Source: Phorcus lineatus (lineage: Eukaryota; Mollusca; Gastropoda; Trochida; Trochidae). Taken from it: DNA of 64,000 bases. A program made the position numbers and the translations under genes. The stretch covers positions 21,121,748 to 21,185,747 of the forward strand of contig OV121082.1 of the NCBI GenBank assembly GCA_921293015.1. The letters run 5' to 3'. Of this stretch, positions 1 to 64,000 are shown piece by piece. Under the pieces are notes generated by a model. The model made no database searches. It was not told the origin of the DNA and saw only the letters and a list, made by a program, of their open reading frames with translations. How positions within the stretch are numbered: the stretch's first letter is position 1; every line of letters starts with the position of its first letter.

Positions 1-238
1 ATCTTTTTACTTAAAAGACACTAAAACCAATCTATTTTGTGGATATAAAATTTTAGGAGATATTTCTTATATTTTGCATAAAGCTTTTATGTTGGCATGA
101 GACTTTATTTGAATATACAGATTATGAAGTTATATCAAGTTATCAAGTGATTATGTGATGAAGTTATAAAAGAGCTATGGCAGTACATGCATTAGTTTAA
201 CACCCAGTCTGTAGTTGATGCTATTTTGAAAATTTTTT
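1..238. other. AT-rich DNA, no feature seen
   Basis: Unique-looking AT-rich sequence upstream of the first SINE fragment. No splice-bounded open frame or repeat is evident. Confidence 0.5.
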
Positions 239-455
239 GATCAAGAAGTCCGTGGTTTGAAACCTGCCAGGGGCTCGGCAACTTTGTCTGCAGTAGAAAA
301 CTGTTCTACACACAGTCAGGTTTGGGCGCAATGCTACACTGAATTTCAGTGCAGTACCACTATGGTTCGCTAGTTCCAGCCGATGCTCGCAGGTTTCACC
401 GCAATGCACAGCCAAAATGGTGTTGCGGGCTTTCTCCCTGCACTAATACTAGCTA
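239..455 (+). mobile_element. tRNA-derived SINE (family A), copy 1, truncated
   Basis: Truncated copy of the most frequent SINE of the window. It starts inside the tRNA-like head, after the A box, and keeps a degenerate B box (ggtttgaaacc). The body shared by the other copies follows: ctcggcaactttgtctgcag, then the acagtcaggtttgggcgcaa region, then gccgatgctcgcaggtttc. It breaks off after aatactagct, so the gcggcgttaaac tail seen at 17.4 kb is missing. The minus-strand open frame across it is a by-product of the repeat. Loss of the A box means it should be transcriptionally dead. Confidence 0.85.
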
Positions 456-779
456 GACTAGAGTCTCTTACTTATTAGTTGATGAAAAAATAGATTGGAC
501 ACAAATTGCTAGGAATATTTGTATGTCTTGAATCCTGATATATATATTCATTAACTAACTGCTAAAATGTCAATCATAAAGATTCAAATATTCCAACTGC
601 CAGAGATTTGTATTTGACGACTGAAGATGAAATATTCTATGCAACTTAGAGTTAAAATTGTTATTGAATTCTTATTGTGAAAATAAACATCTGTATTGGA
701 ATAATACCTAATACACGTTTCTTTTTCAAATTTCAATGAATTCAAAAAGTGTGTTTTTTAAACGTTTATTTGCATGAAA
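456..779. other. no feature seen
   Basis: AT-rich single-copy-looking DNA without recognisable exon, RNA or repeat. Confidence 0.5.
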
Positions 780-962
780 GAAGTTTTCATGACATAATGA
801 ATGACATCAATGTCATATTCATCTTAAAACTCTGCACAAGTTGTTGAAATTCACATCTTGGATTATTTATACTAATTTTCAAACTTGTGAAGCAATTTTT
901 AAGGTACATTTTCTGCACAGTTTGTTGAAATGACCATCTTAGATTATTTATACTAATTTTTT
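780..962. repeat. local imperfect direct duplication, about 82 bp
   Basis: Two adjacent similar blocks share tctgcaca-gttgttgaaat followed by attatttatactaatttt, at about 831-880 and 913-962, offset by about 82 bp. Probably a local tandem duplication. Confidence 0.6.
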
Positions 963-1400
963 AGGTACAATTATACTTTGATGTTACAGCTTTAATTAAA
1001 AAAATAATTTGATGTTTTAACATTCCAATAAGAAACCAAGGATCGGTCGACTGAGGAAAATGCCATAGTGTATCTGTTCGACAGTTGGAAACCACTTTAT
1101 TCCTGGCTGTGTTGTGTAAACATGACATTTCCCATCTACCCCAAACTGACCAGAGATTCCACATGAAAGGAGGTTCCGAGCTCTCTAAATGAAGACCAAT
1201 TTCCTCCAAGCAGGAACTGCATGAGTCTTGTTAAAGAGATAGGTAACGAGTATACCTTTCCATCCTGAGTATGTAATACCTACATTCTTGGAGTATATAT
1301 AGACCTTGCCTATAAGTAATGAAATGGATTCAAACATGGACAAATAGAATGATGGGTTACTTCTAGATATTTTTAGATATATTCCATGTTCTTATAAACT
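963..1400. other. no feature seen
   Basis: Short open frames only, without splice-site support or recognisable protein motifs. Confidence 0.45.
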
Positions 1401-1684
1401 TTAAAGGGGCAGTAGCACATATTTTTGATAAACTTCAAAAGAAGAAGTACAAATGTACAACAATCAGTTAAGCTATAGCCTACATCAAATAATTAAAAGG
1501 TACACACACAAAAATGGCTGTCTGTGGCTTTCATTTGATGCTTGATTTTATCATATATGACTACGGAGATCTGGTTAGGTGATGAGCTGTTTTGACGCTT
1601 TGTAGAAATTACATTTGGCAAAACCTCATTATTATTGGTATAAATTTGAAGAAATAGATCAAAACCTTGCTACTGCATCTTTAA
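1401..1684 (+). mobile_element. TTAA-flanked MITE (family M1), copy 1
   Basis: A 284-bp non-coding element bounded by ttaa on both sides. The left end is ttaaaggggcagtagcaca and the right end reads, on the other strand, ttaaagatgcagtagcaa, so the termini are inverted repeats. The interior contains the block aaaatggctg found in all M1 copies. The TTAAAGGRR-type terminus with a TTAA target matches the signature described for T2/Kolobok MITEs of Xenopus. That assignment is inference, because no transposase is present. Mobilisation would need a transposase supplied elsewhere. Confidence 0.75.
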
Positions 1685-2823
1685 GAATATGTTGGTATTC
1701 AAAGGTCAAAAGGATTTTAAGCATTAAAGCCTTAAGAAACTAATGGTTATAAATTCATTATACATTGATGAACTGGTGCTCTAGTTTGGCTGTAGTTACA
1801 TCTCAACATAGACGCTTATTAGGTTAACATTTTCACAAGGCTTAATTCCTTAATACCAAGAAAAAAATGAACAAACTTTTTTGAAATAATCATTTTGAAC
1901 AGAATGGACGGATATAGTTTCTTCAGAAATATTGTATTTTTTTGCAATGGTTTCTTCCGGATGTGACAAAATTGTATGTAGTTGATGATGTTGTTTGTAT
2001 GCTTTTAATGTTTACTGAAAAAGTCATTAGTACATTTTTGTACATGATTATGTTTAGAAATACTGCATATACTATCTTTATATAAGAGTGCAAAAGCATT
2101 TTATTTTGTTTTTATATACATTCTGTATTGAAATGATATTCCAAATGAAATGTTTTAATAATCTTTCATATCAAATTAATTTGTTTTTAATTTACCAGAG
2201 AAAATGACTGACAGCTGTAAAAGTGTTTATGTTTTTGAAAATGAATCATCTTTTGGGGATTTATCAAATATTTTTAAACTTAGGTCTTTTTATATAGCTT
2301 GATGTCATAATCAAGATTAATATCCTTAATATCATCATCAGTATGTTAAATCTATGTGTGCTTTCAATTAGAAAAGATTAAAATCTTAAAATTGTTGGAA
2401 AAGACTTTAAAAGTTTCAAACTTATCTTGGTGTTCTGTAATTTTCAAGAGTTTGAGTCTTGGAGTTCAGTTAAAGACATCAACGGTTTCAAAATTATCCT
2501 GATAGTTTGACCATGTGTCCTAAAGTGAAAAACAAAATGTCTGCCTAACAACACATTTACAAGACCTAATCCCTTCGAAAGATTCAAATTTTCTGACAAA
2601 TCTGCTTCCTTACATGTAATTTAGATAACAGAATATTGAAATGAGGATTCAATAATTCTTACTTATTTATAATATTATAAATTATTATAATACATTAATT
2701 AATTCCAATTTTTTGCCAGTAATCATTTGATCGTCATATAAGTTACTCTAAACAGTAAATACTGGCAAAAGGGGTTAATGAACCAAACCTTGTTTATAAC
2801 TTTGTTGAATATTTCTAAGCTTA
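1685..2823. other. no feature seen
   Basis: Very AT-rich spacer between two MITE copies. Nothing coding or repeated was identified. Confidence 0.45.
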
Positions 2824-3124
2824 TTAAAGGGGCAGTTAAGTCATCAATTGCAAGAAAGTGTTTTTTTATCAAAAGAAGCAGTTTTCAAACAAACATAACA
2901 TATTTGGTTAAGCAACGTCAAAGGATTAAAAGGTGTTCACACGGAAATGGCTGCCAGTGGGTTTGCTAGAAACTTGATACTTTCTTCAATGACTATGGAT
3001 AATTTGGTCAAGTAATGGGGGGATTGACCTTCTGAAGATCGTGTGTTTGGCATAAACATATATCTATTGTGGACAAATTTAAAAAATACATTTTCAAAAA
3101 ACCAATATGATATTGCCACTTTAA
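2824..3124 (+). mobile_element. TTAA-flanked MITE (family M1), copy 2
   Basis: A 301-bp copy in the same orientation as the one at 1401. The left terminus is ttaaaggggcagt and the right terminus, read on the minus strand, is ttaaagtggcaat. The interior carries the diagnostic aaaaggtgttcacacggaaa block followed by tggctgccag. Both ends abut ttaa, consistent with a TTAA target duplication. The small open frames on both strands are incidental. Confidence 0.75.
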
Positions 3125-6100
3125 CCCTGTTACCTCTTGTAATCTCACGAGTCTTACGAATTTCTGGTAGTTTCTTTCACTAGTTGCAGTACTGCTGATT
3201 CAAATAAGAGGTTAATGAATCAACATGATATAAGTTATCCCTTTGTAGGTCAGATATCCAACAAGAAAATTACTATTAAAGAGGATCAATTGACCAAAAT
3301 TTTGGTTTTGGTTTTGTGGAACCTTTCAGAGGTTATTAACTCCGTTACTGCCAAGAGCCCTCTTGTAGTCTTCCCAGCACATCTCCATCTACCCTGTACA
3401 GATTATTGCCCTGTGCAACATGTTTGTGGTAAAGGTTGAGGTATCGACTCAGAAATGTTAAATGTTTCTGGGGGTGTTCTGGTTTGTGTATCAAGGTGTC
3501 GGGTGTGCTGATTGCAGTGTCGGCACCTGTAGACGTCTAGCCTACTTCGATTCAGCGCTTGTACCTCAACAGGTAGCCATATTCTTCTGGAAGTCTTGTA
3601 TTCACTGTAACAGAACCAGGCACCGTGTTCTTGAAAAGGAATCAACCTTGTCTGTTACCTCGATCTTTGACATTTTTGGGGAAATTAATTTGATAACCAC
3701 AAATTGCTTTTGATTATCGATTTGGTGAAATGTAAGCAGGGTCATATTTTCACATTTGTCAAGCAGTATTTGTGTCAGTGCTTTTTCTTCTATTTAGTCG
3801 TATCTGAAGTCATAATGTGACATGATCAAACCATTTGTCTATGAAATCACTGAATCTGGCTTTCATGAGAGAACCAGGTCGTTTTCTATATTTTTTTAAT
3901 GTGATTAAAATGAAATAAAATGGATGAGGAAATTATAAGTTAATATTGTGCAATATGATTTTTGAGACTTTTATGAAGAATTGTCTTTATTTGTCTTTTA
4001 TCTTGTAATTATGTCATATGACACACTTCCTTTTGTCTTTGTCTTCTGGAAGTAAAATTTTGAAGTTTAATTAATCTTCTTTAATATATCATTTACCTAA
4101 AAAGGTAGTCAGGATTTATCAAATTCGCTATAACAGAGTCCAAGACCTATCTGTTGGAGGTTAACGACCTTTAAGCCGTAAGCTTATTAATGGGTATCCA
4201 TGTAATTTGATATCTATACAATCATTTCTTTATTTGCTATCTGATATTTTGTCTGCGAAAATATATACACAACAAAAAAAGTTCATAACCACCCAAATAT
4301 TCAATATTTCTGCATTATGTGGATCATTTTATGAACTGTAGAATATCTTAATATTGAAAATCAGAGTGGCCCTCAACTTATATTGTTGAGTATACCTCAC
4401 ACAACATACTTGGACAGCAGATCCTATTTTTGCTTGTCATTAATGTTCATTTCATTTGCAATTCTTCAACCTCAGAAAATAAATTATATGAAGGACCTGA
4501 GGAGTTTAGAGCAGTTCTCTATTCTTATACAGCAGATTTAGACGAGATGCAAAGATGATTTTTTCAAAGAGGAGAAAAAATTCAAACTCTAATCTTTCAC
4601 CGACCATTTATCCCATATCCAATGCTTCATCTACGCCAAAACCATTTTCGCTGAGTTTGCATATTACACCATCGAAGGCTGAGTAACACTTCCAGCGCGT
4701 GCTCAGGTAGTTCCCCCAATGTGTGGTTGGTAGCTGTCAATCATTGACGTGCCTGTTATTTGTCGGGGCACGTTCCCACAACAAAAGATGAGAATTGCCA
4801 ACAAGTGTTTCGTCAGTCTTTAATGATGGCTTAAAAAAGAACTTTTTCCAATGAGCGTTAGGTTTGTCTTGATAATAGAGAAGTGTACTCTGTATTCAAC
4901 CATGAATGCGTTTCTACAGTCGTTTTTATTGTGTTTCTGTTAATAGAATTGAATTCTTCTATTGAAATATATTAGAGCGAGGACAATTTTTGGATACTGT
5001 TAACAATGATAGTACATGAAAAATGTTATTGGTATGAATTTTTTTCAAACAGTGGTAGAACATAAAATGATTTAGAGTTTGTGTCATAACTTTTGAATAA
5101 AAAGAATAATGAAGGCAGCTAAAAAATTTGATTTTATTTCATAAATTGATTTGGTTTTGAGATAATTAATTGAAGTATTTATGTTGTAATGGTATATATT
5201 CTTGTTGCATAAAATTGATTCTAGATATTTGAAAAGTACTTTTTTTAATACAGGAATAATATCTTAAGATGACATTCAAGACAGCTTTTGTAATCATTCT
5301 AAATTAATTCACACATAGAAAAATTTCCCTCAATCACATATCAATGACTTGGTGTGGTATTCACACACAAAGTTGCACTAATTTATTTCTCTTATTCTAT
5401 TTTCAAATATTATTTATTTAGCTGTGTGGCCAGACAAACAAGAAAGTGATATTTATGTGGCATTGTTGCAGACAAAAAAATAAACAAAGGGTCTGAACAA
5501 ACAATAATAATGATAAATAAACAGAAGCTCTGCATGGAGTCAGTTGCCATGATGTTTTGATGTTGATGTTGGTGTTGCATTGACCAGAGGTCAAGAATGA
5601 CCACAGGAGTTGTGTCCGAACTGACCAATTTGTTAAATGAACCTTGCTGACTGATAGATTTGATATCCTGTTGGATATGGGGTATGATATCTGTTTTTGC
5701 ATTCTATGTTTGCATTGTATGTTTGAAACAATATATTCTTTAAAAAGTTTGATGAGGAGATAATCAGGATATATTTCATCTCTTTAACTGATTTAACCTT
5801 GATGTAGGGTTGTAAACTAGAAGAATAAACAAAGTTCCTGTCAACTTAAAAAAAACGAAAAATGTTTTACGCATTTATGCATACAATTTAAAATATTGGC
5901 CATTCTTATCTTTATCAGTGTCATAGAAAATTCAAAATTGTCTTTGTAAAGAACTTCTTTTAATGGTATTGTCAGTGACCTCACAAATTTGAAAAAAGAT
6001 GAAAAACGTTAATCTTCTTGAATTTTAATTGTCGTAGAGTTAAAAAGAAGCTCCCAAAAATGTAATGTCCATGGGTTCTCATGATGTTGATGAATGAATC

Positions 6101-6299
6101 AAATGAATTTTTATAAATGCTGGTGTTGTCAACCTCTTAGAGGCTCTTGATATGTTAAAAATGCTTCTCTTTACAATCATCCTATCTTAATGGAAATTCA
6201 TGAAAATGTATAAAACATCTCAAAGCCTCACAAGTAGAAATCATTCTAAGGTTTTCTGCTCTAAACAGTTCCATGTGTAAGAGAGACAGGCCATTAACC
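3125..6299. other. mostly unique DNA, no gene recognised
   Basis: Three kilobases without a supportable exon or mobile element. The 4.6-4.8 kb part is somewhat richer in GC and holds a perfect PBX/PREP-type decamer (see 4734). Open frames up to 94 codons overlap each other on opposite strands and show no protein motif. Confidence 0.4.
4734..4743 (-). promoter_or_regulatory. PBX/PREP-MEIS type decamer
   Basis: The minus strand reads TGATTGACAG, the composite site bound by PBX with PREP/MEIS homeodomain partners. A specific 10-mer occurs by chance in a window this size roughly one time in eight, so this is weak evidence on its own. Confidence 0.2.
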
Positions 6300-7150
6300 A
6301 GATGTCTCTGTGTACACACACCAAGGGGATAAATACCCAGAGGCTGGACACACAGGCTTTCAGTTATAGAGTGGTCACTCAGGCTCTGGCCACTTACTGG
6401 ACATTGGTCAATTCATCTTGGACCACTTTCTGGCATCAGGTATATCATCTGGAGCCACTCAAAGGCATTGGTTACTTTAGCCTTAGTTATTTACAAGGCA
6501 TTGGTCACTTACCAGTACTCTTTACTTGAAATTGATACTTCCTCTTTGGTCAGTTGTTGCTATAGTTGCTTCTGGTCAAGCTATTAACTGTCATTGGTCA
6601 TCTTGGATCAAACCTCTTATTTGCTCTTTGGACAGTCAACTTAATTCTTATTCTTCTTTGGTCAGTTGTTGCTATGGTAACTTGTGGTCAAGCTATTTAC
6701 TGTTAATGGTAACTTTGGATCAAACCTCTTACTAGCCCTTTTGAGAGTCAGTGTAATTCTTAATGTAATATTTTGTGATGTTCTGGTTCAGATGCTAACA
6801 CTTTTATCAAGAACTTGCAAATTATCTATGAGAAATGTTGTATGTATTGAAATTAGTTAAATTTCAATAGAACATGTTCTTCTTCATATCAGCTTTTGAA
6901 ATGCCTCTCAGAGAAGTCACTTACTGGTCATTGGTCAGTTTGTCTTTATAATCAGCCACTTACTGACATCAAATGTTTCATCTGAGTTATTGGTCACTTT
7001 GGTCGTAGTTAATGACCGGTTGTCCAAGACATTCATAGGTATACATATCTGAGCAGTTCCTCTTGTCAAGTTCACCTCTTTGACCATTAATTCACAAGCT
7101 GGTGGTCACTTCTTCTACATAACTGAAATCTGTGGTCACTCAGTGACCTA
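6300..7150 (+). repeat. degenerate TTGGTCA-rich repeat field with a 113-bp duplication
   Basis: The motif ttggtca/tggtcact recurs many times. Within it, the segment beginning ctttggtcagttgttgctat at 6543 is repeated at 6656, and both copies continue through ggtcaagctatt and ttggatcaaacctctta. It looks like an old, eroded tandem array. The short open frames inside are repeat products. Confidence 0.6.
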
Positions 7151-7849
7151 GACTAAAATTCAATATCTAAACAATAAATCAGAAAACAATTATTTCATTC
7201 AATAAAAAAGGGAGCCTCATAAAGAGCGGTGTTCATAAGTTGATTTCAAATCTAGACCTGCTTGTCAAGATGTTTTGTTGAGTTCAAAATAGTAATAATT
7301 TCAGTCTGGGTGTTTCTGTTAGACTATTAGTGACCATGCAATCCTTCGAAAGAATATTGACCAATCAGAAAATATAAGAAAATATCTGGAACTTAATGTC
7401 CCCCTGAAAGCACGTTTATATTGTAGCTTGGATATTTTCTATTAATTGGCAACTTAGACAGGCTTGGCACTGATCAGTTCAGCATTTAAAGTTTTAATAA
7501 ATATATATTTCACATGTATGTGTAGATCCCATTGATTTGATAATACCCTTTTTTTATGAATCCATAACAAAAGATAGCTCTTCATAGACTAAATACGAGT
7601 CTTGGAGTTTAAATAAGCATTGCCACTTGATGGTACCTGAACAAACCAATGAGGCAACTTTTATCTATTTATACTGACCAACGTCTAGCCCTAACGAGCC
7701 AGTCTTACTGCCATCTGTAATTAGTGCTAATACCACAGTCGTGTGCGTGTCCAACCGGTCACTGGTAATCTGTTATTCTGGAGAACGGATACTGTAACCT
7801 GGTCTGCCTTCTGAGGGAACAGGCTTAACAGATTGTCAAATCTATTCAC
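7151..7849. other. no feature seen
   Basis: No recognisable exon or repeat. The more GC-balanced patch at 7.68-7.82 kb shows no motif I can name. Confidence 0.4.
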
Positions 7850-8195
7850 TTAAAGGGGCAGTGGTACATTTTTTGCTGAAATTAGTAGCTGAAATGAATT
7901 TCATAATTAATGTCATCAACAATTAAAAACATTTTGTCTTAGGAAAATCAACTTCAAGAATGAGTGTCCATGGTTCAGTTTAGCAACAGGAATCATTTTT
8001 TTAAATCTAAATTATAAAAGGTGTTCACATTAAGATGGCTGCAACTCATTTTTGGCTTTATAATGTGACCAGGTTTCAAAAACTATGGATAACAGGGTCA
8101 TGTAATGAGATGTTTAAAGTAATCCTAACATTCCTTTCCTTTTATTATAAATGGCATATTTTAAAAAGTATACAAATTGTCCAAAACATGCTAAA
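7850..8195 (+). mobile_element. TTAA-flanked MITE (family M1), copy 3, 3' end eroded
   Basis: Begins with the canonical ttaaaggggcagtgg terminus. It contains the family block aaaggtgttcacattaagat followed by ggctgc, in the same orientation as copies 1 and 2. The expected right terminus (actgccactttaa type) is not intact, so the end is set where similarity to copy 2 fades. Confidence 0.65.
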
Positions 8196-8984
8196 GGCAC
8201 AGTTCTTTTTGTGTATTTCTTTGGAAACAAAATTTGGAGGGGCCTTCCCATTTTCAGATCTGAACCTGTAATTGATATATGATTATTTTAAAATCCATTT
8301 GAAACATTTATTTTTGGGGGGTTCTCATCATTCCTGATAATTCTTTTTTTCAAATAGGAAATATATTTAAGTTAAGTTGATGTTAGTGAACTAATTTTGA
8401 ATCTTCTCATAGAAGAGCACTAAAAGTCTTGCTAAAAGGTTTATGTTTACCATTGTGCTTCAGTATTACAGTCACAAGACTTCCTGGACAGGACACAGGA
8501 GACTGGTACAAATATATGGCAGCACCAATATTGGATATCAGTAACTCAGTTATAGGCATCATATAATGCTCATCTTCAAAGGCAGTTATTAATATTACCC
8601 ATTGGAAGAGTTGAACTGCCCATAGAGACTTACACTTTCTGAAGTGATACCTGCAGTGTTTAAGATATCTTCGTCCAGCAGATGGCCAGTTCTACCCTCC
8701 CCCCCTCTATGTCCCCCTCCCAGGCCCCTTTGATCACTTCATACCTGTATCAAGTCTACACCTTATGTTCTCTGCATCACCACACCTGGATAGAGTAACA
8801 AATTAAAAACTTCAAATATTAAATTTCTCAGAGACCTTTATGTTTTTTGCACCACCACATCGGAATCTACAATTGTTACATTGCTCAGAGATTCAAGAGA
8901 TATTTAAAATAATCAGGTCAGTGGTTATTATATTAAACCATACGACAAGTTACATATCGAATAGCAAGATCAACTTCTCTTTTG
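8196..8984. other. no feature seen
   Basis: A C-rich stretch at 8.69-8.73 kb (cccccctctatgtccccctc) is the only compositional anomaly. No gene is supported. Confidence 0.4.
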
Positions 8985-9040
8985 TGAAAAATTCTAACGT
9001 TAAGAGTATGTGATTAATCCTTCATCAGGTTGAATTTGAG
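8985..9040 (-). ncRNA. hammerhead-ribozyme-like relic
   Basis: Read on the minus strand, the order is AAATTC, AAC, CTGATGA, AGGA, a 12-nt loop, TCTT, AACGTTA, GAATTT. AAATTC and GAATTT can pair as stem I (6 bp). AGGA and TCTT can pair as stem II (with one G-U pair) next to the invariant CTGATGA box. The usual GAAA box after stem II is shortened to AA, so the catalytic core is probably inactive. Just downstream the strand reads TTTTTCACAAAAGAAGTTGA, resembling the tail after the motif at 53.1 kb. Hammerheads of this compact kind are known in Penelope-like elements and retrozymes; membership here is inferred. Confidence 0.45.
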
Positions 9041-9045
9041 ATATA

Positions 9046-12000
9046 ACTTAATTGGATACATATAAATCGTCATTGGATATCACCATATATATCATCACTT
9101 TGTTATTACCCTAACAAAACTAAATGCATATAAATGAATAAGCATATACTCTGAAATGACATGACTTTTCCAATTAAGAAGATGTTTCCAGAAATCTTGC
9201 TGTTCCTACATACACCACTTATGAATGCCCTTCGAAGATTTTATACCAGATGATTAACGGTCATCATGATTTTGGTCTAATGTATAGGTACCTCTAGGTC
9301 TGTGGAATCTAATTGGCTCCAGAAGCTACAGCCTGGAATGTCCTGGAATGTTCCTGGTCCAGTCAGCGTGCTGTGATGATGTGGATATCTAATGCATTCT
9401 CATAGTCCAGTAGACTTTCCTAGCAGGAGGTCCAGGATTCCTCTAAAATAAGAATTTCTCAAAAATCCTTACACCAATTTTGTTAATTTATGTTTCTTCT
9501 CTTTTTTCTTTTTACCTCCTGTCCAACGGTCAATCCTCAATTCCATGTGTGGCCACAACTGTTACCTCAGATGACTTTTTGTAGAATTGCATGTGACTTT
9601 TGCAAAATGACGTGATGAGGCAAGAATCATGAAAGTAGATAGCGGCATGATTTCTTAAATTCAGTTTCTAAAGCTAGTAAGTAGCTATGTTTTTTAAATA
9701 AAAGCCAAATCTAGAAGACAGGTTAATGTATATGATGAGATTTCCTCCTGGCCTGTATAAAAAGTTGCCTTGTCAGTGCAAGATGTGACTATGACTTGAA
9801 GAGTTAAATGTGGGCCCAAAATTATCAATTTTATTAGGAGAGGAAAAAAACAAGTTTAGTCAAATATCAGGCACTTAAATCCAAGATAGCTGATGTTTAT
9901 CTGGTATTGTACTATAAGAACCTGAATACAAGAGTTTATCAAGATGTCTTGTCAAGAAGATGAATTTACGACTTCTCACGTTTTGTATGTTTTTAGTGAT
10001 TATCAAGCTAACAAAGATCTCCATACAAAAATGTGTTATAGAACTAAGACCAAATCTCTCTATCACGCTCATTCTCATATCTCATATCTCCAATCCAGAT
10101 CCAGATCCAAAATAAGGACTTGAAATATTATGAAAAAATTAAACATTTTCACTCCAACAAATATTTCCCCAATATTGTTTTACGAATGTGTTACAAGGAA
10201 ACTTTTCTTCAGGTCTTGGATGATTACAAACATTGAGAACTCATTATGGTCCAGTTTGATCAACCTAAAGATAACTCACTATCATGAAGGGTTAAGGCCA
10301 GTCAGAATGGCTGAGGACAAATAATTTCAAAGCACTCTTGTTGTAATATTTGCTCTCCAATATCATAACACTAAGAGAGCTTTTGAAATCTTGCCTCTGA
10401 AATTACTGATCCATGACCATGTACTGCTTTGGGCTCAGAATTATAAATCTCCATAAATCTACAAGGGAAATTAACCGATAAATAGTACTTTTGTGCAAGA
10501 AGACCCAGAGGAACTTTCTTCCGAAGAACAGAATTCAGAATAAGATTTCATCAACCTCAACATTTAAAAGAATTAGTCTTGTTAAAATTCTGGATCTGTC
10601 ATGGCCACTTCTGCCAGTCCCACAACCATTATTCTCAGAAACTACAAGGAGGAATATAATTCTGTTGATGACTTGTTTACGATGCTGTGACCGTCATTCA
10701 CAGTCCAACCCTACCAAGAAACACATGTAATTTTGACACAGAGCCATTGGTAGACAGTATTAACAATATATAGAGTTCCTTGGCAGCCCTCTTGGTTTTT
10801 GATGGTACTTGGACCAAACTTTCATGTTCTTCGAAATAGGAGGAAAATTCCTGATGTTTCTAATGTTCTCGTGAGCATAGTGAGGACAGTTTGGTTAGGA
10901 CTTATTTATGGTTATGTTAGTAGACTATCGGACCTGTCATTGTTTGTGATGAATCAGTTTTCTCATGCAGCGAGGAGCCGCAGTTTGGACCATGTTTATT
11001 GTAATGGGAGCAGACAATTGGAGACTTACAAGTTCTTCAAGAACAAAAGAGGCCATCAAAGAGACATATATTTGAATACCGGGGATGTAAAATTGTAGAG
11101 ACCTTTCTTGATGTCGGAGTTACTGTTCTCTTTAGAATGGAGCAAAGAAAATGATGATTTAAGACAAATATAATGCCTGTCAATTGACCCATGTTTGAGG
11201 TTAAAAATGAACAAGAGGACACCATGAAATATTTATGAAATTGATGATAAAAGCAATACACTAGTTTTTCAATAGTAAAAGCACTAAAGTGACCATAATG
11301 TTTGTTTTGGACTATTCAAAAAGGTCAATTAAGTATGAAATATGTCGATCCTGTAAGCATATTCATTATCATTCACAAGATATTGGTTAATGTATTCTTG
11401 TTCTTAATCTGCAAAGTTTCAATGTATATCTTATAATTTGATGTTGTAGTTACCTTTGATTATATTTTCATAATTTGAAATAAAAAGCATTTCTATAGTT
11501 TTAAGTTAAAATTGTTCAATATCTTTAGTCTAACTTTAGTCTGTTCATTTGATTCAATTGCTTAAACATTCAATAAAAAAATTACAAATAGAAAATGAAA
11601 GTTCATCAACCTTGGCAATTGAAAAAAATTAATACTTTAAAGATCTAAATATATTTGTTTAATACATTGATTTCCTATTTGTATAAAGGAAAGTGTCTTG
11701 TTCATTAAACAATAGTCTCTATTTAAAGTGCTTTTTATCTGATTTACAAAGAAAAGTGAAAGAAGAACTAGTTGCAGTTTTTGCAAATTTTCTTTTTCCT
11801 CATTTCCAATGTCAAAAAATCATACTATTAAAAAATATTAAATAATGAATAACAAAATTAAAAATCAATATTTAAAATAATTGGATGGACAGTTATTTAG
11901 ATATTCAACTTTTCTTTTCTAACAACAATCATTTCAGTGAATGTATAAAGAACCTATATTTAGTTTTTTATCTGATTGGAATAGAGAACCCAACATGGTT

Positions 12001-15000
12001 GCAGTTTTATTTTCAAGTGTCTGGAATTCCTTGGTAACAGTAGTTTATTGTTTGGCATTGAAAGGGAAAGATAACACAATTGTGTTTCTAATTGTGGTTC
12101 TCTCCATTTTCTGTATATATAGAAGGAAAATTTTGTTGTTTTGAAAGGAAAGGGTTGGGGTTTTTTTATATAACGGGAATTTACATCTTTCTCTGTAAAA
12201 TAAAAAACAAAATAAAAATAAGACTTTGTAATTATTAATAATTGATGAGAAATGGATCAAGATTTAATAAAATTTACTCAAGATATAACTGTAACAATTA
12301 ACCAGTCCTTTTTCAATAGCAGTCTTTAATTCTAGACATTTCCTTTTTGAAAAATGTTTCCTTTTGTTATATGTAAACACATTATATATTATTTCTTTTC
12401 AACTGCATTAATAGTATGTACATGTTTTGTACATGCAGATCAAATATCATACTGTACCTTTCACCTATAAATTTCCACTTTTTTTCATGATATATTTAAT
12501 AAGATTTCACAATAAATGATAGCAAATTACATGTATGAGTTTTCAAACAACACAATAATTTCAACAATAGCAAATTCTGTGTATTTTTTTAAAACAACAC
12601 AACCACAACGCATTCTAAATCAATGTCCACACAATCTCAAAACTTATTTTCATTCATGTATTTCAAAAAAAGATAATTTGACTTCATTTTCACCTTTTGT
12701 ATTGTCTCTGAGTGACTCACCTGTGAGAATAAAAGGTCCAGGCATTCCCAGGCTGACGCAGGTAAATCATGCACCTAGGTCGTTAGGGGACAGGTGGGGA
12801 AAAGAGGCAGGGATATTTATTGTTACACTCATGTACATATATAACCCGTAAGTGCTTCCAAGTGCAGTAATGATGATGGTGAAATGTTGCTCTAGATATA
12901 AATGGTTAAACAAAGCAGGTTCAGTTAAGCTTTCTTGCCTGTTTTTCAGGAGGTATACGTATAATTGTTTATTCTGGGATTTTTTTTATGTTTTAAGAGA
13001 TTCATGATGTTCAGAGAATTCCTATCAATTTTCTTCTAAAATCTATAGATATCTGAATAAGTTAATTTATTAAAAGTTTGATTTTTAAGTCTTACTCAGA
13101 ATATTTTGCTTTATATTTACAATAGTTTATATATTATGTAGAAACAAGAATGAAATATGAAAATTCTTATGAACCATTGACTCCAGAGAATGGAAATCTT
13201 GTATGCTGGTTCCTGGAACAATCAATATAATCAATTGTAAAATTTTTAATTCTGAGGGCCTTACTAAAATTAATAAATTGAACTTAAATTAAATTTTTAG
13301 AATTGATAAATCTAAGTGCCACATGTGCTTGTCTAGTTTAAACGAGGTTTTATAATTGCAGAGACTTAAATTTGAGGGTATAAAGAGATTTGGATTACTT
13401 GAAACTGTTTGGAGAAAATATGGTGTTAAGTAATAGATATAACCTTTAAGAAAAATCCCTTAATTACTTTCATTATATTTTTATAATTTACATTTTTGTT
13501 ACCTAATTTAGAAACTGAAAATAAAACAGAATCACATCTGAAAATAGTTATTTGATAATTTATGATTTATGATAGATATGATATTGTGAGAAGTAATGTC
13601 CACAGTCAATAAAGAGATTTCAAAATTGTGTCTCTGAAAGTATTACCATTTTGTAATTCTATTGTTTTTCTGAACTTCAATTTTCAAAACCACTGTCAAT
13701 TGAAAGAATGGAAATAATATAAAATAATTTTTAATCAAATTAAGAAAAAAAATATAACCAGATATCATCTCTTAGCAACAAATTCCTTAAAACATTTGAA
13801 CTGGTGTGATAAATTATAAAAGACTTTATTCATGTATTTTTAATTACACAAAAACATTATTTTGAAAAATTAACTTATGAAATTTGCAAAAAGGATATGT
13901 ATTGATGAACATTTCAAGAATTATTATCACTTTCAACAATCGAAATGCCTGTTTAAGTTAAAAATGTATTATCTTGAAATTATGACAGGTTCTAGATTAG
14001 CAAATTAAGAAAATCTATATTTTTATAAAAAGATAATTCACTTTTGAACTTATAGTTTTAAAATTACATTCTTCCCAACAAAAGAAACGTTGAAAAACCA
14101 TTTCCCCTAGTCATCACACTTAAACTTCCAAACTAGCACATTTGTAGTTTGTGGTTAGCTAAGTGAGTTTTTCTCGTTAAAACAGGTAAGAAAGGTATGC
14201 TCCCTCCGACAGGTGTACTGAGGAAGTATACTCCAGGAGTAGTGGTAGACGCACTTAGACCCTTGGCAGGTAGATACCATCAAATGAGTATTTTACCACA
14301 CTGATTTGTTTTCGAGATTTTGAGATAGCGACCGTCGCATGTCAGATAGACAAGTTTTTTTTAAAGATGTTTTTCATTTTTGGGTGAAAAGTACCAATTC
14401 ACTGTATATTTATGTCATAGTTATGTTTTACTGACTTTGTGTCTTTAACTGTGGAGTGATAAGTCTATTTGTGGCTGATGCTGAAACAAAACAGTTTCCA
14501 ACTCTATTACAAGCTTGCCAGTAGTATTTATCGCATCATAAACATGTAACTGTACCGTTGTCAAACAGTTTGGGTCTAATTAGTTTCATTCATCTTTGGT
14601 GGCACAAATATACTTTTTGGCATGAAAGGTTTCGAGAAAATTTTTGTGGAAGAAAAGTTTGAAAGCTTTATCCATGAATCCATCTTCCCCCGTATGGCTT
14701 TAAATTGCACCAGTTTCTATCACTGGCTAACTTAAACCTTGCTGCCAATCGGTCGAAATTTGTGTTTGGCCGAAAAGTTGCAATTCTCATAGGATTTCTT
14801 ATTGGACAATCACGATCTGTTGCAGCAGCCTTGGCGACAACCATAGAAAAGTACAGGAAATGTGGCAAGGCCTATCTATTCAAGTCATTAGGGCTGGCGC
14901 ACAATTAGGCAATGGGTGGGATGATGCCCTGAATCATGAATATAGTTTAATGGTTTTTGATAATAAGGATAATTCTACTCAAAGGGGAACAATCTCTTGC

Positions 15001-15524
15001 TAATGTTGACACCATGAGTCTTTTAGCTTATATCTCAGTGTGGGGCAGGGAATAATCCTTTAAACCCATGGTTTATTCAGCAACAAATTGGGTTACCCAA
15101 CCAATGATGTGCTGTCCACTTTGTTGCTGAACTTCATTGACAGTTTTCATTTAAGCCATGCACAAGACAAAATGCTAACGGACTTATATAATTAAAATTT
15201 TCAGGTAGTGATAGATATGCAAAACAAGGATTCTTAACTGCTCTAAACTGCTCTTAGATAATATTTGTGAAATCATGGAGTTCATTTTTTGTTAGATATA
15301 TTTCAATGAGAAACAAATCAATATCATGTAAATAACTTGTTATACTCCTCTAACAAGTCTTTAAGCCATGAACATAGTTAGAAACTGTTGTCATTTTCAA
15401 AATACTTCATGTATATTTCCTCAAGATGAATCTGTGTTTGTAGCTATCAAGTACAAAAGTTTATCTTGAGAAATGTATTGACATATAGTTATGTGATATG
15501 CAGTTGATAGAGTAAGTTATAAGG
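9046..15524. other. 6.5 kb with no supportable gene
   Basis: Predominantly AT-rich intergenic or intronic DNA. Open frames up to 111 codons (12.5-12.85 kb) lack recognisable domains and are rich in composition-driven residues. At 12.7-12.8 kb and 14.15-14.29 kb there are short GC-richer patches with several CAGGTG/CAGGTA motifs. These might be regulatory but cannot be assigned. Confidence 0.4.
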
Positions 15525-15910
15525 TTGCAAAGTGCATAATTTGTTGTCTATTTCAACATTTCATGTATGTTTCTTCAAGATGAAAGGCTAGATTTGTCTA
15601 TAAGATGTTGTTGAACTTGTATCTTGTCCCTAACAACACTGTTACTTATGATGTTCAAAAAGAGCTTTATGTCTAGCATATCTATTGAGATAAATGTTCT
15701 AATGTAAGCATCGTCATTTACAAGGTATCCTGCATATGGGTGGAAAGAAAGTGCATAATCTGTTGTCTATTTCAATTCCTTTCATGTATATTTCTTCAAG
15801 ATGAAAAGCTAGATTTGACTACTAGATGTTGTTGAACTTGTAACTTGTCCAGTACAAGGGAACCCCCATAACACTGTTACTTATGATGTTCAAACAGGGC
15901 TTATCTTGTC
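15525..15910 (+). repeat. imperfect direct duplication, about 220 bp
   Basis: The block starting gtgcataatttgttgtctat near 15531 recurs near 15751. Both copies continue through ttcttcaagatgaaa, tagatgttgttgaacttgta and acactgttacttatgatgtt. An earlier, weaker relative (catgtatatttcctcaagat) sits near 15408. This is an old local tandem duplication, not coding. Confidence 0.7.
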
Positions 15911-17074
15911 CAGTAATGCTTGACCAGTGTTGTCCTGTCAATTACCACTGTGTGGGAAAGGTACAAGTCGTTAGTTTGCTGTGTCTATACTGTATATTCC
16001 ATAGGAAGCTAAACCTGTTTATAAGTTCATAGGTAATATGTCATAATTCTTAGTTTTTCATTCTACATAGTTGAATAAAGTGAAAGAATATAATACATTG
16101 ATTTTCCCAAATAAATATTTCAGAAAATACTAAGATTCTATTTTGGAAATGATCATAACATTTCCAATTGTTTTAAAACTGTTTTAAGTAATAAAGTAAT
16201 GTTTACATTCACGCTTTTCTGCACTACTGTGGCAGTTTTTAAAGTTTAAAGATAGAAATGAATATATATATATATATGTATTGTTATTATATATAAGTTC
16301 ATTCATGATTATTTTTTTCTGGATTTTATTCTCTTAAAACTCTCTTAAAATTTGGCATATATCATGCTTAAAACTAACTTTATTTTCAATTTTTTGATAA
16401 TGATTGAAAATAAATTGAACATCAATTCAATTCTTATGAGAGGAACATGATATTACATTTTATAAACACAAGATTATTTTCATTAAAAGCAACAAAAACG
16501 GTTGAAACATCAAAAGAATAAAGTTGAAAATTATTTGTTTGACAATGAATGATAAAACAGTGATAAAACATGAAGCGGATATTTTCCTCTTTATGTAAAA
16601 CAAAGTTTTTGTTGTCTGCCTGGATCAAAGTGATAAGACAGAGAATTTTTCCACATTTGGCTTATCAGTGTGAAATTGTATAGAAAACAGGGGAAAAACT
16701 ATCCAAAAAGCTTTGTTTTGCTCATTAAAACAAAAGTTTTGGCAAACTTTGAAACAATGATAAAGAGCATCTTAAAAAGTTTTTTAAAGTGAAGATTTAC
16801 TTTCAAGTACCTTTTACAATTAAAGACAGTGAAGGTTTGATTTTAGATTTTACAATTAAAAACAGCACAGCAAAAATTAGAGTTGGTATAATTTAAAGTT
16901 TTACAATGTAATATTCTTTTAAAATGAGTGAGTTATTACTTAGAGTCACTTGTACAATGTTTCAGCCATTAGCAGCATTTTAAAGAATGTTTTATGGTGA
17001 AGACATGATTTATTTTTTAATTAAAAGGTAAAAAAATTAAGTTGTTTAAAGTTAAATTTTCATGTGTCATGTGT
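15911..17074. other. no feature seen apart from a short TA microsatellite
   Basis: Contains a (TA)n run at 16262-16277. The rest is AT-rich unique DNA without exon-like signals. Confidence 0.45.
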
Positions 17075-17417
17075 CCTAACTATGATTGGGGGCGGGATAG
17101 CGCAGTGGTTAGTGCGTTCGGCTTCGGGTCAGGAGATCCGTGGTTCGAATCCCGCCAGGGGCTCGGCAACTTTGTCTGCAGTAGAGAACTGTTCTACACG
17201 CAGTCAGGTTTGGGTGCAATGCTACACTGAAATTCAGCGCAGTACCACTCATGGTTCGCTAGTTCCAGCCGATGCTCGCAGGTTTCACCGCAATGCATAG
17301 CCACTATAGTGTTGCGGGCTTTCTCCCTGCAATAATACTAGCAGCCGCGATATAAGTGAAATAATCTTGAAAGCGGCGTTAAACCCAAAACTCACCTCAC
17401 CTCACCTAACTATGATT
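17075..17417 (+). mobile_element. tRNA-derived SINE (family A), copy 2, full length with 13-bp TSD
   Basis: Best reference copy of the family. The tRNA-like head has an A box (TAGCGCAGTGG, 17098-17108) and a perfect B box (GGTTCGAATCC, 17142-17152), the internal RNA polymerase III promoter. A tRNA-unrelated body of about 180 bp follows, then a 3' tail ending gcggcgttaaac and ctcac repeats. The element is flanked by the 13-bp direct repeat cctaactatgatt (17075-17087 and 17405-17417), which marks target-primed reverse transcription. The tail presumably matches a partner LINE not present here. Open frames across it are not genes. Confidence 0.92.
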
Positions 17418-18399
17418 ATTTGAAATGGAAAATAAATGGATTACATTTTATCAATTTGTAATTTATTTTTTTTCCACTGTATTATTGTATCTTTTGAAGA
17501 TAATGCAGATAACTGGTTTGAAATAAATCTGTTTATCTTGCTTTAGTTTTTCTTTATTTGAAAATATAGTCTAAATGATGTCATTCAACTTACAAAAATC
17601 AGTTATTTTAGTTTCTTACTTGATAAACCTAGATGGGCAAATTGAATGCTCTTTACAGCCAATTTTTAACAAATTTAGATATATACAGGTTTGAATTTAC
17701 ATTTTGTCAAGTTGAATTGAGTTTTCAAATTTGCATTCCCAGCATACTTCTTAACTTCAAGTGAATTCTAAACCCGATCTTTATGTTGCAGGTTTACATA
17801 GTTATTTAAGATAATAGTTGTAAATGCATCAGTAAAGTGAAATGATAAATTCTGAAATTTGAACAAGATATAGTTCTGTTCAATTCCTTCTTTTCTTTAA
17901 ATCACCTTCAAAATTTTTCTCAAACTAAAAAAATCCAGTTAATGGAAATATTGCTCAAACGAGGCTAAACATCAACTTGCACGCTCATTTGTTTAATAAC
18001 TCTCTCACTTTTTCACTCACGAGCTCAATTTTCACTCACAAACTCTCACGAACATACCCATTTTGTCGCATCTCAACAAAATGTTTTGGATGATGCACAT
18101 GGTTTCTACTAAGAATTAAGAAAGTGAGTTTATCACAATATCTTGTGTACGTTTATTATCAATATCTACTCCTTTACCCCGGTGTTAATGGCGTAATGAT
18201 GTGTTATGGATGGTGTGACACCATGCTTTTGAGATTAACATTCCGTCTCCATAAATACTGGGCTGTGTATATAAATAACAGAGTAAGAGTCAATGTACGT
18301 AGAGATGCACTTTTGATATTTATGCAGTAATTCTAGAGACAACCTCTCTGAAAGACTGTAGAAGACTCTAGATATGATTTTCCTTTTTCATCAAGCCTG
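17418..18399. other. no feature seen
   Basis: AT-rich, no recognisable repeat. A run of ctcac-type words at 18.00-18.06 kb resembles SINE tails but is too short to assign. Confidence 0.4.
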
Positions 18400-18860
18400 T
18401 TAGGCACAATGGCTATTGGCAAGGCATGGTGTCAGTTCGTCTGTCCATTCATAGATTTTCCCCTTTTTCTTCTATTTATCTAGATTCACCAACTTTATAA
18501 AGCTGATAGTCTGTTGCAGACTCCTTGACTAAAGAGAATTTGAATAAATAGGTTTGATGATCCTGTGGCCCCTTGCAACAACAGGGGCCACACCTATAAA
18601 CCTATCTTCATCTTCTCCAGGCCTTGGAAGTCCTGCATGCAGACTCTGTGACAAGTGAGGGTTATAATTCATAGTTTGGTGACCCTGTGGCCCCTCATAA
18701 GGGCCAAAGAGGCCACACCCTAAAAAAAAAATTCATTCTTCTCAAGGAGTCAAAGTCCCGCAAAGATGAAATCTTGTGTATAGACTCCTTGACTAGAGTT
18801 TATCATAATTCATAGGTTTGTTGACACTATGATACCTTTGATAAGGGTTGTTTGATGGTG
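18400..18860 (+). repeat. degenerate dispersed repeat (family R1), about three tandem units
   Basis: Three related units carry cagactccttgactaaag-like words near 18514, 18640 and 18782, followed by ggtttgatgatcctgtggcc or ggtttggtgaccctgtggcc. Unit length is about 125-142 bp. Related single or double units occur at 54.86-55.20 kb and 62.58-62.80 kb, so this is a dispersed family of unknown class, probably an eroded transposon. Confidence 0.6.
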
Positions 18861-21249
18861 GTTCTAAAGGTGTTATATTTTACAAATACGAAGGTGCAAA
18901 AAACAGAAAAAACTTTATCAAGTTTATCATTTAAAAGTGTAGATTTTTTAGGAACAGAATAGGAGTTTGTACCATTCACTCTGGCGAGTATTAAAGTTTT
19001 TGTATGTAGTGAGTTCAAGCTGAGACCTTTCAGTATATCATTCAGTCATTCAACAAAGAGATAAAGAAATCGATTAACATTCAAAATGTTTTCTTCCATG
19101 GACATTCCAAAAGTTTAGAGGATGAAAAATAATGACGGCAGGTACTTATTCTTTTCCGGAGAAGGCTACTTTTTGACATATTCACTTGCTTACGTCAAAA
19201 TGTTGCATTCCCGTAATAAAGAATCAAAGTTGTATATCCGTACTTTTTTCATCATTAGTCCTGATTAAAAGTGTTGTTTGATTTAATCACTAAACAATGT
19301 TATTTGTAAATTTATATGAATTATATTTTGATACGAAAGATTTGCCACTGGCTCAAGATAGGCTATCTGGCATATTCTATGAATTTTCTAACCCAGCAAG
19401 AAAAGGGTTAACATTTACTTTTAACAATGCTATGTTTCTCATATGAGAAATCTTAATGTAAAGGAAATTATGTGTAAGTCTGTCTTGCACCTCACATACT
19501 CCACACAGTGCTATATGCTTCAAGCTCCTCGCAGCTATCATTCCTCAAATCACAGACATTCGCTGACATTATCATCATATTCACATCTTAATATATCTAC
19601 TTTGTCTCTCCGTATCTCTGATATATTCTTATACAAGAAATGATAACTTTTTATGACTGAGAGCATATCTTTCAACCTTCATAATTCATCATTTTACTAT
19701 TTTACTTATTTGGTATAATTTTTCAATATCTGCATTGTAGAGACAGCTTAAGTTAATCATTGCTTTTGTATGAGGAATCAAAATTGATGATATTTTCATG
19801 TACTTTATACAATTTGTTATACAATATCATTATGTTCTATATATAAATTTGTTGCATTTTATTTTCCATATTTTTGTAACATTTTTATTTATATCCAGTT
19901 ACATAGATATGTAAGATTGATATATTTACATATACATTCCATAACAAATATTCATCAGATATAAGTATTGAAAGTATTGACGTATGTCATTGTAACTTTT
20001 TATTCTATTTTCCATTTGAAGTGTATTTTTGGGGGTAATATTATGAATACTTTAGATATGACAATTTTGAAAAGCATGCATGGATTCATTCAAAGAAAAG
20101 ACATAGAGAGATGTAGCATTTCATCGGCATTTTGATGTATTAGAAATTAAGTTATTCAATGCTTCCCTGAAGAACGATTTTATAAGAAAATGGCTGCCAC
20201 TGCACAATGTAATTAACTGACCTAATGTGCATTATCATGCAATAAAGGCAGCTCTTTGGCTCTAGATTGTATTATATACATTTATATTCTCGCTTGAATT
20301 GAATATTCGACTTTGTATCATGAATGTACCAACTCATGTGAATGAAAAAAATTGATCGGCATTTGAGATTGGATGTAAGTTGGTAAGTAAATGTGCTTTT
20401 TTTTTTCTCATGAAAATGGTGATAAAGGAGTGAGAGAACCCTCTCTTTAACAAAACATTCTTAGAAACGAAAAAATTTGAAATAACATTTTGGTATGCTG
20501 TTGAATCTCTCTTTGAAATATTCCATAAATTTTCCCTGACGAGGCCTGACACTATATTCATTTTCAAGACACTCAAATAATTGGATACGGCTTAGACTGT
20601 TTAGTCTGTAGTCTATTTTCTCTACAGAAGTACCCATAATTTCATTATTCTGAGTCATGTTGGAACATCTCAATTGGTTGTTTATTTTCTGAGAGACATT
20701 GGAAATGGTTTGTTGTGACAATTGTCCACGCTCTTCCAAAAAACGGCATTCAGTGTTCTTCTTATGCTCTTACCATCTGTGTTTGTATTACCCAGTCTTT
20801 CGACCCGAAGATGAACATATCACTGCCCATGTTGTTATTACCTCCCTTTGTTGCTGCTCTTCAGTCTCGGCTTTGACTAATGAATGTTCTATATTTAGCC
20901 TGTTCAAAGAGTTGTTGGCTGACGAAAGCTTCATAGGTAGGCTGGCACGGCACTGACATCTTCGACAGTTGTTTCTTGAACTAACCATCAGTCGGAGAGA
21001 TTTATGGCCGTTTTTATAACAAATTGGAAATAAATTGTTGGTATTTATACAAACAAGCTTCTATATTTGATGTAAGGAGAAAATGAAATTGGGTTTATTT
21101 GGCGTTTACTGTCAATTCATCTGTCAGTAAGCAAACTCTGACATAAAAGTTGAAGTTTCTTTGTTTGACTGTGATTTAGGTGATTGTTAGGCGTTCGGTG
21201 CAGAAACATTGTGATGGTTTGGCTGACATTTGGAGGTTAGAGTTGATCT
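18861..21249. other. no gene recognised
   Basis: Overlapping open frames of 80-92 codons at 20.3-20.99 kb lie on both strands, show no conserved motifs and lack convincing splice sites. The stretch 20.7-20.99 kb is slightly less AT-rich and would be the place to look for an exon. Confidence 0.35.
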
Positions 21250-21263
21250 GATGTGTCTTGTTC

Positions 21264-21376
21264 ATTCATCATCATGGTCATCATTGCAATCATTATCATC
21301 GTCATAATGATGATAATACTAATAATATTATTTTTATTAATAATCAAAATCTTCTCTGTCATCCTCATCTACATTG

Positions 21377-21409
<33 letters not shown>

Positions 21410-21639
21410 CATTCCTCATTGTTATCATTATCATCATTGTCGTCATCATCATCATCGTCGTCATCATCATTATCATCATCATCATTATCATCATCATCGT
21501 CGTCATCATCACAATCCTTGTTGTCAATATCATCTTCATCATCATCACCAGAACCACCATCACTAGTGTTGTTGTCATCATTATCTTCATCATCGTCATT
21601 ATCATCAGAATCATAACATTCCTTGTTGTCATCATCATC

Positions 21640-21673
<34 letters not shown>

Positions 21674-21674
21674 C
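21264..21674. repeat. (ATC)n / (GAT)n microsatellite
   Basis: About 410 bp of imperfect ATC trinucleotide repeat with interruptions such as attcctcattgttatcatta. Because the period is three, all frames stay open and give long artificial frames (poly-Ile/Ile-Val, poly-Ser, poly-His, poly-Met). None is a gene. Confidence 0.97.
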
Positions 21675-21719
21675 ATTCCTTATTTTATGTGTACAATTGA
21701 TGAATGTGGAAACATTTCT

Positions 21720-23600
21720 AGATAATTCTCAACACATCTTCTTGACAGAGGTCATTGACATGCTTGATTTTCCATGTCATTGATGTGTTCACAAGACATA
21801 CAATGGTGAAGATTCTTTCTGTAGAATATTTTTTGCTACTAATACCAAAGCTTTGTCAACTTCAAACAATAGGGGTAGATGACAGCTCGCCCTTAACTTG
21901 ACAGAGGTCATTAGCTTCTGTCTCAAATGCTTGTCCCACTATCCCACTATACTTCACCTGTCATTGGTCTCTCTAATAAAACAAGGGTGTCTTGCTTGGG
22001 TAAAAAATATTTCTTTGTTTTGTACAATTAATATGAAACCTTCATTGAGTAATTATTATTTTATATATCCTTTTGTTTCAACAATTGGGAAATAGAGATT
22101 GCAGTGTTATCTGGTAGTGTCAGTGAACTGAAATAACAACTAGAGTATGTTCAATCTCTAGAACTTCCTGGTAGTATATGTAATTGTGTTGCTTACATTT
22201 GGTAAGTTAACAAAATTCTTGAAACATACTAAGATCACTGTCGTCCTATTTTAACTAGCTCTCTTCTAGGGTGTATATTGAGAATGTAATTGGTGGTATT
22301 TCTCCTTTGATTTATATGATAATTCAATAGAAAATAATTTTGGTTATCAAATGTAGAATTTATTGCAGCAATAATCTTAGCAAGCTTCTTATACTGAAGA
22401 AAGGTCTTTGACCTCGAATCTACTATGCTTGAGATCTGAATAACTTTGGCGCCATTATTGGTCTCCATAGAATCACTGTTATGGTTCATTATGAGTATGT
22501 GGCAGTGAATTGCAAAGACCTTGAATTCTTTGATTATAGTTGCATCCAGTAGAGTATAATATTGCAGCACTAATGAAGCCATTAGAATGCTAATTCAATA
22601 AGGTTCTTGAAACATACCTTAACCAGATAAAGGTCATTGACATTTTGGCTGTTCTGATTGTATGGATATGCCGATTTTGAATGCAGTTGATTATCTCTTT
22701 AATTCCTGAAATGTGATTTTGATTTGAAAGGAAGTGATATTGATGCTTGAAAATAAAACTGGTGAATTGAAAGGACTGTATAGAAATCTTTTTGAAGGAG
22801 ATGCTCACAGAGGTCATTTACCTTTGTTTCCAATGTCCTTTACATCTTCACTGCCTTTGGTGTTCTCTCCAGATTAACCATAGTATCAGGTTCATATTGA
22901 TGCTAAAGAACTAATTGCATTGAATAGGATGTAGTAATTTAAGCTTTCAAAAAGATTGCTTCACAGAGGTCATTGACCTGTGTATACCCTGTTCTTGAGA
23001 TCTGCACACCTGTTGTACCATTGGTGCTCTTTCCAGATTAACAATAGTATTTGGTTCATGTGCTCATTTTACAAAACCATTATTGATGCTTCATTATAAA
23101 GATTTTGCCCATTGCAAAGACTGTAGGCTTTCAGAAAGTTATGCATCACAGAGATTGTTGATTAATGTTCTTGCTGTGCTTGAATTCTCCACACAGACAT
23201 TTGCATAGCTGTTCTCTCAAGATTTTAGGTGGTACTGGGTTCATTCAGCAAAATACCATGTTGTATTGCTAGGGGTTTGCAGCTTACATTTGGATCTACA
23301 GGTGAAAAGTCTCCCTGCCACATATACCGACAGGTGTCAATGATGTATGTATGTATACAATTCTTGGAATGTCTTGTAACCTTGTTATATGCTTTGAAGT
23401 TTTCTTGACAGTCAAACTGTCAAATCTTCTAGCAAAAGTTTTAAGGTATTGATGCATCCCTTTGACCATTTCACTGCCATATCATCTTGGCAAAGGTCAT
23501 TGACTCAATATCGTACCAAAGGTCGTTGATTCAGTATCTTGTCGTAGGTCAATGACTCAATATTTTGGCAAAGGTCATGGACACACTTGACAAAGGCTTT
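21720..23600 (+). repeat. degenerate repeat field containing AGGTCATTGAC
   Basis: The word aggtcattgac or a close variant recurs at about 21748, 21904, 22624, 22812, 22969, 23496, 23519, 23548 and 23570. Between 22.78 and 23.27 kb the context repeats with a period near 185 bp (agaaag or aaaaag, cacagaggtcatt, ttctctccagattaac, gttcat). The cluster at 23.49-23.58 kb has a much shorter period of about 25-29 bp. It reads as an old tandem array seen at several stages of decay. Confidence 0.6.
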
Positions 23601-24763
23601 TGAAATTGATCAAACCACTGATGTTATTTTCCAATGTTTGATATTTAACAGAAGCAGATACAGGAGGTAAGGTCAACCCCGTTCAAAATATCTGGATCTG
23701 TTACTTGGAGATTTGATGTCATTAATGGTCCCTAGTATTAAAATATGTGATATTACACATATATAGATGTATTGATGATTTAAGACCTGAAGAATTTACA
23801 GGTGTCATTCATAGACAGCTCATGGTTCATTCAACTTCATATTTGTGTGTGACAATACTCTTTGACATAAGTGTATGTGCCGGTGAATAGATATGATAGT
23901 TTATAACTATTGTAAAATCTTTTATGCAAGGTCACTAAAACCTCTACTTGACTGGCATTTGCGTCCCTGTATCTATTTGCATCTTACGGTATGCGGATTG
24001 TACCATACTGGCGCCATTGACAGTCTTTTCTCTGTGATTTCACTAATACAAAACCTCTTGGAACACATTTCTGGAGATCTTCCAACACCATAAAGTACTC
24101 AACCCCATATGATTGTAAAGGTTCATTCAGTTGAAACTCATTTGGCAGTGGATGTCACTACGTCTGGACTGACATTTTGGCAAGGGTGTTGTGACACTTC
24201 TGGCAATGTAGAGGAAGACTTCATTGACAGGTTTTCTTTATCACACAGCAAGTATATACACAGCAATATTTAGAAATGCAAACTGGAATGAAATCCATTC
24301 ATCCAGAGACTTTCACCAGTTGTATCATCCTGGATCTGGTTTCATAATGCCAACTTAGGCTAAGGTGACCCCTCAATGTCACAACACCCTTAGCACTTAT
24401 GTGTCTTCATTAAGATGGGTCTCTTGCCCACTTTGACAAAAAAACTCTTATGCAAATTGACTGTTTGTAATACTGGAATATATATCATATCCAATGATGA
24501 TATTCATTTGTTGTTATTTTGTTTGTGGTTCAATATTTTTCTTATAAAACTCTGTAAATTAACCACTGAAAAAGTTTTGGCATTTTAGAAGATTCAATGT
24601 AATATAATGTACACAGTTGATAGTCAACAATAATTCCCCCGAAACACATTTGACACTTATCTAGCAACGAAAAGTTTAACATAAATGTCTTAGAGAATAT
24701 AGCAGCATCAAATAGAATAACTCATGATCTTTTTTACATTCTGCCTCCTAAAATCTTGTGTTT
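23601..24763. other. no feature seen
   Basis: No exon or element recognised. At 24.34-24.42 kb the words tttcataatgccaacttagg and caacacccttagcac resemble fragments of a small palindromic element, too short to call. Confidence 0.4.
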
Positions 24764-25100
24764 CAAGTTTGTCGTTGATGTCTCAGTAAAAATGCACCAT
24801 CTTATAGAAGAACTATGGTATTTAAGACTTTAGGTGCCATTCTCATTTCATCCCAAATAATTATGGTGACATCATCTAGTTTGTCATTGTAGTCTTAGTA
24901 AAAATGCACCATCATATAGAACAACTACGGTATTTAAGATTTTAGGTGCCATTCTCATTTCATCCCAAATAATTATGGTGACATCATCAAGTTTTTCATT
25001 GATGTCTTAGTGAAAATGCACCATCATATAGAACAACTACGGTATGCAAGACATTTCAGTGCCTTTCTCATTCCGCCCAAAATGCAGTGGTGACAGGTTC
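24764..25100 (+). repeat. 112-bp tandem repeat, three units
   Basis: Units start at 24764, 24876 and 24988, giving an exact 112-bp spacing twice. Each unit contains aaaatgcaccatc, atagaa(g/c)aactac/tgg and ggtgccattctcatttc. The third unit diverges after 25.04 kb. Units one to three are similar enough to suggest recent or homogenised duplication. Confidence 0.9.
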
Positions 25101-26049
25101 ATTGAGTGGAAAGAAATTTGGTAGTCTACCAATTTCTCCTTCACATTCATAAGCTGTAGTGTATATGAGCCAGCCAGAAACACATTCAGAGTGTCTGTAA
25201 ACACCTGTATGTAAGCTTTATATATATGTACATCCTGGATCTTTCTTTGATTCTAAAACTGCCATGTGTGCTTTGGTAGTGCAAAAAACGACTCATACCT
25301 GTTTAACTCTCAGAAATTCAAAGTATTTTCTATAAATGTTTTATATACATGTAAGGTGAATTTTTTGTGGGTTCATTTGAATATTATTATCTGATTTAAA
25401 TGAATTTCCTTTAAAATGGAAAAAGGTTCCCTTAAAATAATGTTGCTAGATGCATGATATTCCCAAAATCAATATTAAGTCTGGGGTGATTAGGTTTATA
25501 TCGTTCATTCATTTCTTTACCTGTTTTGCCTACATGCACACAACACAAGCACGATCGCAGATACTGAAATTTTGAAAAAAGAAAATGTTTAATAATGAAT
25601 GTATATAAGTCTTAAATGTACTATATTCCTGCATCACTATTTTGATAAACAAAATGATACTAATATTTAAATATGAACAATTGTGTGAAAAAAGTGTATT
25701 AAAACAGTGATTATGAGAAAGTCATTGGAATATAGTTAAAATATAGATGAATAATCTGAGAAAACCACTCTGGTACTGTTGTGTCAAAAAGATTATATAG
25801 GAATAATATACATGAAATATATTTGACAAAAAGAAAAGATTTTCATATTATGAATTATAAAAATTATACAATATACATTAAGATAACAAAAATGGAGGAA
25901 CTGAAATATCAAAAAAGATTAGATAAGTAAAGAAGTATGTCAGTGAGTTATTTTTTAGTATCACATGAGTAATATTTTGCCCTTTAGTGGCCTGAGTAAT
26001 ATTAGAGACATAAATGATACATTTTCATAATGTAAAATATTTGCTATAC
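25101..26049. other. no feature seen
   Basis: Strongly AT-rich sequence leading to the candidate exon at 26.1 kb. No clear core promoter could be assigned. Confidence 0.4.
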
Positions 26050-26115
26050 AAAATCCTGATAGAATGCAAAAGTGAAGTACAGAAACCCTGTGTGGAGCAG
26101 TGGAGTGGTGGAGCG

Positions 26116-26142
26116 ATGCTGTGGAGCTTTATCTCCCTCCTG
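26116..26142 (+). CDS. candidate first coding exon (9 codons), secreted or membrane protein start
   Basis: An ATG with G at -3 opens the peptide MLWSFISLL and runs into ctg|gtaagt, a near-perfect splice donor at 26143. The 60 bp around it (gtggagcagtggagtggtgg and onward) are clearly richer in GC than the flanks, as expected for a 5' UTR/first exon in such a genome. The hydrophobic start would fit the beginning of a signal peptide interrupted by a phase-0 intron. Family, length and downstream exons are unknown. The upstream ATG of the longer open frame (26014) lies in AT-rich DNA and is less plausible. A chance donor plus ATG cannot be excluded. Confidence 0.3.
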
Positions 26143-28024
26143 GTAAGTGTGTTTGGGAAATTGTTCCTGTGTTTGTATAAACAACACACAATATGTTGAC
26201 ACATGATCTAACAGATCTTCCCTGTTTTCTCGGACAATCCATCGCAAATGTTAAGCTAAAAGTCAGACCTGCTATTCAGAAAATTAGAGTTCAGTTATAA
26301 GATGCCCCGAGAGATACCTGTGTTTTGATGCATTTTATCTGAGAGAGCTCATACGCAAGGTATGTTTCACATTTCTCCATCATTTGCTGTTTATTGCCTG
26401 AATAAAGATAATTTTAGATGAAAATGTACATGGAAATATTTGTAAGGTTGTATACTGAACAGTTAAAGTAAGGGGTCACCATAATTTCCAATATTGAAAT
26501 ATTTAATGGTTTTCGTAATGATCCATATGTTACTAGAATAGTGAATTTGGGGATGATCCCTAACTTTCTTTGCTCAGTATATTTTAGTTCCTAACTTATA
26601 TGGGCCAGCCAGTTAAAGATTATTGGAATTATGACTGAAAATATCAACAGCTATATATAGGTATGTGATCATAGAATGGTGGAAGGTTAAAGAGCATACA
26701 GGGGTGTTTTTTGTGATTACTTCAAAATTTATATGTTACTGAATGTAATATTTTGGTGGCTTAAGATTATGCTAATTTACAAAGAATAGTGCAAATTGAC
26801 TCAAAAAGAAAAAAATCGAAAAATGAAGACATTCATTGGCACTATGAGTGTGTAAAGCCATAAGTCATGACATACAACCTATTTATTTAATCATCATTAA
26901 TTTGATCATCTTTGGATGCCTTTATTTTGATACATTGAGTCTTCACTAGTTTGTTTTATCAGTAAAAGTACAGCAGTGTTTTTGTCAAGTAAAAAGAAAA
27001 TTATTAGTCAATAGCCAACTTCGCTCCTTTTTTAAACAATAAAAATATTGTTTATCAGTTTAATCAGTTATTTATAAATGTGTGGATATTTTTTTATACA
27101 TAAATTTTATCATTTTTTTTGAATGACTTAAAATATAGTACTAAGTTATCATTTCACCGTGGAATTGCTAAAAACATGGCAGAGGCCCAATGGGATGGTC
27201 CCTTTAAGAGCTAGAGATAGCAACACTCACAGATCTTTATTAGTATTATCAAGCATTCCTGACAGATAATTATAGAATGACAAAGTAAACCCCTGCTTCT
27301 GATTCTGGTCACGGAATAATGTTAGCACCCTTTGTCATGGATCTTCCGCCAATTCATCTCCATTTTGTTCCTCTCTGATTTCTGTGCCAGTCATTGATTG
27401 AGATATTGTCCGATATGCCAGAACACAAGACTTCCAGGAATAAAGGAATGGTAATTCCAGAAATGGTAACTTGTCATCCTCTGCTGCCATTGATGAGACA
27501 TGTGCCTTTGTTTACCTTTATTCTTTGAATATTACATGCTACTTGGCATAGCTTTGCTACAATGCATGTCAATATTTTGTGATTAGGAAATTTTGTTGGA
27601 TTTCTGAAGGTTCTCGTAATATTTATATTAATCTTACTTAGAAATCTATATCTTCAAATCTATAAGAATTAAACATAGAATTTTGACAATTTAATTTCTT
27701 TTTTTAACTGGCACAGTTTGACATAGAGATAAGATACTGATTAGTTATCTTGCAGGGTGGACATTTCCTTAAAGTGGCAAATATTTGTTTTAATCTCTAT
27801 TAAATTGAATAATCTTTAGTTCTAATAAATACCAAATTTAGAATTTTTTAGAAAGTTAAATCTAAATTTAAAGTAAATCATTATTGATTTTTTATTAAGA
27901 TATGGATTGTCTATATATTTAGAAAAAAGTGTATCTACCTCAAACATTTGTAATATCATATGAAATAGTTTTAAAGGTGTCTTCAAAAATATTTGGTACT
28001 TCCGACATATTATGCAAAATATGA
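26143..28024. other. no exon or element recognised (possible intron)
   Basis: If the exon at 26.1 kb is real this is its first intron. A ttaaagtggcaa word at 27774 resembles an M1/M2 MITE terminus but no partner terminus could be paired convincingly. Confidence 0.4.
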
Positions 28025-28426
28025 CAGGTGTATTCTACTTGATCAAAGATTACAAGAAAGAGGACAGAGTATGTTGCTATGTTTATTTATGCAACACCTG
28101 AAGCTAAAGGTACGGTCGGAAGGAAGGAGCCAACAGGTTATGAAAACACCTGCAAATGTTAGCAATAGGCACAGGTAATGACAATACTACAAGCCTGAAG
28201 CTCAGGTGTAAGTCTGAGGCAAGGTGTTGTACAGGTGTGAAAGTTCAATCAACTCAGGTGAATGGGAATTACCTATATTGGGGATCAGATTTGATGAAAC
28301 TCATGCTTTGATTAAAGTGAAATAATATAAATTGTTTAAAATAATATCACAGGTATTAAAATTAAATAATTCAGGTGAAGGGGATCAAATTTGATTAAAA
28401 CATGATTGACCAGATGATCCCACCTG
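28025..28426. promoter_or_regulatory. homotypic cluster of eight CAGGTG/CACCTG E-boxes
   Basis: CAGGTG or its complement occurs at 28025, 28095, 28147, 28203, 28232, 28255, 28372 and 28421. About 0.2 would be expected in 400 bp of random sequence. CAGGTG is the preferred E-box of Snail/Scratch, ZEB and several bHLH factors. The cluster could be an enhancer, or a decayed tandem repeat with an aggtg core. Spacing is irregular (23 to 117 bp), which favours neither cleanly. Confidence 0.35.
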
Positions 28427-28452
28427 ATGAAGGAGTAAGCATATATATTCTT
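28415..28452 (+). ncRNA. partial hammerhead-like motif interrupted by a SINE
   Basis: The word cctgatgaaggagtaagca is shared with the hammerhead-like motif at 53140 (CTGATGA, stem II strand AGGAG, loop start TAAGCA). After the loop the sequence runs into the SINE starting about 28453, so the second half is separated. Just beyond the SINE, gtgtgaatttcaca at about 28804 may be the displaced remainder. Inferred relic, non-functional as it stands. Confidence 0.35.
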
Positions 28453-28790
28453 GTTGGGCACAGTGGTGTAGTGGTTAGCTTGATTGCCTCTCAAGCCAGA
28501 GACCCGGGTTCGAATCCCAGTGCAGACACCAAAAATTTGTGACTTGGGTCTAATCCTGTGTTGTGTGCCTTGGCAAGACACTTCATCCACTTTGCACTCA
28601 GTTCACCCAGCTGTACAAAAGGGTACCTGAACAAGGGGGAAGTACAGACCTATATGGTCGCGTGGAACGCTTGTTAATTGGCGACACCGAACATACTATC
28701 CCTCCAGGGTAATAATACTCATGGCGCTTTGAGCATGCTTTGTCATGGATATATGGGCGGTATAAGAAAGCTATTATTATTATTATATAT
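28453..28790 (+). mobile_element. tRNA-derived SINE (family B) with ATT tail, full length
   Basis: The tRNA-like head has an A box (TGGTGTAGTGG) and B box (gggttcgaatccca). A body with acttcatccac, gctgtacaaa and gggtacctgaa follows, then a conserved 3' block (gcgctttgagcatg) and a (att)n tail. The same body and 3' block occur inverted at 59.7 kb. The layout (tRNA head, conserved central domain, ATT tail) resembles V-SINEs such as the molluscan RUDI; the family name is inference. It appears inserted into a hammerhead-like sequence. The minus-strand frame at 28336-28590 is repeat-derived. Confidence 0.88.
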
Positions 28791-31700
28791 AGTTTTAAAA
28801 AAGTGTGAATTTCACATTTGACTAAATACTTAAAGTAAGTATATACACAAAACAGAGCAAGAATCAGAATGGCAACTTTAATTTCACAGGTCGAACAAAT
28901 GTTGTGTCACAAAATGACAACAGTCTAAAGACACATGAGGCATAACAAATCCCCCAATTATTGCGTATGGGTGGCACCACAAACCAATATAATCTACTGG
29001 GAGGGTGGGTGGGGTTTTGCTTACCGCCATGCGGGCGTGATAAAGAGCAAGTAACTCTAACTGATATAAGGGGTGTAAGGGGAAGTAACTCTATATCCTC
29101 AAAGGGAGCTATTTATAGACCCTTATGGCATACACAAATAGAATGCTGAATAAGATCGAGATAAAGACTGCAAGTTCTTTAAACATGTCAAAATACATTT
29201 TAGATATAAACATAACATAAAGTTGTTATCCTAAAAATCTTGTCTTTTTCATGTCTCTATAAGTTTTATGTCTATATCTATCCATTTGAGGGATTTTATA
29301 CTTATATGTTTGGTAAATGTGAAATGATCTGGGAACAGATTTGATAAACGCCATGATTGTTATATATAGTTATATATAACCCCAAAACATTCAAAATTTT
29401 AATTTTTCAGGTTACGTATATCTATATATATAACAGAGGAAAGAAAGTATATTTGAACCCTTTGAAAGTGTTTTTCCCCTATCATCAGGTAGAAATGTGA
29501 GAGAAGCTTCACTTCTATGATGTAGATAGGAATTAACAAATGTATGTTTTGATAATTTCTCAGATTATTCCTTAAGTTTGAAAGTCAATGTGTTCCTAAT
29601 GGACCTCTTGGAATGTTTTACACCAATCAATTTCGAATGCAGGTGAAGTGTAAAATCTGCACCAGATTTTAAGTTAGAATTATTCATGCAGGTTTTTATT
29701 CTTCCTTAATGATTTTGCGTTGACATTCATATCTAACCAACAAAAAAAATCCTTCAAAATTAAATTATGTTCAAACATTCAGAAACCACAAGAACGTCTT
29801 TAAAAAACTTCCTTAATATTCCTGCGAAACATTCTCAACCTTTGAAGTAATATATTTTTTGCATTGAATGTTAATTTTGATTGTTGATTCTTGCTTTAAA
29901 AAAACAACAACTACGATGTGATATTAATTTTATCAATGTATCTTTTTTTTGCTTGAAAAACTTTTAATTGTTGTAAATAAGTAATTTTTTTGGTTGATTT
30001 CAACATTTTGAAAAAAAGTTGATTTTCACTAAAAGAAAATATAAGATAATCCTCTTAAAGTTTTGTTATGAACAAGCAAAATTTAATCTTATTTCAAAAT
30101 CATCTTTTCAAATTTTACCAAACAAATTCAGATACTGATTTTCACATCAAGTTCATTCTGCCTCAGGATACAGTTAAAAAAACTTTCAAAACAATCCCGA
30201 CAAGGTATATATTTACAAAATTGGCTTTTATTTGTCTGCATTTAGCCGTCTTTCCAGACGAGACAATGTTGATGAAGTGAGATTGTGTTATGTAACGTAG
30301 CAGTAGACACAGTGCAGTGGTTACAAGCACAGGTAAACAAGGAATGTTTAACGACAGGTGAGAATAAACGACAGGTAAGGAGGAAGGTAATTGGGGGACC
30401 AACAGCCACTTTGGTGGCACAAATCTCACAAAACTGTCAAACAAATCCAAACTGATAAAGGACATCTGTGGTATTGACCACCTTTTAAACATATTGTTCA
30501 CACATTTTCCAAAAAAATCTTCATTAGCAAGAAAATTGATGTGTGAAAATTCTTCTTTACAAGAACTCGTAAACATTGATTTTTCCGCTTGGGAAATGGG
30601 TTCATATTTCATACCTGTTTCTGTGACCTTGACTGTATTCAACCAATCGCAGGCCATATTTCATATGACCCCATTTATTGTCATTTCATCATTCAAACTT
30701 CAAATAAATAGAAATGGATCAGGAAATGTACAAAACTCCAATCAACTGATAATGCCTGAAAAACTTATACGGCTTTAAAAAAAATTATAAAAAAGATGAA
30801 TATTTCAAGTTTGATATAAATTAGAACAGGATTTGAAAAAGTTAATCTAATCCAGACTAAACTATGCTGTAGCAATTGTAATTTTATGATTCTCTAACCA
30901 TTGACGTATGTTGAAAAGAGGGTAATTTCAGCTTTCAGTCTGCCATTTTGTTGCTTTTGCATTATGTATTCTGAGAAAGCTGTACTTTGATAGATAAGAT
31001 CTGTGTATTGACATAAATAAAAAGACTAATTAGCATGCCTTGTCAAGTGGTAGCAAGGCATTCCACACTCGCATAGCGCAAAAATCTGTTTTTTTTATCT
31101 TTTAAGAGAGAGAATACAAGCTATTCTGGGTTGAATTGTTAAATTTAAGAAACAAAAATATTACACTAAGTAACATGCTTCAAGTGAATTGTGAAATAAT
31201 TATGTATGAATGAAACATGGAAACAGGAACGTTTCTGCAAATTTTTTGTCCACAAAAATTATTCCGACAGAACTCTTTAAGATAGGGATAGTGCAAGGAG
31301 AACTTTTTGCACTACAACTTTTCAATATCCAACCAAACCAGTCAATCTGGTTCACACAGGTACCTGGATCTCTCTCATTCCACGAAGGAAGCCAGGTTAG
31401 TGAGAGTCAGTATGACATAGAGTAGCAATTAGACCCTCGTCACAGCTAAGAAACCTTGTATACAGAATACCTGGCTTGTATTACCTGTTCTCTCGTCTAA
31501 TATTATATCAGGCCACATTTATCTTCTTTGTAAAAATCTAGTGAAGTATTTCTGAACTAATAGATAACAAGAAAAATATGAATAAAATAGAAGGGCATGC
31601 GGTAGTCTAACAATTAGACTCTGAAATGAAAAATGCATCAGTTAATCGAAAAATTTAAAAACTTATTATAAATGAAATGAAAAGGAGACTGAAATTTCTT

Positions 31701-32098
31701 CATTTTCAGAAATCAAGCTTTAAAGTCTTTTTATAGACTTGCTTAGGCTTCTACCTTATTTCAGGGTCTGGCCTACAGACTAGGCATGCGGTTACCACAC
31801 AAATAGAAAACCAGACAGATGACATCTTAGGAATCTAATAGTTAAGGTGCTTTCATCAGATGAAAGTAATATATTGAGTGGAAATGAACTCAACCTTAAA
31901 GTCAAGAATATAAATAATATAAATTTTGATGCATATATATTCATAAAATGTATACTATCAATTTGTAATACAGCCAAACATGTTGTCATGCTCAGCAAAA
32001 GATCTTTACCTACACATTGAGCAAATTAGAACAAGCATTCAGAATAAATTTGACTTGAAATTAGTTTGTACAATGAATCATGATATGAAAGATAATAT
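28791..32098. other. no gene firmly supported
   Basis: Mixed AT-rich DNA. Short self-complementary AT runs at 29.36-29.43 kb (tatatatagttatatataac) may be microsatellite-derived. The only item of note is the 164-codon frame at 30.16-30.66 kb. Confidence 0.35.
30163..30657 (-). other. orphan open reading frame, 164 codons
   Basis: The longest frame not caused by a simple repeat. It starts MACDWLNTVK and has a hydrophobic stretch near residues 108-135 (SLNIPCLPVLVTTALCLLLR). No domain, cysteine pattern or catalytic motif is recognised, and no family resemblance comes to mind. By a rough composition argument a frame this long is uncommon in a window this AT-rich, but the underlying 30.3-30.65 kb DNA is locally less AT-rich, which lengthens chance frames. 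It could be a single-exon gene, part of an exon or chance. Confidence 0.15.
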
Positions 32099-32141
32099 TG
32101 CAATAGTTCTATTGCACAGTGTGTACTGCAATATATAGAGG

Positions 32142-32279
32142 ATACTAAACGACCTTCCATTTAATACTATTTTTATTAAACGAGTTAATGATTAAGTATA
32201 AAACGAGCGAAAGCAAGTTTGATACTAAACCATTAAGGAGTTTAATAAAAATAGTATTAATTTGAAGGAAGTTTAGTAT
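32142..32279. mobile_element. foldback element (family F1), copy 1
   Basis: A perfect 21-bp inverted repeat (32161-32181 against 32240-32260, core ttaatactatttttattaaa) sits inside a longer imperfect one. The outer arms are tactaaacgaccttcca and tgaaggaagtttagta. The loop contains acgagcgaaagcaag. A relative with the same plan, including a tcgagcaagtgaaagtgag loop, lies at 53.7 kb, so this is a dispersed foldback/MITE family rather than a one-off hairpin. The flanks to 32.54 kb contain more self-complementary AT words and may belong to a larger element. Confidence 0.65.
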
Positions 32280-32844
32280 TCTGTTTATTACTTGATCTCG
32301 GTTATCAAGCATGATTGCAGAAAGTGTACTGAACAAAACATTTCCATGACTTGGCCGCCATTGTAACAGCACTGCCAACGTTGTGACGTCACAACCACAC
32401 CATATTATGAGGTCATATGTGCAGAGGTATTACAATAGTTTAATATCGCCGTAAAAATATTACACCGCAGTATCTAACTCGGGCAAGTGAAAATGGTATT
32501 AATTGTTGCGATAATATTACACAGCCCTTAAAAATTGGGTTAAGTATTAGTTATGATTGCACTATTTGCGCAAGATTATTAATAAACATACTTTTCAAAC
32601 AATTAGCTTTGTAGAAATTGGAGGGAAGAAGAATAAATGCTATTTTCATGAAATACACATCTTCTTTATGATGTATAACCAACATCGTATATTGTTACCA
32701 AGCAAGCTTTTAAAGTTGACTATCTCATAGCCTTTGCTTTTACCTTTTTAACAATAAAGTAAGCTTAAGTGACCAATTTCAGGTTATCAAATGAAGTTTC
32801 AGAGAAAGTTTTGAAAAAAGTGCATATTTTCTAAGTTTTACATA

Positions 32845-33259
32845 TGTGGCAGGGTGAAGTAAAAGCATTCCTACTGGCTTTGGCCAGAGGGATATCACTT
32901 TGGCTGAATCGATAGAGTGTAGGACTCTCACCCGGAGGTCCCGGGTTCGATTCCCGCTGGAGGTGATCTCACAATCACTTCTGTTACATTTGGCGCCCAA
33001 CGTGGGGCCGGGGCAACTCCCTAGTGCTCACTACACCCTGAGTACATCGAACTGAGGTGCTTGAAAACTCCAAATTGCTCGACTCGAGGACGAGTCACTT
33101 TGTGGAGGGGGTGTTTGTGGCAGGGTGAAGTAAAAGCATTCCTACTGGCTTTGGCCAGAGGGATATCTCTTTGGCTGAATCGGTAGAGTGTAGGACTCTC
33201 ACCCGGAGGTCCTGGGTTCGACTCCCGCTGGAGGTGATCTCACAATCACTTCTGTTACA
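32845..33259 (+). mobile_element. miniature LTR retrotransposon (TRIM) with tRNA-like pol III promoter in each LTR
   Basis: Two 144-bp direct repeats (32845-32988, 33116-33259) start TG and end CA and differ at four positions. After two bases, the left LTR is followed by tggcgcccaacgtggggc (32991-33008), the primer-binding site for tRNA-Lys of the kind used by many LTR elements. The 127-bp interior has no coding capacity. Before the right LTR come ctcgaggacgagtcac and a purine-rich tract (tgtggagggggtg), like the 3' end of Ty3/gypsy elements. The flanks carry cata on both sides as a 4-bp target duplication. Each LTR contains a tRNA-like segment: tggctgaatc (A box region), an anticodon-loop-like ctctcac and a B box ggttcgattcc or ggttcgactcc. 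Being non-coding, it must borrow gag/pol from a gypsy-like partner. Confidence 0.85.
32941..32965 (+). promoter_or_regulatory. pol III B box within left LTR
   Basis: ggttcgattcc (32944-32954) matches the B-box consensus GGTTCGANTCC exactly. It is paired with the A-box-like tggctgaatcga at 32901. The right LTR has the equivalent ggttcgactcc at 33215-33225. Confidence 0.7.
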
Positions 33260-33640
33260 CATATTAGAATTAATCATTATATAAAATTGATTTTAATGAA
33301 TCAAAAGCAACTGCAGAGAAATGAACATTTCTAAATTATGACTTTCTTTTCAAAAAGCAGTCGCGTGATCTTTTCATTTGCAAACAAAGTTGAAATGGGT
33401 TATGATTATGATAGGATGAATTTAAATATCATTGACAACAGTCTGTTGATTAAACAAGTCATCACATGGTTCAGTAAGTTGAAGATCCTCTCAAATTCTT
33501 ACTTTCTGTCATTAATCTATGTATCTTACATATGTAGTGTAAGCTGTAGAGCTGTGTGTGTATATAACTGAGATAGGGTTCTTCATGTACTTAGTGCTTA
33601 CAATCCCTGCTATATAGAAACCTTTGTCAATACTGTTTAG
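33260..33640. other. no feature seen
   Basis: One 77-codon frame without motif; otherwise plain AT-rich DNA. Confidence 0.4.
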
Positions 33641-33880
33641 TTAAGGTAATAAATATGATTTTGGCTATTATTTAACTTTTGTCATAAATGAACCTTTCTT
33701 TTCATGGTGTTAAGTAATAATTTTTCTTACATGATGTTTTATGTTTAACAAATAAAAAGTTAAGGTAATAAATATGATTTTGGCTATTATTTAACTTTTG
33801 TCATAAATGAACCTTTCTTTTCATGATGTTTAAGTATTCATTTATTCTTGCATGATGTTTCAAGTTAAAACAATAAAAAG
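33641..33880 (+). repeat. tandem duplication, 119-bp unit
   Basis: ttaaggtaataaatatgatt starts at 33641 and again at 33760. Both copies continue through ggctattatttaacttttgt and catgatgttt. The first ~65 bp are identical, so the duplication is fairly young. Confidence 0.9.
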
Positions 33881-34809
33881 ACCAATTTGAATAGTATTTT
33901 TTATGAAAAAGTAATTCAAGCAACATTTTAGTCTTTATAACTGGAAAAAAAACACAAAACGCATGGACTTATCTAAGATTATATCTTTTAAAATTCTGTT
34001 TTAGGGTCACTGATAAAATTACAATTTGGAAACTAATCAGCTAGTTCATACTCAAATGCACTCATTGAATGAAACAAGGCTGTTAGAAACACAATTTGGC
34101 TGCAGGAAACTTTCCAATAATAAGCATCTAGCACAACTGTTGATAAACTTCCAAGCTTAGGATAAGCTTTTTGCAGAATCCTCAAAGAGAGGTAAAAATC
34201 AAAACTGCAAGGGGAGGTAATTCTTTGTTTACGAGATAGTCGTAATTGAGGAAAAAGCAACAATTGACTCGCACCCTTAAAGTTTGCAGGAAATTAAGAC
34301 TGACAGTTTAATGGCGAAAGGAAGCGCATATTTCTAATATTTAGGTTTCCCTTCAGTCAATATTGGATGCTTCCGTTGAGAAAAACCTTTGACCTTTGAA
34401 AGGTCAATCAGACTATTTGTATGACAATTGTTAATTAGCCGCGACACTTGTGGTATGTCCTCACATCATGTTGTTTCATTATTTGTGGTCATCTGTCTTT
34501 ATTTGTGCTGACCATTGTCCATATTTAATGCCAATTGACCGCTTGAAGTCAATTATCACAGTATGTTACGGAAATTCTCTTGTCCATCATTTGAGTGTCA
34601 TTTTTATTTTGATGTTTGTTTTCACCTTCGACCTAACATTAATACCTTTGATTATCATGATGATAGTTGATTGAAATGACCCCCCTTTATTACAGCAATA
34701 AATCTGAGATTTTAGTTTAGAACATAAATCATTTTCAATATTGTATTTCTGTTGATCCTTTCATGAATTTGTTAAAATGAAAATTTGTATAAATAATTTT
34801 TTCAGAGAG
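33881..34809. other. no feature seen
   Basis: Open frames of 74-76 codons on opposite strands have no recognisable domain. Confidence 0.4.
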
Positions 34810-34815
34810 TTTTAG

Positions 34816-35015
34816 TGGACACTGTAGTCCTTCCTCACGACTGTGTCTATAAAGAAGCCTTTTATACAGTCTAGGTCCACATTCAGCAAGTCTAGATTAA
34901 CTGAATATGCAAAATACAGAATACATGAAATTAGGAGCCCAAAGAAAAAAAATAATGGATGAAGGAACAGTAAATTATCAAAATTTTCATAGACTAAATT
35001 TTAGTCTATGGACAC
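34816..35015 (+). mobile_element. small dispersed repeat (family S), copy 1
   Basis: Shares about 165 bp with the minus-strand insertion at 40360-40523: gactgtgt(c/a)tataaag, acagtctaggtccacatt, aagtctagatt, aggagcccaaagaaaaaaa, ttcatagac. It ends in a hairpin-like palindrome (catagactaaa/ttttagtctatg, 34988-35010). A tggacac word occurs on both sides (34816, 35009) and may be a 7-bp target duplication. No coding capacity and no A/B boxes are seen, so the class is unknown. Confidence 0.6.
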
Positions 35016-35060
35016 CAGTTCAAAAAGTTGCCATGACGACTAGAGGACACATGTCCTTTG

Positions 35061-35844
35061 TTAAAGTGACACAGAGTATGTTTTGTAATTTATCATGTGG
35101 TAGGAGCCAAAATACCTTATGACCTGAGTTCAGTTATAATCACCTCCTTTAACAAGCAACTTTATCTCTAAAATACGGGGAGCAGGATAGCGCAGTGGTT
35201 AGCGCGTTCGGCTTCAGATCAAGAGGTCCGTGGTTTGAATCCCGCCAGGGGCTCGGCAACTTTGTCTGCAGTAGAGAACTGTTCTACACGCAGTCAGGTT
35301 TGGGTGCAATGCTACACTGAATTTCAGCGCAGTAACACCTATGGTAACACCCATTCCAGCCGATGCTCGCAGGTTTCACCGCAAGGCATAGCCACAATGG
35401 TGTTGCAGGCTTTCTCCCTGCACTAATACTAGCGATATAAGAGAAATAATCTTGAAAGCGGCGTTAAACACCAACTCACCTCACCTCTAAAATACCAGGA
35501 TGATGATATTTTTTTGTTTTCAGTGATAATTGGAAAATGGCGCTATAAATGTTAAAAACCTGAAAGACTTTGTCAGATTAACACGTATTACTGTTAAATG
35601 ATGTACTTTATCAGCGTATGCTTGTCTTTGTGTCTGCTGTATTTAAATTTTCAAAATTAAGTTTATTTGTGTGCGCCACTGTCTGATTTTCGATCACGAA
35701 TTATTACTTAAACCTGTTTATTGTTGTTATACTGAACTGATTAGGATTCTTATTTTCATAAACAACCACCACTTCTGGACAAAATAACACCATTTATGAA
35801 GTGTGACATATTTGACTTGAACAACATACTCTGTGCCCCTTTAA
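35061..35844 (+). mobile_element. TTAA-flanked MITE (family M2) carrying a nested SINE
   Basis: Terminal inverted repeats of 22 bp match at 20 positions: left ttaaagtgacacagagtatg, right (minus strand) ttaaaggggcacagagtatg, each continuing tt. ttaa is present at both outer edges. Without the nested SINE (35177-35495) the element is about 465 bp and non-coding. The termini share the TTAAAG-start of M1 but the rest differs, so it is a separate subfamily. The clean SINE insertion dates the MITE as older than the SINE. Confidence 0.8.
35166..35495 (+). mobile_element. tRNA-derived SINE (family A), copy 3, full length with 11-bp TSD
   Basis: Complete copy with A box (tagcgcagtgg), a slightly altered B box (ggtttgaatcc), body, gcggcgttaaac tail and ctcac repeats. 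It is flanked by the 11-bp direct repeat ctctaaaatac (35166-35176 and 35485-35495). It lies wholly inside the M2 MITE. Confidence 0.92.
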
Positions 35845-36970
35845 AGTCGCATGTTGAGTCAAGTGACATTTGAGAAGAATGTGGACATGCGATGGTCAAG
35901 GATTATCTTCATAATGCTTGACCATTAGTGGACTCCACTGTCCCTTTCAACTGTCTTAGAAGATTTACTTCATATAGTCCATATAGATGTTCTAAAAGCT
36001 GACAAATTCTTTCTTGAATAGCTGTGAAAGTTTTGCATTTTCACAGGATGGGAGGCATTTGTATGCTTTGTGTGAACAATTTCATAAATATTTTGTTACA
36101 AAAGGCATAAGAAAGCTGAAATCTTAAGAGTGATTTTTGTGTGTGGAAACATTACATTTGAAGTAGATATTATCATTATAAATATACCTCGGAACAACAT
36201 GTTCTATTAAGGAATTTAAGTTGTCATACAATCAAGAAATTTATGTTTATTTATTCATTGACCTCAACTTCTGGAACTTTAAAAAAAAATCTTGACCTGT
36301 TTATCATTGCCTAGTACCAAAGCAATATATCCTTATTACAGTTTAATAAGGCGAGACTATATATCATCAAAGTATTGCTAAGGAACCTGCAAAATGATCA
36401 TCACCACAATACTAAGGAGCAATACAATATGTATACCGATGCTTTACAGTAAAAGAAAACAGAATATATATTACTTACAGAATGTTATGTCTTAGATACC
36501 TGTTGTAAATATTACATGTTTCAAAACATCCATACTATTGATGAATTGTCACATCACTAAAAGAAAATGTCAAATAAAAAAGAAAAATGATTTTCTTCTA
36601 AATCATTTAACTGTTCTTCATGACAGTCAAGTCAAATAGATAAAATTGTAAAAATAACAGCCATATTTGTATAGCTGTTAACCGCTAAACCAAAACAAGT
36701 TGACATTTGCTCGCTCAAAGATCCCTTTAAGGAATCTGAACCTTCGAGGATCTCTCCCGACCCTTTTTGAGCTTCTAGGCAGACCTTTGACCCCCGAGAT
36801 GTGAAAATAGACAGCTTTTGACTTTTACACAGGATCAAAGAGAGGCCAGCCAAAGCTGCTGGTAGAATATAGCTGTGTCTGCATTGGATCCATTCCTTCA
36901 TGTGGTAGATCCTACACTCCCCTTGATTACTATTTGCCTTCGTGATAATGAAGGAATTCATATTCATTAC
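35845..36970. other. no gene recognised
   Basis: A 119-codon minus-strand frame (36632-36991) covers a slightly GC-richer patch but shows no domain and no flanking splice sites that convince. Confidence 0.35.
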
Positions 36971-37330
36971 TCCATTGCTCCATTCATCCATTCATCCATT
37001 AATCCATTTCATTCATTCATCCATTCATCCATAAATCTATTCATCCATTCATCCATTAGTCCATTCATCCATTTATCCATTTATCCATTTATCCATTCGT
37101 CCATTCGTCCATTCATCCATAAATCTATTCATCCATTCATCCATTAGTCCATTTATCCATTTATCCATTCGTCCATTTATCCATTCATCTATTAATCCAT
37201 TCATCCATTCATCAATTCACCCATTCATCCATTTATCCATTTATCCATTTATCCATTTATCCATTCATCCATTTATCCATTTATCTATTCATCCATTAGT
37301 CTATTCATCCATTTATCCATTCATCCATCC
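36971..37330. repeat. (TCCATTCA)n-type microsatellite
   Basis: About 360 bp of imperfect tccattca / tccattta / tccattag octamers and tetramers. A second small patch of ccatccatccattcatcc lies at 37448-37491. The Ser/Ile/His/Pro-rich frames across it are artefacts. Confidence 0.95.
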
Positions 37331-39050
37331 TGTCAAATCAATTATGATTCCATGCATTCCTTCTTTCATTATTCCATCCTTCCATTTACTGACTTATTCA
37401 GTGCCATTCTATCCCTTCATCCATGATACATCAATCTATCCATACAACTTTTCATCTATCTGTCCATCAACCCATCCATCCATTCATCCATCTTATATAT
37501 CCCTAAGTCTATTGATGTCATTTAAGTGCTATAAAGTAAATAACATATGTATTAAATGTGCACATATAATTACAGATTAATGTACTTCGATCAGTCCATC
37601 ATCTGTCGATCAAAAGCTCTATTTTGTCTGAACTTTAGACTTTAATCTGTGAGTAAGTTCGGCATCCACGCTCTTATTTAGGACTCTGTCATTAAGGAAA
37701 TTATTCTTAAACGAGCGTTCCTAAATAATACCATATTAATAGCCAGCTCATTAAGATTAAAATGAAATTTGATGTGGTCCACACCTCAAGAGATTGCTAA
37801 GTTTTACAAAGAAGCATTCTAAAAGATATAACTTAATTAGTTTAAAAATGAATCTTTGATGAACACTCCAAATTTAAAGGAGTAATATTATATACATTGA
37901 ATCAATATAAAAATTATGTCCAGAATTGAATTAAAACATGAAATTGAAGATATTTTGATAGTTGTATGATTTATATGGTTATAGTTTTATATAAACAATC
38001 TTGAAACTAAGAACAAAATTTATTCTTCTCCGTCGGGTTTAAAATGTATAATAAATTTGCTTAACATAGTAACATTCTTGTAAGAAATAGCCCAGAAGCT
38101 CTCCAGCTAACTGTCAGAGATTTGCACCTCCGTCTAAAAATGTTGCTTATGTGTGTAATGACCTGTTGGCTTGCATCTCCATAGAGCGAGTACACTCTTA
38201 GAACTATGGAGCGCCACTCTGGTCAAAATATATTGCATTCCTGGCAATGGATAAGATAATGTTTTTTCAAAAAGAAAATTTGTTTTCTGGACAGTAGGGC
38301 TGGTGAAAAATCTGAAAAAAATTGCTTGCAAATTTTAAGGTTTTAATGCCTGGTGACAGAAAACCTCAAACTTTGCTACCCTAGCTTACTTCACTCTACC
38401 ATTTACTCTACTTGGACACCGTGACCTAAGTTTCTGAAATTCCCAAAACACTTAAATTACCCTTTTCACAAAAGAATTATCAAAAGGAATCACCACTTCT
38501 TATCTTATCAAAACTTCTTATAAAATAATTCTCATTCTAATGAGAAAGTGAAATATATAGAAAAATTGTATAACTTTCATCATCGGCATGCTTATAAATA
38601 AGAATTTCAGTACTTTATGAATAAGCAAAACAGGAAGAATTCGTTTGATTTCATTTTACAAACATTTAATTATTTGTCAAATTTGGTTTTCCATAAATAT
38701 CTATATTATTCCTTAGTATATAGATTCATGATTATCACAGGAATTCAAATAGAGGATATTTGTAAGATTTTCAAATCCTTTCCTATCATACAACAGATTT
38801 TGACAAGAATGGTGTTCCATAGATAAGCTCTGTAGTAGCTCATAGTAAAGCTAAGCCGTGGGACTTCTTTACCTGCTGCCTTTGACAGAATGCCAAACCA
38901 CATAGCTTTTGTGAGTAAGAAAAATACTTTAGGGAGAGCGAAAACCTTTGAGAGAACATGCCACCCTCTGCGTGTATCAGTTAAACTGTTTAACATCACC
39001 ATTTTGGTGTAATAGGTTAATTATGTGTTCATGCAATGACATTGATGATA
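37331..39050. other. no gene recognised
   Basis: AT-rich DNA. Short opposite-strand frames at 38.1-39.0 kb have no motif. Confidence 0.4.
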
Positions 39051-39541
39051 TTAAAGGGACAGCTGGATTTTGGGGTTTCCTTGGACTAAATCAATTGGAT
39101 ATTCTTCCTGTGTTTTTTGAGTAAAACATTTTCCATTGAAATGGTAATAACATGGTTAAAAAAAAATTCTTGAAATGTTCTCCAATATATATGTTTATGC
39201 CTTACATTATCTTAGAGGGTGAAACTAATCATTTTTCAGTCAGATAATTGGTAGTCATACAAGAAATATCAAGAATTATTCAAAAACTGCAGGCAGCCAT
39301 TTTAGTGTGAACATCATTTAAAGAAGAAAAAATGGATTCTCATAGCTAACCAAATATGTTAGTTTGGAAAACTGCTTCTTTTGCAATTGCCTTGCATTTG
39401 GTAAATATCTTTTTTCATTTTCATGAGATTATTATTTACCTAGAATAAAATTTAAAAAATTTATATTTTTATTTCCCATAAGATGTTTACATAGTTTGTT
39501 GTACATAAAGTACCTAAAATAATTTGCTATTCCACCTTTAA
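39051..39541 (-). mobile_element. TTAA-flanked MITE (family M1), copy 4, long form
   Basis: A 491-bp copy on the minus strand. The left edge is ttaaagggacag and the right edge, read on the minus strand, is ttaaaggtggaatagcaa. The family block appears inverted as gcagccattttagtgtgaac. It is about 200 bp longer than copies 1 and 2, so it may represent a fuller or different subfamily. No transposase frame is present. Confidence 0.65.
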
Positions 39542-40049
39542 AACATATTTCTTGGAATGTTATTTTGATATGTATAACTGTATGATTGCAAATAAATTGA
39601 AAATCTTGAATTTAATAACATATTAAGTTAACAATTTGGAACACTAGATGACAAAAGGCAGGAATGAAGGCTAAAATTTGGACTTTCCTGTCCAAGTGGG
39701 TATTTTATTACATCCACATTGATACGACATCAATTATCCACATCAATGCCCGCGGGGAAAGCTTAACATGTTTCCAACATGATGGCTTCGGTTTATGTTG
39801 AGTATAAGGCAGAGTTAAATGTAAAAAACAGGTAAACACTTAATACTGAATAAAACAGCTACTTTGAGTCTCCCAAAAAAGTAAAAAGGTTCAATGTTCC
39901 CTGATAAATACTTTTTTTTATCAACTTTTGGTTCATTTTGAAATAACTTGTTTTCCTTTTAAAATGTACAAGAGATTATTGACATTATATAAATTTGTTT
40001 CTATTTACCTTGATAAACCCTCGGTTTATGATTAATTTTTTAGACAAAG
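39542..40049. other. no feature seen
   Basis: No recognisable exon or element. Confidence 0.4.
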
Positions 40050-40539
40050 TGATTTGGGATTTAACCCCGCTGTCAAGAGTATTTCACTTATATCATGGCT
40101 CTTAGTATCATTGAAGGAAGAAAGCCTGAAACACTATTATGGCTAAGCGTTGCTGTGAAACCTGTGAGCATCGGCTGTAACTATAGCCAACCATGGGTGG
40201 TACAGGGCTGAAATTCAGTGAAGGATTCCACCTAAACCTTTCTGCGTGTAGAACAGTTCTCTACTGCAGACAAAGTTGCCGAGCCCCTGGTGGGATCTGA
40301 AACCAGGACCCCTTGATCAAAAGTCAAACGTGCTAACCACAGTACTACCCCACCTCTAGACCAAGATTTGGTCTATGAAAAATTTTAATAATTTAATGTT
40401 CCTCCATCCATGATATTTTTTTCTTTGGGCTCCTTATTTCATGTGTATTCAGTCAATCTAGACTTGTTAAATGTGGACCTAGACTGTATTTAAGGCTCCT
40501 TTATATACACAGTCATGAAGCAAACTACCCCACCTCTAG
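40050..40539 (-). mobile_element. tRNA-derived SINE (family A), copy 4, interrupted near its 5' end
   Basis: Minus-strand copy. Tail (tttaaccccgctgtcaagag) at 40056-40075, body, and tRNA-like head up to about 40359. The head is diverged (ttagcacgtttgacttttga region) and the B box is altered. Its 5' end is split by the family S insertion 40360-40523: the words actaccccacctctag at 40344-40359 and 40524-40539 are the duplicated insertion site within the SINE's own 5' end. Confidence 0.8.
40360..40523 (-). mobile_element. small dispersed repeat (family S), copy 2, with 16-bp TSD
   Basis: A 164-bp insertion bounded by the perfect 16-bp direct repeat actaccccacctctag. On the minus strand it is collinear with 34.84-35.01 kb, including the aggagcccaaagaaaaaaa word and the terminal near-palindrome (catagaccaaatcttggtct). 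A 16-bp duplication suits LINE-mediated retroposition better than cut-and-paste transposition, yet no poly(A), A box or B box is obvious. Possibly a retroposed small RNA or a 5'-truncated LINE end. Confidence 0.75.
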
Positions 40540-41715
40540 CGAGACAAGATTTTCAAAAAAGATTATTTACTGAGAGAAATGACTCAATTATTAGATATTA
40601 CAAGAGTTATGTACAAAGAATGCACTTGAAATATAAACGGCCTTAGGACTAAAATATAAGTAAAAGATTATGATTCGCATACCTAACTTACATATCTTCT
40701 TGCAAAGTTGCTCTATCCTTGCATTAGATAAACTCTTTGGTGTCACAGATACATGCCGCAATCTCGTTAACATGGTTTTTTTTACACCTTGTCAGGTAAA
40801 TATGTATACTAATTACGATGGGGGATGTGAAAACAAACTTTGTTTCAAGTTTGTTGTATGAAGATATCTTATAGCCCTCTATATTTAAGCAGAGGGTAAT
40901 TGCATGTTACTAAATATTTACAAGCTATTCCGTGCACTCGGATAGAGAATATGATGGCTTAGTCGTTTAAAGATGATTTCTAGAAATATGTCAACTAATT
41001 TTGTTGGAATATGTAAGTTCTCTAAGATGCTCCTGTACCGCGATTTGATACTTTGTGCGAAATGTTTCAGGAATTTGCTGGAAGTTTTTTCAATTGTTGA
41101 TAATTATGTAATTAGTAAAAGTATAATTGTTGTATGATTTACAGACCAATTTACGAATATATGATGAATTGTGAATTATCAGCGATACATTTCTTCATTT
41201 TCCTCGTTCAGTTTTCTAAATTGTCTCACAAAAAGTTATCAGTATCTTTGAACTCTGTATTTTTGGTGAGGTTTTCAAAGTTTAAGATGAAAACAAAAAT
41301 GCATAAAAAAAGAAATAATTCTGACAGATAATCAAGGTTAAAGTGACTTAGTTAGGCTCTAACAGGAACAGTTATATATGTGTTCATGTTACATGTTTTC
41401 GGCAAGAGTGCCAATTTATTTCCTGAACTAGGTTCTGGCACAGTTGTCATATGTGCACATTAATATAATGTTTTAAAACTTTATGAAAATTTATAAAATT
41501 TGTAAAAGTTAAAAAATTCAGGGAGCAAAGCAAAATCAAAATTAAATCTATAAAACAAATATTAACACATATGGATTGTAAAAGAAATTTTATGATTTTT
41601 CTTAAGTGCTTTAGTCAGGCCAGATATATATGAATGTAAAATATTTTATCATTGATCCAGCTACAATTAAGATCCAGTCCGCTCTTCATTTTCAGATATT
41701 TAAAAGTTTCAAAAG
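40540..41715. other. no feature seen
   Basis: Frames of 60-65 codons only; no motif. The satellite begins abruptly at its right edge. Confidence 0.4.
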
Positions 41716-43392
41716 ACATATCTCCGTGACATACACGTTTTATAAGTCAATTTTACATATCTCTTGACATACACGTTTTATAAGTCAATTTTACATATCT
41801 CCGTGACATACACGTTTTATAAGTCAATTTTACATATCTCTTGACATACACGTTTTATAAGTCAATTTTACATATCTCCGTGACATACACGTTTTATAAG
41901 TCAATTTTACATATCTCTTGACATACACGTTTTATAAGTCAATTTTACATATCCCTTGACATACACGTTTTATAAGTCAATTTTACATATCCTTTGACAT
42001 ACACGTTTTATAAGTCAATTTTACATATCCCTTGAAATACACGTTTTATAAGTCAATTTTACATATCCCTTGACATACACGTTTTATAAGTCAATTTTTC
42101 ATATCCCTTGACATACACGTTTTATAAGTCAATTTTACATATCCCTTGACATACACGTTTTATAAGTCAATTTTACATATCCCTTGACATACACGTTTTA
42201 TAAGTCAATTTTACATATCCCTTGACATACACGTTTTATAAGTCAATTTTACATATCCCTTGACATACACGTTTTATGAGTCAATTTTACATATCTCCAT
42301 GACATACACGTTTTATAAGTCAATTTTACATATCTCTTGACATACACGTTTTATAAGTCAATTTTACATATCTCCGTGACATACACGTTTTATAAGTCAA
42401 TTTTACATATCCCTTGAAATACACGTTTTATAAGTCAATTTTACATATCCCTTGACATACACGTTTTATAAGTCAATTTTACATATCCCTTGAAATACAC
42501 GTTTTATAAGTCAATTTTACATATCCCTTGAAATACACGTTTTATAAGTCAATTTTTCATATCCCTTGACATACACGTTTTATAAGTCAATTTTACATAT
42601 CCCTTGACATACACGTTTTATAAGTCAATTTTACATATCCCTTGACATACACATTTTATAAGTCAATTTTACATATCCCTTGACATACACGTTTTATAAG
42701 TCAATTTTACATATCCCTTGACATACACGTTTTATAAGTCAATTTTACATATCCCTTGAAATACACGTTTTATAAGTCAATTTTTCATATCCCTTGACGT
42801 ACACGTTTTATAAGTCAATTTTACATATCCCTTGACATACACGTTTTATAAGTCAATTTTACATATCCCTTGACATACACGTTTTATAAGTCAATTTTAC
42901 ATATCCCTTGACATACACGTTTTATAAGTCAATTTTACATATCCCTTGAAATACACGTTTTATAAGTCAATTTTTCATATCCCTTGACATACACGTTTTA
43001 TAAGTCAATTTTACATATCCCTTGACATACATGTTTTATAAGTCAATTTTACATATCCCTTGACATACACGTTTTATAAGTCAATTTTACATATCCCTTG
43101 ACATACACGTTTTATAAGTCAATTTTACATATCCCTTGAAATACACGTTTTATAAGTCAATTTTACATATCCCTTGAAATACACGTTTTATAAGTCAATT
43201 TTACATATCCCTTGACATACACGTTTTATAAGTCAATTTTACATATCCCTTGAAATACACGTTTTATAAGTCAATTTTACATATCCCTTGAAATACACGT
43301 TTTATAAGTCAATTTTACATATCCCTTGACATACACGTTTTATAAGTCAATTTTACATATCCCTTGAAATACACGTTTTATAAGTCAATTTT
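41716..43392. repeat. satellite array, 38-bp unit, about 44 copies
   Basis: The unit is acatatcccttgacatacac followed by gttttataagtcaatttt (38 bp). At the left end two variants alternate, one with tctccgtgac (39 bp) and one with tctcttgac (38 bp), giving a 77-bp dimer. From about 41.95 kb the cccttgacat variant dominates, and the dimer pattern reappears briefly at 42.29-42.40 kb. Point variants cccttgaaat and atttttcat recur at multiples of 38 bp. Each unit contains ttgac...gtcaa, able to form a small hairpin, and one preserved CpG. The high identity indicates recent expansion or strong homogenisation. Confidence 0.98.
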
Positions 43393-45441
43393 AGTCTGTC
43401 AGAAACAAATTTCCTTAAACAGTGACATCATCTTATCAATCATCCGATCCACATCCAAACAAACAAAGACTTCTTTACTTTTGAAAGACAAATGTTCAAC
43501 CAAGTGTCCAATGTTGACCTGGTGGCAGGAATAAACATTTAAATAAATTGTTATTTTCTCAAAACACTTGAATATGAACTACGACCTTTCATCATCAATC
43601 ATCCAAACCAAACCAAAAAAAGCTATCATTTTTATCAATTTTCGAGTGACAAGATTGAAAAATGTCAGTAGTTTGGTACACCCTGTAAACAAATACTATT
43701 GATAGTAAATTGACTTACCGTCCTTCCCCAATAAGCGCCCCATCCCTGTTTTTAACTATAAATTTTTTTAGCTCTTCCTTCCCATAAATTACCACAATTG
43801 ATGAAGCTAGACAGTTTTTCTGAAAATATTTTGAGTTTTACTTTTATCTAGTTCTTCCGTTAATCAAGGGGTCATGTTACAATTATAAATCTTTCATTTA
43901 CAAGATAATACAAAATATAGGTAAGCAAAATCTATAAAATCTAATCAATTTTGAATATAATTATAATTAGGTTGCAAATTTTCTTTCATCTGTTATATAA
44001 AGACATTTGACTCTTTCAATTGAAAGGTAAGGATTCTTGATAAGTGCCTTAAATCTTAAAGTTTCAGAGAGCGTCACACATCAAAAATGGAACACCGTTT
44101 TATTCCATTTTCTCACCATGAAAAGATTATATTGAGACCTATGATATAATGTTATCAATCATTCTGGAAGTATCCAAGAGAGCTAGCATTTCTGTTTGTT
44201 TTCGAGTCACAAGTCAAAGAGTAGCAGAGCGGTGTGCTGGATGAGATGGTAAACAAGTTATGTTGACAGTCAGGATTATCTCCCCTTGGTCGGTACATGG
44301 CAACACATCTCTATAGGGTGACACTTTGTCACATGCGTGTCATACATGTTGCGATCCCTGATGTAAACGGGAACACTAATTTGGGGTATAAAAACAATGT
44401 TTATTTCCACTGAACCTATTGTTTGAAAATATTTTAGAACTATTTAGATAATACCTTCTTTTTCTTATACTTCCTTTCTAATAAGCTGTTGAATGACAAA
44501 GAATTCATAATTTGCACTTTATACTTGTCAAATAAATTTTAAAAATTGTAATTTATCTAACTTCATTTAAATATAAGTTTGAAACTAAAAAAATGTTACT
44601 TGTAAAAGCATTTTGAATTTGAATGTTGTCTTGAACATTTTATTAAGTACTCAAACACTTTTATAAAAAGTTAAAAAGGAAATGAATGTTTGATTATTTG
44701 CTTGTTAAACATTTGTACTCCTATTTATAATTGTTTCAAATGTTTGGTTGTATTGTCTATTAAACAAAGGGAAAACATTTAACTACATGTAAATTGTAAT
44801 TGTTTTTGTCTAAGAAGTATAACTAAAAAAACTACAAGAATTGGAAAGTTCAATGATTGTTTTTGACATAATAATTTTGTTAAAACTATGAAAAATTACT
44901 CTTATGAATCAAAATTAGTCTTGCTTTGACTTGCATTTATATTCAGTTTTTAGAAGCTATGATGTGGGGAATAGACAGATTTTAAGGCACTTCACTCACT
45001 TTATCCATGCACCTTTCTGAATATATTCCGACATTTCCCACAACAATCTTTGGGTTTGTTTACATGCATGCTTGATGAACACAAAACTAAAATGGACATA
45101 TTGATTATTGAAATTTCTAGAAGAAAAATTTGAAATACATTCATAATTAAATGAACTTGATATTCAATAGTGCCTCTTGCATTGAACTGAAGCTCTCATA
45201 AAATATCACCAGAAGGATCAATCTACACAATATCCAACTACAAAGGAATTCCATTTTGTTTCTGTCGTTATTAATTCTATTCTCTTCTAATATCTGTTTC
45301 TATGAAGACTCTAGTTCCTATTTTTGTTTTAGATATACACCAAGTTTCAAGTTCAAGTTCTTTTTCAATATTTCAGATATCCAAACAAAGTATAATGTTT
45401 TGTTCAAATTTCTAATAATTTTTGTTATTTGTTAATTTCAG
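43393..45441. other. no gene recognised; upstream of candidate exon
   Basis: AT-rich. A somewhat richer patch at 44.2-44.4 kb ends in tataaaaa (44387), which could serve as a TATA box for a transcript leading to the exon at 45.44 kb. Such words are expected by chance in this composition. Confidence 0.3.
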
Positions 45442-45511
45442 ATATACCAGTGAAATATACACCAAGTGGATATATAACAATGTGATAGTTATGCAGAAAT
45501 GCCAACCTCTG
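45442..45511 (+). other. candidate 70-nt exon with possible start codon
   Basis: Bounded by a good acceptor (tttgttatttgttaatttcag ends at 45441, pyrimidine-rich with AG) and a strong donor (ctg|gtaagt at 45512). It contains an ATG at 45499 in a fair context (agaaATGcc) giving MPTS, and one frame is open across the whole exon. It could be a 5' UTR exon carrying the translation start or an internal exon of 23 codons. No protein family can be named from so short a piece. Confidence 0.3.
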
Positions 45512-45637
45512 GTAAGTAAACTCTTAGATAAAATCTATTTCAAGACAGTTATATTATATGCGATGATTATGTAAGGTCTTCAACAAAGCATATGGATATG
45601 TCACCCTTTTTTTAAAACACATGCAAACAAACATATC

Positions 45638-46250
45638 TTAAAGGTACTGAAGCAGCATTTCTAAAAACAAAACTTAACTTAACAGGGAAAAAAAATTTGA
45701 GACACAATATTCTTTTATCAATACAAGGATGTCTTAAACAAAAGGGGGAGGGATAGCACAATGGTTAGCGCGTTCGTCTACGGGTTTAGAGATCTGGGGT
45801 TTCAATCCGGCCAGACGGTTGGAAAATTTGTCTGCAGTATAAAACTGTTCTACATGCAGTAAGGATAGGGTGCAATGCTTCACTGAATTTCAGCCCAATA
45901 CCACCCATTGTTCGCTAATCTAGCCGATGCTTGCAGGTTTCACCGCAATGCATAGCCACAATAGTGTTAAGGGCTTTCTCCCTGCAACATTGAAAGAAGA
46001 TGTGATGTAAGTGAAATAATCTTAAATAACCCTCACCTCTTTAGATAACATACCAAGTTTGTAGGCCATGTGAGAACTCTCTAATAAAATGGTTACCAGT
46101 AAATGTGTTCACACTGAAGTGGCTGCAAATGTTTCTCTTAGAATGTTACACTTTATTCTACAACTATTGGTTGAGTAATTAGATCTTTCACCCTCTGAAG
46201 AACATATGCTTTTCTTAAATTGACATTTAATTGACAAAATTTTAACAAGT
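45638..46250 (+). mobile_element. TTAA-flanked MITE (family M1), copy 5, split by a SINE
   Basis: The left terminus ttaaaggtactgaagcagca lies at 45638. The family block aaatgtgttcacactgaagt followed by ggctgc lies at about 46101, beyond a nested SINE. The right terminus is not recognisable, so the end is approximate. Confidence 0.5.
45744..46042 (+). mobile_element. tRNA-derived SINE (family A), copy 5, diverged
   Basis: Older copy with clear A box (tagcacaatgg) but damaged B box (ggtttcaatcc). The body runs tgtctgcagta, gtgcaatgct and gcaggtttcaccgcaatgca. The tail is shortened (ataatcttaaataaccctcac). No clean target duplication remains. Inserted into an M1 MITE. Confidence 0.85.
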
Positions 46251-46804
46251 TTAACACCCGAAAACTTTCTATATTGCTTTTAATTGCAGAGAGACAAGTT
46301 AATATTTCTCTTGATAATGGAACCTCTTTATTCAGCTTAATAAGCAACTTTTTGAATTTTTTAGTATTAATTTTGCCATATGCTTTTTCAAATAACTACA
46401 ACATTGTTAAAATATGAAACATACATCAAATAAAACATTAAATTTTGACAGTAATTATACACTACAAGCAAATATATAATTAGATAGGAATGTTTGAAAT
46501 ACCCCACGCCATGCATTGCAAACATGCATTTTCGTTTATGAAAACCCTGAGCGAAATGCAAGGCACAGATGCTAAAAATGGTGATGCAATTCCGTCTAAA
46601 TATATCCCATGTATATTTTTGACCTCGTCAAACTATGTAAGCAATGCATGTGCAATTGTTGAGATGCTCCAGGAGCCTTTCTTTCCCAGGCTCAAGATAG
46701 CAGCTTTTAGCAAGGAATACCATCGGCGCTTATAGAACTCCCAGAAGGTCAGCCGGTTCCTAGGCTGTGTCAGAGTCTTCATGTATGACAACTTATGAGT
46801 GTTG
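46251..46804. other. unassigned, possible conserved non-coding DNA
   Basis: The 46.48-46.75 kb part is denser in words such as catgcattgcaaacatgcat, aatgcaagg and gatgcaattcc, which resemble POU/octamer-like or C/EBP-like half sites. The 81-codon frame here has no recognised motif. Confidence 0.25.
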
Positions 46805-47040
46805 CAGACTTTCAAAAAGTTTAATTATTTAGATATTTAAGCCGATGCATTGTTGGCTAATGGGGCTTACGGCATTGACCATCGTCTCAGTCAGTTTGGC
46901 AGTTATCTGTTTTCATGTACAACAACCTAAAAGTGTAAAAACCTTCAGAAAGTTTTATTTTTAAGCTCTTTTGGCCATTGCATGAATAAGCCAATAAGGC
47001 TGACGGCATTTACCATTGTGTGGAATCAATCTGGCGTCCA
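46805..47040 (+). repeat. diverged direct repeat, about 138 bp period
   Basis: Two blocks share (c/t)ttc(a)aaaagttt..., ccattg/gcattgttggc-like words, gcttacggcattgaccat or gctgacggcatttaccat, then atc(t)ggc. They begin near 46808 and 46943. Old duplication, possibly under constraint because the core tacggcatt/gacggcatt words persist. Confidence 0.4.
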
Positions 47041-48699
47041 ACATACATTTTTCGTATTTTCAATTCCACAATGCTACAATTCCAAAGCTTATACTTTCTG
47101 AGGTAGAGTACCTTGCATCTAAGTGTCAAAGTGCCATTGCTTGAAAGGATTATGCATTTTTCATAAATCAGGTGGTAATTAAATGAAAAAGTTCAAGGAG
47201 CGTTTTAGATAATGATTTTGACTTGCTCATGTTTTTTATGGTCTCTTTTATTTCAATATATACTATAGAGATTCTTTAATAGTCTGACTGCTAAGTTCCT
47301 TAAAGATTGCCTTTAATTGTTACCAAATGTCATAAAATATAATCTTATTCTTTGGCATCAGAATTTAAAATGAGGTGGGGATCTTTCATTTATTCTCATT
47401 TGTCTGAATGAAGTTGGCGGAATGTGCTGTTTAGGACTAGTGAAGAAAGGTTAAATGTAATAAAATGTCAGAGGAGACATTGAATAGCATTCTTTCGAGA
47501 AACATGAAAGTAACGTCTTTGTCTTATAAGGAAAAATAAGTTTCACTCCCTCTTTGTCGTCAAATAAAAGAGTTTATCATACAATGGTTATAGGGTTACT
47601 ATAGCCATTGGGGTCATTTGGGGATACTGGTGCAAATCACAAAGGCAAAGTGCCGGAACTCCTTTGAAAAATTAATTTGACGTCTCATGCTTTATTATTT
47701 TGACGCCTGCATAAACGGCGTGTGCGTATAATCAAAATATTCATCATCTCATGCAAAAAAATAAGCTGTTTTGTGAAGTTCATGATCAAGCAGTGTCTAT
47801 CAACTTTCTTCGCTGGTTGAAATCTTCTGAAAAAACATATTTGAGTTAGTGACCTGGGTGAATTCATATCTCACTCACGGGAACCCAAGGCAGATTGTTT
47901 TACAGGTTCAATAGCTTATGTTCTCCTTTGCTGTTTCTTACATGTTGCCTGTTTACTTGGAATATGAAAATTCACAGACTAACTTTCAGTAAATCTACCA
48001 TCACACTGTATTTACGGAAGCTGCCATTTGCTATTCAAAGGGAAGCAACCTTCATCTCTAAGTGATATAGGCTCGCCTCGTGATGCAAGCAAGTAATTAT
48101 ATATACCAAGTGAAGGCAAAAGTATATAATCTATGCAATAGAAATGAGTAATTTTCATTTTCATTTTGAAAAATGTTTTTTAAAATAAGTAACAAAAACC
48201 CAAAAACATTTACATAATGCCCAAACAACAAATGGGATTACTTGAAGCATAAACAAGGAGGATTTATTCACGGCAATTTAATCATTACGCTGTTCATTTG
48301 CATATATCAATAAGCGCATTTGAAGAAAGCTGCAACTGCTTGATTAGTATTGTAAGGTTTTTCTTTTAAAAAATGAATGCAGAATGAAAAAGGCTTTTAT
48401 ATGCATAAATATGCATTATTTGTTATGTTTTGATGGCAAAATACAATGTTTATTCCAAATGCAGTATAATTTACAATCTCTAAACAAGTACAATTGCATG
48501 ATAACATCGATTTATCAGTTTTTCGCACTATTGAAAGTAAATTCAAATTTTAGCCCCTTTTTAAATGCTGTATAAATTTTGACACCATGGAACTGTTACA
48601 CACATTTTGGTGTAATGGAACTGTTACTTACCCAGAAACTCATAGACAATCATTGAATGTCTATCCAAATTTTGGACAGAAAACGGCTATCTAGAATTT
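47041..48699. other. no gene recognised
   Basis: AT-rich with short unremarkable frames; 47.4-47.65 kb is slightly richer in GC. Confidence 0.4.
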
Positions 48700-48877
48700 G
48701 GACAACAATGATATATGGATATACAACTTCTTTATTACACAATGGCGACGTTTCGGTATAGATCCTTATACAGTTATCAAGCATAACATACCATGCTTGA
48801 TAACGGTCTAAGGATCTATACCGAAACGTCGCCATTTTGTAATAAAGAAGTTGTATATCCATATATCATTGTTGTCC
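48700..48877. mobile_element. large palindrome with decayed hammerhead-like core
   Basis: Inverted repeat with arms of about 85 nt (48700-48784 and 48793-48877), only about three mismatches and a loop under 10 nt. On the + strand the right arm reads ttgataa-cggt...accg-aaacgtc, then gccattttgtaataaagaag ttgtatatcc. This parallels the CTGATGA-stem II-GAAA-CGTC order of hammerhead ribozymes but has lost the G of GATGA needed for catalysis. The aataaagaagttgt tail (48841-48854) and the caacttcta-attgcca flank recur at 60.07 kb, and the tail also follows the motif at 53.1 kb. Confidence 0.7.
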
Positions 48878-49639
48878 TTATACTACCAACTTCTACATTG
48901 CCACTGAAACAATTTATCTAGAATATGGCCAATCAATCAAATCTTTTGTGCCATAGAGGTGCTTTCAAACTCTGCATTGAAACTTCCTTGCAATTGATTT
49001 GTCTATATCTGTTGTCTAGAGTTTCATATAAAAAGCAAATTATGACTTCTTTGCAAGTCTAGACCGTTTCATAAAAGTAAATGAAAACTATTTACAAATA
49101 AACTCATTTTTATAGCCAAAAAATAATCGAAAGTATGATAGTGTTTCTATCTGTCTATTTATAGAACTTCGTTTCCAAACTTGAACTGGAAGATACGCAA
49201 TTGAAGTGATTTGCAAATGGAGCAAGTATAATGTTGATTATGATTAAGTTTTATCTTTTTAAATTTTGACCTTTCATTCTACCTAATGATTTATTTCAGA
49301 GACTTAATGATTTTTTTAAAAATGAAATAAAGTATTTACATATTTTGTTTTAGAGGAGAGGTTTACAAAATCTAGATATATATACATATATATGAGTTTA
49401 ACATGAATTTGTAGTGCATTCATTACCTCATTCCAGGATGTTTGGCATGGTTGTCTTGAATGAGTGAGTCTTTTGCAAGGAAGATAACTCTTGCAGTGTT
49501 AACATTTCTAATGGTGCTGTTGCTGATAAAAAAAAATGTAGGTTCACTTATAGCTGAGAACCCTTATATACATATAATGAGTTTTTCAAATCATTAAAAA
49601 ATTCATCATTTGTAGCATACATGGCATAATCCAACAGAG
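48878..49639. other. no feature seen
   Basis: AT-rich, CpG-poor (about 7 CpG between 48.9 and 49.9 kb), with a short TA run at 49.37-49.39 kb. Confidence 0.45.
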
Positions 49640-49735
49640 GCGATGGGGTTTTTTTTAGGGACTGAAATGGGGGTTTTTCCTTCTCAATGGGGATTTTTAA
49701 GGTCTTAAATGGGGGGTTTCCTTTTTTTGCGGAAC
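49640..49735 (+). repeat. short G-run/T-run low-complexity repeat
   Basis: Four consecutive atgggg-plus-T-run units (gatggggttttttttaggga, aatgggggtttttcc, aatggggatttttaa, aatggggggtttcc). Strand-asymmetric; able to form G-rich structure on the + strand. Confidence 0.6.
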
Positions 49736-49979
49736 ATATGATTTATCGTATTTAAAAATAACAAATAACTTTATATTGTGACATTAAAATGTATAAGAAT
49801 CAAGACAGTTATTTCTAACATAAAACATAAAAACCTTTTAAACAGGATCTCAATAATTTACATGAGAAGTCTGTGACTGTCATGCAAAATTATTTTTGTT
49901 ATTATTATCTTAATCAGCTTAGATTGAATTATCACTTAAATCTGACATCAAAATAAGACAAGAGTAAGATTTCATTTAG

Positions 49980-51010
49980 AATAGTCCAAGTCTTTGATCG
50001 TCATATTGAAATTTACAAATAACAGATCGTTTGTAAGTTTTTACGGATCGATGAGAGGACGCTGTTTACAAATGCACTTCTTGCAGTAATAGAAGTGTTG
50101 ATGAACGGCTGTTTATCGACAGTGCCTGAATGAATGATCGAGCGTGTTTCTTTCACGAAAATTTAACCGAAATTTCAAATATTTTAATCTATCCTAACTC
50201 ATTAAAACATCAATAATATGTTTTGTTTACAAATATTCTCCCTAAAACATTAATTAGATCGTGTTTCTAAAACGATGTACGAAAATACGACTCCGGACTG
50301 CAAAGTTGGGCGATACACATGGTCGTGATAATTTCATGAAAACATATTACCGATCCATCATAAAATGTTTATATAAAACATAATCTGTTTAGCAGTTATT
50401 CGTATTTTATTAAAATAACGAAACATAAAATAAATGATTTTATTTATTCATATATTACTCGAAGAATGACAATCGTAAGGAAAATCATGGACACGAGAGC
50501 ATAATTTCAATGTTATTTGTCGTTAAGAAAAGGCATTGATTTTCCAAATGGTGTTTCCTTTTTGTAGCTCCTGTAAGATAATGTTCACGACTACAACGTT
50601 TATTTTCGGTAATTTGTGCGAATATAAAAAAAATTTAAGTTTAAGAGGTATGTTGTCGATCTTTATTAGTCTATCATTATGATATTGTAATGTCTTATCA
50701 TCAACTTAAACATAATTCAACGAGCTTCATCTATCCTAGAGGAATAAAAACTACTCAGTAATTAATTCTCGAATCACCGGTGTACAATAACAACGTGCTC
50801 TTGTGATCGTATTTCTGACAAATATTCGTTTTAATTTTGACTTAAAAATATTGACAAGTTTGAAAGTTTATCAAATCGAAGATTTAAAATAGGTAACACA
50901 GCCTCAGAAAAATTATTTTTAGCACTTCTGTTAAAATCGGGGTTGTTTCATACCCGATCGCGTACGCAGGTTAAGCGGCCTGAAATCGGGTAAACCCGCT
51001 GAAATCGGGT
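49980..51010. other. CpG-rich but AT-rich non-coding block
   Basis: By hand count about 46 CpG occur in 1.03 kb, against about 7 in the preceding kilobase. That is above what base composition alone predicts, whereas the rest of the window is depleted. There is no long frame. It ends with a small direct repeat (ctgaaatcgggtaa at 50979 and 51000). It may be a recently arrived, not yet methylation-decayed insertion or an unmethylated regulatory element. No terminal repeats or target duplication were found. Confidence 0.7.
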
Positions 51011-51699
51011 AATATACCATGTATGTGTAGACCTGTCTTTTCAGGTGTCAAAAATGTCTCTATACTCATCTCCAAATGGCTTTATGCTTGATTATTCATT
51101 AAAAGATAATTATATACAAAATATATCATGTGCAGTAAACCTGCAAAGTGATTATTTAAATCTAGCTTTCATCACACACAAAAAATGCATTAAGAAAGAC
51201 CAAACTTTTAGATAAAAATGAAAATATCTGAGCAATATTTAGATTGTCTCATACGTTTTCCATCCAGCATAAACTGTAAAGTAATATTGATTGATTTCAG
51301 CTCAGGAGAAATTGGAATATCATATTTGCTCTTTTCACAATGGAAATGATTCATTTTGTATGTATGATCAATTTCCGTTCTGAAAGTGTCTGCAAAATCT
51401 CCTTAGAAAAAGGTATCATTTTGAATAATTTTCTGTGATTGTATCTGGTTTTTTTATCATTGTCTTTATTTCAAGAAACAGCTTCATTCTATGACTCACG
51501 TAGAGCATTTAGTCAAAGAGTTCCCAATGAAACCTAGTGATTTTAACAAATCATCTAAAGTAACCCTAAAATAACTTAAAACAATGAAAAGACAATCAAG
51601 AAACATAAACGCTTATCCAAGATCCCTAATTTGACCTACATTCTATAATCCCCATAAGTCAATCTTTAAGGCAATGACATCATCAGTAACATCTTTTTC

Positions 51700-52440
51700 C
51701 AGTGTTTGGCGCCATGTATCCTTCAGTTTAGTATTTGGTGCTGTAAAACTTTAAGTTCAATCTTTGGTGCCCTGAAACTCTTAGATACATATTTGGCGCC
51801 CTGAAACCCTTAGAGCAATCTTTGGTGCCATGAAACCCTTAGTTCAATCTTTGGTGCCCTGAAACTCTTAGATAAATATTAGGCACCCTGAAACCCTTAG
51901 TTCAATCTTTGGTGCCCTGAAACCCTTAGTTCAATCTTTGGTGCCGTGAAACCCTTAGTTCAATTTTTGATGCTGTGAAACCCTTAGTTCAATCTTTGGT
52001 GCCGTGAAACCCTTAGACAAATATTTGGCGCCCTGAAACCCTTAGTTCAATTTTTTGTGCCATGAAACCCTTAGTTCAATCTTTGGTGCCGTGAAACCCT
52101 TAGTTCAATCTTTGGTACCCTGAAATCCTTAGTTCAGTCTTTAATGCCATAAAACCCTTAGTTTAGTCTTCAATGCCATAAAACCCTTAGTTTAGTCTTC
52201 AATGCCATAAAACCCTTAGTTTAGTCTTCAATGCCATAAAACCCTTAGTTTAGTCTTCAATGCCATAAAACCCTTAGTTTAGTCTTCAATGCCATAAAAC
52301 GCTTCGTTCAGTCTTTGTTGCAATGAATCCATCAGTTTATTGTTTTGTGCCATAAACCCTTAGTTCAGTCTTTTGAGTCATTTAAAAAGTTAATACTTGG
52401 AGCCATTAAACCCTCACTTCAGTGTTTGATGTCATGAAAA
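51700..52440 (+). repeat. 29-bp minisatellite, about 25 units
   Basis: The unit is ttcaatctttggtgccctga followed by aacccttag (29 bp). From about 52140 a second version takes over (tttagtcttcaatgccataa plus aacccttag), with five nearly identical units starting 52162, 52191, 52220, 52249 and 52278. The edges decay gradually. The two subtypes in separate blocks show local homogenisation. Confidence 0.95.
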
Positions 52441-53124
52441 CTTCAATTAATGTGATGCCATCAGACCTACATGCAACTTAATGCTTTATCTATCAATGTC
52501 TTGTGTATGAATTTAAAGGGAATTAACTCTATCATTGTTATGTTTGATGTAATGAAAACATTAATGAATTATATTTCCAAAATACAAAATCTTTCACTTT
52601 GAGACTTAAAGGAAACCTTGATATGATGATTTGGCATGCACCTTTGCCTAGTGTTGGTTATCAAACACAGACAATTTGTCTGCCATTCTCTTTGATATCA
52701 TGAAAACTTCCATACAATCAATTCTTGCCATGATCCATGAATATCCCCTACTGTGACCCAATTCTTCCCCAATTCCTGCAAGCTGGTCCCTTTGATGGAA
52801 AACTCCCCTCCATCTCTTGGACAGGTAGGACCCAACTGAAGTATAACAGAAGCTCGTTAGTGAGCGCTAGGTCAGTTGCAGTTCAGGTGTGTAAAAATAG
52901 CGCCAAAACCATTCCATCCACCTCCTTACAGTCAACACTGCTTTAAATACTCTCCTCTGACCAATGAGGAATCTAGACTTGCAGGAACTCTTGGAGTGCT
53001 GACTTTGGAAATTATATCTTTGTTTCGGTGCTTACCAATATCAGCATCTTTGAACGGTATTTAAAGTTGCTGTATAGGAGTATGAACATTTTCTGGATAA
53101 CAACGTCTTTATTTTGAAAATCAT
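52441..53124. other. no gene firmly recognised
   Basis: A GC-richer patch at 52.74-52.95 kb carries overlapping frames of 62-69 codons and the word cttggacag|gtagga, which looks like a splice donor. No acceptor or family could be matched. Confidence 0.3.
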
Positions 53125-53200
53125 GATGTCACATGCCGCCTGATGAAGGAGTAAGCAATTCTCTTGAATGCTGTGATTTTCACAATAAAGAAGTTGTTTC
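53125..53200 (+). ncRNA. hammerhead-ribozyme-like motif
   Basis: Order: TCACA (53129-53133), internal loop, CTGATGA (53140-53146), AGGAG, 9-nt loop, CTCTT, GAA (53166-53168), TGC, TGTGA (53172-53176). TCACA/TGTGA can form stem I and AGGAG/CTCTT stem II (one G-U pair) on either side of the invariant boxes. The expected GAAAC-GTC is altered to GAATGC, so activity is doubtful. The motif is followed by ttttcacaataaagaagttg, shared with the palindromes at 48.8 and 60.1 kb. Compact hammerheads of this type are carried by Penelope-like elements and retrozymes; no reverse transcriptase remains here. Confidence 0.5.
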
Positions 53201-53696
53201 TTCTTATCTATGATATACATTTACATACCCATAAACATACATTACAATAAAGAGGTTGTTACTCAGAAAATCTTATTTTCTAAGAATTCTGTGTTTTTCA
53301 TTCTCTAGGTTTAATTTATTCCTTGTCCATCAAAAGTCTGCTTGAAATTCTTTCCTAATCACCAATGTGGTTTCAAGACTTGCATCATCTTTGGATAACT
53401 TTTCAAAAATGTATTTAAAAGTGACTGTTGTGAGAAAATGTTGAATTTGTTTTTATTTACAATCACTATTGTTAGTGAGAATGATGTCTTTTTTCCCATC
53501 AAATTCTTACCACCACTGCTTTAGATCCTATTTTAATGACATTATAATTCTTGTTTATTTCTTCAAGAAATTTAATGACATTTGAAATGATGTCCACACA
53601 AGAGCTAACCTCTACACATTTACTAAACAAAAATTTTGTATTATATTTCCATTTTACTATTTTGTCTACCCTATTATTTTGTTTGATTCACTGAGA
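53201..53696. other. no feature seen
   Basis: A second weaker aataaagaggttgtta word (53247) follows the hammerhead-like motif and may mark a duplicated tail. Otherwise plain AT-rich DNA. Confidence 0.35.
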
Positions 53697-53820
53697 ATAC
53701 TAAACAACATACTGTTTGATAAAAATATTGTGAAACAGTGAGTGGTTTGGTATCGAGCAAGTGAAAGTGAGTTGAAGAGTTTCATAAAAATGTTGTCAAA
53801 CAAGATTTACAGAGTTTAGA
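53697..53820. mobile_element. foldback element (family F1), copy 2
   Basis: Imperfect inverted repeat: left arm ctaaacaacatactgtttga and taaaaatattgtgaaac; right arm gtttcataaaaatgttgtca plus aacaag...gagtttag. The loop tcgagcaagtgaaagtgag resembles the acgagcgaaagcaag loop at 32.2 kb, showing both belong to one dispersed family. Confidence 0.55.
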
Positions 53821-54859
53821 AAAAAATTTTATTCACCGTCGTGTATCAAAGAAAAATCATGAAAATCGCTCAAATTACCATTACTGCAGCGCAGCTAACA
53901 TTGTGATATAAGTGAAGTTTATGATGTACCATGACATCCTTCAGCACACGATGTTATGACACAGTGTTTTATAATATTATAGATTTCATAATTGAAAGTA
54001 ACTTCATTTGGCAAGATATAAATCTAATTTCAAGCTCTTTTTACATTTCAATTAATCAATATCATGACTTATTTCTGTATAAAAACATTTCAAATGTTTT
54101 GTCATAGACATTCTACCATTCCTGGAATTACTTATATTCTTAGGAAAATCAAATACAGTCTATCATGAGAATAACCCAGTTATCCAAGTTTCTCCGAATC
54201 TCCCTATTCCCTGAACATTAGAGACAAGCTGAGTTAATACTTTACTAATGGAAGAGACGGGAGACAGGATTCTGTAAAGGAAATGACATAAGCTATGAAT
54301 ATTCATAACAATCTATTGGGAATGATAAAGCAATATGCTATCTGTTTTTTGTCTGATGTGAATGATTTGTTTAATGGATGAATATTTGATGAAATTGGAG
54401 AGTTATGTTGTCCAAAGAATCACAACAGTCCTTGGGGATAGTAAATGAGCTGATGTGTAATACAATTATTGTCAAACAATAAGAAGTAGGTAAAATGCGT
54501 ACAGTAAGTCTCAGAAATTACATTTTTGGTGAAATTTGTATTTCAATCTTACATACATCCAACTACATATTTTAGTAGAAATGAATGCAATTTAGAAATT
54601 AAACAAAAGTATAATTATATTTGGGATGGAATAATATGCAATAGTGTAAATTCTTGTACATTTTTTTGGTCAAGTTTTTTTTGCGATGCACTGACCTTGC
54701 CAACAGCAAACCAACTCAACCACCAGACATTAGTACATTGGAATTAATGTACATTTCTCAGACTGAGGAATTATGAGTAAGATGTAGAACTTGTACAAGA
54801 TGGAGTTATGTGGTATGGTTTATCAAATAATTTCATTATCATTTAGTTTGTTTAGCTTG
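53821..54859. other. no feature seen
   Basis: AT-rich; one 73-codon frame without motif. Confidence 0.4.
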
Positions 54860-55200
54860 TCTGGCTTGAGAGGTCCATCCATCAATCAGTCTGTTAAATT
54901 TTCACTATTTCGACTTCTTCTCTGAAACCATTGACTCAAGAACTCTGAAATCTTGTGTACAGACGCCTTAGCTAATGGGGATAATGATTTATAAATTTGG
55001 TGACCCTGCTACCCCCAATAATGCCCACATGGGCCACGTCCTGAGAATCTATAAATTTCATCTTTTCTCTCCAGAAACAAAAGTCCTAGAAATATTAAAC
55101 CTTTTGTACAGACTCCTTATCTTATGGGGATTCTAATTAATAGATTTTGTTATTCTTTGCCTCTCATATGGTGAGCCTTTGACCATTTGTATAATAGATT
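54860..55200 (+). repeat. dispersed repeat family R1, second locus
   Basis: Two units with cttgtgtacagacgccttag and ttttgtacagactccttatc, followed by atggggat and a tttggtgaccctg-like word. Related to 18.4-18.86 kb and 62.58-62.80 kb. Confidence 0.55.
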
Positions 55201-55649
55201 ATAGATAGTCTGATGAGCTACAGAGCCAGTGGTTCTGTTTGTTCTAATATGACTTTAAATATGTCAGTTATATGAAAGTTAATATTACTGTCGATGCTCT
55301 GAGTTCATGCAAACCTATGTAGGTCTATATCTAATAAGTTGTATATAAATATGTATGTGCAATTTAGAAATTGTCAAAAAAATGTTCATGAATAATTTCA
55401 TGACACAAGGAAATTGGAATCATAACTTTATATATTGATTTAAAGGAAGTTAGCATCCATGTTCCCTTAGGAATAGAGGTGTGAATTCATGAATATTTTC
55501 ACTCCTCATTACATCAATCTGTTATGATGAAATGATTTCATCAGATTTAATGTTGTTTGTGAGTGTGTTTTGCAAATCTGTGGTTGTTATGTTGTCCTTT
55601 TATTGAGGAAGATCAGAAATTCAATTGATCCTAAGTCAAGAGAGATGGT
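55201..55649. other. no feature seen
   Basis: No element or exon recognised between the R1 repeat and the next SINE. Confidence 0.4.
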
Positions 55650-55987
55650 TCTTATATGACCGGAGGCGGAATAGCGCAGTGGTTAGTGCATTCGGCTTCG
55701 TATCAAGAGGTCTGTGGTTCGAATCCTGCTAGAGGCTCGGCAACTTTGCCAACTCTTCAGTAGAGAACTGTTCTACACGCAGTAAGGTCTGGGTGCAATG
55801 CTACACTGAATTTCAGCGCAGTACCAATCATGGTTTGCTATGTCCAGCCCATGTTCGCAGGTTTCACCACAATGTATAACCACGGTGGTGTTGTGGGCTT
55901 TCTCCCTGCAATAATACTAGCTGCCGTGATTTAAGGGAAATAGTTTTGAAAGCGGTGTTAAACCCAACCTCACATCACCTCTTATAT
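55650..55987 (+). mobile_element. tRNA-derived SINE (family A), copy 6, full length with 8-bp TSD
   Basis: Complete copy: A box tagcgcagtgg, B box ggttcgaatcc (intact), body with a short insertion (caactttgccaactcttcag), tail gcggtgttaaac and ctcac-like repeats. The flanking direct repeat is tcttatat (55650-55657 and 55980-55987). Several CpG positions have changed to TG/CA, pointing to methylation decay. Confidence 0.9.
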
Positions 55988-57073
55988 CATCCATACATCA
56001 TTGAATGAAATAAGTGCTTACTCATTTAAAGCCTGCATTTACTCTATAAGGATTAGTTTAAACTTGTCATTGTTCATTTTAGAAAAGAAAAATCACTTGG
56101 TAATGTTTGTTTGGTCTCTTATGGTAACGGTTTGAACCCTGACCTTGTTGTCCAATATCGTGATAGGGATGGGAGTTTTGTTACCCTGCCTGGTATTTAG
56201 AATTATGAGGATAGGATAGGGCTCTATCAGATGCTGCAATGTGGCTGCTAGTTTCAAAATACACAAATCCAATATTTCCATTTTTATAGAAAAAAAGAAC
56301 CTTTGTCATTATGCTGATCACTAGATTATCGTATATTTCTTTCCCAGTTTATTTCATACACTGCAAATTAAATTGATAATTATCTCTTTATACATACATG
56401 CGTTGTTTGCAGTTATGAATATAAGAACAAATTGACAAAATTTGAAAAGTTATTTATAATCTCAAATTTTGAATTTCACATTTTATTTGAATTATGAATG
56501 TTAATTTCTTTATTCTTACATATTGTCCTTGGAAATATAAATATACAAACAAATGAAAATAATTTAAAATTCAATCAGTTCTTTTTTTTTCATATCTTAT
56601 TTGTAGTATGAATTGCACATAAATGTTTTTAAAATCAACAAGCAACTCACCATATTGAAAATGAGGCAAGGCGTCAATTATGAGATACACTATAAATTCT
56701 ATGTTACGCATGAATTACACATATGCATTATCAAAGAACACTGGTTAGTCAGCGTGAAATCTGCGTAGCTTTAAACTTGCTATCTTTGTGACTAAAACGC
56801 TTAATAAGCTACTGAGGGTGTTTTAGTGCATAAGATTGTTACTAAAGGTGCATTGAGTCAAAATGCTCCCACAACTTTAATTACCTGTTAGTCATTGTAA
56901 TACCTGATGTTGATCAATATGATGTAGTTAGTATAGAAAATCTGTAGGATGGGTTAAAATATCATATTCATATTTGTTGCTGTTTAGTCATAATGGCTAA
57001 TATTAATATGATTGCCTTTTATGTGAAAGTGAATTATGTAACTCATTAATCAACATTATGATTAAGGGGACAT
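55988..57073. other. no gene recognised
   Basis: AT-rich DNA. A 62-codon minus-strand frame at 56.1-56.3 kb has no motif. Confidence 0.4.
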
Positions 57074-57187
57074 TTTGGGCAGGTTTTCTGGTATCGTTTA
57101 GTTGGACATCCCTTGGGCTCAGTTAATTGCTAGAGTGTCAAAGGTTTGAATCCCAATGAAGGTGATATCACTATAACTTTTGTTATA
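57074..57187 (+). mobile_element. decayed solo LTR-like unit related to the 32.8-kb TRIM
   Basis: The order gggcagg, cttgggctcagtta, gctagagtgt, ggtttgaatccc (B-box-like), gaaggtgatatcactataac, ttttgttata parallels the 144-bp LTR at 33.1 kb (gtggcaggg, tttggctgaatc, ggtagagtgt, ggttcgactcc, ggaggtgatctcacaatcac, ttctgttaca). The anticodon-arm part is deleted. Neither primer-binding site nor second LTR is visible. Confidence 0.45.
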
Positions 57188-57469
57188 TGTTGCCTTGTTG
57201 TTGTAAGGTGCAATTTAGTAATTGGTAATTTAGTAAAGGTTGTCCCATTTTTAGATTGCTTTAGTAGTAAAGTTGCATTAGATCTTTTAATACTGTTTGA
57301 AAACTTTTGCTTTGACAAATTGATGTGCTGTTTGTACTGTTGTTGCTGTAACTTGTGTGTGGGTTTGAATTCTGCCAGAGACTTTACCAAAATGTGGTAC
57401 AAGAATCTACTTTTGCACATGATTCCAGATATAACAGTGTTTCCAAATAGATATGACATGTATTTCTGA

Positions 57470-57606
57470 AAATGTGTAAAGATTAAATAATTTTGAATTA
57501 ACATCTTATATCAACATATATTTTGCATAAACTATGTAAATGTGTAAAGATTAAATAGTTTTGAATTAACATCTTATATCAACATATATTTTGTATAACC
57601 TAATAT
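57470..57606 (+). repeat. tandem duplication, 68-bp unit
   Basis: aaatgtgtaaagattaaata starts at 57470 and 57538. Both copies run on through gaattaacatcttatatcaa and catatattttg with only a few differences. Confidence 0.9.
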
Positions 57607-58299
57607 TTAATTTGAAAAATTTGAAGCAATAAACATTCCCACAAAAATGTACTACCATGCCTTTAAATTTCTTTGATATTTGAAAAAGAAATTATTATTA
57701 GTCATCAATATCTTTAATCATATAACTGTTCTTTTGGATATCTCAAAGCCACAATCCTCAGATAAGTCGTCTAGAATTATTTTCTTTATATAAGTTTCAA
57801 TCGCTCTCTTAGGAATTGGGGATGATTTTCAGGATTTGTAACAGAAGCTTAACTAGAAATCATCAGTTGCTATGAGGATTATTTTTAGGTAAAACAATAT
57901 TGATAATTTGAAAGCAACACCATGATTTGTTGAGAGAAGATACTGTATTTCGTGTTTTCTTCAAGCTGAAGAGATATCTACAAGGCAGTAGATACTAAAA
58001 AAGCACAGCAAGAACATAAAAATGTCTCATATTTTCCAGAAAATACAAAAGTAAAGTAAATTCGATAATTTGACACATGCGTTACTCATCAGACGATTTT
58101 TTTTGCATGTGTTTTTTAAATCAAGTGCTTTGGGAATAAAATCTGGACGTCTGCCAGAAAGAATTTTACATCCTCTTAACAAATGTATGTCATATTTTAT
58201 ACCTGAATTTATCATACAGGAATCATAGCAATTTCTCATATCCCAAATAGAATGGATTGGTGAGTTAATCTGGAATATAAACACTGTGATTAAATCATG
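57607..58299. other. no feature seen
   Basis: AT-rich, unremarkable; an 85-codon minus frame has no motif. Confidence 0.4.
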
Positions 58300-58830
58300 A
58301 TCTCCGTGTAGGTAAATCTTCTATCCTTCCCACTTTGTATATATAGAAAACTGAGGTCGGAGGATGACTCATCCGAGATTCTTACCTCTCCCCCTTCCCC
58401 TCCCCATAAATCCCCCGTTACCCTCCCTGATGGTTCCAGGTTGGCGGCAACAAGTGGGAGACTCCGACATAATCTAACTCAGGTAGTCGTAGACTAAATT
58501 ACCACCAGGTGGCGACGTGGAAGTCGAGATGTAGGTATATCTACCAAGGTTGGAAATTGTCATCTACCTGTGCAAAGCCTTCCTGAGTTTCCTCGTTAAG
58601 TTACCTTGACCACCTGTCCCCCCTCCGAGAGGATCTGCCCCTTGACCTTGCCAGTGACCTTAGAGTTGCCTTATTTGGGCAAATTGTTTGGCTTGATGGG
58701 AAATCTGATACAATGAGTGTAGTGGTAGTTTACCTCCAAGCAGGAGAGTTCCACATATCAAGGGAGGGGGGAGAGGGGAGAGGGAGGGAGGGATGGGGAA
58801 ACAGCCTCGACTGCTTGATGTAGTGACAGG
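58300..58830. promoter_or_regulatory. GC-rich patch, candidate regulatory element
   Basis: Sharp rise in GC against the AT-rich background, with C-runs (ctcccccttcccctccccat), repeated CACCTG/CAGGTG/CAGGTA E-box-like words (58481, 58506, 58565, 58610), a CTCF-like site and a purine-rich tract (gggaggggggagagggg, 58761). No open frame spans it. An enhancer, insulator or distal promoter is plausible but unproven. Confidence 0.35.
58502..58516 (+). promoter_or_regulatory. CTCF-like binding site
   Basis: ccaccaggtggcgac matches the CTCF core (CCASYAGRKGGCRSY) at every position. It lies in the GC-rich patch, where insulator or enhancer function would make sense. CTCF is conserved across bilaterians; binding here is inferred. 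Confidence 0.4.
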
Positions 58831-59718
58831 CTACACCATACCAACTTGCTCCTATCTCTTACTCTGAATATATCTACCTTGATGCTCCCTCGATTCGCTC
58901 TTCATCTTGCTGCCTTCAATCCTAGACTTTCTCGCTGTCTCACTTAGTCATTTCGGTCTTGGTCTCCAGCCGCTAAAGATCAGGAACTAGATTTTTGAAG
59001 CTCTCTAAGTACTTACAACAATCTTAGTGCTAAGAATGCCATGAAAATCTAGGCCCAGATATTTGTTAAAATTTTGGGTTTGAATATCTTCCTCCTTGCA
59101 TGTTTTTTTCAATCTTACTTCTTTATTCCATCTTCATCACCTTTATACTCTTGGGATCAACCTTAGATTCTAAAAGCTAATGATACATAAGTTTCAATTT
59201 TGGTTCCATCCAATTTTAGCAAGATTCCTTCTTGTTTGTTTATCAGAGTCTCTCATGCACTCAGATTCTATAATTTCACTTTGCTTTTATCAGTTCGATA
59301 TCAAAGAAAATTAGAAATCGAGTATGTTTTTCAAGATTTGATTTTTATTTTGAGGGACTGAAATCTGGTCACTGTTTTCTGATCTGTTTTATCTACCATG
59401 TATTTTCTACCTTGTAAGTTAGTTGATCCCAACTGAGAGACTTTCTGTATGTCTCCTGATCACTCTTAGCACATCAGGAAAAGGCCTTGGCCGTCAATTG
59501 ATAGTCAAACATTATTCCTTAAATGAAAAATATGTTCCTTACACCTTGAAATGACTCTCCAAAACCCTCGAACAAACATATGTTTAAGGGCCAGAGATCA
59601 CATGAAAACAAAAAATATCTTCCAATTGCAAGGGTATCTTTTTAACCAAGAAAAGCAGTTTCCAAATGTTCCGAATGTTAAATGCTAGGCTATGTGAATC
59701 TATTTCCCTACCTTACAT
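58831..59718. other. no gene; one small palindromic repeat
   Basis: At 58986-59051, ctagatttttgaagctctct ... aatgccatgaaaatctag has short terminal inverted repeats (ctagatttt/aaaatctag) and an inner ctaagta/ttagtgctaag. It may be a very small MITE. Nothing else is evident. Confidence 0.35.
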
Positions 59719-59945
59719 GATTTAAAAATAATAATAATAATGATAAATGTGCATTTGTATGGAGCTTTTTCCATGTACAAGGCACATGCTCAAAGCGCTA
59801 AACATTTATTACCCTGAGGGAATTGTACTTTCGATGCAGCTTCTAAGTAGATCCATATATCCCGTATTCAGGTACCCATTTGTACAGCTGGATGCACTGA
59901 GTGCAATGTGGATGAAGTGCCTTGCCCAAGGACACAACACAGTGT
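59719..59945 (-). mobile_element. tRNA-derived SINE (family B), copy 2, 5'-truncated
   Basis: Minus-strand copy of the ATT-tailed SINE. The tail appears as aataataataataatgataa (59727 onward), the 3' block as gcacatgctcaaagcgctaa, then caggtacccatttgtacagc, ggatgaagtgccttgcccaa and gacacaacacagtg. The tRNA-like head is missing, so it is a typical 5'-truncated insertion. The + strand frame here is repeat-derived. Confidence 0.88.
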
Positions 59946-60033
59946 AAAGGTGTTGTGTTGTGGAATGCTTAAATTTTGCATGAACACAACAAATTATGAT
60001 TAAATGTATGTATCATATCGATTCTTCTCATGA

Positions 60034-60112
60034 AAAGTAATTTTTATGGATAAACAACTTCTTTATTCAGAATAAAGAAGTTGTTTATCCATAAAAATTG
60101 TCTTTACTTTTC
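60034..60112. mobile_element. palindrome related to the 48.8-kb element
   Basis: Arms of about 37 nt around ctttattcagaataaag; left gaaaagtaatttttatgg plus ataaacaacttc, right its inverse with one short insertion. The right arm holds aataaagaagttgt (60071-60084). The following catcaacttctagaatgcc matches the flank after the 48.8-kb palindrome (accaacttctacattgcc). The hammerhead-like centre of the other copy is deleted here. Confidence 0.6.
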
Positions 60113-60618
60113 ATATCATCAACTTCTAGAATGCCAATCAAAGATGATTCTTCTCATATATAACAACCAGAAACTAGAAGACTGATAAGCAGTGGCTGTA
60201 TTTTTGCAATTACAATTTCAAATTGTCAGTTCAAGTTTGATTTCTGGAGATTCCTATATTACAAATAGCAAAAAATGGATAATAATTCTAAGGGTGAATT
60301 GATTTCAAATAAAGTTTAAAGATGTTCATGGTCCTGAGCAAAGCTCAATTTACCGCTCTCAATGAAGTTCAGCAGCATCGGCCATGGCTCACCGTATGAG
60401 TGGGTTTCTGCGTCAAAGTTGAATTGATTGAGAGTTTGAAGGGTGATTTACTGCCCCTCACTGACATGCAAGATAAAAGACTTTTGGTGTCAACCTGGAC
60501 AAGAGACTTTATTCAAAATGTACCTCTGATCACAAATCAGGGTACCTGGTGAAAGGGTTTGTTGTTGGTGACCTTCTAGCAACGAATACTTCCACTGAGC
60601 CAGACGAAGGTAATAATA
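60113..60618. other. no feature seen
   Basis: No exon or repeat recognised. Confidence 0.4.
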
Positions 60619-60987
60619 TTAAGGGTGCGCGCTATTATCGGTATACCACGATACGTACCGGTACAGTCTTCTGAAAATATCCAATATATCAGAGTTTTAG
60701 AATTAGTTGTAGAATTGCAGAAAAGCGTAACAAAGAAACCTTATGATATTACTGAAATTTGTAAACAAAGTGTGAACTTGAAAAAGTGAAAATAGAACAG
60801 ACATTTTAAAATATGAAACCAATCACTTTATTATCTCCCTTTAAAAAATGATGTCCAGTTGAGCATTACTTACTGTTCTAATTGCTGCTATTTAGTCAAG
60901 AAGACATGGAAAAGTAAAATATGGAGAGTACCAATATATTGCAATATATATCGCGATATGGAAATGAGGACCAATACCCATCCTTAA
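60619..60987. mobile_element. TTAA-flanked MITE (family M3), 369 bp
   Basis: Begins ttaagggtgcgcgctattatcggtat (first 20: ttaagggtgcgcgctattat). On the other strand it begins ttaaggatgggtattggtcc, with TTAA at both edges. Sub-terminal words cggtataccacgatacgtac and gcaatatatatcgcgatatg are partly palindromic and CpG-rich, a style common in non-autonomous DNA transposons. No coding capacity. Superfamily is uncertain (TTAA targets are used by piggyBac- and Kolobok-type elements). Confidence 0.55.
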
Positions 60988-62579
60988 ATAATATTCCTAC
61001 AGTGGCTTTAGCAACCACTGAGTGGAGGAAAAAAAGCACTCTATAAATGGACATATCATTTTTTCCATATCTAATTATTGTTAACATTTAATTATAACAC
61101 TAGTAGAAACTAGTTATTTACTGCCATATCTTGAATAAATATACATATTCAACTGAAGAATAAACAATTCAAATTAATTGATGAATACATTTTTTCAGAT
61201 ACCAAATCTTTTCTTATCTTTATCCATCATACTAAATAGCAAGACTTTATATTGTTCTGAATTCGAGTCTAACTGTTCGTGTTTGGGTTTATATTCATCT
61301 TCACCCACTGACTCCCAGTATGTATATTTAGGGTGCAACGACCTGTAGAAGGGAAATGGCTGCCAAACTTGAGTTCTCTCACATGATCTCACAGCCAAGT
61401 CACAAATCATGGAACTTTTAGTTTTCATTTTGATGTTTATTATTATTGTTTAATGCAAACTTATGTAAGTAGTCAGAAAATCTCTGGAGTGAATATTTTT
61501 TGGTGACTTTCAGTAAGATTTGCGTCATTGTTATTAAGTATTTATATGTATGCATATTAAAATCTGTACAAATTAGTAAATATTTGGAAGATTAGGGAGG
61601 ATTCAGAGGTTGAATTTACTAATTGGGATTTATCTTTTTAAAAATTTATCATAAATCGGGCTGAACACCTTCCCCCCCTCCCCTTTCCAAATTTCTAGAC
61701 CCACCATTGTCAGTGTTTGGGAAATGACTTGGAGATTGTGATGTGAGATTTGTCTTCAGTTCTTTTTTAAATCAATTTTTGCAACACAAATTGTTAACTT
61801 CAGATCCAAAAAGTTGAATACAGAATAACAGCTAAATTTCTCATTTTTCAAGGAACCAAATTTTTCAATATATTTCTGTGATATTAGAAATTGTCTTTTT
61901 TTTCTTTTTCGCAATATATCGTGAGAAAGAAATATTAATCTTCTCTTATGCCAAGAGTGGTATTCCATATCTTTAATAAAGACTAATATTTCCTAAATCC
62001 ACTCTCCGCAGTTCATATAGACGTCACGGGCTGACATTTCTCCTGTGTAATTCCTGAGGGTTATCATTGTTAAAAATACCTGTCAAGATGATATTGTCTG
62101 ATAGCAAGAGAATGCCTGTCACTGGCGGCTCGGTAAACAGATAAGGCTAAGCAAATGTTATAAATTAACCCATTTTTTCTCAATCTTTTATTGAATCCAG
62201 AACTCATGATTTTCATGTCAAGCTGTTTGTGCAAGATTCAGAGAATTTGATGCAGAGTGGTATTTCACAAAGGAATGGTGGCACTTCAAGCAATGTTTAT
62301 TAAATCATGGAGTTAGAATTGATTTTAATGTGAAGATTGCTTTGTGGTGTCAAGACTGAGGAACCGAGTTTAAAAGGGAAGAAACGACTTATCAAAATTT
62401 TTCATATTTTGAGATGTTGATTTTTAAAAGATTTCTATTTCATATCAGAGCGATCAAAATGTGTTAAATGCAACCTGAATAAAGTGTTAAAGTTAGATTT
62501 TAAAACTGATTCAATATAGTGAAATTGATAAATCTCTATTTCATCAGACCAGAAGGCATGATTGTCTTGTAATGGCATG
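60988..62579. other. no gene recognised
   Basis: AT-rich DNA with frames of 70-77 codons, no motif. A C-run (ccttccccccctcccc) lies at 61669. Confidence 0.4.
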
Positions 62580-62800
62580 GCATGTCATTAAGTGTCGGTT
62601 ACACCATCAATTCATCATCCATCTGTAAACTTTTTGTTCGATTTTTCGACTTCTTCTGAACAACTGCATGCTTACTGTTCAAGTTAAAATCTTGTGTCGA
62701 GCTAAAAACTGGAGCTAAGCCGCTAGGATATCAATTTGTAGATTTGGTGACTGTGGCCCAAGCCAGATGAGCTACATAGCCAGGCTCTATTTTGTATATT
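62580..62800 (+). repeat. dispersed repeat family R1, third locus
   Basis: Words cgacttcttctgaa, aaatcttgtgtcgagctaaa, ggagctaagccgctaggat, gatttggtgactgtggcc and gatgagctacatagccag parallel the order at 54.9-55.2 kb (cgacttcttctctgaaa, aaatcttgtgtacagacg, tggtgaccctgc, gatgagctacagagccag). Confidence 0.55.
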
Positions 62801-62869
62801 TGTTTCAATTATTTCTTTCGGTTGTAGGGCTAGTATTAAAAGCCGAGTCAAGCAAACAGTTAACACTGG

Positions 62870-63370
62870 TTCCTCCCACGTCCCTAATAGATGACCATGA
62901 AATTTAATTCTTAATTTCCTTACCTCAATGTTTATTGTTAATATGTTGAATAAAAAAAAATGTATTGATATGAATTGTTAGGATATATAAAGCCAAGCCT
63001 AGATTGTTAATGAAACACATATAACCAGCAACATTCCAGAACCTGAATTTAACTTTCAATTTGATAATGTTTATGGTTTCCATGTAAATATGTAGTGATA
63101 CATATATATAAGTCCCAGCGAAAAAATTTCATGTGTTCATACGAACAACCTATGATATCTTTGCCCAAAATCTCTTTGGATGACCGTGAAATTTAATTTT
63201 CAATTCCTCAATCTCAATGTTTATGATTTGAATGTTAGATCCCGAGGAAGTGTGTTTGTATTGCTAGATATATAAAGCCTAGCCTAGCATGTTGTTGAAG
63301 CACATCTGACAAGCAGCCTGTGCTATCTTCCCCCGAACCCTCTACCCCCCAATCTCTCGCAGATGACCAG
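62870..63370 (+). repeat. tandem repeat, about 290-bp unit
   Basis: agatgaccatgaaatttaat (62889) recurs as ggatgaccgtgaaatttaat (63179). Both are followed by tcaatgtttat and by tatataaagcc(a/t)agcctag, ttgttaatgaaacacat or ttgttgaagcacat. A third unit starts at 63360 (cagatgaccagc) and then diverges. Confidence 0.75.
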
Positions 63371-63489
63371 CATTCCTGCAAGTTGTGTAACACGCGCACC
63401 TATTCTCAAAAACACTTTCCCACGGTCTTCACGCAGAGAAAAAACAGCAGCGGATGATTGCCATGGAAGCTGCACAGTAACTCGGTACC

Positions 63490-64000
63490 CTTGCCAACTC
63501 ATCAGTTACATATACCACTGCATAGGTAGATCTCTTGAAGATGGCAGGGAGGGGGGTGGGGGAATAGGGACAGGGGGTGGGTCCTAAAGAGGGAAGTTGC
63601 CTTCAGTTTGATTTGCATGATGCAAAATTATTTTTGAACTCTCAACCAATGTATTTCATGATTGAACATCATTTTGAGGATCACCTCAACTCATCACTAC
63701 TCTAGGTAGATCCTGTTAAAATGGGGAGGGGGAGGGGGAGTTCTTAAAGGGATGGAGGGATGTTGTTTTCAGCTTTTAGAGGCATGATAGAGGTCTTTGG
63801 TAAAAACTTCAACTGTGAACCACCCTTTGACAATCAAGTCAACTTATCACTACATAAAGTTAGATTCTTTCTAGAAGGTGTTAAGACGGGGGATGGGGAG
63901 GGGGAAGTTCTTAAAGGGATGGGGGGCATAGGAAAGGGGGATGTTGTTTTCAGGTTTAGAAGCATAAGACAGGTCTTTGGTAAAAACTTCAAAGGTGCAC
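63490..64000 (+). repeat. G-rich tandem array running off the window end
   Basis: Units begin with caactcatcag/caactcatcac/caacttatcac at about 63493, 63687 and 63838, and each continues with a purine G-run block (for example gggagggggagggggag at 63725; gggggatggggaggggg at 63887). The later units add ttcttaaagggatgg, gatgttgttttcag and aggtctttggtaaaaacttc. The G-runs satisfy the simple G-quadruplex pattern on the + strand. The array is truncated by the window edge. Confidence 0.8.

What the first reader, a model, noticed from the sequence alone, without database searches (positions are those of the whole stretch)
32845..33259. Miniature LTR element whose LTRs contain a tRNA-like pol III promoter
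Seen: two 144-bp TG...CA repeats with four differences, a tRNA-Lys primer-binding site, a purine tract, a CATA target duplication and only 127 bp inside. Each LTR contains an A-box-like and a consensus B-box sequence in tRNA order. Known: Cassandra TRIMs of plants carry 5S rRNA genes in their LTRs. Inference: this is an animal counterpart using a tRNA module, so its RNA could be made by RNA polymerase III and packaged by a gypsy-like partner. All four inter-LTR differences fall inside the tRNA-like half.
Basis: partly seen in the sequence, partly recalled or inferred. Interest (0 to 1): 0.85.

Follow-up and report, generated by a model that had tools for sequence, protein, structure and literature searches.

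The report
Snail mini-retrotransposon with tRNA-like ends
A sea-snail genome carries a tiny non-coding jumping element whose repeated ends contain a tRNA-like sequence; the kind was described in 2024, but here hybrid copies fused to a larger retrotransposon point to the helper that moves it.

Summary
The window lies in the topshell Phorcus lineatus and holds a complete 415-bp TRIM: 144-bp TG..CA LTRs, CATA target duplication, exact 18-nt tRNA-Lys primer-binding site, purine tract, and A/B boxes in each LTR. It belongs to a family (123 LTR/PBS/internal junctions and 760 LTR ends genome-wide, up to 3 mismatches). The kind is not new: Kojima 2024 named TRIMs with tRNA-like LTRs 'Helenus' and reported them from fungi, a plant and six animal phyla, bivalves included; his table lists no gastropod. 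What I add is a partner. A gypsy element with open gag and pol frames and 881-bp LTRs shares 20 nt at the PBS, the purine-tract/LTR border and the 4-bp TSD, and nothing longer in the parts compared. Nine loci join this gypsy's LTR end to TRIM internal sequence at the PBS; three other junction types searched gave none. Six of the nine were resolved at both ends and all six, plus a seventh hybrid that copied the primer tRNA itself, are bounded by perfect 4-bp TSDs: each is one integration of a hybrid cDNA, as plus-strand transfer between co-packaged templates should leave. Pol III transcription remains inferred.

The parts
32841..32844 (.). 5' target-site duplication CATA
   Evidence: 35 of 40 single-unit copies have a perfect 4-bp TSD
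32845..32988 (+). 5' LTR, 144 bp, TGTGGCAGGG...GTTACA
   Evidence: first 10 nt are those of the gypsy partner's LTR (TGTGRCAGGG)
32894..32965 (+). tRNA-like module of the 5' LTR; box A 32901-32912 (TGGCTGAATCGA, last base departs from the family's G), box B 32944-32954
   Evidence: two family LTRs reach the Rfam tRNA gathering score; exact box A in 68 of 74 LTRs, GGTTCGANNCC in 66 of 74; 47 identities in 76 columns with host tRNA-Lys-CTT
32989..33115 (+). 127-bp internal region, non-coding
   Evidence: apart from the PBS only chance-level similarity to the stretches of the gypsy partner it was compared with
32991..33008 (+). primer-binding site, exact complement of the 3' 18 nt of tRNA-Lys-CTT plus CCA, 2 nt after the LTR
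33104..33113 (+). polypurine tract GGAGGGGGTG
   Evidence: partner has AAAAGGGGGGTGAA at the same border
33116..33259 (+). 3' LTR, 144 bp
33165..33236 (+). tRNA-like module of the 3' LTR; box A 33172-33183 (TGGCTGAATCGG), box B 33215-33225
   Evidence: 50 identities in 77 columns with tRNA-Lys-CTT
33260..33263 (.). 3' target-site duplication CATA

Best explanation
A Helenus-type TRIM (a putative pol III-type 'TRIMp3') of Phorcus lineatus, moved in trans by the reverse transcriptase and integrase of a resident Ty3/gypsy family, called X here. Shown: structure, family, shared PBS, shared purine-tract/LTR border, 4-bp TSDs, and TSD-bounded X/TRIM hybrids. Inferred: RNA starts a few bases before box A of the 5' LTR, driven by the internal A/B boxes, reads through the element (the window copy has no TTTT on this strand), is packaged in X particles, is primed by tRNA-Lys, and is copied as any LTR element is. 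The hybrids are explained by X plus-strand strong-stop DNA annealing, through the common PBS, to TRIM minus-strand DNA in the same particle.
For: Family and TSDs. X is gypsy: gag with a marginal PNMA match (25.8 bits, cut-off 25), then RVT_1, RNase H, H2C2, rve; LTRs of one X copy identical over 881 nt, TSD TATG. Shared cis signals: 20 nt from the start of the PBS, PPT/LTR border. Hybrids: of 12 sites with an X-like LTR end, the PBS and TRIM internal sequence, nine have X LTR upstream (six; two at 90% and one at 76%). Three of them carry a whole X LTR on the left and a TRIM LTR on the right with TSDs TACA, ATTA, TAAA; two begin with an inverted X LTR end, TSDs CACG, TAGT; one has GTTA. L053, outside those 12, holds X LTR, PBS, antisense tRNA-Lys, antisense TRIM LTR and TRIM between CAAG copies. 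Other junctions: TRIM-LTR/X-internal 0, X-PPT/TRIM-LTR 0, TRIM-PPT/X-LTR one 3-mismatch hit that proved to be a TRIM LTR (80%).
Against: No RNA evidence. Absence of TTTT is not significant (shuffles give none in 49% of trials; 6 of 48 units have one), and an older related copy has T-runs in its LTRs. Neither window LTR module folds as a cloverleaf, ARAGORN finds no tRNA in the window, and the window copy reaches no Rfam tRNA gathering score (at E up to 1 only a 15-nt T-arm fragment of the tRNA clan, one overlapping clan match not shown). Three of the nine hybrids could not be tested for TSDs, and the two C5 loci, 30 kb apart with the same mismatches, may be one event duplicated. One of the 12 sites (C13:31945627) joins TRIM internal sequence to an LTR unlike X, so X may not be the only partner. 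No packaging signal shared with X was found beyond PBS and PPT border. Another LTR family (Y) carries the same PBS 18-mer.
Confidence: 0.8

Rival explanations
1. The TRIM is an ordinary pol II TRIM; the tRNA-like stretch is a passive relic of a SINE in the LTR, and RNA is made by pol II from the LTR or from flanking genes.
For: No transcript data; cloverleaf fold not predicted; AATAAA in both LTRs of 14 of 48 units.
Against: Box A is exact in 68 of 74 LTRs and box B matches in 66 of 74; no TATAAA, TATATA or ATTAAA in any of 48 units, whereas the LTR of one X copy has all of these. The AATAAA always sits at LTR position 14, before any likely start site.
Confidence: 0.2
2. The X/TRIM hybrids arose by recombination between integrated copies, so they say nothing about co-packaging.
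For: X and TRIM share 20-23 nt at the PBS, and exchange between integrated LTR elements is common in general (PMC1950507, passages).
Against: Seven of seven resolved hybrids have matching 4-bp TSDs; exchange between two loci joins unlike flanks and would not. About 0.006 per locus by chance at 33% GC. Of four junction types searched, only one occurs.
Confidence: 0.04
3. Two independent SINE insertions that look like LTRs.
For: The repeat holds a tRNA-like head with A and B boxes; SINE-like tRNA stretches occur elsewhere in the window.
Against: 43 loci with the same LTR-internal-LTR order, PBS and PPT at the borders, mostly with 4-bp TSDs.
Confidence: 0.01
4. The main mover is another family with the same primer (for example Y, or the owner of the unlike LTR at C13:31945627), and X is a fellow passenger.
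For: Five of 30 PBS loci belong to Y; one of 12 hybrid-type sites has an LTR unlike X.
Against: X shares the LTR start and PPT border, has open gag and pol, and forms nine of the hybrids. At one Y locus the 6 kb beginning 1.5 kb after the PBS had no frame over 102 aa. Y was not searched for hybrids.
Confidence: 0.12

Closest known systems
Helenus (Kojima 2024, PMC10886601)
   Same: TRIM with tRNA-like sequence in the LTR, A/B boxes, PBS and PPT, 4-bp TSD in animals, tRNA-Lys primer in some bivalve families, gypsy partner suspected, tandem arrays (reported for the zebrafish family), more LTRs than internal parts.
   Different: Host is a gastropod, not in that paper's table. Partner tied by TSD-bounded hybrids rather than by PBS similarity alone.
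Cassandra (plants; PMC7215508 passages and PMC10886601)
   Same: TRIM with a pol III gene sequence in the LTR; tandem arrays sharing LTRs.
   Different: 5S rRNA rather than tRNA; conserved pol III terminators reported there, no TTTT in this copy; its autonomous partners are called unknown in PMC7215508.
biv-TRIM (PMC6934838, bivalves; part 1 of 5 read)
   Same: Mollusc TRIM, tandem copies.
   Different: 202-218-bp repeats, 77-80-bp internal domain, no unambiguous PBS; no tRNA-like LTR mentioned in the part I read.
Template-switch complexes of grass LTR elements (Sabot and Schulman 2007, PMC1950507, passages)
   Same: Hybrid insertions recognised as single integration events by flanking TSDs.
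   Different: There between closely related copies with three LTRs; here between a coding gypsy and a non-coding TRIM with unlike LTRs, joined at the PBS.

Membership tests
Helenus / TRIMp3 | short non-autonomous LTR element with two LTRs and no coding | tested here: met
   415 bp, 144-bp LTRs, 127-bp internal part
Helenus / TRIMp3 | tRNA-derived sequence with boxes A and B in the LTRs | tested here: met
   two family LTRs, among those in three loci scanned, at 29.3 and 29.0 bits against RF00005 (cut-off 29); boxes conserved; the window copy itself stays below the cut-off
Helenus / TRIMp3 | PBS and PPT at the borders of the internal part | tested here: met
Helenus / TRIMp3 | 4-bp TSD in animals | tested here: met
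   35 of 40 single-unit copies; three tandem arrays carry it at their outer ends
Helenus / TRIMp3 | transcription by RNA polymerase III | not testable with these tools
   no RNA data; Kojima 2024 also says experimental validation is lacking
Helenus / TRIMp3 | sequence relationship to a published Helenus consensus | not testable with these tools
Cassandra | 5S rRNA sequence in the LTR | tested here: not met
   no 5S rRNA among the four Rfam matches shown at E up to 1; tRNA-like instead
tRNA SINE | no LTRs; mobilised by a LINE with TSDs of variable length (recalled) | tested here: not met
   LTR pair, PBS, PPT, fixed 4-bp TSD; no 5-bp match in any of 40 single-unit copies

The most novel reading that the evidence does not exclude
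Helenus elements may be born, or re-supplied, by capture of their own reverse-transcription primer. Here the LTR module is clearly related to tRNA-Lys, the very tRNA that primes the element, and locus L053 shows an integrated cDNA in which gypsy plus-strand DNA copied the primer tRNA far past the PBS and then moved into the TRIM LTR at a 9-nt stretch (TCGGTAGAG) common to tRNA and TRIM. If such events can put a tRNA into an LTR, no SINE insertion is needed to create a pol III promoter there.
Probability: 0.12. Interest if true: 0.8.

Novelty: new member of a known kind. Interest (0 to 1): 0.55.

Why it matters
Which autonomous element moves the pol III-type TRIMs is open: Kalendar 2020 calls Cassandra's partners unknown (passage), and Kojima 2024 inferred gypsy partners in animals from PBS similarity and TSD length. 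Seven TSD-bounded gypsy/TRIM cDNAs in one genome give a natural record of co-packaging and name a testable pair. They also suggest a search principle: unlike LTRs at the two ends of one TSD-bounded insertion can reveal the partner of a TRIM. The host extends the reported range within molluscs from bivalves to a gastropod.

Tried and rejected
TTTT depletion as a sign of pol III: 42 of 48 units lack TTTT, but shuffles of the 271-nt LTR+internal unit lack it in 49% of trials and an older relative has T-runs in its LTRs; dropped. 'All LTR differences in the tRNA half' as a biological signal: partly CpG decay. Cloverleaf folding: not supported for LTR2 (z 0.68); LTR1 folds better than its shuffles (z -2.2) but not as a cloverleaf. 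A 7-bp acceptor-like pairing between LTR 49-56 and 114-121 holds the first and fourth rank of 806 offsets over 63 distinct LTRs, but alone proves little. Which host tRNA the module is closest to: the genome-wide tRNA search filled up with matches on one contig, nearly all of one score, so only tRNA-Lys was compared. Relatives in viral contigs: two exact patterns, no match. Sampling bias: the 43 loci with units are mostly the copies most like the window's (one search scored 40 of 1055 candidates), so conservation figures are upper bounds. A looser box A pattern matched 74 of 74 LTRs, the window's 5' LTR with its altered box A included, so it must also match elsewhere in the LTR; not used.

Full report
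What is there. The window copy is a complete 415-bp element: LTRs 32845-32988 and 33116-33259 (97% identical), CATA on both sides, PBS 32991-33008, purine tract 33104-33113, and an A and a B box in each LTR. The PBS is an exact complement of the last 18 nt (with CCA) of the host's own tRNA-Lys-CTT gene. Box A of the 5' LTR ends in A where the family, and the 3' LTR, have G.

Host. The genome has 957,807,699 bases, contig C1 of 79.43 Mb and a 19,115-bp mitochondrial contig whose frames lie in an order that I recall as usual for vetigastropods. These figures match the assembly of the thick topshell Phorcus lineatus: span 957.8 Mb, longest scaffold 79.4 Mb, 19.1-kb mitochondrial genome (abstract and passages of PMC10444997). 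The paper gives 78 scaffolds, the held copy 74 contigs.

Family. The DNA search listed 47 matches, with 40 of 1055 candidates scored, so a lower bound. Pattern counts with up to 3 mismatches give 123 LTR-end/PBS/internal junctions and 760 LTR 3' ends, so many LTRs are solo or fragmentary. From 48 loci (50 listed less 2 duplicates) I took 48 LTR-internal-LTR units at 43 loci; five loci gave none under the thresholds used. 35 of 40 single-unit loci have perfect 4-bp TSDs; the three tandem arrays (2, 4 and 2 units) carry one TSD at their outer ends. Of 37 equal-length LTR pairs, 13 are identical, which points to fairly recent insertions. Box A is exact in 68 of 74 LTRs and GGTTCGANNCC present in 66 of 74. 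Two LTRs, among those in the three loci scanned (L053, L034, L040), reach the Rfam tRNA gathering score over the full model (29.3 and 29.0 bits); the window copy does not.

Known kind. Kojima 2024 (PMC10886601; all six parts of the main text read; [quoted passage not shown] He reports 51 families in pteriomorph bivalves, some primed by tRNA-Lys, and infers gypsy partners from the PBS region. His Table 1 lists no gastropod. My searches for other papers naming Helenus or TRIMp3 returned only that paper, and one search on gastropod TRIMs (10 of 46 papers listed, titles and abstract starts only) showed none; Repbase and subscription journals were not searched.

The partner. The PBS 18-mer occurs 111 times in the genome, the reversed control 0 times. 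In the 30 loci cut out, besides the TRIM, two other LTR families carry it, called X and Y here. X is a Ty3/gypsy element: in one copy a 494-aa gag frame with a marginal PNMA match and a pol frame of at least 1310 aa (open to the edge of the stretch) with reverse transcriptase, RNase H, integrase zinc finger and integrase core in gypsy order. Its LTRs are 881 nt and identical, flanked by TATG. X and the TRIM share 20 nt from the start of the PBS, the LTR start TGTGRCAGGG (both letters occur in both) and the purine-tract border (GGGGGGTGAA against GGGGGTGTA). Otherwise the TRIM LTR and internal part show only chance-level similarity to the X stretches compared; the last 3 kb of X was compared at the border only.

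Hybrids. Twelve sites carry an X-like LTR end, then the PBS, then TRIM internal sequence (pattern with up to 3 mismatches). Two (L012, L017) are TRIM copies ending GTCACA|AAT. One (C13:31945627) has an LTR unlike X. Nine have X LTR upstream: five loci cut out in full (L046 = L083, L079-L082), the C32 locus, two C5 loci 30 kb apart (90% to the X LTR end) and C1:33117150 (76%). L079, L080 and L082 have a complete X LTR on the left and a TRIM LTR on the right, with TSDs TACA, ATTA and TAAA. L046 and L081 begin with an inverted X LTR end, with TSDs CACG and TAGT. The C32 locus has GTTA. For the other three X hybrids the ends were not found in the short stretches taken. A copy with unlike LTRs should not be reproduced as such by reverse transcription (general knowledge), so each locus with its own TSD is taken as an event of its own; the three whole ones also differ from one another (X LTRs 93-99%, internal parts about 95%), though L080 and L082 have identical TRIM LTRs.

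Locus L053 is a different hybrid. It reads: X LTR (with an internal deletion), PBS, the antisense tRNA-Lys continued as far as the D arm, antisense TRIM LTR nearly to its start (to about LTR position 13), the 3' part of a TRIM internal region, then LTR-internal-LTR, all between CAAG copies. The tRNA gene and the TRIM share TCGGTAGAG at the switch point. So the gypsy plus strand seems to have copied its primer past the usual stop and moved to a TRIM template.

Mechanism. In the standard LTR cycle (general knowledge) plus-strand strong-stop DNA ends with the copied PBS and then anneals to the PBS complement at the end of the minus strand. If the minus strand belongs to a TRIM in the same particle, the product is X LTR, PBS, TRIM internal, TRIM LTR, with X's own 3-nt spacer: this is what is seen (AAT in four of five, AAC in L046). 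TSDs at all seven resolved hybrids argue against exchange after integration, the criterion also used in PMC1950507 (passages). The one-sidedness fits too: TRIM-LTR/X-internal 0, X-PPT/TRIM-LTR 0, TRIM-PPT/X-LTR one hit that proved to be a TRIM LTR, against 8 X/X junctions. Steps inferred and not shown: pol III initiation, read-through, packaging.

Limits. No RNA data, no second species, and Y was not searched for hybrids. The TTTT argument failed its control. The tRNA module resembles tRNA-Lys (50 identities in 77 columns for LTR2, score 18.5 against a shuffle maximum of 8.5), but other isotypes were not compared, so the primer-capture idea is untested.

Noticed in passing
window 57060-57190: Stretch resembling a decayed solo LTR of the same family: 79% over 43 nt at LTR 100-142, with a possible worn box A upstream.
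   Followed up: partly
window 40288-40354 (-) and 28459-28525 (+): tRNA-like stretches, the first at 32.4 bits against Rfam tRNA, the second by similarity to the LTR module; perhaps heads of SINEs.
   Followed up: no
L049, L055, L056, L061, L067: LTR family Y with the same tRNA-Lys PBS 18-mer; no frame over 102 aa in 6 kb beginning 1.5 kb behind the PBS of L055.
   Followed up: partly
G000:C13:31945627 (L100): TRIM internal sequence joined at the PBS to an LTR end unlike X, ending CGACA: a possible hybrid with a further LTR family.
   Followed up: partly
L034 54-480: An older, diverged relative with its own LTR pair, a PBS-like TTGGCGCCCA and T-runs inside the LTRs.
   Followed up: partly
G000:C32 44644752-44666383: Dense array of tRNA matches with one and the same bit score.
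   Followed up: no
L044 about 6300-9200 (mitochondrial contig): About 2.9 kb of simple repeat that reads Met-Tyr in several frames, beside COX3; it probably adds to the 19.1-kb mitochondrial genome.
   Followed up: no
L046, L081: Hybrids whose left end is an inverted X LTR end, as if the cDNA end had folded back; a TSD is still present.
   Followed up: partly
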